Assembly (NCBI RefSeq): GCF_003688405.1
Contig: NZ_REFC01000012.1
Span: 372,001-436,000 of the forward strand
DNA from: Ulvibacter antarcticus
GTDB taxonomy: Bacteria; Bacteroidota; Bacteroidia; Flavobacteriales; Flavobacteriaceae
Direction: 5' to 3'
DNA length: 64,000 nt
Shown: positions 1 through 64,000 of the stretch, one piece after another
Layout of the letters: every line of letters starts with the position of its first letter
Position numbering within the stretch: position 1 is the first letter of the stretch
Made by a program: the position numbers and the translations under genes
Notes under the pieces: model-generated
Told to the model about the DNA's origin: nothing
Databases searched by the model: none
Seen by the model: only the letters and a program-made list of their open reading frames with translations

Positions 1-112
1 TGTATGTAAACGCGACATTCGCACCGTGATTTGCAAAAACTTCAACAATGCCTCTACCAATACCACGGCTTCCTCCTGTGATAATGGCAGTTTTACCTTC
101 TAATAATTTCAT
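1..112 (-). CDS. fabG: 3-oxoacyl-ACP reductase-like SDR, 5' end only
   Basis: Only the first 37 codons are present; the gene runs off the left edge. The ATG lies at 112-110 on the minus strand. The peptide begins [19 protein letters not shown], which holds the TGxxxGIG dinucleotide-binding loop of short-chain dehydrogenases, followed by a second helix and a strand (GANVAFTY). That opening is typical of flavobacterial FabG, the NADPH-dependent reductase of fatty-acid elongation. With so little visible, another SDR of the same fold cannot be excluded; the family call is firm and the FabG call is by resemblance. Confidence 0.75.
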
Positions 113-258
113 AAGCTAAAGACTTTATCCAAAAAATTTAACGAGCCACTAATATAAAAAGATATTCGGCGACTGCCTTAGAACTATTCGTATTTTATTT
201 GATTCTTACTTAGAATGATAATGTTGTATCTTAGTAGAAATCAATCAAATATACAATC

Positions 259-2187
259 ATGAAAAAAATCATTTTAATTTTAGTCCTTATTTTATTAGGT
301 GCTTGTAAAAATATAAGCGAAACAAAGGAAACTGCGATTGCCCCACCTCCCGAAATATCGGTAGAGGATTTCTTCAAAAATTCTGAACAAAGATCGTTTC
401 GAATATCGCCGGATGGCACCCATTTAGCGTATTTAGCGCCCTACAACAAGCGAATGAACATCCATGTACGAGCCATTGATTCGGAAGAGGTTGTTAGAAT
501 TACAAGTGTGGAAGATCGAGATATTGCTGGGTACTTCTGGGCAAATAATGATAAATTGGTATATATAAAAGATGATGGTGGGAATGAAAACTTCCATTTG
601 TTCTCGGTAAACAAAAAAGGGGATGATGAAGTGGACCTTACGCCTTTTGATGGCGTTAGAGCACAAATAGTAGACGATCTAGAGAATAATGAGAACGAAA
701 TGATCATTGAACTCAATAACAGAATTCCACAGGTTTTTGATCCGTATCGCATAAACATCAACACTGGTAAAATGGAACTTATTTACGAAAATCCCGGAAA
801 TATTACCGGATGGCAAACAGATCATGATGGAAAGCTCCGCATCGCTTATGTAACGAATGGTGTTGATAACAGTATTTTATACCGGGAAACAGAGAAAGAT
901 GATTTCAAGGAAGTAATTACAACAAATTTTAAGCAAACCTTAACCATTCAGTTCTTTGATTTTGACAATGGCAATGTTGTATATGCCCTATCAAACCTCG
1001 GAAGAGATAAGTTGGCAGTTGTAAAATACGACCTTAAAGAGAATAAGGAAATTGAAGAAATTTACATCAATCAAGATGTTGATGTGGACGAAGTTAGTTA
1101 TTCAGACAAAAGAAAAGTCCTAACTTCAATTAACTACAATGATACTAAACAGAAAAGAAAATTTCTGGATGAAGAGACAGAGCAATTATTTAGCCGACTG
1201 GAAAAAGAATTAGGTGACACGAATGAGTATTATATCACCTCTTCGAATAAAAATGAAGACAAATTTTTAGTGTATGTAGGAAATGACACATCCAGAGGTG
1301 CCTATTACTTCTATGATAAGGAGAGTAAGGAATTAAAGAAAATTGCAGATCTAAGTCCATGGATAAATCCGGATCACATGGCGTCAATGAAGCCAATTAG
1401 TTACACAAGTAGAGACGGACTTACAATTCATGGTTATCTTAGCTTACCTATAGGACGAGAGGCCAAAAATTTACCGGTGGTAATAAATCCGCACGGAGGC
1501 CCTTGGGCAAGAGATTTTTGGGGATATAATCCTGAAGTGCAACTATTAGCGAATAGAGGATATGCCGTTTTACAGATGAATTTTAGAGGCTCTACAGGCT
1601 ACGGAAAGGCTTTTTGGGAGAAATCATTTAAACAATGGGGTCAGTCCATGCAAAATGATGTAACAGATGGAGTACATTGGCTTATTGATCAAGGAATAGC
1701 AGATCCCGATCGTATAGCGATCTACGGCGGGAGTTATGGTGGTTATGCCACGCTGGCGGGTATTACGAATACTCCAGATCTATATGCCGCAGCTGTGGAT
1801 TACGTTGGCGTATCTAATCTATTTACTTTTATGGAAACTATTCCTCCATATTGGGAGCCTTATAAAGAGATGTTATATGAAATGGTTGGAGATCCAAACT
1901 CAAATGACAGTATTATGATGAAAGCCAATAGTCCCGTTTTCCAAGTTAATAAAATAACAGCAGCGCTATTTGTTGCCCAGGGTGCAAACGACCCTAGAGT
2001 TGCTAAAGACGAATCAGACCAAATGGTGAATGCTCTTGAAAAGCGAGGCGTTCCAATTCAATATATGTTGAAGGAAAATGAAGGACATGGCTTCAGAAAC
2101 GAAGAAAACCGTTTTGATTTTTATAATGCGATGACAGAATTTTTAGATACCAATATGAAAGAAAAGGTTGACGAAATAAAAACTTAA
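259..2187 (+). CDS. S9 family prolyl-oligopeptidase-like serine peptidase, lipoprotein
   Basis: 642 aa. The N-terminus is a lipoprotein signal: MKK, a leucine/isoleucine stretch, then LLGAC as lipobox, so it is probably anchored in a membrane facing the periplasm. Residues about 40-380 look like a beta-propeller of the DPP/acylaminoacyl-peptidase type (repeated ISPDG-like and WANNDKLVYI-like strands). The C-terminal third is an alpha/beta hydrolase with nucleophile Ser492 in GGSYGG, Asp578 in GANDPRV and His610 in EGHGF, the full S9 triad. It likely cleaves peptides, perhaps after Pro or Ala. It is transcribed alone and ends in a shared terminator with sucD. A weak promoter-like TATCTTAG lies at 227-234. 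Confidence 0.93.
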   Translation: MKKIILILVLILLGACKNISETKETAIAPPPEISVEDFFKNSEQRSFRISPDGTHLAYLAPYNKRMNIHVRAIDSEEVVRITSVEDRDIAGYFWANNDKLVYIKDDGGNENFHLFSVNKKGDDEVDLTPFDGVRAQIVDDLENNENEMIIELNNRIPQVFDPYRININTGKMELIYENPGNITGWQTDHDGKLRIAYVTNGVDNSILYRETEKDDFKEVITTNFKQTLTIQFFDFDNGNVVYALSNLGRDKLAVVKYDLKENKEIEEIYINQDVDVDEVSYSDKRKVLTSINYNDTKQKRKFLDEETEQLFSRLEKELGDTNEYYITSSNKNEDKFLVYVGNDTSRGAYYFYDKESKELKKIADLSPWINPDHMASMKPISYTSRDGLTIHGYLSLPIGREAKNLPVVINPHGGPWARDFWGYNPEVQLLANRGYAVLQMNFRGSTGYGKAFWEKSFKQWGQSMQNDVTDGVHWLIDQGIADPDRIAIYGGSYGGYATLAGITNTPDLYAAAVDYVGVSNLFTFMETIPPYWEPYKEMLYEMVGDPNSNDSIMMKANSPVFQVNKITAALFVAQGANDPRVAKDESDQMVNALEKRGVPIQYMLKENEGHGFRNEENRFDFYNAMTEFLDTNMKEKVDEIKT

Positions 2188-2201
2188 ATGCTATAAAAAA
2201 G

Positions 2202-2232
2202 AAAGGGCTTATCGAAATAGATAAGCCCTTTT
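2202..2232. terminator. Bidirectional intrinsic terminator between the S9 peptidase and sucD
   Basis: A perfect 12-bp inverted repeat (AAAGGGCTTATC at 2202-2213, GATAAGCCCTTT at 2220-2231) with a 6-nt loop and an A run before and T run after it. It sits between the convergent ends of the peptidase and sucD, so it can stop transcription from both sides. Confidence 0.9.
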
Positions 2233-2250
2233 TATATATGATTTTGGAAA

Positions 2251-3126
2251 TTATGATCTCATAACTTCAGCTACCTTCTTACCAATACCGGCAGGAGATT
2301 CAACAACATGAATTCCACATTCTCTCATTATCTTTTTCTTAGCTTGAGCAGTATCGTCGCTACCACCTACTATGGCACCTGCATGCCCCATTGTTCTTCC
2401 TGCGGGAGCAGTTTCACCGGCGATAAAGCCAATGATAGGTTTTTTGCTTCCACTTTTCTTGTACCAATATGCAGCATCTGCCTCTAGCTGTCCACCAATC
2501 TCACCAATCATAACTACAGCCTCTGTTTCCGGATCATTGATAAGCATCTCTACAGCTTCTTTTGTGGTTGTTCCAATAATTGGATCTCCACCAATTCCTA
2601 TCGCTGTAGTAATTCCTAAACCTTGTTTTACAACCTGGTCTGCAGCTTCGTAAGTTAAAGTTCCTGACTTAGAAACAATCCCAACATTTCCTTTTTTGAA
2701 AACAAAGCCTGGCATAATTCCAACCTTTGCCTCTCCCGGCGTAATTACACCTGGACAGTTAGGTCCTATTAATCGACAATCCTTATCTTTTAGATAATCT
2801 GCTGCTGTTATCATATCTGCAACAGGAATTCCTTCAGTAATAGTAATTATCACCTTAATTCCGGCATCGGCAGCTTCCATAATTGCGTCTGCAGCAAATG
2901 CTGGTGGCACAAAAATAATAGTGGTATCTGCTCCAACTTCTTTAACAGCCTGTTCAACAGTATTAAATACCGGTCTGTCTAAATGTGTTTGACCTCCTTT
3001 ACCTGGAGTTACACCTCCTACAACATTAGTACCGTATTCTATCATTTGACCAGCGTGAAAAGTTCCTTCACTACCTGTAAACCCTTGTACAATTATTTTG
3101 GAATTCTTATTGACTAAAACGCTCAT
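2251..3126 (-). CDS. sucD: Succinate-CoA ligase, alpha subunit
   Basis: 291 aa, the usual length. It is the CoA-binding and phosphohistidine subunit of succinyl-CoA synthetase in the TCA cycle (succinyl-CoA + ADP/GDP + Pi to succinate + NTP + CoA). Seen: the N-terminal Rossmann CoA-binding domain with VQGFTGSEGTFHA and GGVTPGKGG, the LIGPNCPGVI loop, and the phosphorylated His248 in MGHAGAIVGG. The beta subunit gene sucC is not in the window. A TATATTTG element 67-74 bases upstream of the start and a leader hairpin suggest its own promoter. The next gene downstream on the strand is across a terminator. Confidence 0.97.
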   Translation of the reverse strand: MSVLVNKNSKIIVQGFTGSEGTFHAGQMIEYGTNVVGGVTPGKGGQTHLDRPVFNTVEQAVKEVGADTTIIFVPPAFAADAIMEAADAGIKVIITITEGIPVADMITAADYLKDKDCRLIGPNCPGVITPGEAKVGIMPGFVFKKGNVGIVSKSGTLTYEAADQVVKQGLGITTAIGIGGDPIIGTTTKEAVEMLINDPETEAVVMIGEIGGQLEADAAYWYKKSGSKKPIIGFIAGETAPAGRTMGHAGAIVGGSDDTAQAKKKIMRECGIHVVESPAGIGKKVAEVMRS

Positions 3127-3159
3127 TCTGTTTTTAATTTATTGAATTTTATTGATAAA

Positions 3160-3200
3160 ACTTCTTCTCACCAAGGAGACCGAAGTCGCGTGCAAATATA
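3160..3200 (-). promoter_or_regulatory. sucD promoter -7 element and 5' leader hairpin
   Basis: On the minus strand TATATTTG (3200-3193) matches the flavobacterial -7 consensus TAnnTTTG exactly; no clear -33 TTG is at the right distance. Transcription would start near 3186, exactly where a stem-loop begins: ACTTC/GAAGT arms (3186-3182 and 3164-3160) stacked on TCTC/GAGA arms. The position makes it a likely 5'-terminal mRNA hairpin. The element is seen; the start site is inferred. Confidence 0.6.
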
Positions 3201-3229
3201 CTTTTTTTTAGGGAAGGATGTAAAGGAAA

Positions 3230-3643
3230 TTAAACTTTTACCTTATGATAGGATTCAGTAGTTTCATCATTATCAGTAACCGGTTGACTTACCTGATATC
3301 CTCGATATAACATCCCTTCTTTCACTTGCCAAATTGCTATAAAATGTGCTATTCCTAGTTCTTCATCAGGATTTTCGATGGTTTTTACGTAGTATTTATA
3401 ACGAATAGTAACGTAGTCATCATCAGAAAGCATATGACTTACTTCTACACGCATGTCATAGTATGTTCTACGTATTTCTGCGAAAAATTTAGAAAGTTCT
3501 TCAAAATGCATGATTGCCAATCCATCAGCACTATTCCAAATTAATTCTACATCCGGATGAAAAAAGTCTTTTACTTCAGAACCATCCTTCAGAAGATCCA
3601 GTTTATAAAATTCTTTTACAACTTCTTTTGCTGCTTTACTCAT
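3230..3643 (-). CDS. NTF2-like (SnoaL-type) protein of unknown function
   Basis: 137 aa with no signal peptide. The pattern of a long N-terminal helix (KEVVKEFYKLD), FHPDVELIW, a second helix and four strands ending YRGYQVSQPV fits the cone-shaped NTF2/SnoaL fold, which binds small ligands or acts as isomerase, dehydratase or simple binding domain. I cannot assign a substrate. Its ATG overlaps the stop of the upstream lpxD-like gene by 4 bases, so the two are almost certainly translationally coupled, hinting at a role linked to the acyltransferase. Confidence 0.85.
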   Translation of the reverse strand: MSKAAKEVVKEFYKLDLLKDGSEVKDFFHPDVELIWNSADGLAIMHFEELSKFFAEIRRTYYDMRVEVSHMLSDDDYVTIRYKYYVKTIENPDEELGIAHFIAIWQVKEGMLYRGYQVSQPVTDNDETTESYHKVKV

Positions 3644-4578
3644 GATAATTTATCCAGTTTTTCGATTATATCTGGAATTAAGCGTATCGACGCCAATTCC
3701 TTGTATTTTTTTCTAAAATCATCTGCCGGTGTTCCAAAGTAAGATTTATGTCCTGGCAATGATTTGCTTACACCACTTTGAGCCGAAATTATTGCTTTTT
3801 CACCAATTGTTACACCACTTGTGATTCCTACCTGTCCCCAAATCGTAACAGAATCTTCAATTAAAACACATCCTGCTATTCCTACTTGCGAAGCTATTAA
3901 ACATCGCTTTCCTATTACCGTGTCATGTCCAACATGCACCTGATTATCGAGCTTTGACCCCTCACCTATCGTGGTTGAAGCTGTAACTCCTCTATCTATA
4001 GTACATAGGGAGCCCAAATCTACATTATCTTCAATCACAACATTGCCTCCACTTACCAACTTATCAAATCCATCAGGTCGGTTTTTATAATAAAATGCAT
4101 CCGATCCTAAAACACTACCTGCATGAATAGTAACATTATTCCCAATGACCGTATTATCATAAATAGAGACATTAGAATGTATGACACAATTATTTCCAAT
4201 AGTCACATTATTGCCAACAAAAACATTAGGTTGAAGAATAGTGTGTGTGCCAATTTTTGCCGAATCTGCTATAACGGCTCTTGCTGCAATAAATGGATTA
4301 AAATGATTTGTAAGTTTATTAAAATCGCTAAACGGATCGTCTGAAACCAATAATGCTTTACCCTTTGGACATTCTACCTCCTTATTAATGAGAATAACAG
4401 TAGCTTGAGATTGAAGTGCCTTATCGTAGTACTTGGGATGATCTACAAATACGATATCCCCTTTACGAACGACATGAATTTCATTCATTCCCAAAACCGG
4501 AAAGTCATCATTCCCAACGTATTCGCAATTGAGAATTGTGGCGATGTCCTTGAGTTTCTGGGGATTTTGAAATTTCAT
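3640..4578 (-). CDS. LpxD-like UDP-3-O-acylglucosamine N-acyltransferase paralog
   Basis: 312 aa. An N-terminal LpxD-type uridine-binding domain (residues 1-100) precedes a left-handed beta-helix of hexapeptide repeats (VFVGNNVTIGNN and similar, about 105-275) and a C-terminal helix. The catalytic-type histidine is His218 in HVGHD, where true LpxD in this window has IAHN. Other signatures also differ from the second copy at 7484-8509: GSDAFYY against GADGFGF, and GSLCTIDRG against GAGTTIDRA. It is therefore a diverged paralog that may acylate another UDP-sugar or use another acyl chain. It sits between efp and the NTF2-like gene, overlapping the latter. Confidence 0.85.
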   Translation of the reverse strand: MKFQNPQKLKDIATILNCEYVGNDDFPVLGMNEIHVVRKGDIVFVDHPKYYDKALQSQATVILINKEVECPKGKALLVSDDPFSDFNKLTNHFNPFIAARAVIADSAKIGTHTILQPNVFVGNNVTIGNNCVIHSNVSIYDNTVIGNNVTIHAGSVLGSDAFYYKNRPDGFDKLVSGGNVVIEDNVDLGSLCTIDRGVTASTTIGEGSKLDNQVHVGHDTVIGKRCLIASQVGIAGCVLIEDSVTIWGQVGITSGVTIGEKAIISAQSGVSKSLPGHKSYFGTPADDFRKKYKELASIRLIPDIIEKLDKLS

Positions 4579-4641
4579 AATGTTAGTTGTAATATATTTC
4601 TAAAGTAATCTATATTGAACCTTTACCAAAGGCCTTAAAGA

Positions 4642-5208
4642 CTACTCTTTAATTCTTTCCTGATATTGTCCCTTTTCGGTGTCAATTCGAATTTTATCAC
4701 CTTCATTGATAAATAACGGTACATTCACTTCAGCACCTGTTTCAACAACGGCCGGTTTGGTTGCATTAGTTGCCGTATTTCCTTTTACACCTGGCTCGGT
4801 AGAAGTTACTTCCAAAATTACGTGAGCAGGCATTTCCACAGATAAAGGAGAATTGTCTTCCGTATTAATAATAACGGTCACTATTTCACCTTCTTTCATC
4901 AATTCGGGCGTGTCCAGTGCTTCTTTTAACAATCTGATCTGAGTATAATCTTCAGTATTCATAAAATGATAAAATTCACCTTCAAAGTACAAGTACTGAA
5001 ATTTATGTGTTTCAACGCGAACATCATCAATCTTATGTCCGGCAGAAAATGTATTATCAATTACTTTTCCAGAGGTTACACTTTTTAGCTTAGTTCTAAC
5101 AAAAGCAGGACCTTTTCCGGGTTTAACATGTAAAAACTCGATAATTTTAAAGATATCATTATTGTATCTAATACATAATCCTTTTCTTATATCTGAACTT
5201 GTAGCCAT
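4642..5208 (-). CDS. efp: Translation elongation factor P
   Basis: 188 aa, full length. EF-P binds between the P and E sites of stalled ribosomes and speeds peptide-bond formation at proline runs. Domain I is residues 1-65, with the tip loop HVKPGKGPAFVR carrying Lys32 at the position that is modified in many bacteria; domains II and III follow (OB folds, ending RIDTEKGQYQERI). No modification enzyme gene (epmA, epmB, earP) is visible nearby. It lies between lpxA and the lpxD paralog on the same strand with a 90-base gap upstream that holds an inverted repeat. Confidence 0.97.
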   Translation of the reverse strand: MATSSDIRKGLCIRYNNDIFKIIEFLHVKPGKGPAFVRTKLKSVTSGKVIDNTFSAGHKIDDVRVETHKFQYLYFEGEFYHFMNTEDYTQIRLLKEALDTPELMKEGEIVTVIINTEDNSPLSVEMPAHVILEVTSTEPGVKGNTATNATKPAVVETGAEVNVPLFINEGDKIRIDTEKGQYQERIKE

Positions 5209-5257
5209 AGTTTTCTCCGCTACTGCGGTCTTATTATTTATTAAACTTATCTGTAAT

Positions 5258-5287
5258 CGATACTAGTTATTTCTATTCTGAGTATCG
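5258..5287. repeat. Inverted repeat in the lpxA-efp gap
   Basis: CGATACT (5258-5264) and AGTATCG (5281-5287) form a 7-bp stem with a 16-nt loop in the 90-base gap between the lpxA stop and the efp start. There is no T run on either side, so it is not a standard terminator; it could be an operator, an RNA processing hairpin or a chance repeat. Confidence 0.4.
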
Positions 5288-5298
5288 AATTAGTTTTA

Positions 5299-6084
5299 TT
5301 AATTGTTACTGAAGTAACCTTTCATTATTCCTCGCTTCGCATTTTTTATAAATTGAAGGATCTCATCACGTTCGGGAGTTGCTTCCATCTCGGCTTCAAT
5401 TATTTCTGAAGCTTGCGTATTATTATAAGTACCCTGATATAAAATCCTATATATATTTTGTATTTCTCTAATTTTTTCAGGAGAAAACCCTCGTCTTCGA
5501 AGTCCAATTGAATTTATACCAACATAGGATAAAGGCTCTCTTGCTGCTTTTACATATGGCGGCACATCCTTTCTCACTAACGATCCTCCCGTTACAAAAG
5601 CATGGTTTCCAATCATACAAAACTGGTGAACTGCCGTCATTCCTGCTAAAATAACATAATCACCAACAGTGCAATGTCCGGCCAATGTACTATTATTTGA
5701 GAAGATACAATTGTTTCCAACAATACAATCATGTGCGATATGACAGTACGCCATGATAAGACAGTTTTTTCCTATAACTGTTTTTCCACGATCAACAGTT
5801 CCTCTATTTACTGTCACATATTCGCGTACAGTAGTATTATCTCCTATCTCTGCAGTTGTTTCCTCATCCTGAAATTTCAAGTCTTGTGGAATAGCAGAAA
5901 TTACGGCTCCCGGGAAAATATTACAATTTTTACCGATCCGTGCTCCTTCCATGATGGTCACATTAGAACCTATCCAGGTTCCTTCGCCAATTATCACATT
6001 ATTATGGATAGTTGTAAATGGCTCAATAACCACATTTTTTGCAATTTTCGCGCCCGGATGGACGTATGCTAAGGGTTGGTTCAT
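5299..6084 (-). CDS. lpxA: Acyl-ACP:UDP-N-acetylglucosamine O-acyltransferase
   Basis: 261 aa, typical length. First step of lipid A synthesis: transfer of a 3-hydroxyacyl chain from ACP to the 3-OH of UDP-GlcNAc in the cytoplasm. The first 190 residues form hexapeptide-repeat coils; the catalytic base is His118 in HIAHDC (equivalent to E. coli His125), and MTAVHQFCMIG and the C-terminal helical domain with GLRRRGFS are diagnostic. It starts directly after the lpxC-fabZ stop, with no intergenic base, so the two are cotranscribed and probably coupled. Confidence 0.97.
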   Translation of the reverse strand: MNQPLAYVHPGAKIAKNVVIEPFTTIHNNVIIGEGTWIGSNVTIMEGARIGKNCNIFPGAVISAIPQDLKFQDEETTAEIGDNTTVREYVTVNRGTVDRGKTVIGKNCLIMAYCHIAHDCIVGNNCIFSNNSTLAGHCTVGDYVILAGMTAVHQFCMIGNHAFVTGGSLVRKDVPPYVKAAREPLSYVGINSIGLRRRGFSPEKIREIQNIYRILYQGTYNNTQASEIIEAEMEATPERDEILQFIKNAKRGIMKGYFSNN

Positions 6085-7491
6085 TTAAATGTTTTTTGTT
6101 TTTACTATCTGCGCCATTAATTCTGCTTCAGCCACTAATTTATCATTTACATATGCATACCCATTCATAAGTACTATTCCCCTACGAATTGGTGACATTA
6201 ATTTCAGATCGAATATAAGCGTATCTCCAGGGTTTACCTGTTGCTTGAATTTCACATTATTAATTTTCATGAAATAAGTAAGATAGTTTTCCGGATCCGG
6301 AACTGTACTTAAAGCGAGAATCCCTCCCGTTTGCGCCATAGCTTCTACTATAATAACTCCTGGCATAACTGGTGCTCCCGGAAAATGCCCAACGAAGAAA
6401 GGTTCGTTCATCGTAACATTTTTTAGGCCTACTACGTGAGTGCTGGAAAGCTCTAAAATTTTATCTACAAACAAAAATGGAGGTCTGTGAGGCAACATAT
6501 CCATAATTTGATTCACATCCTTTACGGGTGGTTTCGACAAGTCGAATTGCGGTACTTTATTCCTACTCTCCAGTTTTATAATCTTAGAAAGTTTTTTTGC
6601 AAACTGAGTGTTTACGTGATGTCCGGGTTTATTAGCAATTACTTTACCACGTATTCGTGTTCCAATTAATGCAAGATCTCCAACAACATCTAACAGCTTG
6701 TGTCTTGCAGCCTCATTAGCATGATGTAAGGTAAGATTGTCTAAAATCCCATTTGGTTTAACCGATATTTTATCTTTTCCAAAGGCGGAACGTAATTTTT
6801 TCATGGTTTCTGGAGAAAGCTCTTTATCTACATACACAATGGCATTGTTCAAATCCCCTCCCTTTATTAAACCATGCTCCAGAAGCATTTCAATTTCATG
6901 TAGAAAACTAAAAGTACGTGCATTAGATATTTCTTTTTTAAAATCTGAAATATGCTTTAATGAAGCATTCTGAGTCCCTAAAACCTTGGTTCCAAAATCG
7001 ACCATGGTAGTAACTTGATATTCTTCCGAAGGCATTACAATAATTTCACTCCCCGACTCCTCATCGGTATATGAAATTACTTCCTTTACTATATATTCTT
7101 GTCTTGCGGCATCTTGTTCAACAATTCCTGCCGCTTCTATTGCTTCAACGAAGAACTTAGAAGATCCATCCATTATTGGAGGTTCTGAAGCATTTAGTTC
7201 CATTAAGCAATTATCTACTTCCATTCCAACCAAAGCCGCAAGTACATGCTCGGATGTTTGAATCTTCACCCCGTTTTTCTCAAGATTTGTACCTCGCTGT
7301 GTATCTACAACGTAATTCGCATCGGCTTCAATTATCGGATTATCTTCAAGGTCCACTCGCACAAAAGCATAGCCGTGATTCTCTGGAGCGGGTTTAAAGG
7401 TAAGGGTGACTTCCTTGCCTGTATGCAATCCAACACCGGTAAGCGTAATCGCCTTACCAATAGTGCGCTGTTTTACTTTAGAATCACTCAT
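6085..7491 (-). CDS. lpxC-fabZ: Bifunctional LpxC deacetylase / FabZ dehydratase
   Basis: 468 aa natural fusion, common in Bacteroidota. Residues 1-310 are LpxC, the zinc deacetylase that commits UDP-3-O-acyl-GlcNAc to lipid A: ligands His82 (TSEHVLAAL), His264 and Asp268 (RHKLLDVVGD) and catalytic-type His291 (KPGHHVNTQ). Residues about 320-468 are FabZ, the 3-hydroxyacyl-ACP dehydratase of fatty-acid synthesis: LPHRPPFLFVDKI, catalytic His369 in GHFPGAPVMPG and Glu383 in IVEAMAQTGG. One polypeptide thus holds two enzymes competing for the 3-hydroxyacyl-ACP branch point. The gene overlaps lpxD by 8 bases upstream. Confidence 0.98.
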   Translation of the reverse strand: MSDSKVKQRTIGKAITLTGVGLHTGKEVTLTFKPAPENHGYAFVRVDLEDNPIIEADANYVVDTQRGTNLEKNGVKIQTSEHVLAALVGMEVDNCLMELNASEPPIMDGSSKFFVEAIEAAGIVEQDAARQEYIVKEVISYTDEESGSEIIVMPSEEYQVTTMVDFGTKVLGTQNASLKHISDFKKEISNARTFSFLHEIEMLLEHGLIKGGDLNNAIVYVDKELSPETMKKLRSAFGKDKISVKPNGILDNLTLHHANEAARHKLLDVVGDLALIGTRIRGKVIANKPGHHVNTQFAKKLSKIIKLESRNKVPQFDLSKPPVKDVNQIMDMLPHRPPFLFVDKILELSSTHVVGLKNVTMNEPFFVGHFPGAPVMPGVIIVEAMAQTGGILALSTVPDPENYLTYFMKINNVKFKQQVNPGDTLIFDLKLMSPIRRGIVLMNGYAYVNDKLVAEAELMAQIVKTKNI

Positions 7492-8509
7492 CTTTTATGT
7501 TTTTTTCAAAGGTATTAAATCGTTCTATAATTTTTGGTAGATTCTTAAAGTGCACATAACTTTTATTGTAATCTCCGTAATTAAGAGCAGGAGATCCCTG
7601 CAAAGTTTCATTATCCTTAACATTTCTACCTATCCCACTTTGTGCCTGAACGCGAACATTATTACCAATAGTGATATGTCCAGCAATTCCAACCTGTCCT
7701 CCAAAGATGCAGTTTTTTCCAATCTTGGTAGAGCCGGCAATTCCTGTCTGTGCTGCTATGACAGTGTTTTCTCCAATTTCTACATTATGAGCAATTTGAA
7801 TTTGATTATCAAGCTTTACTCCATTCTTGATGACTGTAGATCCTAAAGTTGCTCGATCAATCGTAGTTCCAGCGCCAATATCTACATTCTCACCAATCAC
7901 AACGTTTCCTGTTTGAGGAACTTTAGTGTACTCTCCTTTTTCATTGGGTGTAAAACCGAATCCGTCTGCACCAACTATCACACCGCTATGAATAACGCTG
8001 TTCTTTCCAATTACAGTTTCAGAATATAATTTAGCACCTGCAAAAACAATAACATTGTCTGCTATTGAAACATTATCACCTATATAGACATTTGGATAAA
8101 TTTTTACATTATCCCCAATTTTCACATTTTCACCTAGATAACAGAATGCTCCTAAGTAGACGTTTTCTCCGTATTTAGCAGTCTCAGCAATAAAAACAGG
8201 TTGTTCAATTCCTGTTTTATTTAGTTTTACCTGATTGTAGTACTCTAATAATTTCGAAAAAGATTTATAAGCATCCTCCACTCGGATAAGTGTTGTAGAA
8301 ATAGGATTTTCGGCAGTAAATGCCTTGTCAACAATCGTTATTGAAGCCTGAGTTGTGTATATATATGGGGTGTATTTAGGATTTGCTAAAAAAGTAAGAC
8401 TTCCTTCACTTCCCTCTTCGATTTTTGAAAGTTTCGATACTTCAATATCAGAATCTCCATCCACTTCACCTTCTAATATACCCGCTATTTGTGCTGCTGT
8501 AAATTTCAT
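7484..8509 (-). CDS. lpxD: UDP-3-O-(3-hydroxyacyl)glucosamine N-acyltransferase
   Basis: 341 aa, the normal LpxD length. It adds the second hydroxyacyl chain to UDP-3-O-acyl-glucosamine, directly after LpxC. Seen: N-terminal uridine-binding domain (MKFTAAQIAGILEGEVDGD), then about ten hexapeptide coils with GADGFGF, GAGTTIDRATLGST and catalytic His241 in IQIAHNVEIG, then a C-terminal helix for ACP binding. It is the first gene of lpxD-lpxC/fabZ-lpxA(-efp-lpxD2), with an 8-base overlap into lpxC-fabZ and a TATTTTTG promoter element upstream at 8602-8595. This copy has the canonical signatures and is the likely housekeeping LpxD. Confidence 0.96.
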   Translation of the reverse strand: MKFTAAQIAGILEGEVDGDSDIEVSKLSKIEEGSEGSLTFLANPKYTPYIYTTQASITIVDKAFTAENPISTTLIRVEDAYKSFSKLLEYYNQVKLNKTGIEQPVFIAETAKYGENVYLGAFCYLGENVKIGDNVKIYPNVYIGDNVSIADNVIVFAGAKLYSETVIGKNSVIHSGVIVGADGFGFTPNEKGEYTKVPQTGNVVIGENVDIGAGTTIDRATLGSTVIKNGVKLDNQIQIAHNVEIGENTVIAAQTGIAGSTKIGKNCIFGGQVGIAGHITIGNNVRVQAQSGIGRNVKDNETLQGSPALNYGDYNKSYVHFKNLPKIIERFNTFEKNIKDE

Positions 8510-8594
8510 TGATTGGGATTGATTTGAATCACATAGCAGCTTATTCGCAAGGTATTTCTAAAAATTGATATAAACTGCTTACAATTCATTCTTG

Positions 8595-8602
8595 CAAAAA
8601 TA
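8595..8602 (-). promoter_or_regulatory. Probable -7 element of the lpxD operon
   Basis: TATTTTTG on the minus strand matches TAnnTTTG exactly, about 90 bases before the lpxD start and just past the HD-gene stop. No good -33 TTG lies 17-23 bases further upstream, so this rests on one element. Confidence 0.45.
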
Positions 8603-8613
8603 GAAAAAAAGGT

Positions 8614-9843
8614 TTAGTAATTGCTTTTCGGATAACATAGATAATATTTTATCACTTTTTTCGACAAGGCTTCAAGGTTTAATTGATCACTCGCTTTGGC
8701 CACATCCACCACTTTACCCGATTCTTTCATTAAGTTTATCGTGTCTTTCTCCATATTATACGCCTGGTTGTCAATTTGACCATCGAATACAAAATAAGAT
8801 GCTTCCGCTTCGGTATAGTTGCGTTTCAACATTAAATCTTGTTTTTTCTTTGCTATTTCTTCGGAAGGAATTGGGTTATTTTTCAATTTGATTCGAAGTA
8901 GATCCCGATTCAATAGCATTTCAGATAGCTGGCTTAGCACAATGTCTTCCGAAGCTACCCAAGACTTCATTGCCGAAACGATATCGTAATCATCAAGCTT
9001 AGAAAAAGTATCTAAAATCTCTTCTGAAAAATTTTCAACCCTAATTGAATTTTTCAGAAAAAAAGTTAAAGCTGCACTGGCCGGTAAATTAACTCCTTGC
9101 TGTGTAAGTTCTTTAGCACGTTTCAATACCCGCATTAAAAGTTGTTCGGCCACAATTCCTGTCTTGTGTAAATAAACCTGCCAATACATAAGTCGACGGG
9201 CAACGATAAATTTTTCTACGGAATATATCCCTTTTTCTTCAACTACCAGTTTGTCATCCTTTACATTAAGCATGGCAATAAGGCGTTGCGAATTTACCGC
9301 ACCTTCGGAAACTCCCGTATAAAAACTATCTCTTCGAAGATAATCAAGTCGATCCATATCCAACTGACTCGATATAAGTTGATGCAGAAATTTTCTTTCA
9401 TACTCATTTTTGAAAACAGAAATTGCAAAGCTTAATTTTTGATCAAATTCGGTATTAAGCGATTCCATAAAAAAAAGTGATATTTTTTCATGATTGATAT
9501 GATCCACAATGCTGTGTTCCATTGCATGCGAAAAAGGTCCGTGGCCAATATCGTGTAGTAATATCGCTATTAAGAGTGCTTCTTCTTCAGCTTCAGAAAT
9601 CACAACCCCTTTTAAACGCAGTACTTGAATGGCCTTTTGCATTAAAAACATGGCGCCTAATGCATGGTGAAAACGAGTATGATGTGCCCCTGGATACACA
9701 AGGTATGACATCCCCATTTGAGAAATTCGCCGTAACCTCTGAAAGTAGGGATGCTCAATTAAATCGAAGATTAACGCACTTGGAATGGTAATAAAACCAT
9801 AGATAGGATCGTTTACTATTTTGAGCTTGTTTCGTTGATTCAA
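8614..9843 (-). CDS. HD-domain metal-dependent phosphohydrolase
   Basis: 409 aa. The HD signature is complete: His in TRFHHALG, the HD pair in LLHDIGHGPFSHAMEH, and a downstream Asp in SSQLDMDRLDYLRRD. This layout is that of the SAMHD1/dGTPase-like (YdhJ) branch, which hydrolyses dNTPs or related nucleotides; the substrate of this flavobacterial form is not known to me. No signal peptide, so cytoplasmic. It is co-directional with lpxD but separated by 104 bases with an internal promoter element, and divergent from porX. Confidence 0.9.
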   Translation of the reverse strand: MNQRNKLKIVNDPIYGFITIPSALIFDLIEHPYFQRLRRISQMGMSYLVYPGAHHTRFHHALGAMFLMQKAIQVLRLKGVVISEAEEEALLIAILLHDIGHGPFSHAMEHSIVDHINHEKISLFFMESLNTEFDQKLSFAISVFKNEYERKFLHQLISSQLDMDRLDYLRRDSFYTGVSEGAVNSQRLIAMLNVKDDKLVVEEKGIYSVEKFIVARRLMYWQVYLHKTGIVAEQLLMRVLKRAKELTQQGVNLPASAALTFFLKNSIRVENFSEEILDTFSKLDDYDIVSAMKSWVASEDIVLSQLSEMLLNRDLLRIKLKNNPIPSEEIAKKKQDLMLKRNYTEAEASYFVFDGQIDNQAYNMEKDTINLMKESGKVVDVAKASDQLNLEALSKKVIKYYLCYPKSNY

Positions 9844-9895
9844 ACTTTAACTTTTAATTATTAGTAATGATTACAGTTTAGTAGCACTTCAGGAT

Positions 9896-9903
9896 TAAAT
9901 TTG
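9896..9903 (+). promoter_or_regulatory. Probable porX -7 element
   Basis: TAAATTTG matches the -7 consensus TAnnTTTG exactly, 66 bases upstream of the porX ATG. No clear -33 TTG was found, and an AT-rich intergenic region can give such a match by chance. Confidence 0.35.
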
Positions 9904-9968
9904 AGGGTGATATATCGACGTCGAATAAATGAACGGCTTCAATATTAAAAACAAACAAATATACATAT

Positions 9969-11519
9969 ATGAGCGACATAAAAGTACTTTGGGTAGATGA
10001 TGAAATAGATTTGTTAAAACCGCACATTTTGTTCTTAGAGAATAAGAATTATAAGGTAACGACGGCTCAAAGTGGTACTGAGGCGCTTGAAGAAGTAAGA
10101 AAACAAAATTTTGATATTGTTTTTCTGGATGAGAATATGCCGGGACTCACCGGTTTGGAAACTCTCGCTGAATTAAAAGAATTTGAAGCCTCACTTCCCG
10201 TGGTTATGATTACAAAAAGCGAAGAAGAATACATTATGGAAGAAGCAATTGGATCAAAGATTGCTGATTACCTCATTAAACCTGTGAATCCCCATCAAAT
10301 ACTGTTGAGTCTTAAAAAAAATCTGGATCATTCAAGGCTAGTCTCAGAAAAGACTACTTCTAGTTATCAGCAGGAGTTTAGAAAGATCGCAATGGATTTA
10401 TCGATGGTTAATTCCTATGAGGAATGGGCAGATATGTACCAAAAATTAGTGTATTGGGAATTGGAATTAGAAGGAATAGAGGATTCAGGAATGTTCGAAA
10501 TTCTTGAGTCACAAAAAACAGAAGCCAATACACAATTTTGCAAATTCATTGATAAGAACTATTCAAAATGGTTTGAAAGAGGTTCCGATTTTCCAACTAT
10601 GTCTCATACATTGTTCAGAGATAAGGTAGTGCCAGAACTAAAAAAAGGTGAATCTACATTATTAATTGTGGTTGATAATTTAAGATACGATCAATGGAAA
10701 TCATTCGAACCATTTATTGCTAATAATTATAAAAAGAAAAGTGAGGAGATGTATTATGGTATTTTGCCTTCTGCTACTCAATACGCCAGAAATGCCATAT
10801 TTAGTGGGCTGATGCCTAGTGACATGGAAAAATTGCATCCAGACCTCTGGTTAAACGATACAGATGAAGGTGGAAAAAATATGCATGAAGAGGAGTTTTT
10901 AAAGGCTCAGATTGATAGATTGGGATTAAGTTTGAATTGGAGTTATCATAAAATTTCGAGTTTGAAACAAGGAAAGCGCCTAGTCGATAATTTTAAGAGC
11001 CATAAGAATGAGGACTTAACGGTGATAGTCTACAATTTTGTGGATATTATTTCTCATTCAAAAACGGAGATGGAGGTAATAAAAGAGTTAGCGTCGACAG
11101 ATAAAGCCTACAGATCACTTACCCAAAGTTGGTTTAAAAACTCCCCTCTAATGGAGATTATCCAACAAGCTTCGCAATTAGGCTTTAAACTGATTATAAC
11201 AACAGATCATGGGACAATTAATGTGAAAAACCCGTCAAAAGTAATTGGGGATAAAAACACTAGTTTAAACTTGAGATATAAGACTGGAAGAAGTCTAACT
11301 TACGAAGAAAAGGACGTATTAGTAGCAAAAGAGCCAAAATCCATACATCTACCAACTATCAATATGAGTAGCTCGTTTATATTCGCTAAGGGTGATATGT
11401 TTTTCGCATACCCTAACAATTATAACCATTATGTGAGTTATTTTAGGAATACATACCAGCATGGGGGGGTTTCTTTGGAAGAAATGATTATTCCTTTTGT
11501 GGTATTGGATCCAAAATAA
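9969..11519 (+). CDS. porX: PorX: response regulator with PglZ phosphodiesterase domain, T9SS regulator
   Basis: 516 aa. Residues 1-120 are a CheY-like receiver: acidic pocket VDDE at 9-12, phospho-acceptor Asp54 in FLDENMPG, and the KP near 104. A helical linker (about 125-200) leads to an alkaline-phosphatase-superfamily PglZ domain with Thr in LPSATQYAR, LIVVDNLRYDQ, TTDHGT and YQHGG as metal and catalytic positions. This is the PorX architecture. In Porphyromonas PorX is phosphorylated by the kinase PorY, works with sigma factor SigP, and its PglZ domain cleaves cyclic and linear oligonucleotides; it is needed for type IX secretion. A T9SS cargo protein is encoded in the same window at 59884. 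PglZ here is not the BREX defence protein. Confidence 0.96.
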   Translation: MSDIKVLWVDDEIDLLKPHILFLENKNYKVTTAQSGTEALEEVRKQNFDIVFLDENMPGLTGLETLAELKEFEASLPVVMITKSEEEYIMEEAIGSKIADYLIKPVNPHQILLSLKKNLDHSRLVSEKTTSSYQQEFRKIAMDLSMVNSYEEWADMYQKLVYWELELEGIEDSGMFEILESQKTEANTQFCKFIDKNYSKWFERGSDFPTMSHTLFRDKVVPELKKGESTLLIVVDNLRYDQWKSFEPFIANNYKKKSEEMYYGILPSATQYARNAIFSGLMPSDMEKLHPDLWLNDTDEGGKNMHEEEFLKAQIDRLGLSLNWSYHKISSLKQGKRLVDNFKSHKNEDLTVIVYNFVDIISHSKTEMEVIKELASTDKAYRSLTQSWFKNSPLMEIIQQASQLGFKLIITTDHGTINVKNPSKVIGDKNTSLNLRYKTGRSLTYEEKDVLVAKEPKSIHLPTINMSSSFIFAKGDMFFAYPNNYNHYVSYFRNTYQHGGVSLEEMIIPFVVLDPK

Positions 11520-11585
11520 ATGTAGGATTATTCCTAATAAAATACCGTTAATCGATATTTTATGTAAATAAGCCGAAAAAAATTA

Positions 11586-11593
11586 TATATTTG
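11586..11593 (+). promoter_or_regulatory. Probable tsaE -7 element
   Basis: TATATTTG is an exact TAnnTTTG match, ending 16 bases before the tsaE ATG, so the mRNA would have a leader of about 10 bases. No -33 TTG at proper spacing. Confidence 0.5.
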
Positions 11594-11609
11594 CTCGCAA
11601 TCAAAATGT

Positions 11610-12017
11610 ATGCAGATTACTTATTTGTTAAAAGATTTATCAAAAGTTGCTGATAAAATTTTGTCAATAACTCCCAAAAAGACACTGCTTTTCTATGGTC
11701 CAATGGGTTCTGGCAAAACAACACTGATAAAGGAATTAGCAAAAAGAATTGGTGTAACAGACGTAATGAGCAGTCCAACCTTCTCAATTGTCAATGAATA
11801 CCAATTAGATCAAGACAAGCTATTTCATTTTGATTGTTACCGAATCGCTTCCGATGAAGAAGCATTCGATTTCGGTATTGAGGAGTATTTAGACTCTGGA
11901 CATTGGAACTTAATCGAATGGCCGGAAAAAATAAAGAATATTCTTCCTGAAGAAACAACATCATTAAATATCATTATAAATAATAACGGAAGTAGAACCT
12001 TAACAATAAATAATTAG
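11610..12017 (+). CDS. tsaE: tRNA threonylcarbamoyladenosine biosynthesis ATPase
   Basis: 135 aa, normal length. TsaE is the ATPase of the TsaBDE complex that places threonylcarbamoyl on A37 of ANN-decoding tRNAs. Seen: Walker A GPMGSGKTTL (about residues 30-39), the SSPTFSIVNEY switch-like motif, Walker B-type FHFDCYR, and LIEWPEKI near the C-terminus. TsaB and TsaD genes are not in the window. It stands alone behind its own promoter and is followed by a 190-base gap. Confidence 0.95.
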   Translation: MQITYLLKDLSKVADKILSITPKKTLLFYGPMGSGKTTLIKELAKRIGVTDVMSSPTFSIVNEYQLDQDKLFHFDCYRIASDEEAFDFGIEEYLDSGHWNLIEWPEKIKNILPEETTSLNIIINNNGSRTLTINN

Positions 12018-12148
12018 CCAGTGAACTAAAAATTCTTACGATAACATATCTTACTTTCATATATCAATTATATTTGCCCCAAATAGCATAATTTTTTGAC
12101 AGGATATCTATTATCCAAAAAAAACTACTAAAGATACGGACAATATAA

Positions 12149-12181
12149 TTGCAATACTTGTGTTTTTTCGAGCTAGGTTTG
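12149..12181 (+). promoter_or_regulatory. Promoter of the small lipoprotein / membrane protein pair
   Basis: TTG at 12149-12151, a 22-base spacer and TAGGTTTG at 12174-12181 match both halves of the flavobacterial consensus. The -7 element ends 28 bases before the ATG at 12210. A second TATATTTG at 12069-12076 lacks a -33 partner. Confidence 0.7.
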
Positions 12182-12209
12182 TACTATTAACCTCACAAAA
12201 ACAAACATT

Positions 12210-12347
12210 ATGAAAGTAGCAAGAAACCTTATTATCGTAGCAATTTTTGGAATGGGATTATTTGCATCCTGCACTCCGGAGAACATTGAAGATGGACAAA
12301 CAGAGCAACAAGTCGACAAAACACTTAAACCCCTACAAAACGGATAA
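12210..12347 (+). CDS. Small 45-aa lipoprotein
   Basis: An ATG at 12210 opens a 45-codon frame: a basic N-terminus (MKVARN), a 14-residue hydrophobic core and lipobox LFASC, then a short polar tail (about 25 residues, rich in Gln, Glu and Lys) ending at the TAA 12345-12347. A two-part promoter lies just upstream. The frame is short but shows a complete lipoprotein signal in the right place, which makes chance unlikely. Its last 56 bases are also the start of the next gene in another frame. Function unknown; small lipoproteins of this shape are frequent in flavobacteria. Confidence 0.75.
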   Translation: MKVARNLIIVAIFGMGLFASCTPENIEDGQTEQQVDKTLKPLQNG

Positions 12348-12819
12348 AAAGTCCAATGTAAAAGGTGGAATAATTGTTTTATTAATTGCAATTGCACCAA
12401 TATTATTTTATTCTTATAGAAGTTTTCCAGAGTCACAGACTTTGGAAACTTCTTTTTTTACGTTAAAAACTAGTTTTCCTAATTTTTACTCTTTCGCGTG
12501 GTATTTTACAGGAAAGTTTATACCATTATACCTATTGTTATTATGGTTTTTTACCTGTAAACATTGGTGGCATTGGATTATTTTAGTACCCATTGCCATG
12601 TATGCCTTTCAAATATGGGGGGTGTTGAACGAGAGTAATAACCTTGATGAATTAGAGTTAGTTTATTTATTCCCATTAATGATGGTCTTAATTCCTCTTG
12701 TTTATCTAATTCGGGCAAAACTCTTTAATGAAGTAAGGGGTAATGATCTTAAATCGTTTGAAGAAGATCTGTTAACTAAAAAGAGTTTTTGGCAGCAATT
12801 CAGAGATTTATTCCATTAA
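12292..12819 (+). CDS. Integral membrane protein of unknown function
   Basis: 175 aa from the ATG at 12292; the frame continues open upstream but the first in-frame ATG with a sensible hydrophilic N-terminus (MDKQSNKSTKHLNPYKTD) is here. There are about four hydrophobic segments: GGIIVLLIAIAPILF, FIPLYLLLLWFFTC, WHWIILVPIAMYAF and LVYLFPLMMVLIPLVYLI, so it sits in the inner membrane. A C-terminal cytoplasmic tail ends in FWQQFRDLFH. It overlaps the 45-aa lipoprotein by 56 bases in a different frame, implying coupled translation. I do not recognise a family. Confidence 0.8.
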   Translation: MDKQSNKSTKHLNPYKTDKKSNVKGGIIVLLIAIAPILFYSYRSFPESQTLETSFFTLKTSFPNFYSFAWYFTGKFIPLYLLLLWFFTCKHWWHWIILVPIAMYAFQIWGVLNESNNLDELELVYLFPLMMVLIPLVYLIRAKLFNEVRGNDLKSFEEDLLTKKSFWQQFRDLFH

Positions 12820-12877
12820 AATTTCACCTCAAGAATTAAGATTAAATATGTAACTTGGTGCGAACAACCAGTTGCCA

Positions 12878-14071
12878 ATGTCTAAATCTCCATTTACCAA
12901 AGCACAATTACTTCCACAGGAAGAAACCCTTGAAATTACACGTCAAAAGGGAGAACTTTTTATTGGAATTCCAAAAGAAACGTATTTTCAGGAAAAACGG
13001 ATTTGCCTTACACCAGATGCCGTTGCAGCTGTAGTTGCTAATGGACATAGAGTGCTAATGGAAAAAGGAGCGGGAATTGAAGCAGGATTTAGCGATAAAG
13101 ACTATAGTGACGCTGGTGCTCAATTGTCGAGTGATACTGCAAAGGTATTTGGCTGCCCTATTATTTTAAAAGTAGAACCACCTACTATTGGGGAGCTTAA
13201 ACTTATAAATCCGAAATCTATTTTAATTTCGGCACTTCAACTGAAAACTAGACAAAAAGTTTATTTCGAGACTTTAGCAAAAAAGAAAATTACGGCATTA
13301 GCTTTTGAGTTCTTAAAAGATGAGGATCATAGTTATCCTGCCGTTAAAGCTTTGAGTGAAATTGCCGGAACTGCTTCGGTTTTGATTGCTGCTGAGCTTA
13401 TGGTAAATGCAAAAAAAGGCAACGGACTCTTGTTTGGAAATATTAGTGGTGTTCCTCCGGTTGAAGTAGTGGTTCTTGGCGCAGGAACCGTTGGAGAATT
13501 TGCTGCACGATCTGCCATTGGCCTTGGTGCTAACGTAAAAGTATTCGACAGTTCAATTACGAAATTGCGAAAACTTCAAAATAATCTAGGGAGAACCCTA
13601 TACACCTCTACAGTTCAACCTAAAAACCTTATGAAAGCTCTGCGCCGTTGCGATGTTGCAATTGGAGCTGTAAGAGGAAATAATCGCTCTCCAATTATTG
13701 TTTCAAAAACCATGGTCGAAAACATGAAAAACGGGGCCGTAATTATTGATGTAAGTATCGATATGGGCGGATGTTTCGAAACCAGCGAAGTTACGTCACA
13801 TGATCAGCCTACCATTATTAAAAATGGCGTGATACATTATGGAGTACCAAATATTCCAGCTCGATATCCAAAAACAGCATCAATTTCGATTAGTAACATT
13901 TTTACACCCTATTTATTAAATATGGCAGAATATGGGGGGCTGGAAAATGCGATTCGTTTTGATAGTGGTTTAAAAAATGGTTTGTATTTTTACCGCGGAA
14001 TATTAACAAATAAAGCTGTTGGCGATTGGTACGATCTACCGCATAGTGATTTGAATCTACTCATCTTCTAA
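12878..14071 (+). CDS. ald: Alanine dehydrogenase
   Basis: 397 aa. NAD-dependent oxidative deamination of L-alanine to pyruvate and ammonia (or the reverse). Seen: N-terminal GIPKETYFQEKRICLTPDAV with the substrate-binding Arg and Lys region, the Rossmann segment VVVLGAGTVGEFAAR, and the IDVSIDMGG motif with the conserved C-terminal active-site region. Family AlaDH/PNT. I chose the ATG at 12878; a TTG two codons earlier is possible but less likely. About 30 residues precede the usual start of the family, as in other flavobacterial copies. Confidence 0.94.
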   Translation: MSKSPFTKAQLLPQEETLEITRQKGELFIGIPKETYFQEKRICLTPDAVAAVVANGHRVLMEKGAGIEAGFSDKDYSDAGAQLSSDTAKVFGCPIILKVEPPTIGELKLINPKSILISALQLKTRQKVYFETLAKKKITALAFEFLKDEDHSYPAVKALSEIAGTASVLIAAELMVNAKKGNGLLFGNISGVPPVEVVVLGAGTVGEFAARSAIGLGANVKVFDSSITKLRKLQNNLGRTLYTSTVQPKNLMKALRRCDVAIGAVRGNNRSPIIVSKTMVENMKNGAVIIDVSIDMGGCFETSEVTSHDQPTIIKNGVIHYGVPNIPARYPKTASISISNIFTPYLLNMAEYGGLENAIRFDSGLKNGLYFYRGILTNKAVGDWYDLPHSDLNLLIF

Positions 14072-14100
14072 AGCTGCATTGAATATAACGTATTATACAT

Positions 14101-14472
14101 ATGAATTTTGCGCGTAGATTAGTCTTTTATATAGGTGGATTTATAATTGGACTTATTTTATTGTTCTTTTTTTTAGGGGGAAAGAAAACATCTTGTGATT
14201 ATGGCCCTGAAGCTCGAACTTTAAAAAATATCCGTATAAAGCCCCGATATTTTTCTAATAATGTTTTGTCTAAATTGAAAGAGAAAGGATTGGATACGAG
14301 TTCAGTAACTGTTCTTCTCAAAAGCGGCGATGTTTTGTTTTCAGAAAGCAATACCGACCTTGATTCCTGTAAAATATATGTTATTCAGGGTGTCGCATTC
14401 AAAAGAAAGTGCAAGATGAAAGTCGAAAATTGTAATGATAAGGCAACTATTCTTGAATTACAAGTGAATTGA
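14101..14472 (+). CDS. Small membrane-anchored protein, DUF4258-like
   Basis: 123 aa. One N-terminal membrane segment (residues 7-26, FYIGGFIIGLILLFFFLGG) is followed by a soluble domain of alternating strands: helix NVLSKLKEKGLD, then SSVTVLLKSGDVLFSES, DSCKIYVIQG and ATILELQVN. The helix and strand order resembles DUF4258, and I recall such proteins next to alanine dehydrogenase in flavobacteria, but I cannot confirm the domain by search. It starts 29 bases after ald, so it is probably in the same transcript. Two Cys pairs (CDYG, and C..C in KRKCKMKVENC) may form disulfides outside the membrane. Confidence 0.75.
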   Translation: MNFARRLVFYIGGFIIGLILLFFFLGGKKTSCDYGPEARTLKNIRIKPRYFSNNVLSKLKEKGLDTSSVTVLLKSGDVLFSESNTDLDSCKIYVIQGVAFKRKCKMKVENCNDKATILELQVN

Positions 14473-14487
14473 CTAGAACGAAAAGTA

Positions 14488-16233
14488 TTATGTCTTTAGA
14501 CGGTTGGACAGTTTTTTAATACAGTACGATGGATATATTCCGTGTCTTTTATAAAATGCTTTTGAAAATGATTCAGCCCCTTTAAACCCACAATCAGCAG
14601 CAATTGCTTTTATGGAGTACTTTCTGAATACTGGGTTCTCGGTCAGTTCTTGCAAAGCATACTCCACTCTCAGGTCGTTAATATATTGTGGGAAATTTTT
14701 TTCTTTCTGCATATTGATCACTTTTGAAAGATATCTCGAGTTAGTTTTAAATATAGTTGCCATACTGTTCAAGGATGTCTTTTGGGATAAATATCCCTTT
14801 TTCATTTCATAATCAGTTAAACAAGATAAAATTGAATCGAAGATCTCTGAAGACATTTCAGGTGTTTTCACTATTCTTTTTTCATCTTTTAATGCTTCCC
14901 CTTTCGATGTTACTATTAGTCTCTCAAATTTCCTTTTATAAACGAGTTGCCGGTTAAAATAATAGCCAGTTGCTATTAAAAAGAGGATTACAGCACTACC
15001 CACCCACCATAATTTACTTTTTGATTTTTTGTTTTTAAGTTTTAATTCCGAGATAAGATTTTCTTTTTCTCTAATGAGATTAGGTGTTTCAAATTTTTTT
15101 ATAAGATCAGGTTCGAAAAATTGATAGTTCTTTTTGAAAATACTATCAACAAATAGTAGCTTATTCCTGTAATGAATTTGCTTTTCAGTATGCCCAATCT
15201 TATCATAAAACTCCACTAAGGATTCAAATAATAATCTTTGATTCGGAAGAAATAACAATTTGTCCATTGAATCGAAAATTGAATCTGCTTTATTTAAATT
15301 TTCAATTCCTTCAACCTTTTTACCTAATTTTAATAAAGATAGTCCTTTGAATAAATATACATTCAAATAAGATTGATTTGAAATATTCCCTTTTTGAGCT
15401 TTAATGAGTTCATCCGCTTCATCGATAGATTTTTTATATTTCTTTAGATTATAATCATTTTCAATTGATAATTCTAAAAATAAATAATAATAAAAATCAC
15501 TTTCATTAGTATAACCTACATAACTCTCTGCCGTATTAATCCCACGATTGATATAAAATTCCGCTGAATCCATTTTTTTTAGATTAATATAACAAAACGC
15601 AAAATTAAGTATTGATGACAACTCATTCTCCAAATGTATCTCCTTCAAATAACCATAAGCGCCTTCACGAGTTGAGCTCTTCACGTCTCTTAAATACTCC
15701 TTATCATTCATTAACTTATGCCGTAATCTTTGAAGATTCAAAGCTTCTAATTTATTTCCCCAAATTGCTTTATGTTTTATTAATAAATCTAATAAATAAA
15801 TCTGTTGGGACATATTATCCCGTTCAATTGCTATGTCATAAGCGGTTATAGCATTTTCAGTAGCGAATATCAATTTACCTAAACCTTGATACTCATAACT
15901 TTTTAGAATATATCCTAATCCTGGATACGTAATATTATCAAGATCTTTAGTAAGTTCAATTATACTATCTGCGAATTGAATATTTTTTTCTGGATGGAAA
16001 ATTCTGGCAAGTCGATCATAGCCTCTAGCCATTTTTATCGTGTCATGTTTTTGTCTCGCCCTATTTAAGTAGGTCCTTGCAACCACCTCGGCCTTTAATG
16101 AATCGATTACAACTTCATTAAAGAGGGTTAACAATTCTTCATCATCAAGGGTTTTTAAATGGGAAGGAGATAAATCCTGGGCATTTATAAACTGACACAC
16201 TAGAATGCATAAAACGGATAAACAAAATTTCAT
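14488..16233 (-). CDS. Membrane-anchored TPR / AraC-type transcriptional regulator
   Basis: 581 aa. A signal sequence (MKFCLSVLCILVCQFINAQ) is followed by an extracytoplasmic helical region with tetratricopeptide-like repeats (about 25-370), one membrane span (LWWVGSAVILFLIATGYYF, near 405-425) and a cytoplasmic C-terminal AraC-type helix-turn-helix domain (about 480-581, with YINDLRVEYALQEL and the diagnostic IAADCGFKGAESFSKAFYKRHG). This is a one-protein signal transducer: periplasmic sensor plus DNA-binding output. The gene is convergent with the preceding small anchored protein and has a gene-free 347 bases upstream that may hold its operator. The ligand and targets are unknown. Confidence 0.88.
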   Translation of the reverse strand: MKFCLSVLCILVCQFINAQDLSPSHLKTLDDEELLTLFNEVVIDSLKAEVVARTYLNRARQKHDTIKMARGYDRLARIFHPEKNIQFADSIIELTKDLDNITYPGLGYILKSYEYQGLGKLIFATENAITAYDIAIERDNMSQQIYLLDLLIKHKAIWGNKLEALNLQRLRHKLMNDKEYLRDVKSSTREGAYGYLKEIHLENELSSILNFAFCYINLKKMDSAEFYINRGINTAESYVGYTNESDFYYYLFLELSIENDYNLKKYKKSIDEADELIKAQKGNISNQSYLNVYLFKGLSLLKLGKKVEGIENLNKADSIFDSMDKLLFLPNQRLLFESLVEFYDKIGHTEKQIHYRNKLLFVDSIFKKNYQFFEPDLIKKFETPNLIREKENLISELKLKNKKSKSKLWWVGSAVILFLIATGYYFNRQLVYKRKFERLIVTSKGEALKDEKRIVKTPEMSSEIFDSILSCLTDYEMKKGYLSQKTSLNSMATIFKTNSRYLSKVINMQKEKNFPQYINDLRVEYALQELTENPVFRKYSIKAIAADCGFKGAESFSKAFYKRHGIYPSYCIKKLSNRLKT

Positions 16234-16368
16234 AAAAAAGATTATGACCTAAAACTAACAAAAAAAAACTTCGCATTAAACTAATATGGAGTTGTAGATA
16301 AAAACTTACCTATTCTAGACTTTAATTCCCTTGTTAACAGAATTTAGAGTCATTTTTAAGAAGTCGAA

Positions 16369-16400
16369 ATTCTTGAATGGCGACCGCTTTATTCAAGAAT
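16369..16400. repeat. Perfect 10-bp inverted repeat
   Basis: ATTCTTGAAT (16369-16378) and ATTCAAGAAT (16391-16400) with a 12-base spacer. It lies about 140 bases before the AraC/TPR regulator start on the minus strand. It may be an operator of that regulator or an RNA hairpin; no T run follows. Confidence 0.5.
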
Positions 16401-16464
16401 AACGAGGTGTTAGCCTTGCAAGCCTCCTATAATCATAGCATCTTTGAGCTATAGATTTGTAAAA

Positions 16465-16547
16465 GAAAAGCAACGACAGAGACTTTCTTAACTATTATTA
16501 ACTGGGGAGTTGATGTACACGAAAGTCTTTTAGTTGCTTATTTTTTT
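16465..16547 (+). ncRNA. Candidate structured small RNA
   Basis: TAGATTTG (16452-16459) is an exact -7 element; transcription would begin near 16465. The following 83 bases fold as nested stems: AAGCAAC (16468-16474) with GTTGCTT (16533-16539), then GACTTTC (16481-16487) with GAAAGTC (16521-16527), enclosing a hairpin AACT-GGGG-AGTT (16500-16511). Seven T bases (16541-16547) end it. Ends paired with each other, an asymmetric internal bubble and a U tail fit a small RNA. No proper -33 TTG is present. The alternative is an imperfect terminator for proline dehydrogenase read on the other strand. Not assigned to a known RNA family. Confidence 0.45.
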
Positions 16548-16580
16548 GAATCGATTTAGCTTCTAATGAGTAGAAAATTA

Positions 16581-17753
16581 CTAAATCCCTCTTCGAGCTT
16601 TTTCTTTCTTTAATAGTGTAAGCTCTCTACTTGTCTGTCCTGCCACAGATGTATTTTCTTCAGCACGTCTTATAAGATATGGCATCACATCTTTTACAGG
16701 TCCAAATGGGATATACTTGGCAACATTATAGCCTTCAGTTGCTAAATTGTAGCTAATATGATCACTCATGCCGTATAGCTGGCCAAACCAAACTCTGGCA
16801 TCATTTTTAGCAATTCCCTTGTCACTCAAAGCATCCAGAGCTAGATAACTGCTCGCCTCATTATGAGTACCTAAAAATAATGAGATGTCATCCAGATTAT
16901 CCAGTATATACGTCATCACTGCGTTAAAATTATCATCGGTAGCTTGTTTGCTTTCACAGATTGGGGAACTATAACCCTTGTCCTCTGCCCTATCGTTTTC
17001 CTTTTCCATATAAGCCCCTCTCACTACTTTGAACCCAAGTTTGTACCCTTTAGATTTAGCTTTTTGATGTTGATCCTTCAAATAATCAAGACGATCCCAA
17101 CGATAACACTGTAGCGTATTAAATACAATAGGAGTATCCTTATTATACTTTTCCATCATTAGCTCACAAAGATTATCGGCGGCATTTTGCATCCATGATT
17201 CTTCTCCATCAATTAATAAGGATATATTACAACCATGTGCAACATTACATACTTTGTCGTATCTCTTAACTATTCGCTCCCATTCCTCATTTTCAGATTG
17301 CGAAAGTGACTCATTCTCGGTTATCTTTTGCCAAATCTTGAAGCGACCAAATCCTGTTGGTTTAAACACTGAAAATGGCATTGCCGATTTATTTTCAGCA
17401 AAACGGGTAAGTTCAATTACCTTTTCAAGAGTAGCATCAAATTGTTTTTCATCTTCTTTCCCTTCCACAGAATAATCCAAAACAGAATGCACATCAGCTC
17501 CTAATAGATTATCCACTACGGGAAGGCAATCTTCTTCACTAATTCCGCCGCAAAAATGATCAAATACAGTTGAACGTATCAATCCTTCTACCGGCAAATG
17601 CAGATTTAATGCAAATCTGGTGGCTGCTGTACCTATTTTTACCAGAGGCTCATGCGAAATCATTTTAAATAAAAAATATGCACGATCTAGTTCAGAATCA
17701 CTTTTAAGCTTAAAAGCGACTTCTGTATTGTCAAAAAGAGTTTTTGATTTCAT
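16581..17753 (-). CDS. Proline dehydrogenase
   Basis: 390 aa, single-domain FAD enzyme (PRODH) oxidising L-proline to pyrroline-5-carboxylate and feeding electrons to quinone. A beta/alpha barrel with IVFNTLQCYRWDRL, GFKVVRGAYMEKE, LGTHNEASS, RVWFGQLYGM and the C-terminal YIPFGPVKDVMPYLIRRAEEN, whose paired Arg contact the proline carboxylate. The P5C dehydrogenase half of PutA is not fused and not in the window. It is divergent from aroB across 71 bases that hold promoter elements for both directions. Confidence 0.95.
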   Translation of the reverse strand: MKSKTLFDNTEVAFKLKSDSELDRAYFLFKMISHEPLVKIGTAATRFALNLHLPVEGLIRSTVFDHFCGGISEEDCLPVVDNLLGADVHSVLDYSVEGKEDEKQFDATLEKVIELTRFAENKSAMPFSVFKPTGFGRFKIWQKITENESLSQSENEEWERIVKRYDKVCNVAHGCNISLLIDGEESWMQNAADNLCELMMEKYNKDTPIVFNTLQCYRWDRLDYLKDQHQKAKSKGYKLGFKVVRGAYMEKENDRAEDKGYSSPICESKQATDDNFNAVMTYILDNLDDISLFLGTHNEASSYLALDALSDKGIAKNDARVWFGQLYGMSDHISYNLATEGYNVAKYIPFGPVKDVMPYLIRRAEENTSVAGQTSRELTLLKKEKARRGI

Positions 17754-17772
17754 AAACTAAAAATAATGTTCA

Positions 17773-17806
17773 CAAATATAGTTAGATTTGGCATTTAAAT
17801 AAACAA
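17773..17806 (-). promoter_or_regulatory. Divergent promoter elements, proline dehydrogenase and aroB
   Basis: Minus strand: TTG (17806-17804), a 23-base spacer and TATATTTG (17780-17773) before proline dehydrogenase. Plus strand: TAGATTTG at 17783-17790 for aroB, without a good -33. The two -7 elements are only 2 bases apart, so polymerases serving the two genes would compete for the same DNA. Confidence 0.6.
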
Positions 17807-17824
17807 CAAATAACTTTCCATACA

Positions 17825-18907
17825 ATGAAACAAGTTATCAAAGAACGCGGTTCGGTTTACGGCAATGAAAATTCCATTGATCTCCTTACCAATATACTTG
17901 AAACTCTTTCACCTACACGAATTTTTATACTTACAGATACAAATACTGCAAAGTATTGTTTACCCTATCTACTAAAGCGTGTAACATTACTCTCAAATGC
18001 AAAAACCCTGACTTTCCAAGAGGGAGAGGCTCATAAAACAATAGAAACTTGTTCTGAAATATGGAATTCATTATCACAAAATGGAGCAGATCGCAATAGT
18101 TTACTAATCAATCTAGGCGGCGGTGTTGTGACCGATCTTGGTGGGTTTGTTGCTTCTACCTTTAAAAGAGGTATTGAATTTATCAATATCCCGACCTCTC
18201 TATTAGCAATGGTCGATGCTTCAGTTGGAGGTAAAAACGGCGTAGACTTAGGAGTTTTGAAAAATCAGATAGGCGTCATACGAAATCCATATTGCGTTAT
18301 TATCGATGTCGATTTCCTGAATAGCCTTCCGAAGCAACAAATCACTTCAGGATTTGCAGAAATGCTAAAACATGGTTTAATACATTCTGAAGATTATTGG
18401 ACAAGGGTAAAGCGCTTTCCAATTGCAAACACTTCCGAAGCTAAAGAACTAATTTGGGAATCCATCGAAATAAAAAACAATGTGGTGGAACAAGATCCTG
18501 AAGAGAGAGGATTGCGAAAAACGCTTAATTATGGTCATACTTTAGGACATGCCATCGAATCTTATTTTCTTAAAAACCAAAACAAACAAGCTTTATTGCA
18601 CGGAGAAGCAATAGCTGTAGGAATGGTACTCACTACCTTTATTTCTTCAGAATTGTCAGCATTTCCATCTACTAAACTTAAAGAAATAACCGAGGTTATA
18701 TTAGCACATTTTCCGAAGCAGGAATTCTCAAAAAACGACATAGAGGAGATCATTAAATTGCTCATTTATGATAAAAAAAACCGAAATGGGAAGGTGCTTT
18801 TTGTATTGTTAAAGGGTTACGGAGACCATATAACTGACTGCGAAGTGCCTAATGCCTTAATTCACAAGGCATTCGATTATTATAAAAACTTCGAAAAAAA
18901 TATTTAG
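17825..18907 (+). CDS. aroB: 3-dehydroquinate synthase
   Basis: 360 aa, usual length. Second step of the shikimate pathway: DAHP to 3-dehydroquinate, using NAD and a divalent metal. Seen: FQEGEAHKTIETCSEIW, LGGGVVTDLGGFVASTFKRG (glycine-rich NAD loop), PTSLLAMVDASVGGKNGVD, GFAEMLKHG and the metal ligands in NYGHTLGHAIES and LHGEAIAVGM. It stands alone behind a TAGATTTG element and is followed by a small acidic-tail protein 68 bases on. No other aro genes are nearby. Confidence 0.97.
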   Translation: MKQVIKERGSVYGNENSIDLLTNILETLSPTRIFILTDTNTAKYCLPYLLKRVTLLSNAKTLTFQEGEAHKTIETCSEIWNSLSQNGADRNSLLINLGGGVVTDLGGFVASTFKRGIEFINIPTSLLAMVDASVGGKNGVDLGVLKNQIGVIRNPYCVIIDVDFLNSLPKQQITSGFAEMLKHGLIHSEDYWTRVKRFPIANTSEAKELIWESIEIKNNVVEQDPEERGLRKTLNYGHTLGHAIESYFLKNQNKQALLHGEAIAVGMVLTTFISSELSAFPSTKLKEITEVILAHFPKQEFSKNDIEEIIKLLIYDKKNRNGKVLFVLLKGYGDHITDCEVPNALIHKAFDYYKNFEKNI

Positions 18908-18975
18908 TTTTTATTTGACCTTCTAATTTTTTAAGTAGATTTATCCCAACTAATCACAGAAAAGCTCCCAAAGCC

Positions 18976-19350
18976 ATGAAACGTATTATTGTAGATTTTA
19001 AAAAACTTACTCCAGAAATCCTATCCTTACTCGTCGAGAAGTATCCTGACGGCTATGATGATGACAATGTTATTACTTTTAAAAACGCCAAAAACGAAAC
19101 TGTAGAAGCTGTAGAAGTAAAAACCGAAGACACTATTTATTTGGTAAAAGTAAGTTCCCGACTAGAAACAAGTATGGCCAACTTTGATGAAGATGACTAT
19201 GACGATACCGATTTTCAAGAACCAATCACTGATCTACCGGATAAGAAAAAGTTCGAAGAAGAAGAGGAAGAGGAAGATGAGGAAGATCATGATGATCATG
19301 ATGATGAAATAAGAAAAGAAAGAAATGATGACCGTGATGGTGAAGAATAG
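18976..19350 (+). CDS. Small protein with a strongly acidic C-terminal tail
   Basis: 124 aa. A compact N-terminal region (1-65: MKRIIVDFKKLTPEILSLL, then strands VITFKNA, VEAVEVKT and TIYLVKVSS) precedes a low-complexity tail made largely of Glu and Asp with HDDHDD runs. No signal peptide. Flavobacterial relatives are sometimes named DNA primase in databases, but no primase motif is visible, so I treat the function as unknown. The acidic tail could mimic nucleic acid or act as a protein-contact or metal-binding tail. It is followed at once by a strong terminator. Confidence 0.85.
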   Translation: MKRIIVDFKKLTPEILSLLVEKYPDGYDDDNVITFKNAKNETVEAVEVKTEDTIYLVKVSSRLETSMANFDEDDYDDTDFQEPITDLPDKKKFEEEEEEEDEEDHDDHDDEIRKERNDDRDGEE

Positions 19351-19370
19351 CATCTTTAAAACGATGAATA

Positions 19371-19400
19371 AAAAAAGAGACAAATAATGTCTCTTTTTTT
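19371..19400. terminator. Intrinsic terminator
   Basis: AAAAAAGAGAC (19371-19381) and GTCTCTTTTTTT (19389-19400) form an 11-bp stem with a 7-nt loop flanked by A and T runs. It ends the aroB/acidic-protein unit and can also serve the minus-strand DinB gene. Confidence 0.9.
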
Positions 19401-19462
19401 ATTCTATTCTACTCCAATGAAATATTATGAATCTAAAATAGTAGTTGATTTTACTCAACTCA

Positions 19463-19978
19463 CTATAAATATCGTTCCTCTATAACGCCTCTATGGTGAA
19501 TTTCATGTCCGCAGATTATAAATCCGATTGCTCTTACTGAGAGTAGATTATTATTTGCCTTCCCTCCTTTTCTCAAATCTTGATCGGTTAAGCTTTTGAA
19601 GAAAGTTAAAGTTGCTTCCCTAACACTCTTATACTCGTGCAACAAATCCTTTAAATCACGTGAGTTTGCGTTGCAATTGGCTCCAAAAATATTTTCGTCG
19701 AATCCTTCAATCGAACTGTTTTCATTTCGTGCAAAGTAAAGCGCGCGATAACAAAACACCCGTTCTGTATCGATAAGATGTAGTAAAATTTCTTTTGGAG
19801 TCCATTTACCTGCGTCATACTGGTAATGGAGCTTTGATGCTGGAATTGAATTAAAAAATTGATGAGTTTGTTCACTTCCAAGCTGTAATGCCTCAATTAA
19901 AGGAAGCTTAGACACCAAATTGATATATTGTTTATAATAGGGAAAATATTCTGTGTCTTTTATTTCAGTTGACCGCAT
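19463..19978 (-). CDS. DinB-like four-helix metal-binding protein
   Basis: 171 aa. The metal triad of the DinB/YfiT fold is visible: His in LLHLIDTERVF and the pair in GHEIHHRG near the C-terminus, with WTPKEILLHLIDTE as the family signature. Members act as thiol-dependent S-transferases (bacillithiol or mycothiol type) or have unknown roles; here the substrate is unknown. Cytoplasmic. It lies downstream of the Lrp/AsnC gene on the same strand but a terminator separates them. Confidence 0.88.
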   Translation of the reverse strand: MRSTEIKDTEYFPYYKQYINLVSKLPLIEALQLGSEQTHQFFNSIPASKLHYQYDAGKWTPKEILLHLIDTERVFCYRALYFARNENSSIEGFDENIFGANCNANSRDLKDLLHEYKSVREATLTFFKSLTDQDLRKGGKANNNLLSVRAIGFIICGHEIHHRGVIEERYL

Positions 19979-20007
19979 GTCGTTATAATTTAATATAAAA
20001 GTATAAA

Positions 20008-20036
20008 AAAACCCTTCAGTATTCCTAAAGGGTTTT
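20008..20036. terminator. Intrinsic terminator after the Lrp/AsnC gene
   Basis: AAAACCCTT (20008-20016) pairs with AAGGGTTTT (20028-20036) across a short loop; A and T runs flank both sides. It lies between the Lrp/AsnC stop and the DinB-like start. Confidence 0.85.
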
Positions 20037-20054
20037 AAAACAGTATTTTTTATT

Positions 20055-20534
20055 CTAAATCTCCTTAAATATAGAGTGCATCAATCTTGTCTTGTCGTTG
20101 ATACTTTCCTCGAGAGAAATCATTGTTTCAGTTCTGGTTACGCCTTCAATATCATCTATATCGTAGATAATATCTTTGGCATGTCCCGTATCTCTTGCTC
20201 TAATCTTACAGAAAATATTAAATTTCCCAGTAGTGACGTGAGCTACAGTTACGTGTGGTATTTCGATTAATCGTTCCAAAACAAACTGTGTTTGAGACGT
20301 TTTATGAAGAAATACTCCCACGTATGCAATGAAGGAATATCCTAATTTGTTATAATCCAATTTTAATGAAGAACCGGTGATGATGTTGGCTTCTTCCATT
20401 TTCTTTACTCTAACATGAACCGTTCCAGCGGAGATTTGAAGTTTTTTTGCGATATCCGTAAAAGGAGTTCTAGTGTTCTCGATTAACATATCGAGGATTT
20501 GATGATCTGTGTCGTCTAACTTGAATTTTGCCAT
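20055..20534 (-). CDS. Lrp/AsnC family transcriptional regulator
   Basis: 159 aa, normal length. Residues 1-60 are a winged helix-turn-helix (LDDTDHQILDMLIENTRTPFTDIAKKL, then SAGTVHVRVKKM as recognition helix). Residues 65-150 are the RAM (regulation of amino-acid metabolism) effector domain, alpha/beta with GVFLHK, HVTVAHVTTGKFNIFCKIRA and GVTRTETMISLEES. Such proteins form octamers and respond to amino acids. The nearby proline dehydrogenase and alanine dehydrogenase are possible but unproven targets. Confidence 0.93.
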   Translation of the reverse strand: MAKFKLDDTDHQILDMLIENTRTPFTDIAKKLQISAGTVHVRVKKMEEANIITGSSLKLDYNKLGYSFIAYVGVFLHKTSQTQFVLERLIEIPHVTVAHVTTGKFNIFCKIRARDTGHAKDIIYDIDDIEGVTRTETMISLEESINDKTRLMHSIFKEI

Positions 20535-20590
20535 TATTGTGGTAACATTTGTTTGTACGGTAAAAATAATATGAAATAACTAATAAAAAA

Positions 20591-21742
20591 TCATTTTAAC
20601 GGAAAAATAACGAAAGAAGTATCACTTTCTTTAACAATTGTAGTGACATTTTGTCCAAGATCAATATTTTTATGTGAATTTATTAAAATACGCTCACCTT
20701 TTAAATCAATCTCTTTGTGACCTTTAAGTGAAGTATTTACTGTTTTACCTTCAATCACAGCATGAAACTTAATCTTATTTTTCTCCAGCACTTCGGAAAA
20801 ATGAATAACAATATCTACGGGCTTCCCATTCTCTACTAGACCAACGTTTCGAAGAATCAAATCTCTGAAATTATCTTCGTTTTGAGGTATTTTGAAGTAA
20901 TCTTTATAGTCAATTTCGTCTTCTGAAGCGTTTGTAATCCCAAATAACTCCAAATAAGCATAAAAAATAAATTCCCTTGTAACTTCCCTATTGTAGTCGT
21001 TTTCATAATGTCCAGCTTCAAAAAGGATGGTGGGGACATTTAGCATTTGGAAGGTGTCACCAATGCAATTTTGATTAAAGCCATCGTCATATCGTCCTAT
21101 TTGCTTCGGAATTAATCGCTGTAATCGTTGATTCATTCTAACAATATGCTCCATTGCCGTTACTCTAGAAGCTGTCACTGATCTTTCTGCATCGGCTGAA
21201 GGCGCTAAGAATGAAACCGTGGCCGATTTTCCTGTATCGACACCATATATTGAACGCTGATCATGTAGATTGAGACAAATATCAGGCTTTATTTCTTCGA
21301 ACACCTTCCTTATTACCTTACTCTCTTTCTGACTTAAATCCTTAGCGTCTCTGTTAAGATCAATTTTGTTTGAATTAACACGAGTGTATAATTTTGCCCC
21401 GTCCGGGTTTAAAATTGGAATTATGAAGAAGGTGTATTCATTTAAAAATGCCTGAATCTCTTTCTGAAAAAATTCTTTTTGATCTATAAACTTCAAAAAA
21501 TCAAAAATTGCCTTAGTGGTTGTACTTTCATTTCCGTGCATTTGTGACCAACCCAAAACTCTTTTTTTTCCATTCCCTATTTTAATAAGTGGAATATTTT
21601 TTCCCAATTCCGAAGTTCCTGCAACAGAAATCTCAAACGAATTTTTGTAAGAATCCAGGATAGGAAGTATGTGATTCAGGGTAATATATCTACCACTTAT
21701 TCTTGCTTCAAAATAGGTGGTATACCAGCTTACAATATTCAT
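20591..21742 (-). CDS. M14 family zinc carboxypeptidase
   Basis: 383 aa from the ATG at 21742. A TTG start seven codons earlier would lie upstream of the predicted transcription start (-7 element TACCTTTG at 21768-21761), so I reject it. M14 zinc ligands: His and Glu in MHGNEST and His in NLHDQR; substrate Arg and Asn region in NPDGAKLYTRVNSNKIDLNRDA; catalytic Glu in TILFEAGHYEND. About 90 C-terminal residues form an extra beta domain. No signal peptide, so it is probably cytoplasmic, acting on small peptides or peptidoglycan fragments. It faces the XRE regulator gene across an operator-rich region. Confidence 0.9.
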   Translation of the reverse strand: MNIVSWYTTYFEARISGRYITLNHILPILDSYKNSFEISVAGTSELGKNIPLIKIGNGKKRVLGWSQMHGNESTTTKAIFDFLKFIDQKEFFQKEIQAFLNEYTFFIIPILNPDGAKLYTRVNSNKIDLNRDAKDLSQKESKVIRKVFEEIKPDICLNLHDQRSIYGVDTGKSATVSFLAPSADAERSVTASRVTAMEHIVRMNQRLQRLIPKQIGRYDDGFNQNCIGDTFQMLNVPTILFEAGHYENDYNREVTREFIFYAYLELFGITNASEDEIDYKDYFKIPQNEDNFRDLILRNVGLVENGKPVDIVIHFSEVLEKNKIKFHAVIEGKTVNTSLKGHKEIDLKGERILINSHKNIDLGQNVTTIVKESDTSFVIFPLK

Positions 21743-21760
21743 AGTTAGAATGTCTTGTGA

Positions 21761-21830
21761 CAAAGGTAAACATTGCTTTGTTTACAAATGTAAACAAGAG
21801 ATATGTCACATTTTGTGTGGTATTGTAAAC
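21761..21830 (-). promoter_or_regulatory. Carboxypeptidase promoter with GTTTAC/GTAAAC operator sites
   Basis: Minus-strand -7 TACCTTTG (21768-21761) and -33 TTG (21787-21785) with a 16-base spacer. A palindrome GTTTAC-AAAT-GTAAAC (21780-21795) covers the -33, a GTAAAC half-site (21766-21771) overlaps the -7, and another lies at 21825-21830. The layout suggests repression of the carboxypeptidase by the divergent XRE protein. Confidence 0.65.
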
Positions 21831-21973
21831 AAAACGAAGCACTTTGGATCTAGGCTATTTATATTTTTTAACTAAATTATAAAAATATGATTTAATTATA
21901 TTATTTTCAGCATTTTAACTAACTCAATATAAAGTTATAATTTAAAAATAATTGATACTTTGGAAAGAAATAA

Positions 21974-22043
21974 TTGTACTTCAGGAAGTAATAATTTACA
22001 TTTGTAACCGTTATCCTTAAAACAACCGTTTACAATGGTAAAC
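21974..22043 (+). promoter_or_regulatory. XRE regulator promoter with two more GTTTAC-N4-GTAAAC-type sites
   Basis: TTG (21974-21976), a 20-base spacer and TACATTTG (21997-22004) fit the consensus. An imperfect site ATTTAC-N4-GTAACC (21994-22009) covers the -7 element, and a perfect GTTTAC-AATG-GTAAAC (22028-22043) spans the start codon at 22035. This is the arrangement expected for autorepression. Confidence 0.7.
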
Positions 22044-22421
22044 ACTTCAGATTTTTCAAAAAGACTGCAAAAGGTACTCGATTTTTACGGGGTATCTGCT
22101 ACTGCTTTTTCGGAAGAAATTGACTTTAATCGTTCTACGATTTCCCACCTCCTTTCTGGCAGAAATAAGCCTAGTTTAGAATTCGTAATGAAGGTGCTTC
22201 AGAAATATCCCGAGGTAGAATTATATTGGTTGCTAAATGGCAAAGGCAGTTTCCCTTCAGAAAAAAAAATCACTTCTGCCCCACTTCAGAAATTAGATAA
22301 AAAAGAAATTATCGATATACCATCTAATTTTTCCGAAGTAAAAACAACGACTTCCGAAAAACAAATAGAGCGAATCGTAGTTTTCTACAGAGATGGAAGC
22401 TTTAAAGCGTACGAAAACTAA
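22035..22421 (+). CDS. XRE-family helix-turn-helix regulator
   Basis: 128 aa. Residues 5-65 form a Cro/CI-type HTH: FSKRLQKVLDFYGVSATAFSEEI, then the recognition segment NRSTISHLLSGRNKPSLEFV. Residues 66-95 are a polar linker and the last 20 residues (IERIVVFYRDGSFKAYEN) a short C-terminal beta-hairpin that could dimerise the protein. The gene has its own two-part promoter, and its start codon lies inside a perfect dyad, so autoregulation is likely. It is followed by a lipoprotein gene, terC and a terB-like gene on the same strand. Confidence 0.88.
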   Translation: MVNTSDFSKRLQKVLDFYGVSATAFSEEIDFNRSTISHLLSGRNKPSLEFVMKVLQKYPEVELYWLLNGKGSFPSEKKITSAPLQKLDKKEIIDIPSNFSEVKTTTSEKQIERIVVFYRDGSFKAYEN

Positions 22422-22463
22422 TTAGTTTCACGAAAATTTCAGAAATTTGTATAAAAATTTTCT

Positions 22464-22862
22464 ATGCGATTTCCCCTTATCCTTTTACTAATTTTATCTC
22501 TAAGTAGCTGTTATAACGCAGAACGAAGCTGTGATGACTTTCGTACCGGCAGCTTCGAGTTTGAAACTATGGTAGGAACAGAGATTCAAACAACCACATT
22601 TGTACGAAAAGATTCCATAGAAATTGATTATTTTAGAGGGAAAGCGGACACTTCTTATGTTCGATGGATTAATGATTGTGAGTGGATTTCTGTAAAGAAG
22701 AATCCTGTTAACATGGCGGAGGAACAGGCCATTCACTTCAAAATACTGAGTACAACTGGTGATAGTTATGACTTTCAGTACAAAAAAGTGATTAAAAAAG
22801 AAAATGAGAAAATGACCGTGTTTCGTGGAACAGCCAGGAAAACAACAGATAATTTCGAATAA
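22464..22862 (+). CDS. Small lipoprotein of unknown function
   Basis: 132 aa. Lipoprotein signal MRFPLILLLILSLSSC, with the lipobox Cys at 16, then a mixed beta-rich domain (GSFEFET, TTFVRKDSIEIDYF, DTSYVRWINDCEWISV, FKILSTTGDSYDFQYKKV). Two further Cys (in RSCDDF and NDCEW) may form a disulfide. Relatives have, as I recall, been misnamed DNA topoisomerase IV in databases; nothing here supports that. It starts 42 bases after the XRE gene and ends 31 bases before terC, so it is probably in the same operon. Confidence 0.82.
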   Translation: MRFPLILLLILSLSSCYNAERSCDDFRTGSFEFETMVGTEIQTTTFVRKDSIEIDYFRGKADTSYVRWINDCEWISVKKNPVNMAEEQAIHFKILSTTGDSYDFQYKKVIKKENEKMTVFRGTARKTTDNFE

Positions 22863-22893
22863 GTTTTAATAAAATACAAATTTACGAGCACCT

Positions 22894-23715
22894 ATGTTTG
22901 AAATTTTAACCTCACCTGACGCCTTAGTTGCACTTTTGACCCTTACTTTTTTAGAAATTATTCTAGGGATCGACAATATTATCTTTATTTCATTGGCGGC
23001 AAGTAAACTTCCGGCACAACATCAGAAAAAAGCTATAAATATAGGGCTGTTCCTGGCAATGCTTATCCGTATTATTTTGCTGTTCGGTATTTCGTGGTTA
23101 GTCGCGATGGAAGCACCATTTTGGATTATAGATCTTTCCTGGATGAGCGCAGGGATTAGCGGACAAGGAATTATATTGTTTTTAGGAGGTATCTTTTTGT
23201 TATATAAAAGTACGAGTGAAATTCATGAAAAAGTAGAAGATAAAGGTCATGACGAAAGAGAAGTGATCAAAAAACGATCTACTACTCTTACCCAAGCGGT
23301 TATTCAAATATGCCTGATCAATATTGTCTTCTCTTTCGATTCCATACTCACAGCTGTGGGAATGACGAATGGCATAGGAAACACCCCTACAGACGCTTTA
23401 ATTATCATGATCATTGCTGTAATGATTTCTGTAATTATAATGATGATTTTTGCAGCACCAGTAGGTCGATTTGTTAATGAACATCCAACAGTACAACTGC
23501 TCGGATTGGCTTTTTTAATATTAATAGGTTTTATGTTAATTACAGAAGCCGCACATTTAGTACATTTAGAGGTATTTGGATCTGAAATAGGAGCCATTCC
23601 TAAAGGTTATTTGTACTTTACCATTGCATTTTCACTATTTATTGAATTTATCAACATGCGATACCGAAAACGAACCTCATCAATTGTCACTACAAGACCA
23701 AAGGATGAAGAATAA
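22894..23715 (+). CDS. TerC family integral membrane protein
   Basis: 273 aa with seven or so membrane segments. The family signature is present: LEIILGIDNIIFISL near residue 20-34 and the paired acidic motif NIVFSFDSILTAVGMT in the middle, whose Asp residues are thought to carry metal. TerC/YjbE proteins export or load divalent metals such as Mn2+ onto secreted proteins; the name comes from tellurite resistance plasmids. A charged loop (EIHEKVEDKGHDEREVIKKR) joins the halves. A TerB-like gene follows 23 bases later. Confidence 0.93.
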   Translation: MFEILTSPDALVALLTLTFLEIILGIDNIIFISLAASKLPAQHQKKAINIGLFLAMLIRIILLFGISWLVAMEAPFWIIDLSWMSAGISGQGIILFLGGIFLLYKSTSEIHEKVEDKGHDEREVIKKRSTTLTQAVIQICLINIVFSFDSILTAVGMTNGIGNTPTDALIIMIIAVMISVIIMMIFAAPVGRFVNEHPTVQLLGLAFLILIGFMLITEAAHLVHLEVFGSEIGAIPKGYLYFTIAFSLFIEFINMRYRKRTSSIVTTRPKDEE

Positions 23716-23738
23716 CACTAACTAAAAGAATATTACAG

Positions 23739-24083
23739 ATGCACGACTTTAAAACCAACTGGACCCGCCAAGAATTAAGCGCATATCTCTTATTGTATTG
23801 CGCTCATGCCGATTTTATTGAATCTGAAAAAGAAGTAGAGTTAATACGATCAAAAGTGGATAAGGAGCATTATAAATCAATACACGAAGAATTCGAGATT
23901 GATAATGATTACCAAAGTATTCAGAAAATTGAAGCCGCTATCGATCGTTTAGGTTATAATAAGGAACAGATTCATGATCTTGTTGAAGAAATGAAAATGC
24001 TTTTTCATGTTGATGGAGAATATGACGCAGCAGAAAATGCGCTATTTACTGGGCTTAAACATCTGTTAGAAGGAAAAGAGTGA
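23739..24083 (+). CDS. TerB-like helical protein
   Basis: 114 aa, all-helical, no signal peptide. The start WTRQELSAYLLLYCAHADFIESEKEVELIRSKV is of TerB type: a helix with an acidic residue pattern and paired acidic repeats (ADFIESEKE, and later HVDGEYDAAENALF). TerB proteins bind metal through acidic residues and act with TerC at the membrane. The gene follows terC closely, which supports the call. Family resemblance is judged by eye only. Confidence 0.75.
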   Translation: MHDFKTNWTRQELSAYLLLYCAHADFIESEKEVELIRSKVDKEHYKSIHEEFEIDNDYQSIQKIEAAIDRLGYNKEQIHDLVEEMKMLFHVDGEYDAAENALFTGLKHLLEGKE

Positions 24084-24138
24084 TAATAAAATAGCTCAAG
24101 CCACCCATACCCTGATGACTCATTGATCGCAAGATGAA

Positions 24139-24567
24139 TTAATTCTTTTTAGAGAGAATTTTGTTCTGCTCTTCCATTAATTTTTCAATATTTGAAAGAA
24201 GTTCAATGTTTTTAGGTGTCTCCACCGTTTTATTCTTTGGATCTTCTGCTTTTTTCTTAAACCGATTGATAAACTTTATAACGATAAAAATAGTAAATGC
24301 TATGATTATGAAATCAATCAAAGCTTCAAATAAGGCACCATAACCTATTGCAACTTCTTCCATTCCTTCGGAAGCTTCTCGTAAAACATAGGTTCGGTTG
24401 GCGAGATTCACATCATCCGTTAGCAATGACAAAGGGGGCATTACTACCTTCTTTACGATAGTATTGACGACATTATTAAAGGCAGTACCAATGATGATAC
24501 CTACCGCCATATCGATCATATTACCTTTTACAGCAAAATCCTTAAACTCTCTAATAAAACTCTTCAT
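24139..24567 (-). CDS. mscL: Large-conductance mechanosensitive channel
   Basis: 142 aa. MscL opens under membrane tension to release solutes during osmotic down-shock; it works as a homopentamer in the inner membrane. Seen: N-terminal amphipathic FIREFKDFAVKGN, TM1 IDMAVGIIIGTAFNNVVNTIV with the gate glycines and alanines, a periplasmic loop, TM2 FIIIAFTIFIVIKFINRF and the charged C-terminal helix. It follows the parC stop on the same strand with only 6 bases between, so it is cotranscribed with parC. Confidence 0.96.
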   Translation of the reverse strand: MKSFIREFKDFAVKGNMIDMAVGIIIGTAFNNVVNTIVKKVVMPPLSLLTDDVNLANRTYVLREASEGMEEVAIGYGALFEALIDFIIIAFTIFIVIKFINRFKKKAEDPKNKTVETPKNIELLSNIEKLMEEQNKILSKKN

Positions 24568-24573
24568 ATCATC

Positions 24574-27273
24574 TTAAAACAATAAGGTTTGACCTTCATC
24601 ATCTGTTGGTGGCTCCTCTTCGTTACTTTTTTTATTTTCTTCGGAAGTAGGTTTTGATCCGTTTTCATTTTCTGAAGCATCATCAGCACCCACCGCTTCT
24701 TCATCTATTACTTCTATTTCTTCAGGCACCACAGGCTCTGGAGCTTCATAAGGCAATGGCGCTAAGGCGTTAATCTCTAAAACTTTATCCTTTGTTAACT
24801 GATTTCCCATTGCAGATATACCCTTAATAGAAATAAATTCTTCGAGATCAACTTCCATGTTTTCTTGTCGGTCTTTTCCTCTGTTTTTAGCGAAGACAAT
24901 TTCGGCAACCGGGCGGTAATCAGTGAATAAGCGTTCCAGGTATGATTTTGGGTGTTCGGTAATAATAAATTCTTCTTTGTCAGGATGTTCAATTATAAAT
25001 CGCTTCACATAGAACAGCTCTTTTTCACCTTCCCAATAAACCGCAGTTATGGGCTTTTTAGGCTCCCATTTTTCCAAAACAATCATATCGTCATCAAATC
25101 GCAAGGTAAGCTCCGGAATTAGCGTTTTCATTACACCCTTCTGATTGACAATCAACAACCTATCCTCTTTTCTGAATTCGCCCAACAATTCACCTCTTTC
25201 GTCAACATTGAGACGCTGCACGGTGTCATCGAACCATATTTTACGTGGTTTTAAAGTAGAAAGTCCTTTTTCCTTGAGTTCAATTCGCTTTACCGAATAC
25301 TTCGTAACGATATTCCCTTTAGAATTTCGACCTTTTACCAACTGATCGGCAAAATCAAGATCGAATTTCAATTTCTTTATACTTCCACTTTGACGTAGCA
25401 ACACAGTCACCACTTCTGCTTCGCCATTCGGGTTAGCCGTAAAGTACAATGCACTGGACCCTTTGCTACCATTGGTAAGATCGTATTCTTTATCGCGGGT
25501 TGTACCCGTTACATTGAAACGCTTCACATAAGTTGGCCCTTTTGGACCATCCTTATAAATCATATTGTAAATAGTCCTTTTGTCTTTTTTCTTAAAGACA
25601 GCTACATGAAGTATTCCCTTACCGATAAAGGTCTTGGCATCAACTTTAGTCACCATCATAACCCCGCTTTCAGTAAATACAATGATGTCATCAATATCAC
25701 TGCAATCGGTTACATATTCATCACGTTTTAGACTGGTTCCTACAAATCCTTCTTCTCGATTCACATATAACTTAGTATTTCGAATCACCACTTTGGTAGC
25801 TTCTATATCATCGAACACCCTGATTTCAGTTTTACGCTCTTTTCCATCTCCATATTCTTTCTTCAATCGCTTGAAATGATCAATTGCGTATTCGATTAGG
25901 TTATTCAAGTGATGCTTCACCTGAACTATATTATCGTCCAGTGATTCAATACGTTGATTTGCTTTGTCTTTGTCAAATTTTGAAATTCTTTTAATACGTA
26001 TTTCTGTAAGCCGAACGATATCATCTTCGGTAACAGCACGCTTCAAATGTTTTGTAAAAGGCTTTAAACCTATATCGATTGCTTTGATAACTCCCTCCCA
26101 AGTTTCTTCCTCTTCAATGTCGCGATAAATTCTGTTTTCAATAAATATACGTTCCAGAGAAGCATAATGCCATTGCTCTTCCAATTCGTGCAACTGTATC
26201 TCCAATTCACTTTTAAGTAGTGCAACCGTTCGATCTGTTGAGCGTCTCAACATTTCGGTCACACCAACAAAAAGTGGCTTGTTGTCCTCAATTACACAGC
26301 CTAATGGTGAAATAGACGTTTCACAATTGGTAAAGGCGTAAAGAGCATCTATGGTTTTATCTGGTGAAATGCCACTAGGAATATGAATAAGTATCTCTAC
26401 ATCGGCTGCAGTGTTATCCTCAATCTTTTTAATCTTGATCTTCCCTTTATCGTTCGCCTTCAGAATAGAATCTATCAATGACGACGTATTGCTTCCGAAG
26501 GGAATTTCATTAATAGCGAGTGTATTTTTATCATGTTGCACAATACGCGCCCGACTTCGGATTTTCCCACCACGTAAACCATCGTTATAATTTGTTGCAT
26601 CCATGATTCCGCCCGTTGGGAAATCTGGCAATATTGTAAATCGCTTCCCCTGTAAATGCTTAATGGAAGCTTCTATCAGCTCAATAAAATTATGCGGAAG
26701 CACCTTGGTCGAAAGTCCAACTGCAATCCCCTCAGCCCCTTGTGCCAGAAGCATTGGAAACATCACAGGAAGATTAATCGGTTCTTTTCTACGACCGTCA
26801 TAAGACGCTTGCCAACCCGTAATTTTCGGATTGTAAACTACATCTAACGCAAATTTTGAGAGTCGAGCTTCAATATATCTAGAAGCCGCTGCTCTATCGC
26901 CAGTTAGTATATTTCCCCAGTTTCCCTGAGTATCAATTAAAAGATCTTTCTGTCCAATCTGCACCATGGCATCAGCAATACTCGCATCCCCGTGAGGGTG
27001 ATACTGCATGGTATGACCCACGATATTTGCTACTTTGTTATAACGACCATCATCAAGATCCTTTAACGAGTGCATAATACGTCTCTGCACCGGCTTAAAA
27101 CCATCTTCTATTGCGGGCACAGCACGCTCTAATATTACGTAGCTGGCATAATCCAAAAACCAATCACGATACATTCCGGTGACCTTTGTAATGGTATCTC
27201 CCGATGTATCTTCATTGGCTCCTAAATAATCAGGGCCAGTTATTTCTTCTTCGTTGTTTGGATTTTCGTCCAC
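24574..27273 (-). CDS. parC: DNA topoisomerase IV subunit A (GyrA/ParC family)
   Basis: 899 aa. The breakage-reunion subunit of a type IIA topoisomerase, partner of the ParE gene just upstream. Seen: winged-helix domain with FKPVQRRI, the quinolone-region segment YHPHGDASIADAMV, catalytic Tyr133 in AAASRYIEARL, the tower and coiled-coil (near 330-450), then a beta-pinwheel-like C-terminal domain without an obvious GyrA box (QRRGGKG), which favours topoisomerase IV over gyrase. The last 70 residues are an acidic low-complexity tail ending in LLF. Order on the minus strand is parE, lipoprotein gene, parC, mscL. Confidence 0.93.
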   Translation of the reverse strand: MDENPNNEEEITGPDYLGANEDTSGDTITKVTGMYRDWFLDYASYVILERAVPAIEDGFKPVQRRIMHSLKDLDDGRYNKVANIVGHTMQYHPHGDASIADAMVQIGQKDLLIDTQGNWGNILTGDRAAASRYIEARLSKFALDVVYNPKITGWQASYDGRRKEPINLPVMFPMLLAQGAEGIAVGLSTKVLPHNFIELIEASIKHLQGKRFTILPDFPTGGIMDATNYNDGLRGGKIRSRARIVQHDKNTLAINEIPFGSNTSSLIDSILKANDKGKIKIKKIEDNTAADVEILIHIPSGISPDKTIDALYAFTNCETSISPLGCVIEDNKPLFVGVTEMLRRSTDRTVALLKSELEIQLHELEEQWHYASLERIFIENRIYRDIEEEETWEGVIKAIDIGLKPFTKHLKRAVTEDDIVRLTEIRIKRISKFDKDKANQRIESLDDNIVQVKHHLNNLIEYAIDHFKRLKKEYGDGKERKTEIRVFDDIEATKVVIRNTKLYVNREEGFVGTSLKRDEYVTDCSDIDDIIVFTESGVMMVTKVDAKTFIGKGILHVAVFKKKDKRTIYNMIYKDGPKGPTYVKRFNVTGTTRDKEYDLTNGSKGSSALYFTANPNGEAEVVTVLLRQSGSIKKLKFDLDFADQLVKGRNSKGNIVTKYSVKRIELKEKGLSTLKPRKIWFDDTVQRLNVDERGELLGEFRKEDRLLIVNQKGVMKTLIPELTLRFDDDMIVLEKWEPKKPITAVYWEGEKELFYVKRFIIEHPDKEEFIITEHPKSYLERLFTDYRPVAEIVFAKNRGKDRQENMEVDLEEFISIKGISAMGNQLTKDKVLEINALAPLPYEAPEPVVPEEIEVIDEEAVGADDASENENGSKPTSEENKKSNEEEPPTDDEGQTLLF

Positions 27274-27300
27274 AGTTTTTAATACTTTTTATAGTTTAGA

Positions 27301-27759
27301 TTACTTCACAATGACAAATAAGCGATTCGAGTTGGTACCACTTAAGTCTAGTTGAATATTATTTAAGTTAACATTTTCAATTAACTTCAAATCAAAACAA
27401 TTACCTTCCTCAATATAAAATTGAAATCTTAAAATGTCGGTTTCTGTATCGTTTAATTTAAGATTATATGCTTCTCCGGATATCAACTGAAAATAATCAA
27501 ACCATATCGCCGCTTCATCTCCATTCTGAGAGAAATTAATTCCTAAAGGAATATCTAAAGCATCATTAAACAATTGAATATCTTCAAAATCATACGTTAA
27601 TCCATCTCCAATTAAATTAAGACCATTCGCATCAACAATCTGAAAACTGGCAATTGGCTGAATTGGTTGAATAGAAGCGCACTCCTTTTTTTTAGAACAA
27701 CTAAATGCTAAAAAACCAATTAAACTTATTATAATTCCTGTTTTGACAACTTTTACCAT
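27301..27759 (-). CDS. Lipoprotein of unknown function between parE and parC
   Basis: 152 aa. Lipobox LAFSC (Cys 21) after a hydrophobic signal, then a Lys/Glu patch (SKKKECASIQ) and a beta-rich domain. I recognise no enzyme motif. Its ATG is 2 bases after the parE stop and its stop 27 bases before parC, so it is inside the topoisomerase operon despite an envelope location. This could be accidental co-transcription or a lineage-specific insertion. Confidence 0.82.
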   Translation of the reverse strand: MVKVVKTGIIISLIGFLAFSCSKKKECASIQPIQPIASFQIVDANGLNLIGDGLTYDFEDIQLFNDALDIPLGINFSQNGDEAAIWFDYFQLISGEAYNLKLNDTETDILRFQFYIEEGNCFDLKLIENVNLNNIQLDLSGTNSNRLFVIVK

Positions 27760-27761
27760 GA

Positions 27762-29612
27762 CTACTCCTCCACTTTATCAACTTCAAATTTTAGATTATC
27801 AATGATAAATTTTTGCCGATCCGGAGTGTTCTTTCCCATATAGAAGGATAGTAATTCCTCGATACTCATTGACTTATCCAACATCACTGGATCCAATCGG
27901 ATATCTTCGCCAATAAAATGCACAAATTCATCTGGAGAAATCTCACCAAGCCCTTTAAATCGGGTGATTTCAGGTTTTGGTTTTAGCTCTTCCATGGCAT
28001 CTCTTCTCTCTTCTTCGGAATAACAGTAAATCGTTTTCTTCTTATTTCTAACTCTAAATAATGGCGTTTGAAGTATATACAAATGCCCCTCTTTAATCAT
28101 TTCAGGAAAAAACTGAAGGAAAAAGGTAATCAATAGTAAGCGTATGTGCATCCCATCGACATCGGCATCCGTAGCGATTACGATATTATTGTATCGCAAA
28201 TCCTCCATGCTTTCCTCAATATTCAACGCCGCCTGAAGCAGGTTAAATTCTTCATTTTCATAGACTATCTTCTTTGAAAGTCCGTAACTATTAAGTGGCT
28301 TCCCCTTTAAACTAAAAACCGCCTGTGTATTTACATCTCGGCTTTTTGTAATACTTCCACTTGCCGAGTCACCCTCGGTAATAAACAGTGTGGATTCCAG
28401 ATTTCTTTCATTCTTTAAATCACCCAGGTGTACTCGGCAATCTCTTAACTTCTTATTATGAAGATTTGCTTTTTTAGCACGATCCTTCGCCAGCTTCCGA
28501 ATTCCGGACAGTTCCTTTCGTTCTCGCTCTGCCTGCATGATCTTGCGTTGCAGACTTTCGGCTGTCGCAGGATTTTTATGCAGATAATTATCGAGGTAAG
28601 TTTTTAAAAAATCATTGATAAAAGTACGTACCGTTGGTAAGTCGCCTCCCATATCGGTAGAACCGAGTTTTGTTTTCGTCTGACTTTCAAAAATAGGCTC
28701 CATTACTTTTATGCTAATGGCCGAAATAACAGATTTACGAATATCACTGGCATCGTAATTTTTTCCGAAGAACTCACGGATCGTTTTCACCAAACTCTCT
28801 CTAAAAGCCGCTAAATGCGTTCCACCCTGAGTAGTATTTTGTCCGTTTACAAAACTGTGATACTCCTCACTATACTGCGTTTTACTGTGAGTAAGCGCCA
28901 CTTCAATATCCTCACCTCTTAGATGAATAACTGGATAGAGCATATCGTCCTGAGAGGTATTATCTTCAAGAAGGTCTTTAAGTCCATTTTCTGAAAAGAA
29001 TTTTTCACCGTTAAAATCTATAGTCAATCCCGGGTTGAGATACACATAGTTTTTAAGCATTTTTGAAACATACTCGGTGCGATACTTATAGTTTTTGAAG
29101 ATTTCCTCATCCGGAATAAAAACTACCTTGGTTCCTTTTCTCTTTGTTGATTCTTCGACTGAAGAATCCGTTGTAATTACACCTTGGGAGAATTCGGCAT
29201 ATTTCATCTGATTATCGCGAACAGATTCAACCTTAAAAAAGGAAGATAATGCATTTACCGCCTTGGTTCCTACTCCATTTAATCCAACAGATTTTTTAAA
29301 AGCACGGCTATCGTATTTTCCACCCGTATTCATTTTGGAAACTACATCAACTACCTTCCCCAACGGAATTCCACGTCCGTAATCACGAACTTTTACCTCT
29401 TTATCTTTAATTCGGATTTCGATGGTCTTTCCGGCACCCATTACAAACTCATCGATACAGTTATCAAGTACTTCTTTTAATAAAATATAAATACCATCAT
29501 CGGGCGAAGAACCATCACCTAACTTTCCAATATACATTCCCGGACGCATGCGAATATGCTCTTTCCAGTCCAGGGAGCGTATATTATCTTCTGTATAATT
29601 CGTTTCTGCCAT
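27762..29612 (-). CDS. parE: DNA topoisomerase IV subunit B (GyrB/ParE family)
   Basis: 616 aa. ATPase subunit of topoisomerase IV, which decatenates daughter chromosomes. GHKL ATPase motifs: [42 protein letters not shown] motifs: [11 protein letters not shown] and [16 protein letters not shown]-terminal [13 protein letters not shown]. Start chosen at 29612 ([16 protein letters not shown]); the frame is open to 29687 but a TATATTCG promoter-like element at 29638-29631 would then lie inside the gene, and the extra residues look like read-through of a non-coding leader. Confidence 0.95.
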
Positions 29613-29630
29613 AAAATAAAGGGTGTGGCA

Positions 29631-29638
29631 CGAATATA
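29631..29638 (-). promoter_or_regulatory. Probable parE -7 element
   Basis: TATATTCG on the minus strand differs from TAnnTTTG at one base and would give a start near 29624, 12 bases before the parE ATG. No -33 TTG at the right distance. It supports the 29612 start. Confidence 0.4.
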
Positions 29639-29841
29639 AAATTATACTGTAAAACTTAAAACCCATTTCAGGGAAAGTAATTAACAATAAATAAAAGCCA
29701 TTGTTAGTAAGATGAGTGCCAGAACTTTCATATCAAAAGCAGAATTTCAGCAAAAACTCAAAACTTAAAAATTCCATAAATAATTCCTACTAAATTGTTA
29801 AATGTTAACGTACCTAGATTGATTTGAAGTATTTTCAATTC

Positions 29842-30663
29842 ATGAAAAAACTTACACTAGCCTTAGCAATTCTTCTTTCTTATTCTTCAATCAACGCGCA
29901 ATCTAGCGTCAGCCCCTATGAATGGGACTGGGTAAAAGATGGGATTTGGCTTGGCGCCTCCCTAGGTGCAACTGCTTATGGTTTTACTTTGATACAAAAT
30001 AAAGATGATTTAGGAACAGATGCCTCTGCATTACCAAACAAAGAAGACATTAGTGGCATTAATCGCTGGGCTGCCGGTAAGCACGATGAAGATGCAAGTA
30101 AATTAAGTGACATTCCATTTGCTTTAGCGTTTGCAACTCCATTTATTATGTTATTCGACGACGAAGCAAATGATCATACCGGTAAAATTGCAGGGATGTA
30201 TATTGAAAGCTTAGCTACCACAGCCGGTCTTTTTACAATTGCAGCTGGATTAGTCGATAAATCCCGACCTTATGTATATGATGAAAGCGGCGATACCGAT
30301 TTAGGAAGACGACTTAAAAACAACGGGCAACGTTCATTCTATTCTGGTCATGTCGCGGCAACAGCCACAGCTACATTTTTTGCCGTTAAAGTATACAGTG
30401 ATTTTAATCCAGACTCTCCGGCTACACCATATCTATGGGCAGGAGCAGCTGTATTGCCGGCAACAGTAGGATATTTAAGAATTGAGGCAGGACAACACTT
30501 TCTAACTGATGTCTTAATAGGGTATGTTTTGGGATCTGCTACCGGATATTTTGTTCCGGAATTACATAAAACCAAAGGTGCTAAACTAGATGTCTATCCT
30601 AGCTCAGGAATGAGTTTTACTGGTGAAAATTATTCCGGGATGGCGCTAAGATATACGTTTTAG
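29842..30663 (+). CDS. PAP2-family phosphatase, envelope protein
   Basis: 273 aa from the ATG at 29842; a TTG six codons upstream is rejected because this ATG begins a clean signal peptide (MKKLTLALAILLSYSSINAQ). Three PAP2 motifs: KSRPY (motif 1, about residue 145), FYSGHVAATAT (motif 2, with catalytic His) and RIEAGQHFLTDVLIG (motif 3, His and Asp). Motif 2 begins RSFYSGH instead of PSGH. Members dephosphorylate undecaprenyl or other lipid phosphates; this one lies in the periplasm or outer membrane. The C-terminus ends YSGMALRYTF, like a beta-strand of an outer-membrane protein. Confidence 0.87.
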   Translation: MKKLTLALAILLSYSSINAQSSVSPYEWDWVKDGIWLGASLGATAYGFTLIQNKDDLGTDASALPNKEDISGINRWAAGKHDEDASKLSDIPFALAFATPFIMLFDDEANDHTGKIAGMYIESLATTAGLFTIAAGLVDKSRPYVYDESGDTDLGRRLKNNGQRSFYSGHVAATATATFFAVKVYSDFNPDSPATPYLWAGAAVLPATVGYLRIEAGQHFLTDVLIGYVLGSATGYFVPELHKTKGAKLDVYPSSGMSFTGENYSGMALRYTF

Positions 30664-30686
30664 GCTTTAGGCTTTAGGCTTTAGGC
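30659..30686 (+). repeat. Four tandem TTTAGGC heptamers
   Basis: Four exact copies of TTTAGGC, starting 2 bases before the PAP2-gene stop TAG at 30661, so the stop codon is part of the first copy. The array is likely slippage-prone and lies in the short gap before ychF (convergent). No function assigned. Confidence 0.8.
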
Positions 30687-30721
30687 GAAAATATTAGTTT
30701 TTAGTATTTTCAAATTGAAAA

Positions 30722-31816
30722 TTATACATTAAATCGGAAGTGCATTACATCTCCGTCTTTTACAATGTATTCCTTTCCTTCAACTCCCATTTTCCCGGCT
30801 TCTTTGACCTTAGCCTCACTTCCGAAGCTTACATAGTCGTCATATTTTATCACCTCAGCGCGAATAAATCCTTTTTCGAAGTCAGTGTGTATTACACCTG
30901 CAGCTTGTGGGGCCGTTGCGCCTACTGGAATTGTCCAGGCACGGACTTCTTTTACACCAGCGGTGAAATAAGTTTGAAGATTTAATAATGAATAAGCTCC
31001 TCTAATTAACTTCGCAGATCCCGGCTCGGTAAGCCCCAGATCATCTAAGAACATTTGTCGTTCTTCAAATGTTTCTAACTCGGTAATATCTGCCTCGGTT
31101 CCTACTGCTAAAACAATAACTTCTGCATTTTCACCGGCGACAGCTTCTTTTACCTTATCAACATAAGCATTCCCATTCACAGCTCCCGCTTCATCTACAT
31201 TACAAACATACATCACCGGCTTGTCTGTAATAAACTGCATTTGAATGATATAATCTTCTCTTTCAGAATCTAGTAACTCTATGGCTCTAACCGAGATACC
31301 AGCTTCCAATCCAACTTTTACTTTAACCAATGCAATTTCCTCTTTCTGTGCTTCTTTGTTTCCGGTTCTCGCAGCTCTTTTAACCTTTTCCAGTTTTTTA
31401 TCGACTGTTTCAAGATCCTTCAGTTGTAGTTCAATGTCGATGGTTTCCTTATCTCTTATAGGATCCACGCTACCATCCACATGCACAATATTGTCATCGT
31501 CGAAGCATCGTAATACATGCAAAATAGCGTCTGTTTCGCGTATGTTTCCGAGGAACTGATTCCCTAAACCTTCACCTTTACTGGCGCCTTTAACAAGTCC
31601 GGCTATATCAACAATCTCTACGGTAGCCGGCAACACTCTTTCCGGATTCACCAATTCTTCCAACTTTAAAAGACGCGCATCGGGTACATTTACAACACCA
31701 ATATTTGGTTCAATGGTACAAAAAGGGAAGTTTGCGCTTTGAGCTTTCGCATTCGACAAACAATTAAAAAGGGTGGATTTCCCAACATTTGGCAATCCTA
31801 CTATACCTGCTTTCAT
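30722..31816 (-). CDS. ychF: Redox-regulated ATPase YchF (Obg-like)
   Basis: 364 aa, normal length. P-loop protein of the TRAFAC class that hydrolyses ATP rather than GTP and binds ribosomes. Seen: Walker A GLPNVGKSTLFN (residues 8-19), switch G3 region VDIAGLVKGASKGEGLGNQFL, the NKxD replaced by the family's variant in YVCNVDEAG, helical domain from 130 to 200, and C-terminal TGS domain with GVIHTDFEKGFIRAEVIKYDD. An exact -7 element lies at 31877-31870. Confidence 0.96.
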   Translation of the reverse strand: MKAGIVGLPNVGKSTLFNCLSNAKAQSANFPFCTIEPNIGVVNVPDARLLKLEELVNPERVLPATVEIVDIAGLVKGASKGEGLGNQFLGNIRETDAILHVLRCFDDDNIVHVDGSVDPIRDKETIDIELQLKDLETVDKKLEKVKRAARTGNKEAQKEEIALVKVKVGLEAGISVRAIELLDSEREDYIIQMQFITDKPVMYVCNVDEAGAVNGNAYVDKVKEAVAGENAEVIVLAVGTEADITELETFEERQMFLDDLGLTEPGSAKLIRGAYSLLNLQTYFTAGVKEVRAWTIPVGATAPQAAGVIHTDFEKGFIRAEVIKYDDYVSFGSEAKVKEAGKMGVEGKEYIVKDGDVMHFRFNV

Positions 31817-31869
31817 AGAAATATCTGTTAAAATAGTCGTCCGAAATATAGTTTCGGATTATAAGGGTG

Positions 31870-31877
31870 CAAATATA
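31870..31877 (-). promoter_or_regulatory. Probable ychF -7 element
   Basis: TATATTTG on the minus strand, 54-61 bases before the ychF ATG, exactly matches TAnnTTTG. No -33 TTG at 17-23 bases further. Confidence 0.45.
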
Positions 31878-31913
31878 AGTCTTCAATTAAACTTTTGGGG
31901 CTTTTTATGCAAA

Positions 31914-31935
31914 TGGTTTTTAGATTTCAAAACCA
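31914..31935. repeat. 7-bp inverted repeat in the ychF / secreted-protein gap
   Basis: TGGTTTT (31914-31920) and AAAACCA (31929-31935) with an 8-base spacer, between the divergent ychF and 32010 genes. Possible operator or hairpin; function unknown. Confidence 0.35.
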
Positions 31936-32009
31936 ATATTTTAACGTTTAGCAAATTCTTAACATATTGTGCAGTATCTTTACTCTAAATCAATAATAAA
32001 CCTAATACG

Positions 32010-32459
32010 ATGAAAACAATTACATGTTCAATTGCTGCGATCCTCTTTTCCGTTGGAGCTATTTATGCACAGGAAAACGTAGACGTAAAGAAAGAAACGA
32101 CCACGAAAACAGTGGTAGTTAAAGACACTAATGTGGAAACCACGGTGATAAACGATGTTAATACTGAAGAAAGTATCATACAGGTTAATGATAACAATGC
32201 TGTTAATCAAGATGCTACTGTGGTAACTAAAAAGAATGTAACTTCAGAAATGGTTGAAGACAAGGTTACACCGAATGCTCCAAATGATGCTGACGTTAAA
32301 AGTTACACGAAAAAAGAGGTTATGAAAACCGATGCTGCGATTAAGGAGCAAAAAGCGGCGAATCAAGCTGGTATGAATCAGGATCAACAAGATGTACAGG
32401 ATGCTGAGGATATGACAGCACCTAAAACTAATGTCAAAAAAGTAAAGAATGACAATTAA
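32010..32459 (+). CDS. Secreted low-complexity protein
   Basis: 149 aa. Signal peptide MKTITCSIAAILFSVGAIYAQ (cleavage after AQ), then a low-complexity chain rich in Val, Thr, Asn, Asp and Lys with no hydrophobic core and no Cys, likely unstructured in the periplasm or outside. The start of the mature chain (QENVDVKKETTTKTVVVKD) resembles that of the protein at 41788-42318. A TATCTTTA element at 31975-31982 is a one-mismatch -7. It ends in a very strong terminator and is convergent with aceA. Function unknown. Confidence 0.85.
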   Translation: MKTITCSIAAILFSVGAIYAQENVDVKKETTTKTVVVKDTNVETTVINDVNTEESIIQVNDNNAVNQDATVVTKKNVTSEMVEDKVTPNAPNDADVKSYTKKEVMKTDAAIKEQKAANQAGMNQDQQDVQDAEDMTAPKTNVKKVKNDN

Positions 32460-32474
32460 ATAATGTTGTTCGAT

Positions 32475-32514
32475 AAAAAAGACCGTTACGACTTAAATTG
32501 TAACGGTCTTTTTT
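32475..32514. terminator. Strong bidirectional terminator
   Basis: A perfect 15-bp inverted repeat, AAAAAAGACCGTTAC (32475-32489) and GTAACGGTCTTTTTT (32500-32514), with a 10-nt loop, between the convergent secreted-protein and aceA genes. Confidence 0.95.
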
Positions 32515-32531
32515 GTTCAAACTAATTTTAC

Positions 32532-33809
32532 TTAAAACTGTGCCTCTTCGGTAGAATCTTTCATCGCGACCGTTGATGCCTTTCCGGCGGTCACCACATT
32601 TTGAACAGCATCAAAGTATGTTGTTCCTACAAAAGTTTGGTGTTTCACAGCTCTAAATCCTTTTTCCTGCAAAGCGAATTCTCTTTCCTGTAATTCTGAA
32701 TAGCCTGCCATTCCATATTCTTTATATGCCAATGACAACTCGAACATGCTTGTATTTAAAGCATGGAAACCTGCAAGGGTAATAAATTGAAACTTATACC
32801 CTAAAGCAGCGAGCTCTTCTCTAAATGTCATCATTTCCTTTCTCGACAATTTAGCCGCCCAATTAAATGAAGGAGAACAGTTATACGCAAGTAATTTTCC
32901 CGGAAATTGCGCATGGATAGCTTCAGCAAAAGCTTTTGCTTGTTCGATGCTTGGTGTGGAGGTCTCCATCCAAATTAGATCGGCATAAGGCGCATACGAC
33001 AAACCTCTATCTATACCCTGAGTAATCCCATTGTTTACATGATAAAAGCCTTCCGAAGTACGTTCTCCAGTGATAAATTTGCGATCTCTTTCATCTACAT
33101 CCGATGTTATTAAGTTGGCAGCATCGGCATCGGTGCGAGCGATAATCAAGGCTGGAACGCCCATTACATCGGCCGCCAACCTCGCTGCTACTAATTTATT
33201 AATAGCTTCCTGAGTCGGCACTAACACCTTTCCACCTAAATGCCCACATTTCTTTGCAGACGATAGTTGGTCTTCAAAATGAACTCCTGAAGCACCACTT
33301 TCTATCATGGCTTTCATCAATTCAAAGGCATTGAGATTTCCACCGAATCCAGCCTCTGCATCTGCTACAATAGGAACCAAATAGTCTTTTTTGTCATCAA
33401 CCCCATTCACGGTCTGAATCTGGTCTGCTCTCAACAGCGCATTGTTGATACGTTTTACCACTAGTGGCACACTATTGACAGGGTACAACGACTGATCTGG
33501 ATACATCTGTCCAGCTACATTCGCATCGGCCGCAACTTGCCAACCACTTAAATAAATGGCCTCAAGTCCCGCTTCCACTTCCTGAATGGCTTGATTTCCC
33601 GTAAGCGCTCCCAATCCAGCGACCCAATCCTGATTGTTTAATTTTTGCCATAGTTTTTCTGAACCTAATTTAGCTACCGAATGTTCAATTTTATAACTTC
33701 CTTGTAAACTCACAACTTCTTCTGCGGTATAAGGCCGTTCGACCCCTTTCCAGCGGGGATTAACTGTCCAATCTGTAATGAGTTCCTGAATTCTTTCTAC
33801 TTTGTTCAT
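32532..33809 (-). CDS. aceA: Isocitrate lyase
   Basis: 425 aa. Splits isocitrate to glyoxylate and succinate, first step of the glyoxylate bypass used for growth on acetate and fatty acids. Seen: [34 protein letters not shown], the catalytic loop [14 protein letters not shown] with the active-site Cys, DADAGFGG-type metal region ([18 protein letters not shown]), and [10 protein letters not shown]. It lies 116 bases after aceB in the same direction with no promoter that I can see between, so the two form an operon. Confidence 0.97.
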
Positions 33810-33925
33810 GAGTAAAGGCGTTTTAAGTTATAATTATTTAAAAATTGACAATATTTATCTTCACTCCTTCTTCGGAATGGTTTTCAATTCAGAATAAATC
33901 TGAAGCTATTTATAGTTTAGTTTAC

Positions 33926-35518
33926 CTATAGAAACTCATAGGCGTCGGTGGTTAGAAAGTCTTTGAATTCTTCTGAAACAACCAGATCTTCAAACAACTG
34001 AAGGGCTACTTCAAGATTTCCGTCCCGTATTTTATAAAGCGCTATATAGTCTTTTACAACTATCAGTTCACTTAGAAAAAGCTCATGGTATAGATCTATA
34101 TTGAAAACTCTACCGTCTTCCAAAGTAACTTCATTGTGTAACCATTGCCATAACTGTGCTCTGCAGATTTCGGCAGTAGCAGCATCTTCCATTAAGTTAT
34201 AAAGTGCAGCTGCACCATTTCCATTTAACCAGGAAAGAATATAGAGAACACCAACGTTGATGTTTATTCTGATTCCTTTTTCGGTTACTACTCCTTCCGG
34301 TTCCTCAAGTAAATCGGCTTCTGTGATGGTGAGCCCTTCTATTTGTTTATGAATCTGATTAGGTTCTGACATATACTCGTCGAAAATATCCTTTGCCAGA
34401 ACAACAAGAGCAGGATGTGCCACCCAAGTACCGTCGTGTCCGTTTTTAACCTCTGCGAGTTTATCTCTTCTAACTTTTTCGAAAGCAGCCTCATTTGCTT
34501 CGTCATCACCTTTTATTGGAATTTGCGCAGCCATCCCGCCAATAGCGTGTATTCCTCTTCTATGACACACTTGAATTACTCTAAGCGAATATGCCTTCAT
34601 GAATGGGGATTGCATGGTCACTTCTGCCCTATCAGGGATGTTGATATTATGCGCTTTTAATTTTTTGATATAGGAGAAAATGTAATCCCATCTTCCACAA
34701 TTTAGCCCAACTATATGATCCTTTAATTCAAAAATAATCTCATCTAATTGGAAACTTGCTGTAATTGTTTCAACTAAAACAGTAGCTTTTATGGTTCCTA
34801 CGGGAATTTCCATATAATCTTGTGCAAATTCGAAAACCTCATTCCACAGACGAGCCTCAAGATGATGCTCAAGTTTTGGCAGGTAAAAATAAGGTGCAGA
34901 TCCATTTTCAATTAATCTTTTAGCATTGATAAAGAAGTACAACCCAAAATCAATTAAGGAAGCAGAGACCAATTCATTATTTACTAGCAAGTGTTTTTCT
35001 TCCAAATGCCACCCTCTCGGCCTTACTAATAAGGTGGCTGTTGTTGGGTTAAGCGTATAAATTTTATCTTTTAAGACGTTCTTTAAAGTGATTGTTCCAT
35101 TCACCGCGTCGCGAAGATTAATTTGACCTTGCATTACATTCTCCCAGGTTGGAGATGTACTATCTTCCAAATCGGCCATAAAAGTGTTAGCTCCGGAATT
35201 TAATGCGTTAATAATCATCTTTCGATCAACCGGACCCGTTATCTCAACTCGTCTATCTTGTAGATCTGAAGGAGTACTTCCCGCCTTCCAATCCTTTTCA
35301 CGAACACTTTTAGTCTCCGACAGAAATTTTGGTTTTTTGCCTGTATCAAACAATTGCTGCTCTACTACCCTTCTTTCAAGTAATTCCAAGCGTTGGTCGT
35401 TAAACTTTTCATGAAGTGCTGTAAGAAAATCAAGAGCTTCGTTCGTGAGAATTTCAGAATAATAGTTACTCACTTTATCGCTGAAACTTAATTTATGTTG
35501 ATTTATTATGAAAGACAT
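33926..35518 (-). CDS. aceB: Malate synthase A
   Basis: 530 aa, isoform A length. Condenses glyoxylate with acetyl-CoA to malate, the second glyoxylate-bypass step. Seen: VRPRGWHLEEKH with the catalytic Arg, ATVLVETITASFQLDEIIFEL with metal-binding Glu, GLNCGRWDYIFSYIKK with metal-binding Asp, and HDGTWVAHPALV. Divergent from a RamB/PrpR-type regulator gene across 127 bases that contain a perfect 14-bp palindrome near the aceB -33 element. Confidence 0.97.
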   Translation of the reverse strand: MSFIINQHKLSFSDKVSNYYSEILTNEALDFLTALHEKFNDQRLELLERRVVEQQLFDTGKKPKFLSETKSVREKDWKAGSTPSDLQDRRVEITGPVDRKMIINALNSGANTFMADLEDSTSPTWENVMQGQINLRDAVNGTITLKNVLKDKIYTLNPTTATLLVRPRGWHLEEKHLLVNNELVSASLIDFGLYFFINAKRLIENGSAPYFYLPKLEHHLEARLWNEVFEFAQDYMEIPVGTIKATVLVETITASFQLDEIIFELKDHIVGLNCGRWDYIFSYIKKLKAHNINIPDRAEVTMQSPFMKAYSLRVIQVCHRRGIHAIGGMAAQIPIKGDDEANEAAFEKVRRDKLAEVKNGHDGTWVAHPALVVLAKDIFDEYMSEPNQIHKQIEGLTITEADLLEEPEGVVTEKGIRININVGVLYILSWLNGNGAAALYNLMEDAATAEICRAQLWQWLHNEVTLEDGRVFNIDLYHELFLSELIVVKDYIALYKIRDGNLEVALQLFEDLVVSEEFKDFLTTDAYEFL

Positions 35519-35545
35519 ACTTCTATGCGTTTAAATTATTTTAGA

Positions 35546-35589
35546 CAATATTAAAATAAAATATTTTACAAAACAAGCGAACGTTCGCT
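35546..35589 (-). promoter_or_regulatory. aceB promoter with adjoining AGCGAACGTTCGCT palindrome
   Basis: Minus strand: -33 TTG at 35576-35574, 20-base spacer, TAATATTG (35553-35546), one mismatch from TAnnTTTG. A perfect 14-bp palindrome at 35576-35589 touches the -33 and also lies upstream of the divergent regulator (its -7-like TATATTCG is at 35616-35623). This is a probable operator of the regulator for both promoters. Confidence 0.65.
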
Positions 35590-35645
35590 AATTTATAAAA
35601 ATTTATTATTTATTGTATATTCGCAATGTAATTAGCAATCAACAA

Positions 35646-37127
35646 ATGGTACTTAAAGAAGAATACATCCGACTTATTTTTGGTTTGAAACTAAAGCAGA
35701 TTCGTACGAAGCGAAATTTATCACTCTTTGGGCTTTCGAAGTTGTCTGGACTTTCAAAATCATATCTCAACGAGATCGAGAATGGTAAAAAATACCCGAA
35801 GCGTGACAAGATTCTTATCCTTGCCGAAAAGCTAGAGGTTACTTACGACGAAATGGTCTCTACTAAATTAGACAAGAATCTGGCTCCTATTGGTGAGATT
35901 TTACAATCGGGTATTTTAAAGGAAATCCCATTAGAGGTCTTCGGTATTGCGGAATCGGACCTCATCAATATAATCTCGAATGCCCCTTCTAAGGTAAATG
36001 CATTTATTAGCACTATTATTGAAATAGCCCAGAATTACAATTTGGGTATTGAAAGTTTTTATCTTGCAGCTCTTCGATCTCTACAGGAGGCCGAGAACAA
36101 TTATTTTCCAGAAATCGAGGAAGCCGTTCTCCAATTTTCGGAGGCATATCAGTTAGATCTTTCAGAAAATATAAAAAGCATGGAGCTTGAAGAAATTCTA
36201 GTTGAAGAATACGGTTATACTATAGTTCCAGACGCCATTGACCAAAGTCCAGGTTTAGAGAATTTAAGGTCCATTTATGTGCCAAAATCGAAAAAATTAT
36301 TGTTGTCTTCTCGAATGGATGAAGCTCAAAAGGCGTTCATTTTTGCAAAAGAAATTGGTTATAATTACTTGGAAATTAGCACAAGACCGTATACCTTCAG
36401 TTGGATTGAATTTAAAAGCTTCGATGAGGTCCTGTCAAATTTTCAAGCCTCTTACTTTGCCGGAGCTTTGTGTATTCCTCGGAAAAGACTTCAGAATGAA
36501 TTAAAAAAATTCCTTCAATTAAAAAAATGGGATGACAAGGAAATGATCAACATGATGCAATCGTTTAATGCTTCGCCCGAATCATTTTATCAACGCTTAA
36601 CCAATATACTTCCAAACGATTTTAATTTCAAAAATCTCTTTTTTCTGCGTTTTACTCATGAAGAAGGGGCTCCAAAATATTATCTCAAGAAAGAGTTGCA
36701 CATTACCCATCATCAAGAACCACACGCTAATGAGATCAACGAACACTATTGCCGTCGATGGGTTTCATTAAAAACATTGATGGAAATTTCAACAACGAAA
36801 AAATCACATGTTTTCAATACTCAGATTTCAGAATACGAGAACAGCAAGAATCAATATCTAGTTATTTCATCCGCCACGGCAGATCCCTTTAAAAAAGGGC
36901 ATTACAGAAGCATTAGCATAGGTATTTTACTTACTTCGTCGCTTCAAAAAAAGTATCCGTTTTTAACCAATCATAACATTCCAACGGCCAAAGTTGGAGT
37001 CACTTGTGAGAGTTGTAGTATCACCGATTGCGATGTTAGAGCAGCTGCTCCTAAACGGGTTTTAAAGGCAGCGAGTTTTAAGGAAACTGTTTTAAAAGTT
37101 GAAGAGCTAACTAAAAAATTTGAATAA
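35646..37127 (+). CDS. RamB/PrpR-type regulator of the glyoxylate bypass
   Basis: 493 aa from the ATG at 35646; an upstream TTG is rejected because it overlaps the -7-like TATATTCG. Residues 10-70: XRE helix-turn-helix (LKLKQIRTKRNLSLFGLSKLSGLSKSYLNEIENGKKYPK). Middle: ImmA/IrrE-like domain in which the peptidase motif HExxH is replaced by AKEIGY (FIFAKEIGYNYLEI), so it is not a protease. C-terminal domain ends with Cys454, Cys457 and Cys462 in VTCESCSITDC. This is the short-chain-fatty-acyl regulator family; Mycobacterium PrpR binds an iron-sulfur cluster with such Cys and senses acyl-CoA, and Corynebacterium RamB controls aceA and aceB. Divergence from aceBA supports the same role here. Confidence 0.9.
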   Translation: MVLKEEYIRLIFGLKLKQIRTKRNLSLFGLSKLSGLSKSYLNEIENGKKYPKRDKILILAEKLEVTYDEMVSTKLDKNLAPIGEILQSGILKEIPLEVFGIAESDLINIISNAPSKVNAFISTIIEIAQNYNLGIESFYLAALRSLQEAENNYFPEIEEAVLQFSEAYQLDLSENIKSMELEEILVEEYGYTIVPDAIDQSPGLENLRSIYVPKSKKLLLSSRMDEAQKAFIFAKEIGYNYLEISTRPYTFSWIEFKSFDEVLSNFQASYFAGALCIPRKRLQNELKKFLQLKKWDDKEMINMMQSFNASPESFYQRLTNILPNDFNFKNLFFLRFTHEEGAPKYYLKKELHITHHQEPHANEINEHYCRRWVSLKTLMEISTTKKSHVFNTQISEYENSKNQYLVISSATADPFKKGHYRSISIGILLTSSLQKKYPFLTNHNIPTAKVGVTCESCSITDCDVRAAAPKRVLKAASFKETVLKVEELTKKFE

Positions 37128-37137
37128 TGTTTGTTGA

Positions 37138-37935
37138 TTACTGAAGGGCTTCAGAAATGCCTTTGCTATATTCTTTAAATGAAAGTAGATCGTTATGGTC
37201 GCCATCCGGAATACTAATAAAACTCAGTTGTGGTGTTGGAACTAATTCAGATAGCTGAACACCAGATTCATAAGGAACTACACTATCCTCGGTCCCGTGA
37301 AAAATTACAACAGGACACTTTACATTTTGAATGTATTCGTTACTCGGAAACTTATACCGCAAGAAATAAGAAACTGGAAAATAAGGAAATCGAAGTTTCG
37401 CCATTTGCTCCATACTGTAAAATGGGGTTTCCAGAATTAATTTATTCGGGCTGTTTCGTGAAGATACATAGGCCGCGAAAGTGGTTCCTAAAGACCTTCC
37501 TAAAACAACTATTTTTTCTTCGGAATACATTTCGTTTACATAATCATAAAAAAGCTGGGCATCCTGCAGCATAGCTACTTCTGAAAGTTTACCAGTACTT
37601 TTCCCATAAGTGCGATAATCCATTACCAAAACATCATAATCAAATTTGGTGTACTCTGAAGCAATTTCCCCCCATCTTGAAAGATCACCGGCATTTCCAT
37701 GGAAATACAAAATGATTCCTTTAGGTTTTTCTGCTTTAAAGTGAAGGGCGTTTAATTGTGCTCCATCCTGGGCATCAAGAAAAATCTCTTCAAAAGAAGT
37801 ACTAAAATCGTAGCTATAGTCGGTTTGAAGCTTAGTTGGTAAAAAAATGATCTTTTCCTGCATAAAATAGAGTCCTAGGGATAAAAATATATAAGCGGAC
37901 AACACAAAAATCAGTCCTTTTTTAAGAATGCGCAT
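37138..37935 (-). CDS. Membrane-anchored alpha/beta hydrolase (copy 2)
   Basis: 265 aa from the ATG at 37935, which is 1 base past the stop of the upstream paralog; a longer start at 37965 overlapping that gene is possible. An N-terminal membrane anchor (LKKGLIFVLSAYIFLSLGLYF) precedes the hydrolase fold: oxyanion segment YFHGNAGDLSRW, nucleophile Ser in LGRSLGT, Asp in HGTEDSVVP and His in DGDHND. Family of BEM46/YfhR-like serine hydrolases; substrate unknown. Similar in sequence order to the protein at 37937-38797, from which it arose by tandem duplication. Confidence 0.88.
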   Translation of the reverse strand: MRILKKGLIFVLSAYIFLSLGLYFMQEKIIFLPTKLQTDYSYDFSTSFEEIFLDAQDGAQLNALHFKAEKPKGIILYFHGNAGDLSRWGEIASEYTKFDYDVLVMDYRTYGKSTGKLSEVAMLQDAQLFYDYVNEMYSEEKIVVLGRSLGTTFAAYVSSRNSPNKLILETPFYSMEQMAKLRFPYFPVSYFLRYKFPSNEYIQNVKCPVVIFHGTEDSVVPYESGVQLSELVPTPQLSFISIPDGDHNDLLSFKEYSKGISEALQ

Positions 37936-37936
37936 T

Positions 37937-38797
37937 TTATTTTTTATATGAATGTTGCACACCAATACTCGTTGTGGACAAATCTATCTTTTTTTCATCA
38001 CCCAAAATAATCTCACTTAGAACTTTATGATATTCTTCAAAAGTATTCATGTTTTTATGCCCGCCTCCTATTATTGGATACAAGCGCGTTATTTTAGGGC
38101 GTATCTGCGATAGTTTTACACTACTTTTAAAAGGTATCAACTTGTCTTGAGTGCCATGGATGATACGTACCGGGCAGTTTACATATTTCAACCATTTGTA
38201 AGTTGGCATAGGATAGCGCATAATGACAGACAATGGCATAAATGGCATATATCTACCAGTTACATTCGTAAGACTATAATAAGGTGCGTCGAGGATAAGC
38301 ATCTTTGGGTCGTTCATACTTGCTAGTTTGGTTGCAAATCCCGAACCCAGAGACCTTCCGTAGAGTATTATATATTTTTCTGAAACTTTTTCAGTAATCC
38401 TTTTATAAATAAACTGAAGATCATGCTTTATCGCTTTCTGTGATCTTTTTCCGGTACTCTTTCCGAAGCCTCTATAATCCACCATGATTACATCGTACCT
38501 ATGCCTGGTAAAATCTACAGCAAATTTTCCCCAGCCTTTAATACTCTTCGAATTTCCCTTAAGATACAGTACTACCCCTATTGGTTTCTCTACTTTAAAA
38601 TGAAGACCATTAATAATAGCACCATCTCGCGTTTCGATATTGTACTCCTCCACCACCTGATTCTCATACAAAAATTGAAAATCCTTTGGTAGCTTTTCAG
38701 GTTTAAAGAGAAAGAATTCCTGTAAATAATAGAGTAATATACTAATCGCTAAATAGACAATCAGAACAATTATCAAAACATGTAACCAGATTGGCAT
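37937..38797 (-). CDS. Membrane-anchored alpha/beta hydrolase (copy 1)
   Basis: 286 aa. N-terminal anchor VLIIVLIVYLAISILLYYLQ, then an alpha/beta hydrolase with nucleophile Ser in YGRSLGSG, Asp in HGTQDKLIP and His in GGGHKN. The oxyanion segment reads YLKGNSKSIKGW in place of the usual YFHGNAG, so the HG pair is lost here but kept in the second copy; this may change or reduce activity. The first gene of a two-gene operon with its paralog. A TAATTTTG element (38827-38820) is a possible -7. Confidence 0.86.
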   Translation of the reverse strand: MPIWLHVLIIVLIVYLAISILLYYLQEFFLFKPEKLPKDFQFLYENQVVEEYNIETRDGAIINGLHFKVEKPIGVVLYLKGNSKSIKGWGKFAVDFTRHRYDVIMVDYRGFGKSTGKRSQKAIKHDLQFIYKRITEKVSEKYIILYGRSLGSGFATKLASMNDPKMLILDAPYYSLTNVTGRYMPFMPLSVIMRYPMPTYKWLKYVNCPVRIIHGTQDKLIPFKSSVKLSQIRPKITRLYPIIGGGHKNMNTFEEYHKVLSEIILGDEKKIDLSTTSIGVQHSYKK

Positions 38798-38926
38798 ATT
38801 TGCTTTTTATTTAAAAGTACAAAATTAAAACGTTTGATAAGTTTGTTTATAAAAAGGAAGTTTAATTGAAGAATACCAAAAGTTTAACTTGTAATTTAAA
38901 CATCAATTAACTTTTAACAAACCAAT

Positions 38927-41605
38927 ATGAAAAAAATTACATTTTTATTAGTAGCCCTACTATCGGGCATTTGCTTTTCGCAAAATGATGTTTCAGGTAC
39001 CGTCACCGACGAAGCCGGAGTGACTTTGCCCTTCGTTAACGTAGTTGAAAAAGGCTCCAATAACGGTGTCATTACTTCAGAAAACGGAGATTATTCCATA
39101 ACAGTAAATGATGACGCAACTTTGGTCTTTAGCTATGTCGGCTTCGGTACTCAGGAAATTGATGTAGCAGGTCAAAGCACAATTGACGTGAGTTTATCTG
39201 AAGGTGAAGCGTTGAGTACAATCATGCTCGTGGGTTCCAGAAGCCCTAAACGTACTGCTATAAATACAGCAGTTCCAATCGATGTAATCGATCTCGAGGA
39301 CAATAGAATTCAGCTTGGTAAAGTTGAAATAAATGAGCTATTGCAGTATGCGGCACCTTCGTTCAATGCCAGTAAACAATCCGGATCTGATGGTGCCGAT
39401 CATATCGACCCAGCCTCACTTCGTGGATTAGGACCTGATCAGACATTGGTTCTTATCAATGGAAAAAGGAGACATCAATCCTCCTTAATTAACATTTTTG
39501 GAACAAGAGGTCGTGGGAATACCGGTACCGATTTAAATACCATTCCGGCGTCTTCAATCAAAAGAATAGAGGTTTTAAGAGATGGCGCAGCGGCACAATA
39601 TGGTAGTGATGCTATTGCCGGGGTGATTAATATTGTTTTAAGGGACAATGTCGACGAATTAACCGGAAGTGTAAGTTATGGCCTCTACAGCACCAATGCT
39701 GATATCGATTCGAGTGATTCTCCAATTTGGAATTCCGATGGTTTCAGACTAGATACAGATCGTGATGGTAATGCCATTGGTGAAGACAAAAGTTTTGACG
39801 GTGGATCTCTTAAAATTGGCGCTAATTATGGCTTCGGAATTGGTGAAAAAGGCGGCTTTGCAAATTTCACTACCGAATACATCAATAAAGAAAAAACCTT
39901 GCGTCCGGGTTTCAGTTTTAGAAAAGGGTTTGGGGAAGCAGCAATTGAAGGTTTTAATTTCTTCGGAAATATGGCCATCCCTGTATCAGAGAATACTGAA
40001 GTATATGCTTTCGGTGGCAGAAACTACCGTGATACTGACGCCTACGCGTTTACAAGAAACCCAGGCGAAGAAGCACGTGTTGTATTAGAAATTTATCCAA
40101 ATGGATATACTCCACGAATTACATCTATCATTATCGATAATTCGGTTTCAGCGGGTGTAAGAACCAAAACAGACAGCGGATGGAATGTGGATGTGAGTAA
40201 TACTTATGGAAAGAACAACTTCCATTATTACATAAAGGGAACGTTAAATGCGTCTTTGGTAGAAGCTTCTCCAACAGATTTCGATGCTGGTGGGCATAGT
40301 CTTTCTCAAAACACGATAAATGTAGATTTTTCAAAATATTATGAAGACGTTTTGGCAGGTATGAACCTGGCGTTTGGTGGAGAATATAGAACCGAGCGAT
40401 TTACAATTTTCGCAGGTGAGGCAGGATCTTATGGAACATTCGATGTAAATGGAGTCCTAATAACAGATCCTTCAACTCAAACTCAGCCTATCGATCCTGA
40501 GACCGGCGATGTAAGACCGGGTGGTTCTCAAGGGTTCCCTGGATATGGTCCGGATAATGAAGTTGACAGAAGTCGTTCTAATGTTTCATTATATGCTGAC
40601 TCAGAATTTGATATAACAGAAGCATTTTTGTTAAGTGTAGCGGGTCGATTTGAAAACTATAGTGATTTTGGAAGCACATTAAATGGTAAATTAGCGACAC
40701 GTTACAAAGTAACAGACAATGTAAACATAAGAGGTTCCGTAAGTACTGGTTTCAGAGCCCCTTCATTGGCTCAGATCTATTATAATCTACGTTTTACAAA
40801 CTTTATTGGAGGAGTTGCCACCGATCAATTATTATCGCCAAATAATAGTCCAGTAACCGCCTCGTTTGGAATTGGTCCTTTACAAGAAGAAAAATCACTG
40901 AATGCAGGTTTAGGATTTACAGCAAACTTCTCGAAGTTTACGGCTACTGCCGATTTGTATTATATAGATGTTCAGGACAGAATTGTATTAACCGGTAATT
41001 TCGATGCACCTTTGTTGCCAAATGTTGATTCTGCACAGTTTTTTGCGAATGGTGCTGACACAGAAACAACAGGATTAGACCTTGTACTTTCTTACAAGGA
41101 TAGTTTTGGAAATAGTAAGCTAGGCGTTTCTGTTTTAGCCAATTTCAACAATATGGTAATTAAGGATGTCAAAAATGGTGATTTGGATGAACAGACATTT
41201 TTTGGAGAGAGAGATAAAGCGTTTTTATTAGCCTCTGCTCCTGAAAGTAAAATTACCGGATTGATCACTTTTAGTCATAATTGGTTTAATGCAGGTCTTA
41301 ACGTCACTCGATTTAGTGAAGTTACTCTTATTGATTTTCAAACTTTCGAACCATTAGATGAATACGGAACCTTTGCAAACCAGATAGCTGCAGCCACAGA
41401 CACCTATACTGCCAAAATTGTAACAGATCTAAACCTAGGTTTTGAATTATCTGATGCCTTAACGCTTAACGTTGGCTCTAATAACCTATTCAATGTCTAT
41501 CCAGATCAACAAGACGACTGGTCTGAAGGTGGAGGATATTGGGATTCTGTGCAAATGGGCTTTGGAGGTGCATATTATTACAGTCGCTTAAATTTCAAAT
41601 TCTAA
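38927..41605 (+). CDS. TonB-dependent outer-membrane receptor
   Basis: 892 aa. Signal peptide MKKITFLLVALLSGICFSQ; residues 20-95 are a CarboxypepD-regulatory-like domain (VSGTVTDEAGVTLPFVNVVEKGSNNGVITSENGDY); then the plug domain with RGLGPDQTLVLINGKRRH and IEVLRDGAAAQYGSDAIAGVINI; then a 22-strand barrel ending YYYSRLNFKF with terminal Phe. No TonB-box or SusD partner is obvious; a SusD gene is absent, so this is not a SusCD pair. Ligand unknown, possibly a siderophore or other small compound. It ends in a strong terminator. Confidence 0.93.
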   Translation: MKKITFLLVALLSGICFSQNDVSGTVTDEAGVTLPFVNVVEKGSNNGVITSENGDYSITVNDDATLVFSYVGFGTQEIDVAGQSTIDVSLSEGEALSTIMLVGSRSPKRTAINTAVPIDVIDLEDNRIQLGKVEINELLQYAAPSFNASKQSGSDGADHIDPASLRGLGPDQTLVLINGKRRHQSSLINIFGTRGRGNTGTDLNTIPASSIKRIEVLRDGAAAQYGSDAIAGVINIVLRDNVDELTGSVSYGLYSTNADIDSSDSPIWNSDGFRLDTDRDGNAIGEDKSFDGGSLKIGANYGFGIGEKGGFANFTTEYINKEKTLRPGFSFRKGFGEAAIEGFNFFGNMAIPVSENTEVYAFGGRNYRDTDAYAFTRNPGEEARVVLEIYPNGYTPRITSIIIDNSVSAGVRTKTDSGWNVDVSNTYGKNNFHYYIKGTLNASLVEASPTDFDAGGHSLSQNTINVDFSKYYEDVLAGMNLAFGGEYRTERFTIFAGEAGSYGTFDVNGVLITDPSTQTQPIDPETGDVRPGGSQGFPGYGPDNEVDRSRSNVSLYADSEFDITEAFLLSVAGRFENYSDFGSTLNGKLATRYKVTDNVNIRGSVSTGFRAPSLAQIYYNLRFTNFIGGVATDQLLSPNNSPVTASFGIGPLQEEKSLNAGLGFTANFSKFTATADLYYIDVQDRIVLTGNFDAPLLPNVDSAQFFANGADTETTGLDLVLSYKDSFGNSKLGVSVLANFNNMVIKDVKNGDLDEQTFFGERDKAFLLASAPESKITGLITFSHNWFNAGLNVTRFSEVTLIDFQTFEPLDEYGTFANQIAAATDTYTAKIVTDLNLGFELSDALTLNVGSNNLFNVYPDQQDDWSEGGGYWDSVQMGFGGAYYYSRLNFKF

Positions 41606-41629
41606 ATTCTTAAAAATACCAAACTAATA

Positions 41630-41665
41630 AAAGCTCTTTCTATTCAACGAAAGAGCTTTTTTTTT
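41630..41665 (+). terminator. Intrinsic terminator after the TonB receptor
   Basis: AAAGCTCTTTC (41630-41640) and GAAAGAGCTTT (41649-41659) with an 8-nt loop, then a run of T to 41665. Confidence 0.95.
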
Positions 41666-41787
41666 GAACATTTATCATAATTAGTGTTAATACGTTCATA
41701 GTTTGTGAAATTCTTAGCATGGCTTTATAAGTACTTAACATTCTATTGCCCTAGTTTTATACCATGATAAATATTAAAACCAAAACA

Positions 41788-42318
41788 ATGAAGAAAATAC
41801 TGATGATTATTGCTCTTGCAGGAGTTACTTCTGTATTTGCACAGGAAAATAAGAATGAAAAGAAAGAAACTGTGGTAACTAAAACTAAAGTCACAGATAA
41901 TATGGGAACCGACGTCGCAACCAAATCGGTTACTAAGACCGAAAAGCAGGTAATTGCTTTACAAAGTGGTGATGAGAATAAAACCAATCAGGAGATTGTG
42001 ATGTTGCCCGCCAATGTAAACACCGAAGTTGATTACAGTAACGAAGGTATTAATTATACCTTTGAACAAGATGACCGCGGTTATAGAATGATTACTGGGA
42101 ATGGAACAGACGATATAAATGATTACGCCATTTTACGCCCGTCAACACAAAAAGGATATTATATAATATCTCAGGACGGTAATAACTCGTTTGGATATTT
42201 TGACAATGATGGAAATTTTGTTCTTGAAAGTTATAATGCAGTCGATGACACTGTAACTTCCACGGTATATCAACTAGAAATGAAAGAAAGAAAAATTATG
42301 AAAAAGGATAAGATGTAA
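41788..42318 (+). CDS. Secreted protein with a Lys/Thr-rich N-terminal repeat region
   Basis: 176 aa from the ATG at 41788, which opens a signal peptide MKKILMIIALAGVTSVFAQ. An ATG eight codons earlier is close to a TAGTTTTA -7-like element, so would be at or before the transcription start. Mature part: residues 20-75 low-complexity (QENKNEKKETVVTKTKV) as in the protein at 32010, then a folded-looking beta domain with ITGNGTDDINDYAILRPSTQKGYYII and NSFGYFDNDGNFVLESYNAVDD. Function unknown. It may share origin with the 32010 protein in the N-terminal half only. Confidence 0.82.
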   Translation: MKKILMIIALAGVTSVFAQENKNEKKETVVTKTKVTDNMGTDVATKSVTKTEKQVIALQSGDENKTNQEIVMLPANVNTEVDYSNEGINYTFEQDDRGYRMITGNGTDDINDYAILRPSTQKGYYIISQDGNNSFGYFDNDGNFVLESYNAVDDTVTSTVYQLEMKERKIMKKDKM

Positions 42319-42336
42319 TTTCATCCCATTCTTTTT

Positions 42337-42374
42337 AAAAGCCATATTGCTGTCGTAGGTAATATGGCTTTTTT
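42337..42374. terminator. Bidirectional intrinsic terminator
   Basis: AAAAGCCATATT (42337-42348) and AATATGGCTTTT (42361-42372) with a 12-nt loop and T run, between the convergent secreted-protein and ferredoxin genes. Confidence 0.93.
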
Positions 42375-42425
42375 ATTATTTCAAAAGAAGTTTAAATAAT
42401 CCCCAAATCAAATTAGGTAACATAT

Positions 42426-42779
42426 CTAATCCTTAAAGTGCATAAAAGACTGTTTTGCAAGCAAGGTTTCTTCGCTTTCCACATTATCTTCGTCTGGAAT
42501 ACAGCAATCTACAGGACATACAGCCGCACATTGAGGCTCTTCATGGAACCCTTTACACTCTGTACATTTGTCAGCAACAATATAGTAAATTTCGTCGCTT
42601 ACAGGCTCCTGAGTTTCATTGGAGTCGACCGATTTCCCATTTGGAAGCACTAGTTTGCCTTCCAGATCCGTTCCATCGGCATATCGCCAATCATCTGCTC
42701 CTTCATAAATTGCGGTATTTGGACATTCAGGTTCGCAAGCACCACAGTTAATACATTCGTCTGTTATTATAATTGCCAT
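42426..42779 (-). CDS. Ferredoxin with two 4Fe-4S clusters
   Basis: 117 aa from the ATG at 42779 ([15 protein letters not shown]), the usual start; an upstream ATG overlaps the promoter. First cluster motif [12 protein letters not shown], second [21 protein letters not shown] with a longer spacer between its first and later Cys, as in the bacterial 2[4Fe-4S] Fdx/YfhL type. An inserted 35-residue loop ([14 protein letters not shown] and following) sits between them. Electron carrier in the cytoplasm. Divergent from an acyl-CoA reductase, with overlapping promoters; it may supply electrons to another partner since LuxC-type reductases use NADPH. Confidence 0.95.
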
Positions 42780-42834
42780 CGATTTTCTTTTTCTAACTTT
42801 GTGCAAATTTAACGCCTTAAAAGGGCAACTCCAA
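42773..42834. promoter_or_regulatory. Overlapping divergent promoters, ferredoxin and acyl-CoA reductase
   Basis: Plus strand: TTG (42773-42775), 18-base spacer, TAACTTTG (42794-42801). Minus strand: TTG (42834-42832), 20-base spacer, TAAATTTG (42811-42804). Both match the two-part consensus. The -7 elements are 2 bases apart and facing, so only one polymerase can bind at a time. The plus-strand -33 lies at the ferredoxin start codon. Confidence 0.75.
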
Positions 42835-42841
42835 ACGAAGT

Positions 42842-43951
42842 ATGAATTTACAGGAAAGAATTAACGCTTTTGTTACATTAGGAAAGTTTTTAGGCCAATT
42901 TTCAGACCCTTTCGATACTGCTACGGAAGTGGATACAGAAATTGTTGAAGCGCAGGAAGCTATTCCATTTTTTGAAATTTTTTACGACGGAATGCTTCAG
43001 CAATTAGAATTAGCTGGGAATCACAATGGATGGTTTACTTCGGAAAACCTTCAGTTTACATGTAATAGCTGGTCTGAAGCTCTTTCAGAAGAAAATCTGC
43101 AAAAATGGGTAGCTGCCTATGATTTTAGTGCTTCCGAAGCTTCCGAAAAAACTAAAACGATTGCGATAATAATGGCGGGGAATATACCTATGGTTGGATT
43201 CCATGATTTCCTTTCTGTGCTTATAAGCGGGCATAAAGTGCTTGCAAAATTATCGTCTAAAGACAACCAACTACTACCCTATTTGGCAAAATACCTGGTT
43301 GAAATCGAACCTAAATTCGAACCCTATATTAGCTTTACAAAAGAAAAACTCGAAAATTTCGATGCCGTGATTGCAACCGGAAGCGATAACTCTTCCCGCT
43401 ATTTTGACTATTACTTCGGAAAATATCCGCACATTATTCGTAAAAACCGAAATTCGGTAGCAGTACTTACCGGAAAAGAAACTCCACAACAAATGGAGGC
43501 TCTAGCCGATGATATATTTCGTTACTTCGGATTAGGTTGTAGAAATGTTTCAAAGATCTATCTTCCGAAAGGATACGAGATGGATCGTTTCTTTAATGGC
43601 ATGTTTTCCTGGAAAGAAATGATAAATAATAACAAATATATCAACAACTACGATTACAACAAGGCCGTTTATCTTATGAGTGGTTTTGATCTACTGGACA
43701 ACGAATTCTTACTTTTAAAAGAGTCTGAAGACCACTCCTCACCTATTTCTGTAATCTATTATGAATACTACAACGATCTTTCTGAACTCAAAATAAAATT
43801 GGAAGCGGAAAAAGAAAAAATTCAACTAATCGTTGCTAATGCTGGACTGAACAAAGAAATCCCCTTTGGAAAAGCGCAGCAACCAGAGCTATGGGATTAT
43901 GCAGATGGAATTGACACCCTTCAGTTTCTTGTAAATATAACTAGTGAGTAA
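42842..43951 (+). CDS. Acyl-CoA reductase, LuxC-like
   Basis: 369 aa. Aldehyde-dehydrogenase superfamily member of the LuxC type, which reduces a fatty acyl-CoA or acyl-enzyme to the aldehyde with NADPH. Seen: [21 protein letters not shown] (nucleotide-binding region), [34 protein letters not shown], and the catalytic Cys in [17 protein letters not shown]. No luxD, luxE or luciferase genes are nearby, so bioluminescence is not implied; conserved flavobacterial copies stand next to ferredoxin and serC. Role likely in lipid metabolism, but unproven. Confidence 0.92.
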
Positions 43952-44165
43952 ATCGCTGTAGGACTTAATAGGTTTTGCATTCAAAATTTAGATTTTTGTA
44001 TGATGGTTTTTTGAATAATTTGTTAAGAAACTCTTTAATAAGTTATCTTAATTCCTTCCTTAAATAATCAGATAATTCACATCTTTGCAACTTTATTAGT
44101 CGTCAATCTAATGTCATTATTGAGCTAACTGCAATATATGATGATAGTTACTTAAACCGGAAGAA

Positions 44166-45233
44166 ATGAAGAAACATAATTTTAGCGCAGGTCCTTGTAT
44201 TCTGCCTCAATCTGTATTGAAAAAGGCTTCAGATGCCGTTCTAAATTTTAATAATTTGGATCTTTCGCTAATTGAAATTTCACACCGTAGTAAGGATTTT
44301 GTCGATGTTATGGAAAATGCCCGGGCATTATCTTTGGAACATTTAGGACTTCAGAATAAAGGATACAAAGCCTTATTTCTGCAAGGAGGTGCAAGTTTAG
44401 AATTTTTAATGGTAGCTTATAACCTGCTAGAGAAAAAGGCAGCGTACCTTAATACCGGCACATGGTCTGACAAGGCGATAAAAGAAGCTAAATTGATGGG
44501 TGAAATTGATGTGGTAGCTTCTTCAAAAGAACAAAATTTTAATTTTATACCGAAAAATTACAAAATTCCGGCAGACGCCGACTATTTCCATTGTACCAGT
44601 AACAACACTATATTCGGAACACAAATGCATAAGTTTCCGGAAACTGCTGTTCCCTTTATCTGTGACATGAGTAGTGATATCTTTTCAAGGCAATTAGATT
44701 TTTCAAAATTCGACCTTATTTATGCCGGAGCACAGAAAAATATGGGCCCGGCAGGTACTACTCTTGTTATAATTAAAGAAGAAATACTGGGAAAAGTAAG
44801 TCGTACAATCCCGTCAATGTTAGATTATAAAGTACATTTATCAAAAGACAGTATGTTCAATACTCCTGCTGTATTTCCTATTTATGTCTCTATGTTAACT
44901 TTGCAATGGCTTAAGGATTTGGGAGGGGTTTCAGAAATTGAGAAAGTTAATAATGTCAAGGCTGCACTTTTATATAATGAAATCGACAGAAACGACTTAT
45001 TTAAAGGATTTGTGACAAATGCTGAAGATCGTTCCAAGATGAATGCAACCTTCACACTTACAGCTGAGAATCGTAAAGAAGCTTTTGACTTAATGTGTAA
45101 AGATGCGGGTATTAATGGTTTAAACGGTCACCGTTCAGTAGGAGGTTATCGAGCTTCAATGTATAATGCCTTACCTCTGGAAAGTGTACAGGTATTAGTA
45201 GATGTAATGAAAGAATTGGAGCGAAAGGGATAA
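44166..45233 (+). CDS. serC: Phosphoserine aminotransferase
   Basis: 355 aa. PLP enzyme converting 3-phosphohydroxypyruvate and glutamate to phosphoserine, step two of serine synthesis (also acts in pyridoxal synthesis). Seen: MKKHNFSAGPCILPQSVL, EISHRSKDFVDVME, LFLQGGASLEFLMV (phosphate and PLP contacts), TSNNTIFGTQ, the Schiff-base Lys in YAGAQKNMGPAGTTLV and HRSVGGYRASMYNA. A 214-base leader region precedes it; CATCTTTG at 44080-44087 is one base from the -7 consensus. serA follows 82 bases later. Confidence 0.97.
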   Translation: MKKHNFSAGPCILPQSVLKKASDAVLNFNNLDLSLIEISHRSKDFVDVMENARALSLEHLGLQNKGYKALFLQGGASLEFLMVAYNLLEKKAAYLNTGTWSDKAIKEAKLMGEIDVVASSKEQNFNFIPKNYKIPADADYFHCTSNNTIFGTQMHKFPETAVPFICDMSSDIFSRQLDFSKFDLIYAGAQKNMGPAGTTLVIIKEEILGKVSRTIPSMLDYKVHLSKDSMFNTPAVFPIYVSMLTLQWLKDLGGVSEIEKVNNVKAALLYNEIDRNDLFKGFVTNAEDRSKMNATFTLTAENRKEAFDLMCKDAGINGLNGHRSVGGYRASMYNALPLESVQVLVDVMKELERKG

Positions 45234-45315
45234 TTTCATAATCCGAAAAGTCATTCACTTAAAAAGTGAAGACCAGTCAGGAAAATATTTAAAATTTAGA
45301 ACTTAACATCATCAT

Positions 45316-46275
45316 ATGAAAGTATTAGCAAACGACGGAATTTCAATTTCAGGAGTTAAAGCTCTGGAAGTAGCCGGTTTTGAAGTAATCACAGTAAAAG
45401 TGGCTCAGGAGCAGCTAGTCAATTATATTAACGAACATAAGATCGATGTTTTGCTAGTAAGGAGCGCGACCACTGCTCGAAAAGAATTGATTGATTCTTG
45501 TCCTAGTCTAAAAATAATTGGCCGTGGAGGTGTAGGAATGGACAATATTGATGTCGCTTATGCAAGAGAGCAGGGTTTAAAAGTAATCAATACTCCGGGA
45601 GCTTCTTCGGCTTCTGTTGCCGAATTGGTATTTGCTCATTTATTTAGTGGGGTTCGATTTTTACATGATTCGAATAGAAATATGCCATTAGATGGTGATA
45701 GTCGTTTTAAAGACCTCAAAAAAAACTATGCCGGCGGAAGTGAGTTAAGAAATAAAACTTTAGGAATAATAGGATTTGGCCGCATTGGTCGCGAAGTGGC
45801 AAAAATTGCATTAGGATGTGGAATGAAAGTGATCGCGAGTGATAGTCATGTAGGAGAAGCGGATATTACCTTGGATTTTTACGACGGACAGAAGATTACG
45901 TTAAAAGTTAAAACTGAACCTGTAGCAGAATTGATTAAACACAGTGATTTTATAACCTTACATGTTCCAGCTCAAAAAGATTATGTAATTGGCCGTGAGG
46001 AAATAGAGAAAATGAAAAATGGTGCTGCAATAATAAATGCTGCCAGAGGTGGTGTAATTGATGAGGTAGCCTTAATAGAAGCTTTAGATAGTGGTAAACT
46101 TTCTTTCGCAGGACTCGATACCTATGAACAAGAACCTACCCCTGCGGTAAAAGTCTTGATGAATCAAAAAATATCCTTAAGTCCTCATATTGGGGCTGCT
46201 ACTGAAGAAGCTCAGGACAGAATAGGTACTGAATTAGCCGAACAAATTATTGATATTTTACAAAAAGTGAAGTAA
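45316..46275 (+). CDS. serA: D-3-phosphoglycerate dehydrogenase
   Basis: 319 aa. First committed enzyme of serine synthesis, oxidising 3-phosphoglycerate with NAD. It is the short form with no C-terminal ACT or ASB regulatory domain, so no serine feedback site is expected. Seen: RSATTARKELI, GRGGVGMDNIDVAYA, the Rossmann loop LGIIGFGRIGREVAKIA, HVPAQKDYVI, INAARGGVIDE and catalytic His in LSPHIGAATEEAQ. Follows serC in the same direction, giving an serC-serA operon. Confidence 0.97.
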   Translation: MKVLANDGISISGVKALEVAGFEVITVKVAQEQLVNYINEHKIDVLLVRSATTARKELIDSCPSLKIIGRGGVGMDNIDVAYAREQGLKVINTPGASSASVAELVFAHLFSGVRFLHDSNRNMPLDGDSRFKDLKKNYAGGSELRNKTLGIIGFGRIGREVAKIALGCGMKVIASDSHVGEADITLDFYDGQKITLKVKTEPVAELIKHSDFITLHVPAQKDYVIGREEIEKMKNGAAIINAARGGVIDEVALIEALDSGKLSFAGLDTYEQEPTPAVKVLMNQKISLSPHIGAATEEAQDRIGTELAEQIIDILQKVK

Positions 46276-46315
46276 ATTTAAGTACCTTACAAGCTATTAA
46301 CAAAAACTTTTTTTC

Positions 46316-46954
46316 ATGTCATCAATTTTAGATTTATTAAACAGCGATATGGGCCGTCAGCTCATTTCTGGAGCAAGTACTCAAACAGGACAATCCCCGG
46401 ATAAAACAGCAGCCGTATTAAGTATGGCACTTCCAACTATATTGGGAGCAATGAAACGAAACGCAGCTACACCAGAAGGCGCTCAAAGTCTTAACAATGC
46501 CCTATCAGACTCGCGTCATGATGGTTCCATTTTAAGTCAGTTAGGTGGTTTATTGGGTGGCGGCAGTGCAGATAACAGCCTTTTGAACGATGGAGCAGGT
46601 ATATTAAAGCACGTTTTAGGTGGAAACCAACAACGTGTTGAAAATAATATTAGTGTGAACAGTGGTGTTGACGCTGGTTCGGTTGGACAAATCATCAAGA
46701 TGGCTGCACCAATTTTAATGGGTGTTTTAGGAAATCAGAAACGTAAAGACAATGTTGATCAAAATGGCATAGGAGGCCTTCTAGGTTCTCTTATGGGTGG
46801 TAATAACGGAAATGATGATCAATCACTTATAGAAAAACTATTGGATGCAGATGGAGACGGAAGCATTATAGATGATGTAGCGGGAATGGTTTTAGGTGGA
46901 AACAAGAAAAAAGGTGGCCTTGGCGGTTTGCTGGGAGGTCTTTTCGGAAAATAA
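46316..46954 (+). CDS. DUF937 family protein
   Basis: 212 aa. N-terminal DUF937 region: LLNSDMGRQLISGASTQTGQSPDKTAAVLSMALPTILGAMKRNA. Then glycine-rich stretches (LGGLLGGGSADNS, GGLLGSLMGGNNGND) around a helical repeat of the same type (IIKMAAPILMGVLGNQ), and a C-terminal GGLLGGLFGK. An EF-hand-like DADGDGSIIDD is present at about residue 180. No signal peptide. Biological role of the family unclear; it begins 40 bases after serA. Confidence 0.88.
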   Translation: MSSILDLLNSDMGRQLISGASTQTGQSPDKTAAVLSMALPTILGAMKRNAATPEGAQSLNNALSDSRHDGSILSQLGGLLGGGSADNSLLNDGAGILKHVLGGNQQRVENNISVNSGVDAGSVGQIIKMAAPILMGVLGNQKRKDNVDQNGIGGLLGSLMGGNNGNDDQSLIEKLLDADGDGSIIDDVAGMVLGGNKKKGGLGGLLGGLFGK

Positions 46955-46973
46955 CCTGAATGATATATACAGG

Positions 46974-47008
46974 AAGCCATCATGAAGTAATTCAAGGTGG
47001 CTTTTTTT
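46974..47008 (+). terminator. Intrinsic terminator after the DUF937 gene
   Basis: AAGCCATC (46974-46981) pairs with GGTGGCTT (46996-47003), one G-T pair, 14-nt loop, followed by T bases to 47008. Confidence 0.85.
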
Positions 47009-47071
47009 GTTAAAAGAAGTTAAATGAAATGCGCTCAAATCCCAAATTTGTAACTTTATAAAAAACTCGTC

Positions 47072-47500
47072 ATGAAGTATATCGCCGCATTATTAATAGT
47101 AGCAATGAGTATCTATAGCTGTGATTCTGGAAAATCGACTGTAAAAGGATCCGATACCATTAATTCGAATACTGCAGTCAATGATACCGTTAGAATCGCG
47201 AATGACAGCCTCGAATACGAGATCTTAATAATTGAACCTGGTTTTAACTCTTGGTTAGTGACTCAGCCACCAAAAGGCCACTACGGACTTACATTTTTAG
47301 AATCGAAAAATAGAAATTTCGTTATTGAATACAACAATAGAGTAAGGAATCCTCAACAGTATTCCACAATTTTATATCCGCAGGAAATAAACTATAATAC
47401 AGGAACCAACTATGGTTTGGAGGTGAATTATATGTTGTATAATTATTTCGTTTACTACCAACAAAGGTATAAGCAAAAATTTATTGGAGGACGCAATTGA
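47072..47500 (+). CDS. DUF6146-like lipoprotein
   Basis: 142 aa. Lipoprotein signal MKYIAALLIVAMSIYSC (Cys 17), a Thr/Ser/Asn linker, then a folded domain with YEILIIEPGFNSWLVTQPPKGHYG, FVIEYNNRVRNPQQYSTILYPQEINYN and GLEVNYMLYNYFVYYQQRYKQKF. I recall this block as DUF6146 of Bacteroidota, without known function. First of four tightly packed genes ending in a TonB receptor; the next gene overlaps its stop codon. Confidence 0.78.
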   Translation: MKYIAALLIVAMSIYSCDSGKSTVKGSDTINSNTAVNDTVRIANDSLEYEILIIEPGFNSWLVTQPPKGHYGLTFLESKNRNFVIEYNNRVRNPQQYSTILYPQEINYNTGTNYGLEVNYMLYNYFVYYQQRYKQKFIGGRN

Positions 47501-47799
47501 AGAAACTAAAACAACGTTGGGGGATAGATTCCAATTGGCAATTATTTGTTATTTTACTAGTGTTCTCAGTAACAGGAAGTAGTGCTGCGAAACTCGCAGG
47601 TCCTCTCACTGCATGGATTGGTGTCACTAAAGAAATGGGTGGCTTTATCTATTGGACAATTCGAATTTTAGCAGTATTTCCGATCTATCAGGTGCTACTC
47701 GTACTGTTTGGTTGGTTATTTGGAGAATATGAATTCTTTTGGGCTTTTGAAAAGAAAATGTTGAAGAGAATGGGTTTAAAATTTTTATTTAAAGATTAG
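47497..47799 (+). CDS. DUF6787-like small membrane protein
   Basis: 100 aa with two membrane segments (WQLFVILLVFSVTGSSAAKLAGPL and FIYWTIRILAVFPIYQVLLVLFGWLFG) and a basic C-terminus. Start is the TTG at 47497, which overlaps the upstream TGA (TTGA); a GGAGG Shine-Dalgarno-like site at 47486-47490, unusual for this phylum, decides it. No upstream ATG in frame would give a shorter gap. I recall the family as DUF6787; the function is unknown. Confidence 0.78.
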   Translation: MKKLKQRWGIDSNWQLFVILLVFSVTGSSAAKLAGPLTAWIGVTKEMGGFIYWTIRILAVFPIYQVLLVLFGWLFGEYEFFWAFEKKMLKRMGLKFLFKD

Positions 47800-48125
47800 T
47801 GAGACCTAAGAAATACATATGGCTTAAATTATCTGCGATTGTCGCAACCTTGGTATTTCTATTTCCAACGGCAATGCAAGTTGCGCATTCATTGGAAGGT
47901 CATCATCACGAAGAATGTCATGAAGTTTCTACACATATCCATGCAAAAAAGCTCGATTGCAACATAAATGATTTTCATTTTTCATCCTTCACTTTTGAAT
48001 TAGCAATTTATTCTGAAAGCCGTCTAAACGTATCAATTTCTACTCCAACTATACTATATTTTTCTTCGGAAAAAGACACTCCACATTTTCATTATACCCT
48101 TAGAGGTCCACCTATTTATACCTAA
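47799..48125 (+). CDS. Small His-rich secreted or anchored protein
   Basis: 108 aa, GTG start at 47799 overlapping the preceding stop by one base. An N-terminal hydrophobic segment (WLKLSAIVATLVFLFPTAMQVAH) is followed at once by SLEGHHHEECHEVSTHIHAKK: eight His within about 25 residues, plus Cys and Glu, a likely metal-binding patch for zinc, copper or nickel. The C-terminus TPHFHYTLRGPPIYT adds two His. It stands right before a ZnuD-like TonB receptor, so it may capture or sense the metal. Confidence 0.8.
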   Translation: MRPKKYIWLKLSAIVATLVFLFPTAMQVAHSLEGHHHEECHEVSTHIHAKKLDCNINDFHFSSFTFELAIYSESRLNVSISTPTILYFSSEKDTPHFHYTLRGPPIYT

Positions 48126-48173
48126 TTTTTCAGTTTACATAGTTTTATTTAAAAATTTAAAAATCAGGTATAT

Positions 48174-50387
48174 ATGAAATATTTATATGCCTTGCTTTTG
48201 GGAATTATTCTGTTTTCCGAAGCACAGGCGCAAAATACATTTACAGGTAACATACAGAACAAATTAACCAACGAACCATTGATCGCAACCGTCTATATTC
48301 CGAAGCTTGAAAAAGGAACTATTGCAGATTTGGATGGAAATTTTATTATTACAAACATACCCAATGGAGACTATACGGTCATTGTTTCATTACTCGGATA
48401 TAAAACGACTTCAGAAGAAATTCGTTTTTCGAATGATAAGCAAGTTATAGAAAACTTCTTTTTGGTAGAAAGTGCCGTCGAGATGGAAGAAATCATAGTC
48501 TCTACTCCCTTTCACAAACTTCAAAGCGACAATGTAATGAAGGTGGATAGAGTTACTGTTGATGCGCTATCATCGCAAGGTGCAGTGACACTTTCTGAAG
48601 GAATTGCAAACATGCCGGGTGTAAATACTATAAGTACAGGAATTGGTATAGGAAAGCCTGTAATTAGAGGGCTTAGCTCAAATCGAGTGCTAACATATAC
48701 ACAAGGCATCCGACTTGAAAATCAGCAGTTTGGTGACGAGCATGGTCTTGGAATAAACGAATCCGGGATTGAAAGTGTTGAAGTTATAAAAGGCCCTGCT
48801 TCTTTATTATATGGCAGCGATGCGTTGGGAGGCGTTTTGTATTTAAATCCGGAAAGATTCGCCCCAAATGATTCAGTTGTTGTGAGCGGTGAAAGTCGGT
48901 ATTTTAGCAATACGTCCGGTTCTTCCTCAAATCTTGGTGTGAAACTGTCGGGAAATAAGTTTAAGTTTTTAGCACGAGCTTCGTACGGGATTCATAGCGA
49001 TTACAAATCTGGAAGTGGCTATAGAGTTACCAATACGCGTTTTGAAGAGAAAGATTTGAAGACAGGAGTTGGTTTTCAGAATACATCGCTAAAATCATCT
49101 TTGAGATACAATTACAATCGTTCGCTACTCGGAATTCCTGAAGAAATAGGAATTCAGTCGCGATCGAAAGAGCTTATTGCCCCTTATCAAGCCATCGATG
49201 CCCATATACTTAGTTCTGAAAATCGTTTTTTTCTGAAAAACTCGAGCCTGGATGCAAAATTTGGTTATTCGTTTAATAATCGAAAAGAATATGAAGCACT
49301 TAGCAGTGATCCTGAACTACATCTGAAGCTCAGTACTTTAAGCTATGATGTTAAATACAATCTTCCTAAAATGGGGAGATTTGAGACTATTGCCGGAATA
49401 CAAGGGATTTTTCAGAAGAACACCAATTTTGGAGAAGAATTTCTTATTCCGAACGCCAAGGTAATTGATTTTGGAATTTTTGGTACGACCCATTATCATC
49501 TTGAGAAGGTAGATTTTCAGGCGGGTTTAAGGTTTGATACAAGAAAAATTAGAAGTGAAGAAACTGGTATTTCTTCGGAAAGTAATTTCATTCCAACTAT
49601 TGACAGGTCTTTTAGTAGTATAACGGCTGCTTTTGGCGCAAAAACTGATATCACCAATCATTTAGTCTCACGTGTCAATTTAGCCAGTGGTTTTAGATCT
49701 CCAAATCTAGCCGAATTAGCTTCAAACGGAGTGCATGAAGGTACAATTAGGTATGAAAAGGGAAATGCTAGCCTTCAGAATGAGCAAAATTTTCAGGCGG
49801 ATTTTTCTTTAGAATTCAGAAATGAACATATTGAGATATCGGCTAGTAGTTTTTACAATTCGATTCGTGATTACATATTCTTAAGCCCTTCCGAAGAGAT
49901 AATAGACGGTTATAATGTATTTAATTACCTTCAGAATAATGCAAATTTGTATGGTGGTGAAATTGGAATTCATTTTCATCCACATCCAATAGACTGGTTG
50001 CATTTTGAAAGTAGCTTTGAATTAGTGAGAGGAGAATTAGATAATGGTGGTTCCCTCCCATTACTTCCAGCAGACGCATTAAAAAATACACTTAGAGCAG
50101 AATTAACGGGAATTGAAGGATTAAACAAACCGTACATTTTTATTACATACCAGAGTACTTTTGCCCAAAAGAGACCAAGTATTTTCGAAACCACTTCTAA
50201 AGCTTATAATTTATTATCGGCTGGTTTTGGTAGTGATTTCAAAATTCGAAATTATTTGTTCCATTTTGGAATAACGGCTTCTAACTTAACAAATGAAAAA
50301 TATATTTCTCATTTATCGAGATTGAAACAGGAAGGAATAGAGAATATTGGAAGAAACATAAGTTTCAAAGTAAAATTTACCATCTAA
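48174..50387 (+). CDS. ZnuD-like TonB-dependent receptor
   Basis: 737 aa. Signal peptide MKYLYALLLGIILFSEAQAQ, CarboxypepD-regulatory-like domain (about 22-100), plug with VIRGLSSNRVLTYTQGIRLENQQFGDEHG and VEVIKGPASLLYGSDALGGV, then a beta-barrel ending IGRNISFKVKFTI. The segment TYTQGIRLENQQFGDEHGLGI is typical of the zinc receptor ZnuD family as I know it; the metal assignment is inferred and backed by the His-rich gene just before it. It ends at a perfect terminator. Confidence 0.85.
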   Translation: MKYLYALLLGIILFSEAQAQNTFTGNIQNKLTNEPLIATVYIPKLEKGTIADLDGNFIITNIPNGDYTVIVSLLGYKTTSEEIRFSNDKQVIENFFLVESAVEMEEIIVSTPFHKLQSDNVMKVDRVTVDALSSQGAVTLSEGIANMPGVNTISTGIGIGKPVIRGLSSNRVLTYTQGIRLENQQFGDEHGLGINESGIESVEVIKGPASLLYGSDALGGVLYLNPERFAPNDSVVVSGESRYFSNTSGSSSNLGVKLSGNKFKFLARASYGIHSDYKSGSGYRVTNTRFEEKDLKTGVGFQNTSLKSSLRYNYNRSLLGIPEEIGIQSRSKELIAPYQAIDAHILSSENRFFLKNSSLDAKFGYSFNNRKEYEALSSDPELHLKLSTLSYDVKYNLPKMGRFETIAGIQGIFQKNTNFGEEFLIPNAKVIDFGIFGTTHYHLEKVDFQAGLRFDTRKIRSEETGISSESNFIPTIDRSFSSITAAFGAKTDITNHLVSRVNLASGFRSPNLAELASNGVHEGTIRYEKGNASLQNEQNFQADFSLEFRNEHIEISASSFYNSIRDYIFLSPSEEIIDGYNVFNYLQNNANLYGGEIGIHFHPHPIDWLHFESSFELVRGELDNGGSLPLLPADALKNTLRAELTGIEGLNKPYIFITYQSTFAQKRPSIFETTSKAYNLLSAGFGSDFKIRNYLFHFGITASNLTNEKYISHLSRLKQEGIENIGRNISFKVKFTI

Positions 50388-50394
50388 AAAAAAT

Positions 50395-50444
50395 AAAGCC
50401 CGCTGAAGAAAATCTTTGAATTTTAAGATCACCAGCGGGCTTTT
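50395..50444. terminator. Bidirectional terminator after the ZnuD-like receptor
   Basis: AAAGCCCGCTG (50395-50405) with CAGCGGGCTTT (50433-50443), an 11-bp stem, 27-nt loop, T run after it. Lies between convergent genes. Confidence 0.85.
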
Positions 50445-50470
50445 AAAATATGTAAAACTTACATCTAGAG

Positions 50471-50785
50471 TTAATAACGATCGTTTACTTTTACTTCAAT
50501 TGTTTGAGGCGTTCCTTGTTTCTCTTTTTTCCAAACGAAGGTATACAACCACATTAAAGTAAAAGTAGGTATGAAATCGGTCATGGGTAATATCTCTTCA
50601 ATAAAGACAATAACCGAAGCTACTTTTCCTTCGGTGCCCTTATACATATCACTCATTTGTTTTGCGGCATACGGTGCCCAAAGTATATCCAGAAAGGGAC
50701 CAACAAAAGGAATTGCCATAGTAATCATTCCAATAGTATCGTAAAGCAATCCTTTTCTTAGGAGTTTGTAATTTGAATTTTGCAT
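50471..50785 (-). CDS. Small membrane protein of unknown function
   Basis: 104 aa. Two hydrophobic segments: LLYDTIGMITMAIPFVGPFLDILWAPYAA and VIVFIEEILPMTDFIPTFTLMWLYTFVW. No known motif recognised. A single-gene unit between the receptor terminator and folE, 90 bases from the folE stop; could be read from the folE promoter. Confidence 0.8.
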   Translation of the reverse strand: MQNSNYKLLRKGLLYDTIGMITMAIPFVGPFLDILWAPYAAKQMSDMYKGTEGKVASVIVFIEEILPMTDFIPTFTLMWLYTFVWKKEKQGTPQTIEVKVNDRY

Positions 50786-50875
50786 GAGGTCTTGTGTTAT
50801 AAATTAATAGTTAATATAACGCAAGAAACATACCAAAATTTCAAGCGATGGTTAACTAAAACAGAACTTTAATCC

Positions 50876-51475
50876 TTAAGAAAGGTCGCTGCTTATTAAT
50901 TTTAGGAATTCATTTCTGGTTTCAATCTTCTCGAACTGCCCTCTAAAACCTGACGTAGTAGTTACACTGTTCTGCTTTTGCACTCCACGCATCATCATAC
51001 ACATATGTGAAGCTTCAATAACAACCGCTACTCCTAGAGGTTTTAGAGTATTGTTAATACACTCTAAGATATCGTGAGTGAGTCGTTCCTGTACCTGCAA
51101 TCTTCTGGCGAATACATCTACTACTCTTGGAATTTTACTTAATCCTACAATATGGCCATTAGGAATATACGCGATATGAGCTTTTCCGAAGAAAGGCAAC
51201 ATATGATGCTCACAAAGAGAATACAATTCAATGTCCTTAATAATAACCATATCATTATAACCCTCGGCGAACATAGCGGAACGAAGAATTTCATTCGGAT
51301 CCATACAATTACCGGAAGTAAGGAATTGCATTGCCTTAGCCGCTCTTTCGGGAGTTTTTACAACTCCTTCTCTATTAATATCTTCACCAATACTTGATAG
51401 AATTTGCGAATAATTCTCTTTTAATTGATCGGTAACTTCGTGTTCGTATTCTTCAAAAAACCTGTATGAACTCAT
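50876..51475 (-). CDS. folE: GTP cyclohydrolase I
   Basis: 199 aa, type IA. Converts GTP to 7,8-dihydroneopterin triphosphate, first step of tetrahydrofolate (and queuosine or pterin) synthesis. Zinc ligands: Cys in [12 protein letters not shown], its His, and Cys in [13 protein letters not shown]; catalytic His in that HH pair; [20 protein letters not shown] is diagnostic. Decamer expected. Upstream, on the opposite strand, is the DUF5916 gene. Confidence 0.97.
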
Positions 51476-51573
51476 GTGATAATTTTGATTTAAAATTAAA
51501 GATTGTATCTAGGCTAACAACAAAAAACACTTGGTTTTAACTTTTATTTAGGATAAGTACCAATGCAGAATGT

Positions 51574-51581
51574 TAGATTTG
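51574..51581 (+). promoter_or_regulatory. Probable -7 element of the DUF5916 gene
   Basis: TAGATTTG matches TAnnTTTG exactly, 49-56 bases before the ATG at 51630. No -33 TTG at correct spacing. Confidence 0.4.
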
Positions 51582-51629
51582 TTATTGTAGTGGATTTAAA
51601 TAAAAATCCAAGTTAGACAATCTCAATAT

Positions 51630-54059
51630 ATGTTTCGATACATTACGACTGCTCTTTTTATTATTACTGCAACTCAATTATTATCGCAGACAAAGAAAAG
51701 CATCGAAGCAATCCGAATTGAAACTCCACCAAAAATAGATGGTATTTTAGATGATACCGTATGGGACAACGTTCCTATTGCTTCAGATTTTTTTATGTAT
51801 GAACCCGGGAATGAAGGCAAGGCACCGTTTGAGTATAACACAGAGGTGAAAATAGCCTATGACAATAAGGCTGTGTATGTTGCGGCTTATATGTTTGACC
51901 CGAATCCATCATTGATGTTCAATCAATTTTCTCAAAGGGATGATGTTTTTGTGCAAGCTGATCACTTTTCAGTGGCATTAAATACAAACAATGATGGTAT
52001 TAATGAAACACACTTTTATGTAACCAGTGCCGGAACAATTGGTGATGCGATTGCAATACAAAGTGATTTCGATTTTAGCTATGATGTTGTTTTCGATTGT
52101 AAAGTTTCCAAAGATAGTAATGGCTGGTACGCAGAATTTAAAATACCATACAACGCACTGAGATTTCCTGAGATTGAAGTGCAAAATTGGGCTGTTAATT
52201 TCTATAGAAAACAAGTAGCCAGAAATGAAACTTACACATGGAATCGTATAGATAAATCTGTGGGAGCTGGAAGTCAGTACAGCGGCTTAGTATCCGGGGT
52301 CACCAATATCGATCCTCCGGTACGCCTAACGCTTTTTCCTTTTGCACAAGGTGTTGTGAGTACTTTCGATGGTAATACAGATGCAGACTTAAGTGCCGGA
52401 ATGGATATTAAATATGGTCTTTCCGATAGTTTCACTCTTGATGCTACCCTTATTCCCGATTTTGGTCAAACGGCCTTCGATGAAGTCGAACTAAACTTAG
52501 GCCCGTTCGAGCAAACTTTTGATGAGAATCGACAATTTTTTACTGAAGGAATTGATCTTTTCCGTAAAGGAAACATCTTTTTTTCAAGGAGAGTTGGTGG
52601 AAAGCCCTCGGTGAAAATAGATCCAGATGAAGATCTAGCTTCCAACGAGAAAATTATAACCGATCCGGAAAGAGTTAATCTTTTAAACGCTATAAAAGTT
52701 TCAGGCCGAACCAAGGGAAACTTAGGGGTAGGTTTTTTTAATGCCATTACTGAAAAGACTTATGCTGTAATTCGTGATACTATTACAGGAGCTACCCGAG
52801 AAATATTGGTTGAACCATTGGCCAATTACAACATCCTGGTTTTAGATCAACAATTTAATGGGAATTCATTTATTTCGATTATTAATACAAATGTCACTAG
52901 AGAAAATAAATATCGGGATGCAAATACATCGGCCTTTGTTTTTAGCTTAGCAGATAATGACAATGTATTTCGTGCTTCAGGGAGAGCAATTATGAGTCAG
53001 GTGAGCGATCTGGATGGAAATAGTTCTGGGTTTCTTTCTGAATTGGACATCTACAAGATTAAAGGGAAGTTCAGGTATAGAATCGGGCATGATTTTGCAA
53101 ATAAGACATTCGATATAAATGATTTAGGGGTAAATTTTACGAACAATTTCAACAATTTTGTAGCGGGTGCCTCCTATGAAATATTCGAGCCTACCCCACA
53201 TCTAAATAAATATAAATTTGAGTTAACAGCCCGACACAATCGCTTGTATAAGCCCAGTGTGAAAACTGATAATCAGTTAGCATTGGATATGTTCTTCGTG
53301 AATAAAAGTCGCTTCGGATTTGGAGGAAATTTCAGTTATAGTTCCGATTATGACAATTATTTTGAACCCAGAGTTGATGGGCGTTTTGTAACATTTAGCA
53401 GTAATCTTGGAGGTCGTATTTGGATCTCTTCAGACTACAGGAAAACCTTTGCACTCGATATGGGAATTGGGTATCGAAATTGGTTCGATGACCCAAAGCA
53501 AAATATTTTTGTAGACTTCGCTCCAAGATATCGCTTTTCGGACCGATTACTACTTATCTTATCTACAGATTTATCCTTAAACAACAGGGACTTTGGATAC
53601 ATCGCAAACAATGAAACTGATATATTCTTTGGACAACGGGATATTATTAACTTAGAAACTGAATTAACGGCTACTTATAATTTTGACCCATTTAAAGCGA
53701 TTGACCTCCGCTTCAGAAATTTTTGGAGTTCGGTAGACTATGGCGATAATGTCTTCTACACATTGAATAGAGACGGTACAAGAAGGCAGACTTCCTACGA
53801 TATTTCCGAAGAAAATCCAAACCGGAATTTTAATATCTGGAATTTAGATGTAAGTTTTCGATGGCGATTTGCCCCTGGGAGTGAGGCTTCCTTATTGTAT
53901 CGAAACCAGATCTTTAATCAGGATGAACAATCAACAATAGGATATACAAAAAGTCTGTCAGAACTCTTCAATCAACCGCAGCAACATACAGTATCGCTGC
54001 GTCTAACTTATTTTATAGATTACAATAATATTGGTACTGTTTTCAATAAAAATAGTTAG
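51630..54059 (+). CDS. DUF5916 outer-membrane protein with CBM9-like domain
   Basis: 809 aa. Signal peptide MFRYITTALFIITATQLLSQ, then a carbohydrate-binding family-9-like domain (about 25-215: PPKIDGILDDTVWDNVP, VKIAYDNKAVYVAAYMFD, WYAEFKIPYNALRFP). From about 220 to the C-terminus many amphipathic strands with Tyr/Phe suggest a beta-barrel (DUF5916). Probably an outer-membrane protein that binds glycans or another ligand; no enzyme motif. A conserved family in Bacteroidota of unknown function. Followed 40 bases later by lolD. Confidence 0.85.
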   Translation: MFRYITTALFIITATQLLSQTKKSIEAIRIETPPKIDGILDDTVWDNVPIASDFFMYEPGNEGKAPFEYNTEVKIAYDNKAVYVAAYMFDPNPSLMFNQFSQRDDVFVQADHFSVALNTNNDGINETHFYVTSAGTIGDAIAIQSDFDFSYDVVFDCKVSKDSNGWYAEFKIPYNALRFPEIEVQNWAVNFYRKQVARNETYTWNRIDKSVGAGSQYSGLVSGVTNIDPPVRLTLFPFAQGVVSTFDGNTDADLSAGMDIKYGLSDSFTLDATLIPDFGQTAFDEVELNLGPFEQTFDENRQFFTEGIDLFRKGNIFFSRRVGGKPSVKIDPDEDLASNEKIITDPERVNLLNAIKVSGRTKGNLGVGFFNAITEKTYAVIRDTITGATREILVEPLANYNILVLDQQFNGNSFISIINTNVTRENKYRDANTSAFVFSLADNDNVFRASGRAIMSQVSDLDGNSSGFLSELDIYKIKGKFRYRIGHDFANKTFDINDLGVNFTNNFNNFVAGASYEIFEPTPHLNKYKFELTARHNRLYKPSVKTDNQLALDMFFVNKSRFGFGGNFSYSSDYDNYFEPRVDGRFVTFSSNLGGRIWISSDYRKTFALDMGIGYRNWFDDPKQNIFVDFAPRYRFSDRLLLILSTDLSLNNRDFGYIANNETDIFFGQRDIINLETELTATYNFDPFKAIDLRFRNFWSSVDYGDNVFYTLNRDGTRRQTSYDISEENPNRNFNIWNLDVSFRWRFAPGSEASLLYRNQIFNQDEQSTIGYTKSLSELFNQPQQHTVSLRLTYFIDYNNIGTVFNKNS

Positions 54060-54099
54060 ATAACATCCAAAATAGTACATTCACACTTTAATAGTTTAT

Positions 54100-54756
54100 A
54101 TGATAATAGCAAAGAACATCCACAAATATTACGATGACTTACATGTTTTAAAAGGCGTGGATCTTCATATTAAAAAAAGTGAAATCGTTTCTATTGTAGG
54201 AGCTTCAGGAGCTGGAAAAACTACATTATTACATATTTTAGGCACCCTTGATGCCATGAAAAAAGGAGGCCAAATTCAAATTAATAACACAGACATTTCC
54301 AATTTAAATGGAAAGGAATTAGCACGTTTTAGAAATGAAAACATGGGGTTCATATTTCAGTTCCATCAGCTGCTACCCGAATTTACTGCCTTGGAAAATG
54401 TTTGTATTCCCGCTTTTATTAAAAAAACTCCTAAACCTCAGGCCGAAAAAAGAGCCAAGGAATTACTTACTTTTCTCGGACTTTCACATCGTGAGGGACA
54501 TAAACCACATGAGCTTTCGGGCGGAGAACAACAAAGAGTAGCAGTTGCGCGAGCATTGATAAATAATCCTTCCATTGTATTGGCCGACGAACCAAGTGGT
54601 AATCTGGATACCGAAAGTGCGGAGAATCTACATAATTTGTTCTTTAAATTAAGAGATGAGTTTGGGCAAACCTTTGTGATTGTAACCCATAACCTGGAAC
54701 TTGCAGAAATGGCAGACCGAAAACTCGTTATGCAGGATGGCAAAATACTAACTTAA
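54100..54756 (+). CDS. lolD: LolD-type ABC transporter ATPase
   Basis: 218 aa. ATPase of the LolCDE/MacB class that moves lipoproteins from the inner membrane to the periplasm chaperone. Seen: Walker [14 protein letters not shown]-loop [18 protein letters not shown], signature [15 protein letters not shown], Walker [13 protein letters not shown] and H-loop VTHNLE. No LolC/E permease lies beside it, so LolD call is by closest resemblance; FtsE or MacB-type domain is the alternative. Four bases separate it from the next membrane-protein gene. Confidence 0.9.
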
Positions 54757-54760
54757 ATTC

Positions 54761-56467
54761 ATGTTAACTGTATTCGCATATTGGATTTACTTATTCATAA
54801 TTACTTCCATATATGGAATAAGTTTTCAATTTTTCTTTGGTATAAAACAATGCCATCCCGCGTTAACATCACTTTTAGGTGGCTTTCTAATTACAATTTT
54901 AGGAAGTATCTGGGCATTTACTGGCGCATTGCATAGTGGTTATGAAAGCGTCTTAATAATTGGAGCTGTATTATTAGCAGCATTTTTAAAAAAGGACCTT
55001 AGCTCCTATTTAATTTCCATTAAAAATGAAATTAGCCACACACCGATTTATTTAAAGCTTTTTCTAAGTACTATTTTAGTTTTAAGTGTTGCCAAATGTG
55101 CGGGCACCCCTTTTATTCTCGATAATGAATCCTATTATATACAGACCGTTAAATGGTTAGATTCTTATGGTTTTGTAAAAGGTGTGGGGAATTTACATCC
55201 CTTCTTAGCACAACATTCGGGCTGGCATATTTTGCAGAGTTCGCTGAATCTCGATATTCTCACCAATAATTTAAACGATATAAACGGCTACTATTTACTA
55301 TTTGCTAATTTTTATGCCATAGATCATCTTCGTCGTTTTTTCAGAAATAAAGAGCGGCACTACCTCATTATAGGATTGTTTCCTCTTTTTAATATTTTAA
55401 TGTTTCAATTTATCGGTGCGCCCTCTCCAGACTTGGGAATTTACATTATCACTTACTTTTTATTTTCAGAAACACTAAAACGATTCGACGGCACCCAAAA
55501 GCAATCTAATGGTTTTGTATTGTTATGCCTACTTGTCTTATTCGCTGTATTTATAAAGGTTACTGCCATCCTCTTGTTTTTATTCCCTCTTGGTTTATAT
55601 GCATTCAATACAAAACAACTAATTCGTAAAGGCTATTGGCTTATAGGCTTAAGTCTATTGCTGTGTATCATTTTTTTAGGAAAAAATTATATAGTATCTG
55701 GATATCCATTGTACCCATTAGAAATCATCGAAACTTCCGGCGCAAAATGGAAAATGCCATCCTCCCTTCATTATTTTATCACACAAAACACTCGCCTTTA
55801 CGGCTATTTTTTAAGTGAGTCACAATTTGCTCAATTTACCTTTTTCCAAAGATTCATACATTGGCTTACACTACCGGGATTGCATGGTGTTTTTAATAAA
55901 TTAATGACGCTACTATTACTAATTTTTCCAATTTTCATTATTACATCTAAATTTAAAAAAACACTTATATTATTGTATTCATTAGCAGTGTTGCAATACA
56001 TCCTTGTGTTATTTACCTCCCCACAGTATAGATTTTTTCTAGGATTTATAATACTATTTTTGTTGTGTATCGGGGCAACTTTTCTAAGAAGAGAGGTCAT
56101 AATTAAGCTCAGCTTATTGATTTCTGTGCTTGTTGTAGCGACGCCAATCTTTTTACCATTATCATTAACGAGTCTTACAACCAACGAACATCAAGCAGTG
56201 AGTATACCTTTTTCGATTGAGAATTTATGGTTTCCACATTCAAATACCAGATACACTAATGCGACATTTCAATCCATACACGAGGGCAATATGAAGTACT
56301 ATTCCCCGACGAACATTGATTTTTTCTGGGCCTCCGGAAATGGGGCATTACCTTCGGTTCAAAAAGGACAAATTGATTATTTTAAAGATAAACTTAAAAT
56401 AGTACCTCAACTTTTGGGAGACGATATTTCTGAAGGCTTCTACTCTTTACACCTCACAAATGAATAA
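54761..56467 (+). CDS. Polytopic membrane protein (LIC_10190-like)
   Basis: 568 aa with about 12 hydrophobic segments and a C-terminal 60-residue soluble tail. The loop after the fourth span (TPFILDNESYYIQTVKWLDSYG, VKGVGNLHPFLAQHSGWHI) carries acidic residues placed as in GT-C glycosyltransferase-like families, and I recall the LIC_10190 family having this motif. That makes it a possible lipid-linked sugar transferase in the inner membrane. Its stop overlaps the start of the TIGR02757 gene by 8 bases. Confidence 0.72.
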   Translation: MLTVFAYWIYLFIITSIYGISFQFFFGIKQCHPALTSLLGGFLITILGSIWAFTGALHSGYESVLIIGAVLLAAFLKKDLSSYLISIKNEISHTPIYLKLFLSTILVLSVAKCAGTPFILDNESYYIQTVKWLDSYGFVKGVGNLHPFLAQHSGWHILQSSLNLDILTNNLNDINGYYLLFANFYAIDHLRRFFRNKERHYLIIGLFPLFNILMFQFIGAPSPDLGIYIITYFLFSETLKRFDGTQKQSNGFVLLCLLVLFAVFIKVTAILLFLFPLGLYAFNTKQLIRKGYWLIGLSLLLCIIFLGKNYIVSGYPLYPLEIIETSGAKWKMPSSLHYFITQNTRLYGYFLSESQFAQFTFFQRFIHWLTLPGLHGVFNKLMTLLLLIFPIFIITSKFKKTLILLYSLAVLQYILVLFTSPQYRFFLGFIILFLLCIGATFLRREVIIKLSLLISVLVVATPIFLPLSLTSLTTNEHQAVSIPFSIENLWFPHSNTRYTNATFQSIHEGNMKYYSPTNIDFFWASGNGALPSVQKGQIDYFKDKLKIVPQLLGDDISEGFYSLHLTNE

Positions 56468-57224
56468 GATAGAGCTTAAATTATTTTTAGACGAAAAAGT
56501 TGTTCAATATAACACCACACAGTTTATTGATACTGATCCCATTCAAATTCCGCGACATTTCTCGCTAAAAGAAGATATTGAAATTGCTGGCTTTCTTGTT
56601 GCGATCATCGCATGGGGAAACCGCAAAAGCATTATTAACAATGGGAACCGTCTTTTAACCATTATGGGGAATTCGCCTTATGATTTTATTATGAGTTATT
56701 CTGAAAAACAATCGGATTACTTAAATGGATTTGTACATAGAACCTTTAATGAAGTAGATCTCTCCTATTTTCTGAAAGCTTTGCAACATATTTATCTGAA
56801 GCATGACGGACTCGAATCCGTATTCTCAAAATATTCTGAAACCCGATCGCTTCAGTCGGCTATCCATCACTTTAAACAATTGTTTTTCAGTCTCCCCCAT
56901 TCAGCCAGAACCCAAAAACATATAAGTGACCCCTTGAAGAATTCCGCAGCGAAAAGAATTAATATGTTTCTTCGATGGATGGTTCGAAAAGATACAACAG
57001 GTGTTGATTTTGGAATATGGAATTCAATTTCTCCAGCGCAGCTTTCTTGTCCATTAGATGTTCATAGTGGGAACGTTGCACGTAAATTAGGTTTGTTGCA
57101 TCGAAAACAAAATGATGCAAAAGCGGTTCAGGAATTAGACAAGGCGTTGAGAACTCTTGACCCTGTTGATCCGGTTAAATATGATTTTGCATTATTCGGT
57201 CTGGGTGTTTTTGAAAATTTTTGA
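56460..57224 (+). CDS. TIGR02757 (DUF2400) family protein
   Basis: 254 aa, the family's usual length, soluble and mostly helical. Seen: NKIELKLFLDEKVVQYN, IPRHFSLKEDIEIAGFLVAIIAWGNRKSI, AKRINMFLRWMVRKDTTGVDFG, LSCPLDVHSGNVARKLGLL and VDPVKYDFALFGLGVFE. The fold resembles HhH-type DNA glycosylases in the region of NMFLRWMVR..D, which I infer from motif order only; function is not established. It overlaps the upstream membrane-protein gene. Confidence 0.88.
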   Translation: MNKIELKLFLDEKVVQYNTTQFIDTDPIQIPRHFSLKEDIEIAGFLVAIIAWGNRKSIINNGNRLLTIMGNSPYDFIMSYSEKQSDYLNGFVHRTFNEVDLSYFLKALQHIYLKHDGLESVFSKYSETRSLQSAIHHFKQLFFSLPHSARTQKHISDPLKNSAAKRINMFLRWMVRKDTTGVDFGIWNSISPAQLSCPLDVHSGNVARKLGLLHRKQNDAKAVQELDKALRTLDPVDPVKYDFALFGLGVFENF

Positions 57225-57332
57225 TTTCGTTCTAATTAATACAATAAAAGTTAAACGTAAAATATAAATGATTTATCTTTATATGAGACTCAGAAAAAGG
57301 CCAACTTGAATAATTTTTAAAAAAAGCGAGAT

Positions 57333-58535
57333 TTGATTAAACCCACTATCCCTAAAGATGAAGATGAACGCTTAGAGGCACTTCAGGAATACGGACTTTT
57401 AGATACATTGCCCGACCGGGATTTCGACACAATTACGGCTTTGGCTTCGTCTATTTGTGACGTTCCAATATCGTTGATTTCCTTACTCGATTCTGATCGT
57501 AATTTTCTGAAATCCCATCATGGCATTCCCTTTAACGAATCACCTAGAGATATTTCTTTTTGTGGACATGCCATTTTAGATGAAAATCCCATCTTTATTG
57601 TGCCAGATGCTAGAAAAGATCTTCGTTTTATTAATAACCCTCTGGTAAAAACACAAGACGCCATTTTCTATGCAGGTGTTCGACTCTTAAGTCCAACTGG
57701 ATATCCTTTAGGTACACTTTGTATATTTGATAAAAAACCAAGAAGCTTAACTGAAACCCAGCAAGAGAGTCTAAAGATGTTGGGGCATCAGGTTATGAAT
57801 TTATTAGAGGCCAGAAAGAAAAATAAAGAGCTCATTATACTTAGGGACATAATGAAAGCTAAGAATAAGGAATTAAAGAATTTTGCCGGGATTATTTCTC
57901 ATGATATGAAAATGCCCTTAGCAAATATGATAGTAACCGCAGATCTGCTCAAAGCAAAATACGGCACTCAGTTAGACGAACAAGCACTTAAATATCTAAG
58001 TTATTTAAAACAATCTTCATTTACGTTAAGTGACTATATCTCTGGGTTATTAGCCCATTATGAAAGTGATAAAATTCGCAAAAATGATGTTGAGGTTTTT
58101 AATCTTCAACATCTTCTGGAAGAAATTTTTGATTTATTAAATATAAATATGGCCTGTGAAATAAACTTCCCTGAGGAAGATATTGAGGTTAGATGTAATA
58201 GAGCAGCTTTAGAACAAATTCTCCTAAATCTTATTGGAAACAGCTTAAAATATAATGATAAGGAAAAGATAATTATCGACATAGAGTGTAATAGAGTGAA
58301 AAACAAATATCTTTTTAAAATCACTGATAATGGTATAGGTATCCCTCTTGAAAAACAGCATGAAATTTTCAAACTATTTTCAATCGTAGGCAATCTCGAT
58401 CGCAATGGAAACAAAGGCCATGGAATTGGATTATCCACAGTTAAAAAACTTATTCTGAACCTAGGGGGTAATATTTCCGTCACCTCTGAATTAGGGAAAG
58501 GAACGACCTTCAGTTTTTTTATAGCCACTGTTTAA
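57333..58535 (+). CDS. GAF-domain sensor histidine kinase (first of pair)
   Basis: 400 aa, TTG start at 57333 (its paralog opens with ATG at the same place). N-terminal GAF domain, residues 25-165: ICDVPISLISLLDSDRNFLKSHHG, FCGHAIL, PLGTLCIFDKKPR. HisKA with His190 in IISHDMKMPLANM, then HATPase_c: NLIGNSLKYND (N box), DNGIGIPLEKQHEIF (G1), GHGIGLSTVKKLI (G2). No membrane span, so cytoplasmic sensing. No response regulator gene is adjacent. TATCTTTA at 57274-57281 is a one-mismatch -7 element. Confidence 0.92.
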   Translation: MIKPTIPKDEDERLEALQEYGLLDTLPDRDFDTITALASSICDVPISLISLLDSDRNFLKSHHGIPFNESPRDISFCGHAILDENPIFIVPDARKDLRFINNPLVKTQDAIFYAGVRLLSPTGYPLGTLCIFDKKPRSLTETQQESLKMLGHQVMNLLEARKKNKELIILRDIMKAKNKELKNFAGIISHDMKMPLANMIVTADLLKAKYGTQLDEQALKYLSYLKQSSFTLSDYISGLLAHYESDKIRKNDVEVFNLQHLLEEIFDLLNINMACEINFPEEDIEVRCNRAALEQILLNLIGNSLKYNDKEKIIIDIECNRVKNKYLFKITDNGIGIPLEKQHEIFKLFSIVGNLDRNGNKGHGIGLSTVKKLILNLGGNISVTSELGKGTTFSFFIATV

Positions 58536-58597
58536 ATTAACAAGAGTTTATAATTGTTAATATAGGATATTGCGTAAGTTTACGTCAACCCTAGTTT

Positions 58598-59794
58598 ATG
58601 ATAAGCCCGGATATTCCTAAAGATGAAAAAGAACGACTTAAAGCGGTCGAAGCGTATAATTTATTAGACACTTTACCTGAAAGTGACTTTGATAATTTAA
58701 CCAATTTAATATCGAATATTTGTGAAGTTCCTATTTCACTCATTACTTTATTAGATAGCGAACGGAATTACTTAAAATCTCATCACGGAATTTCTTTACA
58801 GTCTGCCCCTCGAAATACATCATTTTGCGGACACGCGATACTTGAAGATGACGAAATCTTTATTATCAGAGATGCCAGGCTTGATGAACGCTTTTGCGAT
58901 AATCCTGTCATCAAAGAGTTTAAAACTGTATTCTACGCGGGAGTTCCTTTAGTTAACCCCGAAGGATTCAAGTTAGGTACCTTATGCGTCTATGACATTA
59001 TACCTAGAGATTTAACTTTAATGCAACGGAATACCTTGATTGCAATTGCCAAACAGGTGGTTAATTTGTTCGAATTAAGGAAAAGAAATAGCCAACTTAC
59101 ACATGTTAAATTTGAATTACAGCAGCGTAACGAACGATTAAATCAATTTGCACAAGTAATTTCTCATGATCTTACATCTCCACTAGCAAATATTACTTCC
59201 CTTACTCGACTGTTACGTGAGGAAAATGTGAATCGTTTAAGTTCAAATTCATTACAATATCTTGAATACCTTGAAGAATCATCAAAAACGCTTAAAGAAT
59301 ATATAAGTGGAATTTTGAAATTCTATAAATCTGAAGCTTTAGTAAGTTTAAATAAAGAAGATATATATCTAAATGAGCTTTTAGATTCGATAGAAGAAAT
59401 GCTAGCATTTAAAGATGCGAAAATATCCTACTCTTTTAATCAACCTAAAATCAACATCAACAAATCGGCACTCACTCAAATACTATTAAACCTTATTGAT
59501 AATGGCATTAAATACAATCCAAATAAAATGAGTAATGTGAAGATCGATTTCGAAGAAGACGATCTTTATTATAGATTTACGGTTCAAGATGACGGACGCG
59601 GTATAGAACCCGAAAAACAAGATGAGATCTTCGATTTGTTTCAAACTGCCGGTGTAAAGGATAAAGATGGTAAGGAAGGAACTGGTGTTGGACTGGCAAC
59701 CGTAAAGTCACTTGTCAACAAGCTGGGAGGAGCGATTCAAGTTTTTTCTGAGATTGGCAAAGGGAGTACATTTACATTTTCAATTCGAAAATAA
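58598..59794 (+). CDS. GAF-domain sensor histidine kinase (second of pair)
   Basis: 398 aa, aligned with the preceding gene from end to end (MISPDIPKDEKERLKAVEAY against MIKPTIPKDEDERLEALQEY). GAF domain: ICEVPISLITLLDSERNYLKSHHG, FCGHAIL; HisKA His190 in VISHDLTSPLANI; HATPase_c NLIDNGIKYNPN, DDGRGIEPEKQDEIF and GTGVGLATVKSLV. The two GAF domains are recent duplicates with different HisKA flanks. Starts 62 bases after the first and has an ATG. May form heterodimers. Confidence 0.92.
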   Translation: MISPDIPKDEKERLKAVEAYNLLDTLPESDFDNLTNLISNICEVPISLITLLDSERNYLKSHHGISLQSAPRNTSFCGHAILEDDEIFIIRDARLDERFCDNPVIKEFKTVFYAGVPLVNPEGFKLGTLCVYDIIPRDLTLMQRNTLIAIAKQVVNLFELRKRNSQLTHVKFELQQRNERLNQFAQVISHDLTSPLANITSLTRLLREENVNRLSSNSLQYLEYLEESSKTLKEYISGILKFYKSEALVSLNKEDIYLNELLDSIEEMLAFKDAKISYSFNQPKININKSALTQILLNLIDNGIKYNPNKMSNVKIDFEEDDLYYRFTVQDDGRGIEPEKQDEIFDLFQTAGVKDKDGKEGTGVGLATVKSLVNKLGGAIQVFSEIGKGSTFTFSIRK

Positions 59795-59848
59795 ATCACA
59801 GCTATTTTTTTAACTTCTTAAGATTCAGTATCTTTTAGATTGACAATC

Positions 59849-59869
59849 AACCTTTTACATTAAAAGGTT
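59849..59869 (+). repeat. 8-bp inverted repeat in the leader of the T9SS protein gene
   Basis: AACCTTTT (59849-59856) and AAAAGGTT (59862-59869), 5-nt loop, flanked by direct repeats ACAATCAA (59843-59850 and 59873-59880). It lies just before the ATG at 59884, so it would form a hairpin in the mRNA leader or an operator. Confidence 0.55.
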
Positions 59870-59883
59870 TAAACAATCAAGTC

Positions 59884-61110
59884 ATGATAAGAGTACTTCT
59901 ACTTCTGTTTTTTCTAAACTGTTTCTCTGGCTATACACAACTACCACCCAACACCACCGATTTTCGCGGGCTTTGGGTAACGAGTTTTAAAGATAATGTT
60001 CTAGGAAACACAACAGCCGAGAACGAGTTACTCCAATATGCTGTAGATAACGACTTAAACTACCTTATTTGTACCAATACCTTTCAAATTTTAACAGCTC
60101 CATGTGGTTCCTTTACCCCAGATATGATTGCCTTGCAGAGCTTTATTGATAAAGCACACACCGTTTATGGTATTGAGTTTATTAGTGGAAATGTTGGCTC
60201 TAGCGCAACAGCTATGGAAATAGAAGCTTATAATAATTGTAGCGATGTATTGGATTCTGAAAAGTTCGATATGATTACATACGAATGCGAGTTCTATAAT
60301 CCCGCTACAAATGGTTCTTGTTCGGATTTCACTTCATATTATACTCAGTTGCAGGAAATTCGAACGATTTGCGACAATACCTTTTCCAGTGACCCCACCG
60401 AGCATCTGGTTTGTGAAGTTTATATAGGTGGTTCTGGAAGTACAGGTTTAGTTCTTACAAATTCTACGCAGGGCGAAATAGTTCAAATTGCAAATATCGC
60501 AGACCATATGTTGGTCACTTATTACCGAAGCACTCCCTATCAATCCAGCGGTAATTTTTTTAATTGGACCATCGTACGCTTAGAGTGGATGCACAATCTG
60601 GATCTTCCTAACAATGTGGTTTTACTATTCAAATCCAGAAATACAGATAGTAACAATATGTATAATTACCTACTCACCTATCCCGGTACTCATTTTGATG
60701 CGATCCGTGCGCCATATTTCAGTTGGGTGGAAGGTATTGCATTCGATCCATTATTGACTGAAGGATATATCGAGAGCTACAACGACGGTACCTACCCTTG
60801 GCTCGCAGGTATAAAAATTGAAGGCTTTACATGGTTCGAGAATGAAGCCAATCAAGAAATTGAATTGCTTGACATTCCAGATAATTCTTTTGAAAACGAA
60901 ATTGTAATCGCCCCTAATCCGGCTAAAAATACCTTTACAATTACAGGAGTCGAAGATGCTGTATTTGAAATGCGAAGTGCTGATGGAAAGCTAGTTTCAG
61001 TTCAGAAAGAAAATGAATTCGATAGTTCCTTGTTTTCCAATGGCATCTATTTTATTTCTATAGCTTCGGAAGGAAAACTAACTACAAAAAAACTACTCAT
61101 TCAGAATTGA
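59884..61110 (+). CDS. Secreted protein with T9SS C-terminal sorting domain
   Basis: 408 aa. Signal peptide MIRVLLLLFFLNCFSGYTQ. Residues 25-325 look like a TIM-barrel-type domain (FRGLWVTSFKDNV near the N-terminus as in some glycoside-hydrolase-like families, LNYLICTNTFQIL, FDMITYECEFYNP, HLVCEVYIGG, WLAGIKIEGFTWFENE); no catalytic pair can be assigned with confidence. The last 75 residues are a type A T9SS sorting domain: VIAPNPAKNTFTITG, VFEMRSADGKLV, LFSNGIYFISI, TTKKLLIQN. It would be exported through the system controlled by PorX in this window. Confidence 0.87.
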   Translation: MIRVLLLLFFLNCFSGYTQLPPNTTDFRGLWVTSFKDNVLGNTTAENELLQYAVDNDLNYLICTNTFQILTAPCGSFTPDMIALQSFIDKAHTVYGIEFISGNVGSSATAMEIEAYNNCSDVLDSEKFDMITYECEFYNPATNGSCSDFTSYYTQLQEIRTICDNTFSSDPTEHLVCEVYIGGSGSTGLVLTNSTQGEIVQIANIADHMLVTYYRSTPYQSSGNFFNWTIVRLEWMHNLDLPNNVVLLFKSRNTDSNNMYNYLLTYPGTHFDAIRAPYFSWVEGIAFDPLLTEGYIESYNDGTYPWLAGIKIEGFTWFENEANQEIELLDIPDNSFENEIVIAPNPAKNTFTITGVEDAVFEMRSADGKLVSVQKENEFDSSLFSNGIYFISIASEGKLTTKKLLIQN

Positions 61111-61187
61111 TAAATCTATCTGAAGAACTTCAGAAAAAAAAGTAAAGCTTCGGAAGCCTAAAGCGTTCGTATATGCAATCCGTTTTA

Positions 61188-61195
61188 TATATTTG
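61188..61195 (+). promoter_or_regulatory. Probable -7 element of the BatA-domain gene
   Basis: TATATTTG matches TAnnTTTG exactly, ending 16 bases before the ATG at 61212. No -33 TTG found. Confidence 0.45.
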
Positions 61196-61211
61196 ACAAA
61201 TAATTCTTGGA

Positions 61212-63137
61212 ATGCAGTTTAAACACCCCGAACTTCTTTACGCCCTTTTCCTTCTACTTATTCCCATCATTATTCATCTTTTTCAACTAAGACGTTTTCA
61301 AAAAGTAGATTTTACCAATGTTGCCTTTCTTAAGAAGGTTACTATTCAAACCCGTAAAAGCTCACAACTTAAAAAATGGCTTACGTTATTCCTGCGTTTA
61401 GCGGCAATGACATGTTTAATTCTGGCATTTGCACAACCCTTCACAGCTTCTAAAACAGCTATGAATACTCAGAAGGAGACAGTTCTATATCTTGATAACT
61501 CTTTTAGTATGCAGGCAAAAGGAACCCAAGGTCCTCTTTTGCAAAAAGCAATTCAAGATGTTTATAATAATATCTCCGGAAATGAAAAAATTAGCTGGTT
61601 TACCAATAATAAATCCTTTAAGAAGTCATCCGTTCAGGATTTTAAGAATGAAGTATTAAAAGTTGATTATGATCAGAAACAACTAAGTCCGAGTGAAGTG
61701 TTACTGATGTCTAACAGGATGTTTTCAAAAGATGTCGGTATCGAAAAGCGCCTGATCTATATTTCAGATTTTCAGCAAAAAGAAGCATTCCCTAATATCC
61801 CTACTAACACTATTGTTGACGCGGTTCAATTGAAATCGGTGGATAAAGGAAATATTGCAATCGACACGGCTTTTATCGCAGAAAAGAATGCCGGAGTCAC
61901 GCAGCTAAAAGTAATTGTTTCTGCACAGGGCGATGACCTGCAAAATGTACCCATCTCCTTGTTTAATGATAATGTCTTGATTGCGAAAACAGCGGTTGAC
62001 CTGAGTGAATCTTCCAAAAACACTGTCACATTCGATATTGAGCATAATGGCGGATTTAATGGAAAACTTGAATTAAACGACCCTACGCTTTTATTTGATA
62101 ACAGTCTGTTTTTTAGCATAAATGCTCCGCAAAAGCTAAAGGTTTTATCTATCAATGACGCAAATTCTAGCTTCCTACAGCGACTATTTGATCAGCCTGA
62201 ATTTGAATACACACAGAAATCTTTCCGAAGTTTGGATTATAATGAGATTCCTTCTCAGAATTTTGCAATATTAAATGAATTGAAAGACGTACCGGCTTCA
62301 TTAATTACTGCGCTTAAATCTTTTTCCGACAACGGCGGAAGTCTTTTTATTATCCCTTCGGAAGAATCCGACTTAAGAAGTTATAATTCGCTACTAAATA
62401 CGTTTCAATTAGGGACTATTTCAGAAAAAACAGTAACAGAAAAAAAGATCACACAAATTATTTTTGATCATCCCTTATACCGAAATGTCTTTGAAAAAAG
62501 AGTAGTTAATTTTCAGTATCCAAAAGTAAACGCCTTCTTTAATATAGGTAGTAATGCGACCTCTGTGCTACAATTTGAAGACGGTAAACCTTTTATATTA
62601 CAAAAGAATACAGCTTATTTAAGTACTGCTCCTATCAATTCTAAAAACTCCAACTTTCAGAATTCTCCGCTAATCGTCCCAACACTTTATAATATGGCTC
62701 AGCAAAGCTTAAAGCTGCCAAAGCTTTATTACAACCTTGGACGACAAAACCAATTTTCGGTACCGATAAGCCTCAAACAGGATGAGATATTGACCCTGCG
62801 CGATAGTGTTTCAGACTTTATTCCATTGCAACAAACAAAGGCGAACCAAGTGAATATTACTACTAATGAAGATCCGGTAAAAGCGGGCACTTACGCCATT
62901 GAAAAAGAACAAGAATTTTTACAATTTGTAAGCTATAATTACAATCGCGATGAGGGAAATTTACAGTATGCAAATGTTGATGATTGGGAAGGTGTAAACT
63001 CATTTGATAATATCGCATCACTATTTGCAAATATTGCAGAAGAAAATACGATTAACAGTTTTTGGAAATGGTTTGCTATTTTTGCATTGCTGTTTCTGTT
63101 AGCAGAAATGCTGGTTTTAAAATTTATGAAAAATTAA
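61212..63137 (+). CDS. BatA N-terminal-domain membrane protein
   Basis: 641 aa. N-terminal BatA domain: MQFKHPELLYALFLLLIPI, then RRFQKVDFTNVAFLK and a second span near 60-78. A von Willebrand A-like region follows (ETVLYLDNSFSMQAKG, with the DxSxS-type metal site). Residues 150-600 form periplasmic domains, and a last membrane segment (FWKWFAIFALLFLLAEMLVL) is close to the C-terminus. The family is linked to aerotolerance operons but the partner genes batB to batE and moxR are not next to it. Followed by a dihydroorotase-like gene. Confidence 0.88.
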   Translation: MQFKHPELLYALFLLLIPIIIHLFQLRRFQKVDFTNVAFLKKVTIQTRKSSQLKKWLTLFLRLAAMTCLILAFAQPFTASKTAMNTQKETVLYLDNSFSMQAKGTQGPLLQKAIQDVYNNISGNEKISWFTNNKSFKKSSVQDFKNEVLKVDYDQKQLSPSEVLLMSNRMFSKDVGIEKRLIYISDFQQKEAFPNIPTNTIVDAVQLKSVDKGNIAIDTAFIAEKNAGVTQLKVIVSAQGDDLQNVPISLFNDNVLIAKTAVDLSESSKNTVTFDIEHNGGFNGKLELNDPTLLFDNSLFFSINAPQKLKVLSINDANSSFLQRLFDQPEFEYTQKSFRSLDYNEIPSQNFAILNELKDVPASLITALKSFSDNGGSLFIIPSEESDLRSYNSLLNTFQLGTISEKTVTEKKITQIIFDHPLYRNVFEKRVVNFQYPKVNAFFNIGSNATSVLQFEDGKPFILQKNTAYLSTAPINSKNSNFQNSPLIVPTLYNMAQQSLKLPKLYYNLGRQNQFSVPISLKQDEILTLRDSVSDFIPLQQTKANQVNITTNEDPVKAGTYAIEKEQEFLQFVSYNYNRDEGNLQYANVDDWEGVNSFDNIASLFANIAEENTINSFWKWFAIFALLFLLAEMLVLKFMKN

Positions 63138-63173
63138 ATGTAAGATCGGAATGTTGATACTCAATACGGAATT

Positions 63174-64000
63174 ATGAATATTTTACTAAAATCGGTTACC
63201 ATTGTTGATCCGGAAGGAACATTTCATCTTAAAAAAAGAGATATCCTTATTGAAAACGGTAAAATCTCTAAAATAGCAGCTAATATACCTCAAGTAGGAA
63301 AAATTAAGGAGGTATCATTGCCAAATCTGCACATTTCCCAAGGCTGGTTCGACACAAGCGTTTCGTTTGGTGAACCGGGCTTTGAAGAAAGAGAAACAAT
63401 TACCAATGGGCTTAGAACCGCAGCCCTTAGTGGTTTTACAAAAGTCGCTGTCAATTCGAATTGCTTTCCGGTTACAGATAGTAAGGCAAATATTCAGTTT
63501 TTTAAGTCGAAAGCATTAGGAAATGCGGTAGAATTACTACCTGTAGGTTCACTCACCGTTGATGGGAAGGGTATAGATCTGGCCGAACTTTATGATATGC
63601 ATAACGAAGGTGCTGTTGCCTTTTACGATTATAAGAAACCAATCGCAAATGCTAATCTGCTTAAGATCGCACTTCAGTATGCACAGGGCTTTGATGGTTT
63701 GGTACAATCTTTTCCGTTGGAAAACTCTGTAGCACGAAATGGAATGATGAACGAAGAGGTGAACAGTACTCGCCTTGGTTTAAAGGGAATTCCAGCACTT
63801 TCAGAAGAACTACAAATTACAAGAGATTTGTATCTATTAGAATATGCCGGCGGTAAGCTCCATATTCCTACTATCTCAACTAAGAAAGCGGTACAACTTA
63901 TCAAAGAAGCAAAAAAGAAAGGTTTAAATGTAAGCTGCAGTGTAGCGGTCACCAATCTTTATCACACAGATAATGCTTTGGAAAGCTTCGATACTAACTT
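63174..64000 (+). CDS. Dihydroorotase-like amidohydrolase, 3' end cut
   Basis: 275 codons visible, ATG at 63174, open to the right edge. Opens MNILLKSVTIVDPEGTFHLK, the small beta-domain of cyclic amidohydrolases, and the barrel begins GWFDTSVSFGEPGFEERETI. Active dihydroorotases have an HxH metal pair in that place (DMHVHLREPG-type); here it is DTSVSFGEPG, so the first metal pair is missing. The rest (LGLKGIPALSEELQI, LHIPTISTKKAVQLI) fits PyrC. Such pyrC-prime/PyrX proteins are inactive partners of aspartate transcarbamoylase in Pseudomonas; the same role is likely but not shown. Confidence 0.85.
   Translation, partial: MNILLKSVTIVDPEGTFHLKKRDILIENGKISKIAANIPQVGKIKEVSLPNLHISQGWFDTSVSFGEPGFEERETITNGLRTAALSGFTKVAVNSNCFPVTDSKANIQFFKSKALGNAVELLPVGSLTVDGKGIDLAELYDMHNEGAVAFYDYKKPIANANLLKIALQYAQGFDGLVQSFPLENSVARNGMMNEEVNSTRLGLKGIPALSEELQITRDLYLLEYAGGKLHIPTISTKKAVQLIKEAKKKGLNVSCSVAVTNLYHTDNALESFDTN

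Follow-up and report, generated by a model that had tools for sequence, protein, structure and literature searches.

Analysis of a 64,000-nucleotide stretch of Ulvibacter antarcticus DNA (the window) predicted a small RNA (sRNA) of about 84 nt on the plus strand at 16464..16547, composed of a rod, an apical hairpin and a U-run. This RNA is very likely real, and in the reading that we favor, at a probability of about 0.55, it is a base-pairing sRNA of a new sibling-sRNA family that is driven by a membrane one-component regulator. The regulator, anchored in the membrane by one transmembrane helix between a periplasmic TPR-like sensor and a cytoplasmic HTH_18 domain, would bind an intergenic operator made of direct repeats and control the divergently encoded sRNA. 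The sRNA itself would be a rod that terminates its own transcription and can drift in sequence while the seed at its tip, GGGGAGUU, stays fixed, and the seed would pair with AACUCCCC near the start codons of several mRNAs, probably repressing their translation. Five or more further intergenic sRNA candidates in this genome (G000) carry the seed hairpin, and four of these form a tandem array; several inputs would then act on a single target set.

The features that the original prediction had listed, namely an exact -7 element, nested stems, a GGGG hairpin and a U-run, were all present at 16452-16547 in the sequence and in the computed fold. The -7 promoter box TAGATTTG (16452..16459, plus strand) is an exact match to the published consensus TAnnTTTG, which is placed at -12 to -5 by a report on the Flavobacterium psychrophilum transcriptome (PMC9723704), and the RNA is therefore predicted to start near 16464 and to be about 84 nt long. 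While this 5' end was deduced from the -7 box, the 3' end was deduced from the terminal U-run (16541..16547, plus strand), a predicted intrinsic terminator that has T-rich counterparts at the ends of the homologues; the extent of the RNA is also consistent with the fold and with homologues in the same place. An outer extension helix (16461-16466 with 16541-16546, plus strand) closes the fold. The rod comprises two plus-strand helices defined by the fold and by a cross-arm duplex test, P1 (5' arm 16468..16474, 3' arm 16533..16539) and P2 (5' arm 16478..16487, 3' arm 16521..16530). Above them, the apical hairpin (16496..16515, plus strand; stem 16496-16503/16508-16515, GGGG loop 16504-16507) was defined by pair counts in 31 hairpins, and the core GGGGAGUU (16504..16511, plus strand), the proposed seed, by its invariance across the aligned hairpins.

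The plus strand folded at -27.8 kcal/mol, compared with -14.2 kcal/mol for dinucleotide shuffles (z -5.1, with 0 of 200 shuffles as good), and the minus strand at -16.5 kcal/mol (z -3.2, dinucleotide shuffles). A simple terminator scan did not flag the element, because the rod is imperfect. A peptide-coding reading was rejected; the sole ATG frame in the element has six codons and, by reading, is without a counterpart in the congeneric genome G002.

Searches for known RNA families gave no name for the element. There were no matches to Rfam 15 at gathering score in the window, a lax Rfam scan of 16200-16620 returned two matches only, both far under their gathering scores, and no Rfam match was obtained among 12 sibling loci. 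The resemblance to 6S-like RNAs that had been suggested for the element was not borne out. 6S-Flavo RNA (RF01685) is, like the element, a flavobacterial RNA with a closing stem and an internal bubble, but membership was set at a covariance-model score of at least 85 bits, which the element did not reach, and the member in this genome lies at a separate locus (G000:C2:18784-18891, 102.3 bits); the 6S-like reading was therefore dropped. In the PMC literature, which leaves out subscription papers and preprints, a search found no description of the element RNA and no flavobacterial sRNA with GGGGAGUU.

Counting G000, 17 genomes carry the element or a homologue at the corresponding position. In G003, which belongs to the same genus, the element lies between proline dehydrogenase (ProDH) and the TPR-HTH regulator; in G002, also of the same genus, it lies beside ProDH at a contig end, which puts the regulator gene out of sight, and in a further congeneric genome, G001, neither element nor regulator was found. 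When 299 family genomes were searched with a covariance model (R1) built from three congeneric sequences, 18 had matches at E<=0.5, including members in other genera. Ten R1 matches (L041, L042, L044-L051), which fell in coding or unrelated sequence, were judged by inspection to be chance-like and were discarded.

When the N-terminal 470 residues of the regulator were used to query the same 299 family genomes, 34 genomes matched at E<=1e-20, and 18 loci were at orthologue level (E<=1e-58). The element was present on the strand divergent from this conserved regulator at 15 of the 18 orthologue loci, 14 of which were identified by a motif scan and one (G143) by eye; the 17 elements are these 15 together with those of G002 and G115, both from other searches. 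No element was seen at the orthologue loci of G130, G139 and G192, at a contig-edge orthologue beyond the E cut (G235), or at any of 12 more distant paralogue loci (L070-L081). Judged by eye from similarity to genes of the window, the neighbor of the 17 elements was ProDH in nine cases, an alanine-dehydrogenase-like gene in four and something else in four. In G103 and G223 the regulator is beside the element and ProDH is not, and the regulator also adjoins the element in G065, G115 and G126. The loci without an adjacent ProDH (L038, L043) therefore indicate that the element is linked to the regulator, and we hold with considerable confidence that it belongs with this divergent gene. No ProDH was found on IMG/VR contigs.

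The alanine-dehydrogenase-like gene of the window (12872-14071, plus strand) is located on the other flank of the regulator, and a homologue is found directly downstream of the sRNA in four other genomes.

The rod arms have little sequence in common between genera. Comparison of pair numbers in the rods with those of shuffled flanks was a weak test, because AU-rich flanks pair easily (5 to 128 of 200 shuffles were equally good), and a duplex test was adopted for that reason, in which every left arm was combined with every right arm, with two near-duplicates and an orphan hairpin of G139 omitted. Among the 15 rods, cognate arms had a mean duplex energy of -23.8 kcal/mol, compared with -10.6 kcal/mol for non-cognate arms (sd 4.3). 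The cognate arm ranked first both ways in 12 of the 15 rods and second one way in the other three, counts that are not independent because the rods share ancestry. The arms thus pair despite their drift, which provides the covariation in related genomes that the original prediction had named as a check on its stems. In windows of 110 nt, the folds of G186 and G230 scored no better than z -1.5. Given the homologues and the covariation, a chance origin of the element was dismissed.

Several features distinguished the two strands. In the apical hairpin, 89.3% of the cells were paired on the plus strand and 79.1% on the minus strand (31 sequences); the hairpin pair 11-18 was CG in 17 and UG in 11 with none broken on the plus strand, compared with 11 broken on the minus strand. 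A run of eight with at least six T followed the rod on the plus side of 14 of the 17 elements and on the minus side of five. A -7-type box preceded the element on the plus side in 8/17 and on the minus side in 2/17, with 4/42 in background windows, and nine of the 17 elements had no box of the scanned types. The pattern TTG-N19-TAnnnTTTG occurred at four elements on the plus side and at none on the minus side; a looser -33/-7 pattern had 14 occurrences on both strands of the 64-kb window, and the promoter predicted for the G000 element lacks a -33 TTG at the expected spacing. The plus-strand small structured RNA proposed earlier is thus supported by homology, covariation, strand-specific G-U pairs and the placement of terminator and promoter, which together predict transcription away from the regulator gene.

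The divergent regulator (14488..16233, minus strand) has a signal peptide, a TPR-like solenoid, a transmembrane helix and a C-terminal HTH_18 domain, as indicated by Pfam, hydropathy, AlphaFold and Foldseek. Pfam placed HTH_18 at residues 491-569 (E 5.7e-14), and hydropathy analysis placed a hydrophobic segment at about residues 400-410 in the majority of the regulator orthologues. The N-terminal part is an all-helical solenoid in the AlphaFold model (pLDDT 85), the best Foldseek matches of the model were TPR proteins, LGN/Pins and the peptide sensor NprR among them, and Pfam TPR matches were below cut-offs only.

Two copies of ATTCnnGAAT, 21-22 bp apart, are located between the regulator and the RNA in G000 and form a candidate operator, with no strand assigned, whose first half-site is ATTCTTGAAT (16369..16378) and whose second is ATTCAAGAAT (16391..16400). 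Its recognition is based on TTCnnGAA copies in the homologous loci: 12 of the 17 have two copies 21-22 bp apart in this region, four have one exact copy and G143 has none, and TTCnnGAA was found at none of the four loci that are without the RNA (G130, G139, G192 and G235). AraC-type operators consist of two direct-repeat half-sites about 21 bp apart. Because the box itself is palindromic, the direct-repeat sense of the candidate operator rests on its flanks, which are partly repeated too, as with GAATnnCGA in G000 and G126. The sRNA is probably controlled by the divergent regulator; the candidate operator could also serve only the regulator's own promoter. Tandem TTCnnGAA pairs were near background in most of 14 genomes (five in G000 versus three in the reversed control), and thus no wide operator regulon is claimed, except for G230, where 18 pairs versus two in the reversed control make an expanded regulon of the TPR-HTH regulator possible.

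Some of the G230 pairs (L098-L109) lie near the starts of genes for secreted or serine-hydrolase-like proteins. The regulator of G115 (L037, 491-1267) is reduced to 258 aa, with the sensor largely lost and the transmembrane helix and HTH kept; the operator pair and the sRNA are retained there despite the shortened regulator.

The sequence GGGGAGU was invariant in 31/31 aligned hairpins, and GGGGAGUU was whole in 30/31, with the final U varying once. These 31 hairpins, 28 of them distinct, came from rods, array members and other loci, with G098 (one-base deletion) and some identical array rows omitted. The 5' strand of the stem varies (AACU, AAUU, AGCU, GACU) with its pairs preserved, and since the loop and the 3' side of the stem are fixed while the 5' strand drifts, something seems to read the 3' side. 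AGUU, half of the seed, is paired in the free RNA.

The same tip recurs elsewhere. AAYTGGGGAGTT occurred 56 times in 14 genomes versus 10 times for the reversed pattern, and a hand count at sequence level gave 59 versus 17 reversed-control matches among the 41 family genomes listed, G000 included. Six of the 29 TGGGGAGTT sites in G000 have a perfect stem of at least six pairs and all six are outside long open frames; the remaining sites have shorter stems and are nearly all inside long open frames. G003, where 29 of 33 sites were examined, has eight stems of this kind, of which seven are outside long open frames. The GGGGAGUU hairpin is found at five further intergenic loci in G000, four of which are arrayed beside kdsA (L148, G000:C6:81140-82758), with a kdsA-like gene and a small conserved gene on one side and a membrane-protein gene on the other. 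This array is syntenic in six genomes, with two to four copies in G002, G003, G065, G115 and G126, and its members have the hairpin at the 5' terminus, a separate terminator hairpin and, in many cases, a -33/-7-like promoter at a fixed distance. Several candidate loci with the seed structure are thus present per genome at the sequence level, and the element is likely to be a member of a new sibling-sRNA family with a GGGGAGUU tip. The drifting outer stem and the fixed tip, recurring in unnamed sRNAs, suggest an unrecorded mRNA-silencing family.

Candidate mRNA targets were sought as AACTCCCCW, the complement of the core, which has 102 sites in G000 and G003, 101 of which were examined and 13 of which proved to be sRNA-like hairpin loci. 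A site was assigned to a start codon if it fell in the interval -50..+12 around an ATG that begins a frame of 100 codons or more. Among the 88 non-sRNA sites (AACUCCCC/AACTCCCCW), 13 were near start codons in sense and none in antisense, a strand bias of 13:0 (p 0.0002). The scrambled octamer CAATCCCCW gave two sense and one antisense of 68 sites (68 of 73), and other NNNNCCCCW sites in control DNA gave five of each among 125; the enrichment of 13/88 over the pooled controls (7/193) had a Fisher p of 0.0018. Start-codon sites did not have more extended complementarity than other sites (p 0.10, 0.18), and the target lists of G000 and G003 had no gene in common. The candidates, named from reading their sequences and not from a library search, were in G000 two response regulators, a RadC-like protein, two four-helix-bundle proteins, an HNH-like protein and one of no known kind, and in G003 a DapF-like protein, a nuclease-like protein and others. 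Our best guess, at about even odds, is that the GGGGAGUU tip serves as an antisense seed against the start regions of mRNAs.

The main rival to an antisense seed is a protein ligand of the tip. The GGGG hairpin would then be a protein-binding site and the sRNAs would titrate an RNA-binding protein in the manner of CsrB/RsmY and CsrA, the AACUCCCC sites in mRNAs being incidental. A short invariant loop on a drifting stem, present in several copies per genome with an array among them, is consistent with such titration, as is the failure to see selection for extended target complementarity. We nevertheless regard titration as rather unlikely, since the invariant block continues past the loop into the 3' stem strand, and the opposite 5' strand changes but keeps pairing through G-U, as a seed would require, and since the core complement is enriched at starts with its one-sided strand bias. 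In addition, CsrB/RsmY decoys, which bind the CsrA protein, carry several GGA-loop hairpins per RNA, whereas there is one GGGG hairpin per RNA here, which sets the element apart from decoys of that type.

Two other explanations would confine the element to its own locus. It might be a cis element, the 5' leader of the regulator or an operator hairpin, functioning either at the DNA level or within the regulator mRNA, and its position upstream of the regulator in the 17 loci (in G002 the contig ends first), where the regulator is its only constant neighbor, would agree with this; the G-U pairs and the U-run indicate the opposite strand, however, a similar hairpin is found at an unrelated place in G139, and siblings occur elsewhere in the genome, all of which makes a cis element improbable. 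The loose ProDH terminator that the original prediction had offered as its opposing explanation, or a bidirectional terminator, is more improbable still. The element lies 34 bp beyond the ProDH stop and the G000 minus strand is T-rich after the rod, but ProDH is not a constant neighbor, being away from the element in 8/17 loci, and four orthologous regulator-ProDH junctions are without any such hairpin; moreover, the minus strand folds worse and breaks conserved pairs, and a plain terminator would not preserve the GGGGAGUU tip.

If a base-pairing sRNA under the divergent regulator is accepted, its closest parallels in design are OxyR-OxyS, GcvA-GcvB and SgrR-SgrS, in each of which a transcription factor gene is divergent from the adjacent sRNA with the operator between them. 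The element likewise has a divergent adjacent factor gene and a candidate operator between, but the present factor, from Bacteroidota, is a TPR-HTH_18 protein anchored in the membrane, and the RNA is a single self-terminating rod; to our knowledge no homology links the systems, and none is expected. Cuckoo RNAs (alpha-r14) are sibling sRNAs, some of them in tandem, that have a conserved loop motif pairing near start codons. Their loop is a C-rich anti-Shine-Dalgarno sequence, whereas that of the element is G-rich; the lineage of the element is not known to rely on Shine-Dalgarno pairing. NfeR1 belongs to the Cuckoo RNA/alpha-r14 sRNAs (PMC10746234).

Within Bacteroidota, PMC11697453 describes the FopS family of Bacteroides as multicopy sibling sRNAs with a common seed acting near start codons. 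The element family resembles it in having multicopy siblings with one seed, a role that is proposed here, and differs in that FopS sRNAs have their seed in a single-stranded 5' segment ahead of the terminator hairpin, whereas the block of the element is in the apical loop and stem. Rfp18 of Flavobacterium psychrophilum is, like the element, a conserved structured flavobacterial sRNA; it affects mRNA levels and has predicted stem-loop pairing (PMC9723704). Compared by description only, Rfp18 differs in being found in Flavobacterium and linked to proteases, and no regulator partner is described for it in the available part of that report.

Little has been charted of the RNA regulators of Bacteroidota, and the input is known for only a few of them. 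The proposed family would account for an 8-mer that recurs on intergenic hairpins across related genomes. More tentatively, and with the odds somewhat against it, a clade of marine Flavobacteriaceae may have an unrecorded post-transcriptional network based on the 8-nt GGGGAGUU, carried on the hairpin tips of several otherwise unrelated sRNAs. One branch of this network would be coupled directly, via an HTH_18 protein in the membrane, to a periplasmic TPR sensor. A signal from the envelope or from outside the cell would then lead to silencing at the RNA level, with no phosphorelay involved. Because the sensor, the operator, the sRNA and the candidate seed lie within less than 2.1 kb, the whole circuit would be testable in one strain.

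A hairpin with a similar rod and a GGGGAGUU tip was found in G139 (L039/L115, G139:C33:9983-10050), with no operator and no regulator adjacent. Its fold was weak (z -2.1), and it was counted apart from the 17 elements; the regulator locus of G139 itself is without the RNA. In G002, near-identical hairpins TTAACTGGGGAGTTTTTCTTCAAGA are present at two places (L164 and L167), one of which is beside a transposase-like gene, which suggests a mobile copy of the motif.

Follow-up and report, generated by a model that had tools for sequence, protein, structure and literature searches.

Predicted operator clusters between a conserved XRE regulator gene and a divergent M14 carboxypeptidase gene keep helical phase across the Flavobacteriaceae

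Results and discussion

The intergenic region between the divergent genes for a small XRE regulator and an M14 carboxypeptidase carries two clusters of dyad sites which, although more than 200 bp apart, appear to have been kept on the same face of the DNA helix by evolution, suggesting looping or wrapping of the intervening DNA. This helical phasing is the main new result of our analysis; like the middle element and the coding constraint at the regulator start codon described below, it was absent from an earlier reading of the locus made without database searches (the sequence-only reading), and it was not what we initially sought. On balance we favour the interpretation that the region forms a family-wide nucleoprotein switch, in which one small repressor, both operator clusters and a middle element unique to the locus come together in a single looped or wrapped complex, with insertions and deletions beyond a few bases tolerated only as whole turns, some 30 times on the tree. 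The features of the locus in Ulvibacter antarcticus are listed below, with positions in the window, i.e. the whole 64,000-nt stretch of DNA that was analysed.

20055-20534: Lrp/AsnC regulator gene, directly beyond the M14 gene
20591-21742, minus strand: M14 zinc carboxypeptidase, 383 aa, ATG at 21742; Pfam PF00246 at 49.1 bits (cut-off 21.6), no other annotated domain
21756-21771, unstranded: O1, TGTGACAAAGGTAAAC; defined by the 79-genome alignment, left half degenerate here; holds the M14 -7 box TACCTTTG (minus strand, 21768-21761); fixed 24 bp from O2
21780-21795, unstranded: O2, GTTTACAAATGTAAAC, perfect dyad, lying over -33 of the M14 promoter
21815-21830, unstranded: O3, GTGTGGTATTGTAAAC; right half intact in this genome, both halves in many relatives; 33-35 bp from O2
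21891-21947, plus strand: middle element, TTTAA...TTTTCAG...TTTAA...ATATAAAGT...TTTAA; AT-rich, about 57 bp, specific to this locus and helically phased with both O2 and O4
21994-22009, unstranded: O4, ATTTACATTTGTAACC; holds the XRE -7 box TACATTTG (21997-22004)
22028-22043, unstranded: O5, GTTTACAATGGTAAAC, perfect; straddles the XRE start codon at 22035, with DNA-level constraint on codons 2-3
22035-22421, plus strand: XRE/HTH_3 regulator, 128 aa; HTH_19 and HTH_3 above cut-off; model pLDDT 85; orthologue in 371 of 397 family genomes
22464-22862, plus strand: small lipoprotein-like gene, 132 aa, 42 bp downstream of XRE; synteny in 19 of 20 long loci; no Pfam family
22894-23715, plus strand: TerC-family membrane protein; Pfam PF03741 at 157 bits; adjoins the lipoprotein gene in only some relatives

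Conserved dyads in the M14-XRE intergenic region

The sequence-only reading had described three GTTTAC-N4-GTAAAC dyads with extra half-sites at 21766 and 21825, and on rechecking these coordinates were exact. The sites are real but were undercounted, as an alignment of 79 genomes resolves five operators, and the two supposed half-sites turn out to be conserved right halves, belonging to O1 and O3, both of which form complete dyads in most relatives. The spacing is 24 bp from O1 to O2, 33-35 bp from O2 to O3 and usually 34-36 bp from O4 to O5. The genome scan for the perfect pattern that had been proposed was carried out, and returned two matches in the whole 3.84-Mb genome, both at the M14-XRE locus, with the reversed control pattern giving none. 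Within the 64-kb window, ten matches with up to two mismatches were found vs 3.4 expected, and both perfect ones lie at M14-XRE.

Conservation beside orthologous genes, which the same reading had set as a check, was borne out, with the divergent M14-XRE arrangement and its sites kept family-wide and partly order-wide. Across 89 M14-XRE intergenic regions we counted 74 perfect, 141 one-mismatch and 175 two-mismatch occurrences of TTTACAnnTGTAAA, against 0.05, 2.25 and 20, respectively, expected from dinucleotide shuffles; a site with no more than one mismatch was likewise present in 71 of 72 loci of a separate named set, which partly overlaps the first. The use of one locus per species inflates the simple p-values, as does shared ancestry, the tree counts given below addressing kinship for spacing only. 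A chance origin of the sites is ruled out by the shuffles, the genome-wide counts and their conservation. A search of the region for RNA elements gave no Rfam match. Elsewhere in the order, the XRE relative of other families has usually retained a site at the start of its gene or close to it, whether or not M14 is a neighbour, and beyond the order XRE matches are fewer and the sites weak or absent.

The sequence TAnnTTTG is the flavobacterial -7 box (PMC9723704). In the 79-genome alignment it is nearly invariant at O1 and O4, pointing toward M14 and XRE, respectively; O1 and O4 are therefore fused with the predicted -7 boxes of the M14 and XRE promoters. The middle two bases vary freely at O2 but are fixed as TT (along the transcript) at O4. 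By consensus, then, the sequence-only reading appears to have placed its dyads correctly at promoters and at the regulator start, with TAnnTTTG at 21997-22004 and 21768-21761 (minus strand) and O5 over the XRE ATG. Codon usage provides a further indication at O5: codon 3 of XRE is AAC in 84 of 88 genes vs 198 of 653 (30 %) elsewhere in those genes (p = 4e-34), and at codon 2, GTA accounts for 42 of 45 (33 % elsewhere) and ATA for 32 of 34 (24 % elsewhere). As judged by genome comparison, the coding part of O5 (codons 2-3) is held at the DNA level.

That the dyads are simply promoter and translation-start elements (TAnnTTTG and start-codon context), and not regulator sites, seems to us scarcely credible. 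O1 and O4 do contain -7 boxes, and A at -3 is known to favour translation in Flavobacterium johnsoniae, where A is also preferred at -6 (PMC6847099). However, O2 and O3 are kept as dyads although no required promoter box lies at their centre, and synonymous choice in codons 2-3 is fixed; the TTT at -6 to -4 opposes the base preferred at -6, so that O5 is not accounted for by start context. This explanation is also contradicted by the loss of the sites together with XRE, described below.

The XRE protein and co-loss of sites with its gene

An orthologue of XRE was found in 371 of 397 Flavobacteriaceae genomes, representing 228 of 237 genera and mostly as one strong match per genome (141 of 149 in a first, smaller draw of the family). 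The protein has an XRE/HTH_3 (Cro-CI type) domain, with Pfam matches to HTH_19 (31.7 bits, cut-off 30.2) and HTH_3 (27.9 bits, cut-off 23), and its predicted structure consists of an N-terminal five-helix HTH, a disordered linker and a conserved C-terminal beta-hairpin (IxxIVxFYxDGxFKxY), which may mediate contacts. Residues R33, S37, H38, R43, N44, P46 and S47, within the predicted recognition helix and following it, do not vary among 75 orthologues, which would be in keeping with an unchanging operator. The only solved chain returned by a sequence-profile search was 3bs3 (E 2.7e-5), a putative DNA-binding protein that differs in having 76 aa and matching the HTH part only; solved domains nearest to the HTH fold include 434 Cro, 434 repressor, SinR, ImmR and HigA.

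We then considered which protein the sites belong to. Upstream of M14, a site with at most one mismatch was found in 85 of 89 genomes with XRE and in none of 12 that lack XRE and keep M14, the latter drawn from about nine genera (Fisher test without correction for kinship, p = 1.5e-12). The M14 and lipoprotein genes now face each other in nine of these 12, XRE and operators both being gone. Taken with the site counts and the codon constraint at O5, genome comparison makes a very strong case for the predicted link between the sites and the XRE protein. In locus L229 (genome G194, genus g127), an apparent C-terminal hairpin remnant of XRE, recognized by eye, lies beside M14, with the HTH and the operators gone.

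Another protein, e.g. the neighbouring Lrp/AsnC regulator, might in principle bind O1-O5, and its gene does adjoin M14 on the far side in all the long loci examined, but we judge this very improbable: the XRE-less genomes retain Lrp next to M14 and have nevertheless lost the sites, and in other families XRE genes without an M14 neighbour keep a site at their start. The Lrp/AsnC protein itself shows 71-92 % identity across the family genomes looked at, with the same position in all long loci.

Helical phasing of the two operator clusters

Measured between centres in 128 genomes, the O2-O4 distance takes values of 202, 213, 223.5 or ~234 bp, each within about 1 bp, with almost none between. In 122 of the 128 it lies no more than 2 bp from a 10.5-bp grid; four distances are out of phase and count against the phasing. 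Length changes were reconstructed on an M14+XRE tree by the fewest-change method, giving 57 changes: 27 measured 1-3 bp and 30 measured 9-21 bp, 29 of the latter being near whole turns, and no change of 4-8 bp was inferred. Comparison of the 58 closest pairs on separate branches gave a similar picture: 41 differ by 0-3 bp, none by 4-8 bp, 12 by 9-12 bp, three by 13-18 bp and two by 21 bp. Furthermore, in 50 held-out genomes, selected with the same filters and with the prediction fixed beforehand, 45 distances fell in the named bins, 49 were no more than 2 bp off phase and none was in antiphase.

As a control interval we used the distance from the XRE stop to the lipoprotein start, which has a broad distribution without such gaps; this control is imperfect because start-codon choice adds noise. 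The distance from O2 to the M14 start is uninformative as a spacing control, since it is itself nearly constant. Genome comparison alone, corrected for the tree and replicated in held-out genomes, therefore finds the two operator clusters in the helical phase that a looping repressor requires.

The middle element

By alignment and profile, an element some 90-145 bp upstream of the XRE start is kept in nearly all genomes compared. When its profile was used to search the whole U. antarcticus genome, the best match was this locus (E 1.6e-5; next 0.04), and the element's own locus was also the best genome match in three further genomes (G063, G001 and G723); the element is therefore specific to the M14-XRE circuit. 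In two genomes from other families (G150 and G151) the profile matched just upstream of XRE. Its TA and TTTAA steps recur every ~8-12 bp, a periodicity that would suit a bent or wrapped segment, and the neighbouring Lrp/AsnC protein could be a candidate binder.

The two intervals flanking the middle element are each quantized separately, O2-middle at 107, 118 or 129 bp and middle-O4 at 94 or 105 bp, with almost nothing between. This bears on an alternative that we consider unlikely although it merits attention, namely that XRE represses the two promoters separately, as two independent short-range switches, and that the spacing has some other cause, such as a middle element that has to be in register with just one promoter. 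The sites at each end would suffice to cover the promoter there, and the distance of the middle element is indeed steadier to XRE (sd 7.6) than to M14 (sd 12.2). Against this, both sub-intervals and the total O2-O4 distance are quantized, and so both ends are in register. That all three elements keep register over 200 bp implies that they come together in a single complex.

A model for the switch

We regard it as likely that XRE is a dedicated local autorepressor that closes its own promoter and that of M14 through a looped or wrapped complex. An XRE dimer would bind the 14-16-bp dyads; bound at O1 and O2 it would lie over the M14 promoter at -7 and -33, and at O4 and O5 over its own -7 box and its own start codon. 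From these positions both promoters would be shut through occlusion of RNA polymerase, giving negative autoregulation and co-repression of M14, and probably also of the co-transcribed lipoprotein gene, until repression is released by some signal. The likeliest reason for the register would be that the repressors bound at the two ends come together in a single looped or wrapped complex, with the bend at the middle element. Such a complex could be a loop that the repressors close from either end, or DNA wrapped around a bending protein that sits on the middle element, and the phasing is also compatible with a wrapped complex without XRE-XRE contacts.

The repression of itself and of M14 by XRE, as predicted by the sequence-only reading, thus appears supported by the conserved sites and by their loss with XRE. 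Counting against a repressor model are the degenerate left halves of O1 and O3 in U. antarcticus, the weak M14-side sites in one family of the order (f5) and the opposite answers given by two loci in which M14 no longer adjoins XRE, L071 having kept a perfect site beside M14 and L078 not. In the latter (genome G025), M14 lies ~1.6 kb from XRE, with O2/O3-type sites near XRE and a weak site only at M14; the O2/O3-type sites having stayed by XRE, another gene may now be their target. Some XRE proteins activate transcription, and O2 and O3 do lie upstream of the M14 -7 box, so that XRE might be an activator or dual regulator aiding RNA polymerase at one promoter, with O3 or O2 as the activator site. 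We think this improbable, however, as O1 and O4 on the -7 boxes and O5 on the start codon occupy positions suited to blocking and not to assisting.

The regulon envisaged earlier was too wide. Exact 16-mers in 149 genomes are almost wholly at the M14-XRE locus, and the few elsewhere, where checked, are mostly within open frames; a broad XRE regulon was therefore rejected. With exact sites nearly confined to one locus, the system is therefore a local switch. The other perfect 14-mers in U. antarcticus fall mostly within coding regions, apart from two that may lie near promoters; perfect copies of TTTACAnnTGTAAA at G000:C3:530951 (L126) and G000:C6:50607 (L127) lie near possible gene starts and could be extra targets or chance.

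Several known systems invite comparison. Phage repressors of the 434/lambda type (HTH_3) and regulators of the SinR/ImmR type share with XRE the HTH fold and, as predicted here, autoregulation and ~14-bp dyad operators clustered over divergent promoters. Unlike them, XRE is chromosomal, single copy and near-universal in the family, has a carboxypeptidase as its partner gene, and carries a beta-hairpin tail in place of a dimerization or sensor domain; only HTH families were found in it, with no S24 peptidase (cleavage) domain of the phage type and a short hairpin as its C-terminus. HigA/HipB antitoxins and restriction controller (C) proteins are small XRE autorepressors with a similar HTH, and HipB also has a beta tail, but the XRE locus is without a toxin or restriction gene: across 20 genomes no HigA-type toxin gene adjoins XRE, its neighbours being M14, the lipoprotein gene and TerC. 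A toxin-antitoxin or defence role was also considered and rejected, PADLOC giving weak HTH matches only. The layout resembles the GalR/HU and AraC loops, in which two operator groups 110-210 bp apart are likewise in a required phase; in gal, a special element lies between the two operator groups. In contrast to GalR and AraC, XRE is of an unrelated protein family, and the phase here comes from comparison of natural genomes alone.

Helical phasing has classically been shown by engineered insertions in a few Escherichia coli promoters, and the present locus offers a natural record of selection on helical phase over more than 100 species. In the open-licence literature we found no description of a flavobacterial XRE regulator of this kind, of a looped operator in Bacteroidetes or of the peptidase. 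One of the most conserved and apparently undescribed regulators of the Flavobacteriaceae thus gains a predicted operator, layout and targets, and a core peptidase gene of this major family of sea and soil bacteria appears to be subject to dedicated control.

Neighbouring genes and minor observations

The order Lrp-M14 and divergent XRE is kept in all 20 long loci (20 genomes), with the lipoprotein gene next in 19. The lipoprotein-like gene is probably co-transcribed with XRE and the TerC gene is a possible further operon member, by which route XRE may possibly control both. As the lipoprotein-TerC genes persist in XRE-less genomes, they do not need XRE; the lipoprotein-like gene in particular is conserved and usually retained where XRE has been lost.

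In the M14 protein the HGNE and NLHD zinc-ligand motifs and FEAGH are invariant or nearly so among 19 orthologues, with H69, E72, H160 and E242 invariant, and the predicted fold matches carboxypeptidases, identifying it as an M14 zinc carboxypeptidase. Identity as the murein-tripeptide amidase MpaA was considered and rejected, the NCBIfam equivalog scoring 21.7 bits vs a cut-off of 157. Inspection of the N-terminus revealed no evident signal peptide, and the enzyme therefore probably acts in the cytoplasm.

Dyads resembling TTTACAGTTGTAAA at G000:C3:1456, 1831 and 2212 (L124) repeat every ~375-380 bp; the first at least lies within one long open frame, and the whole is apparently repetitive coding sequence, not regulatory. 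Finally, several family genomes contain a second, longer M14 relative (~470-520 aa) elsewhere (L118-L120, L395-L399).
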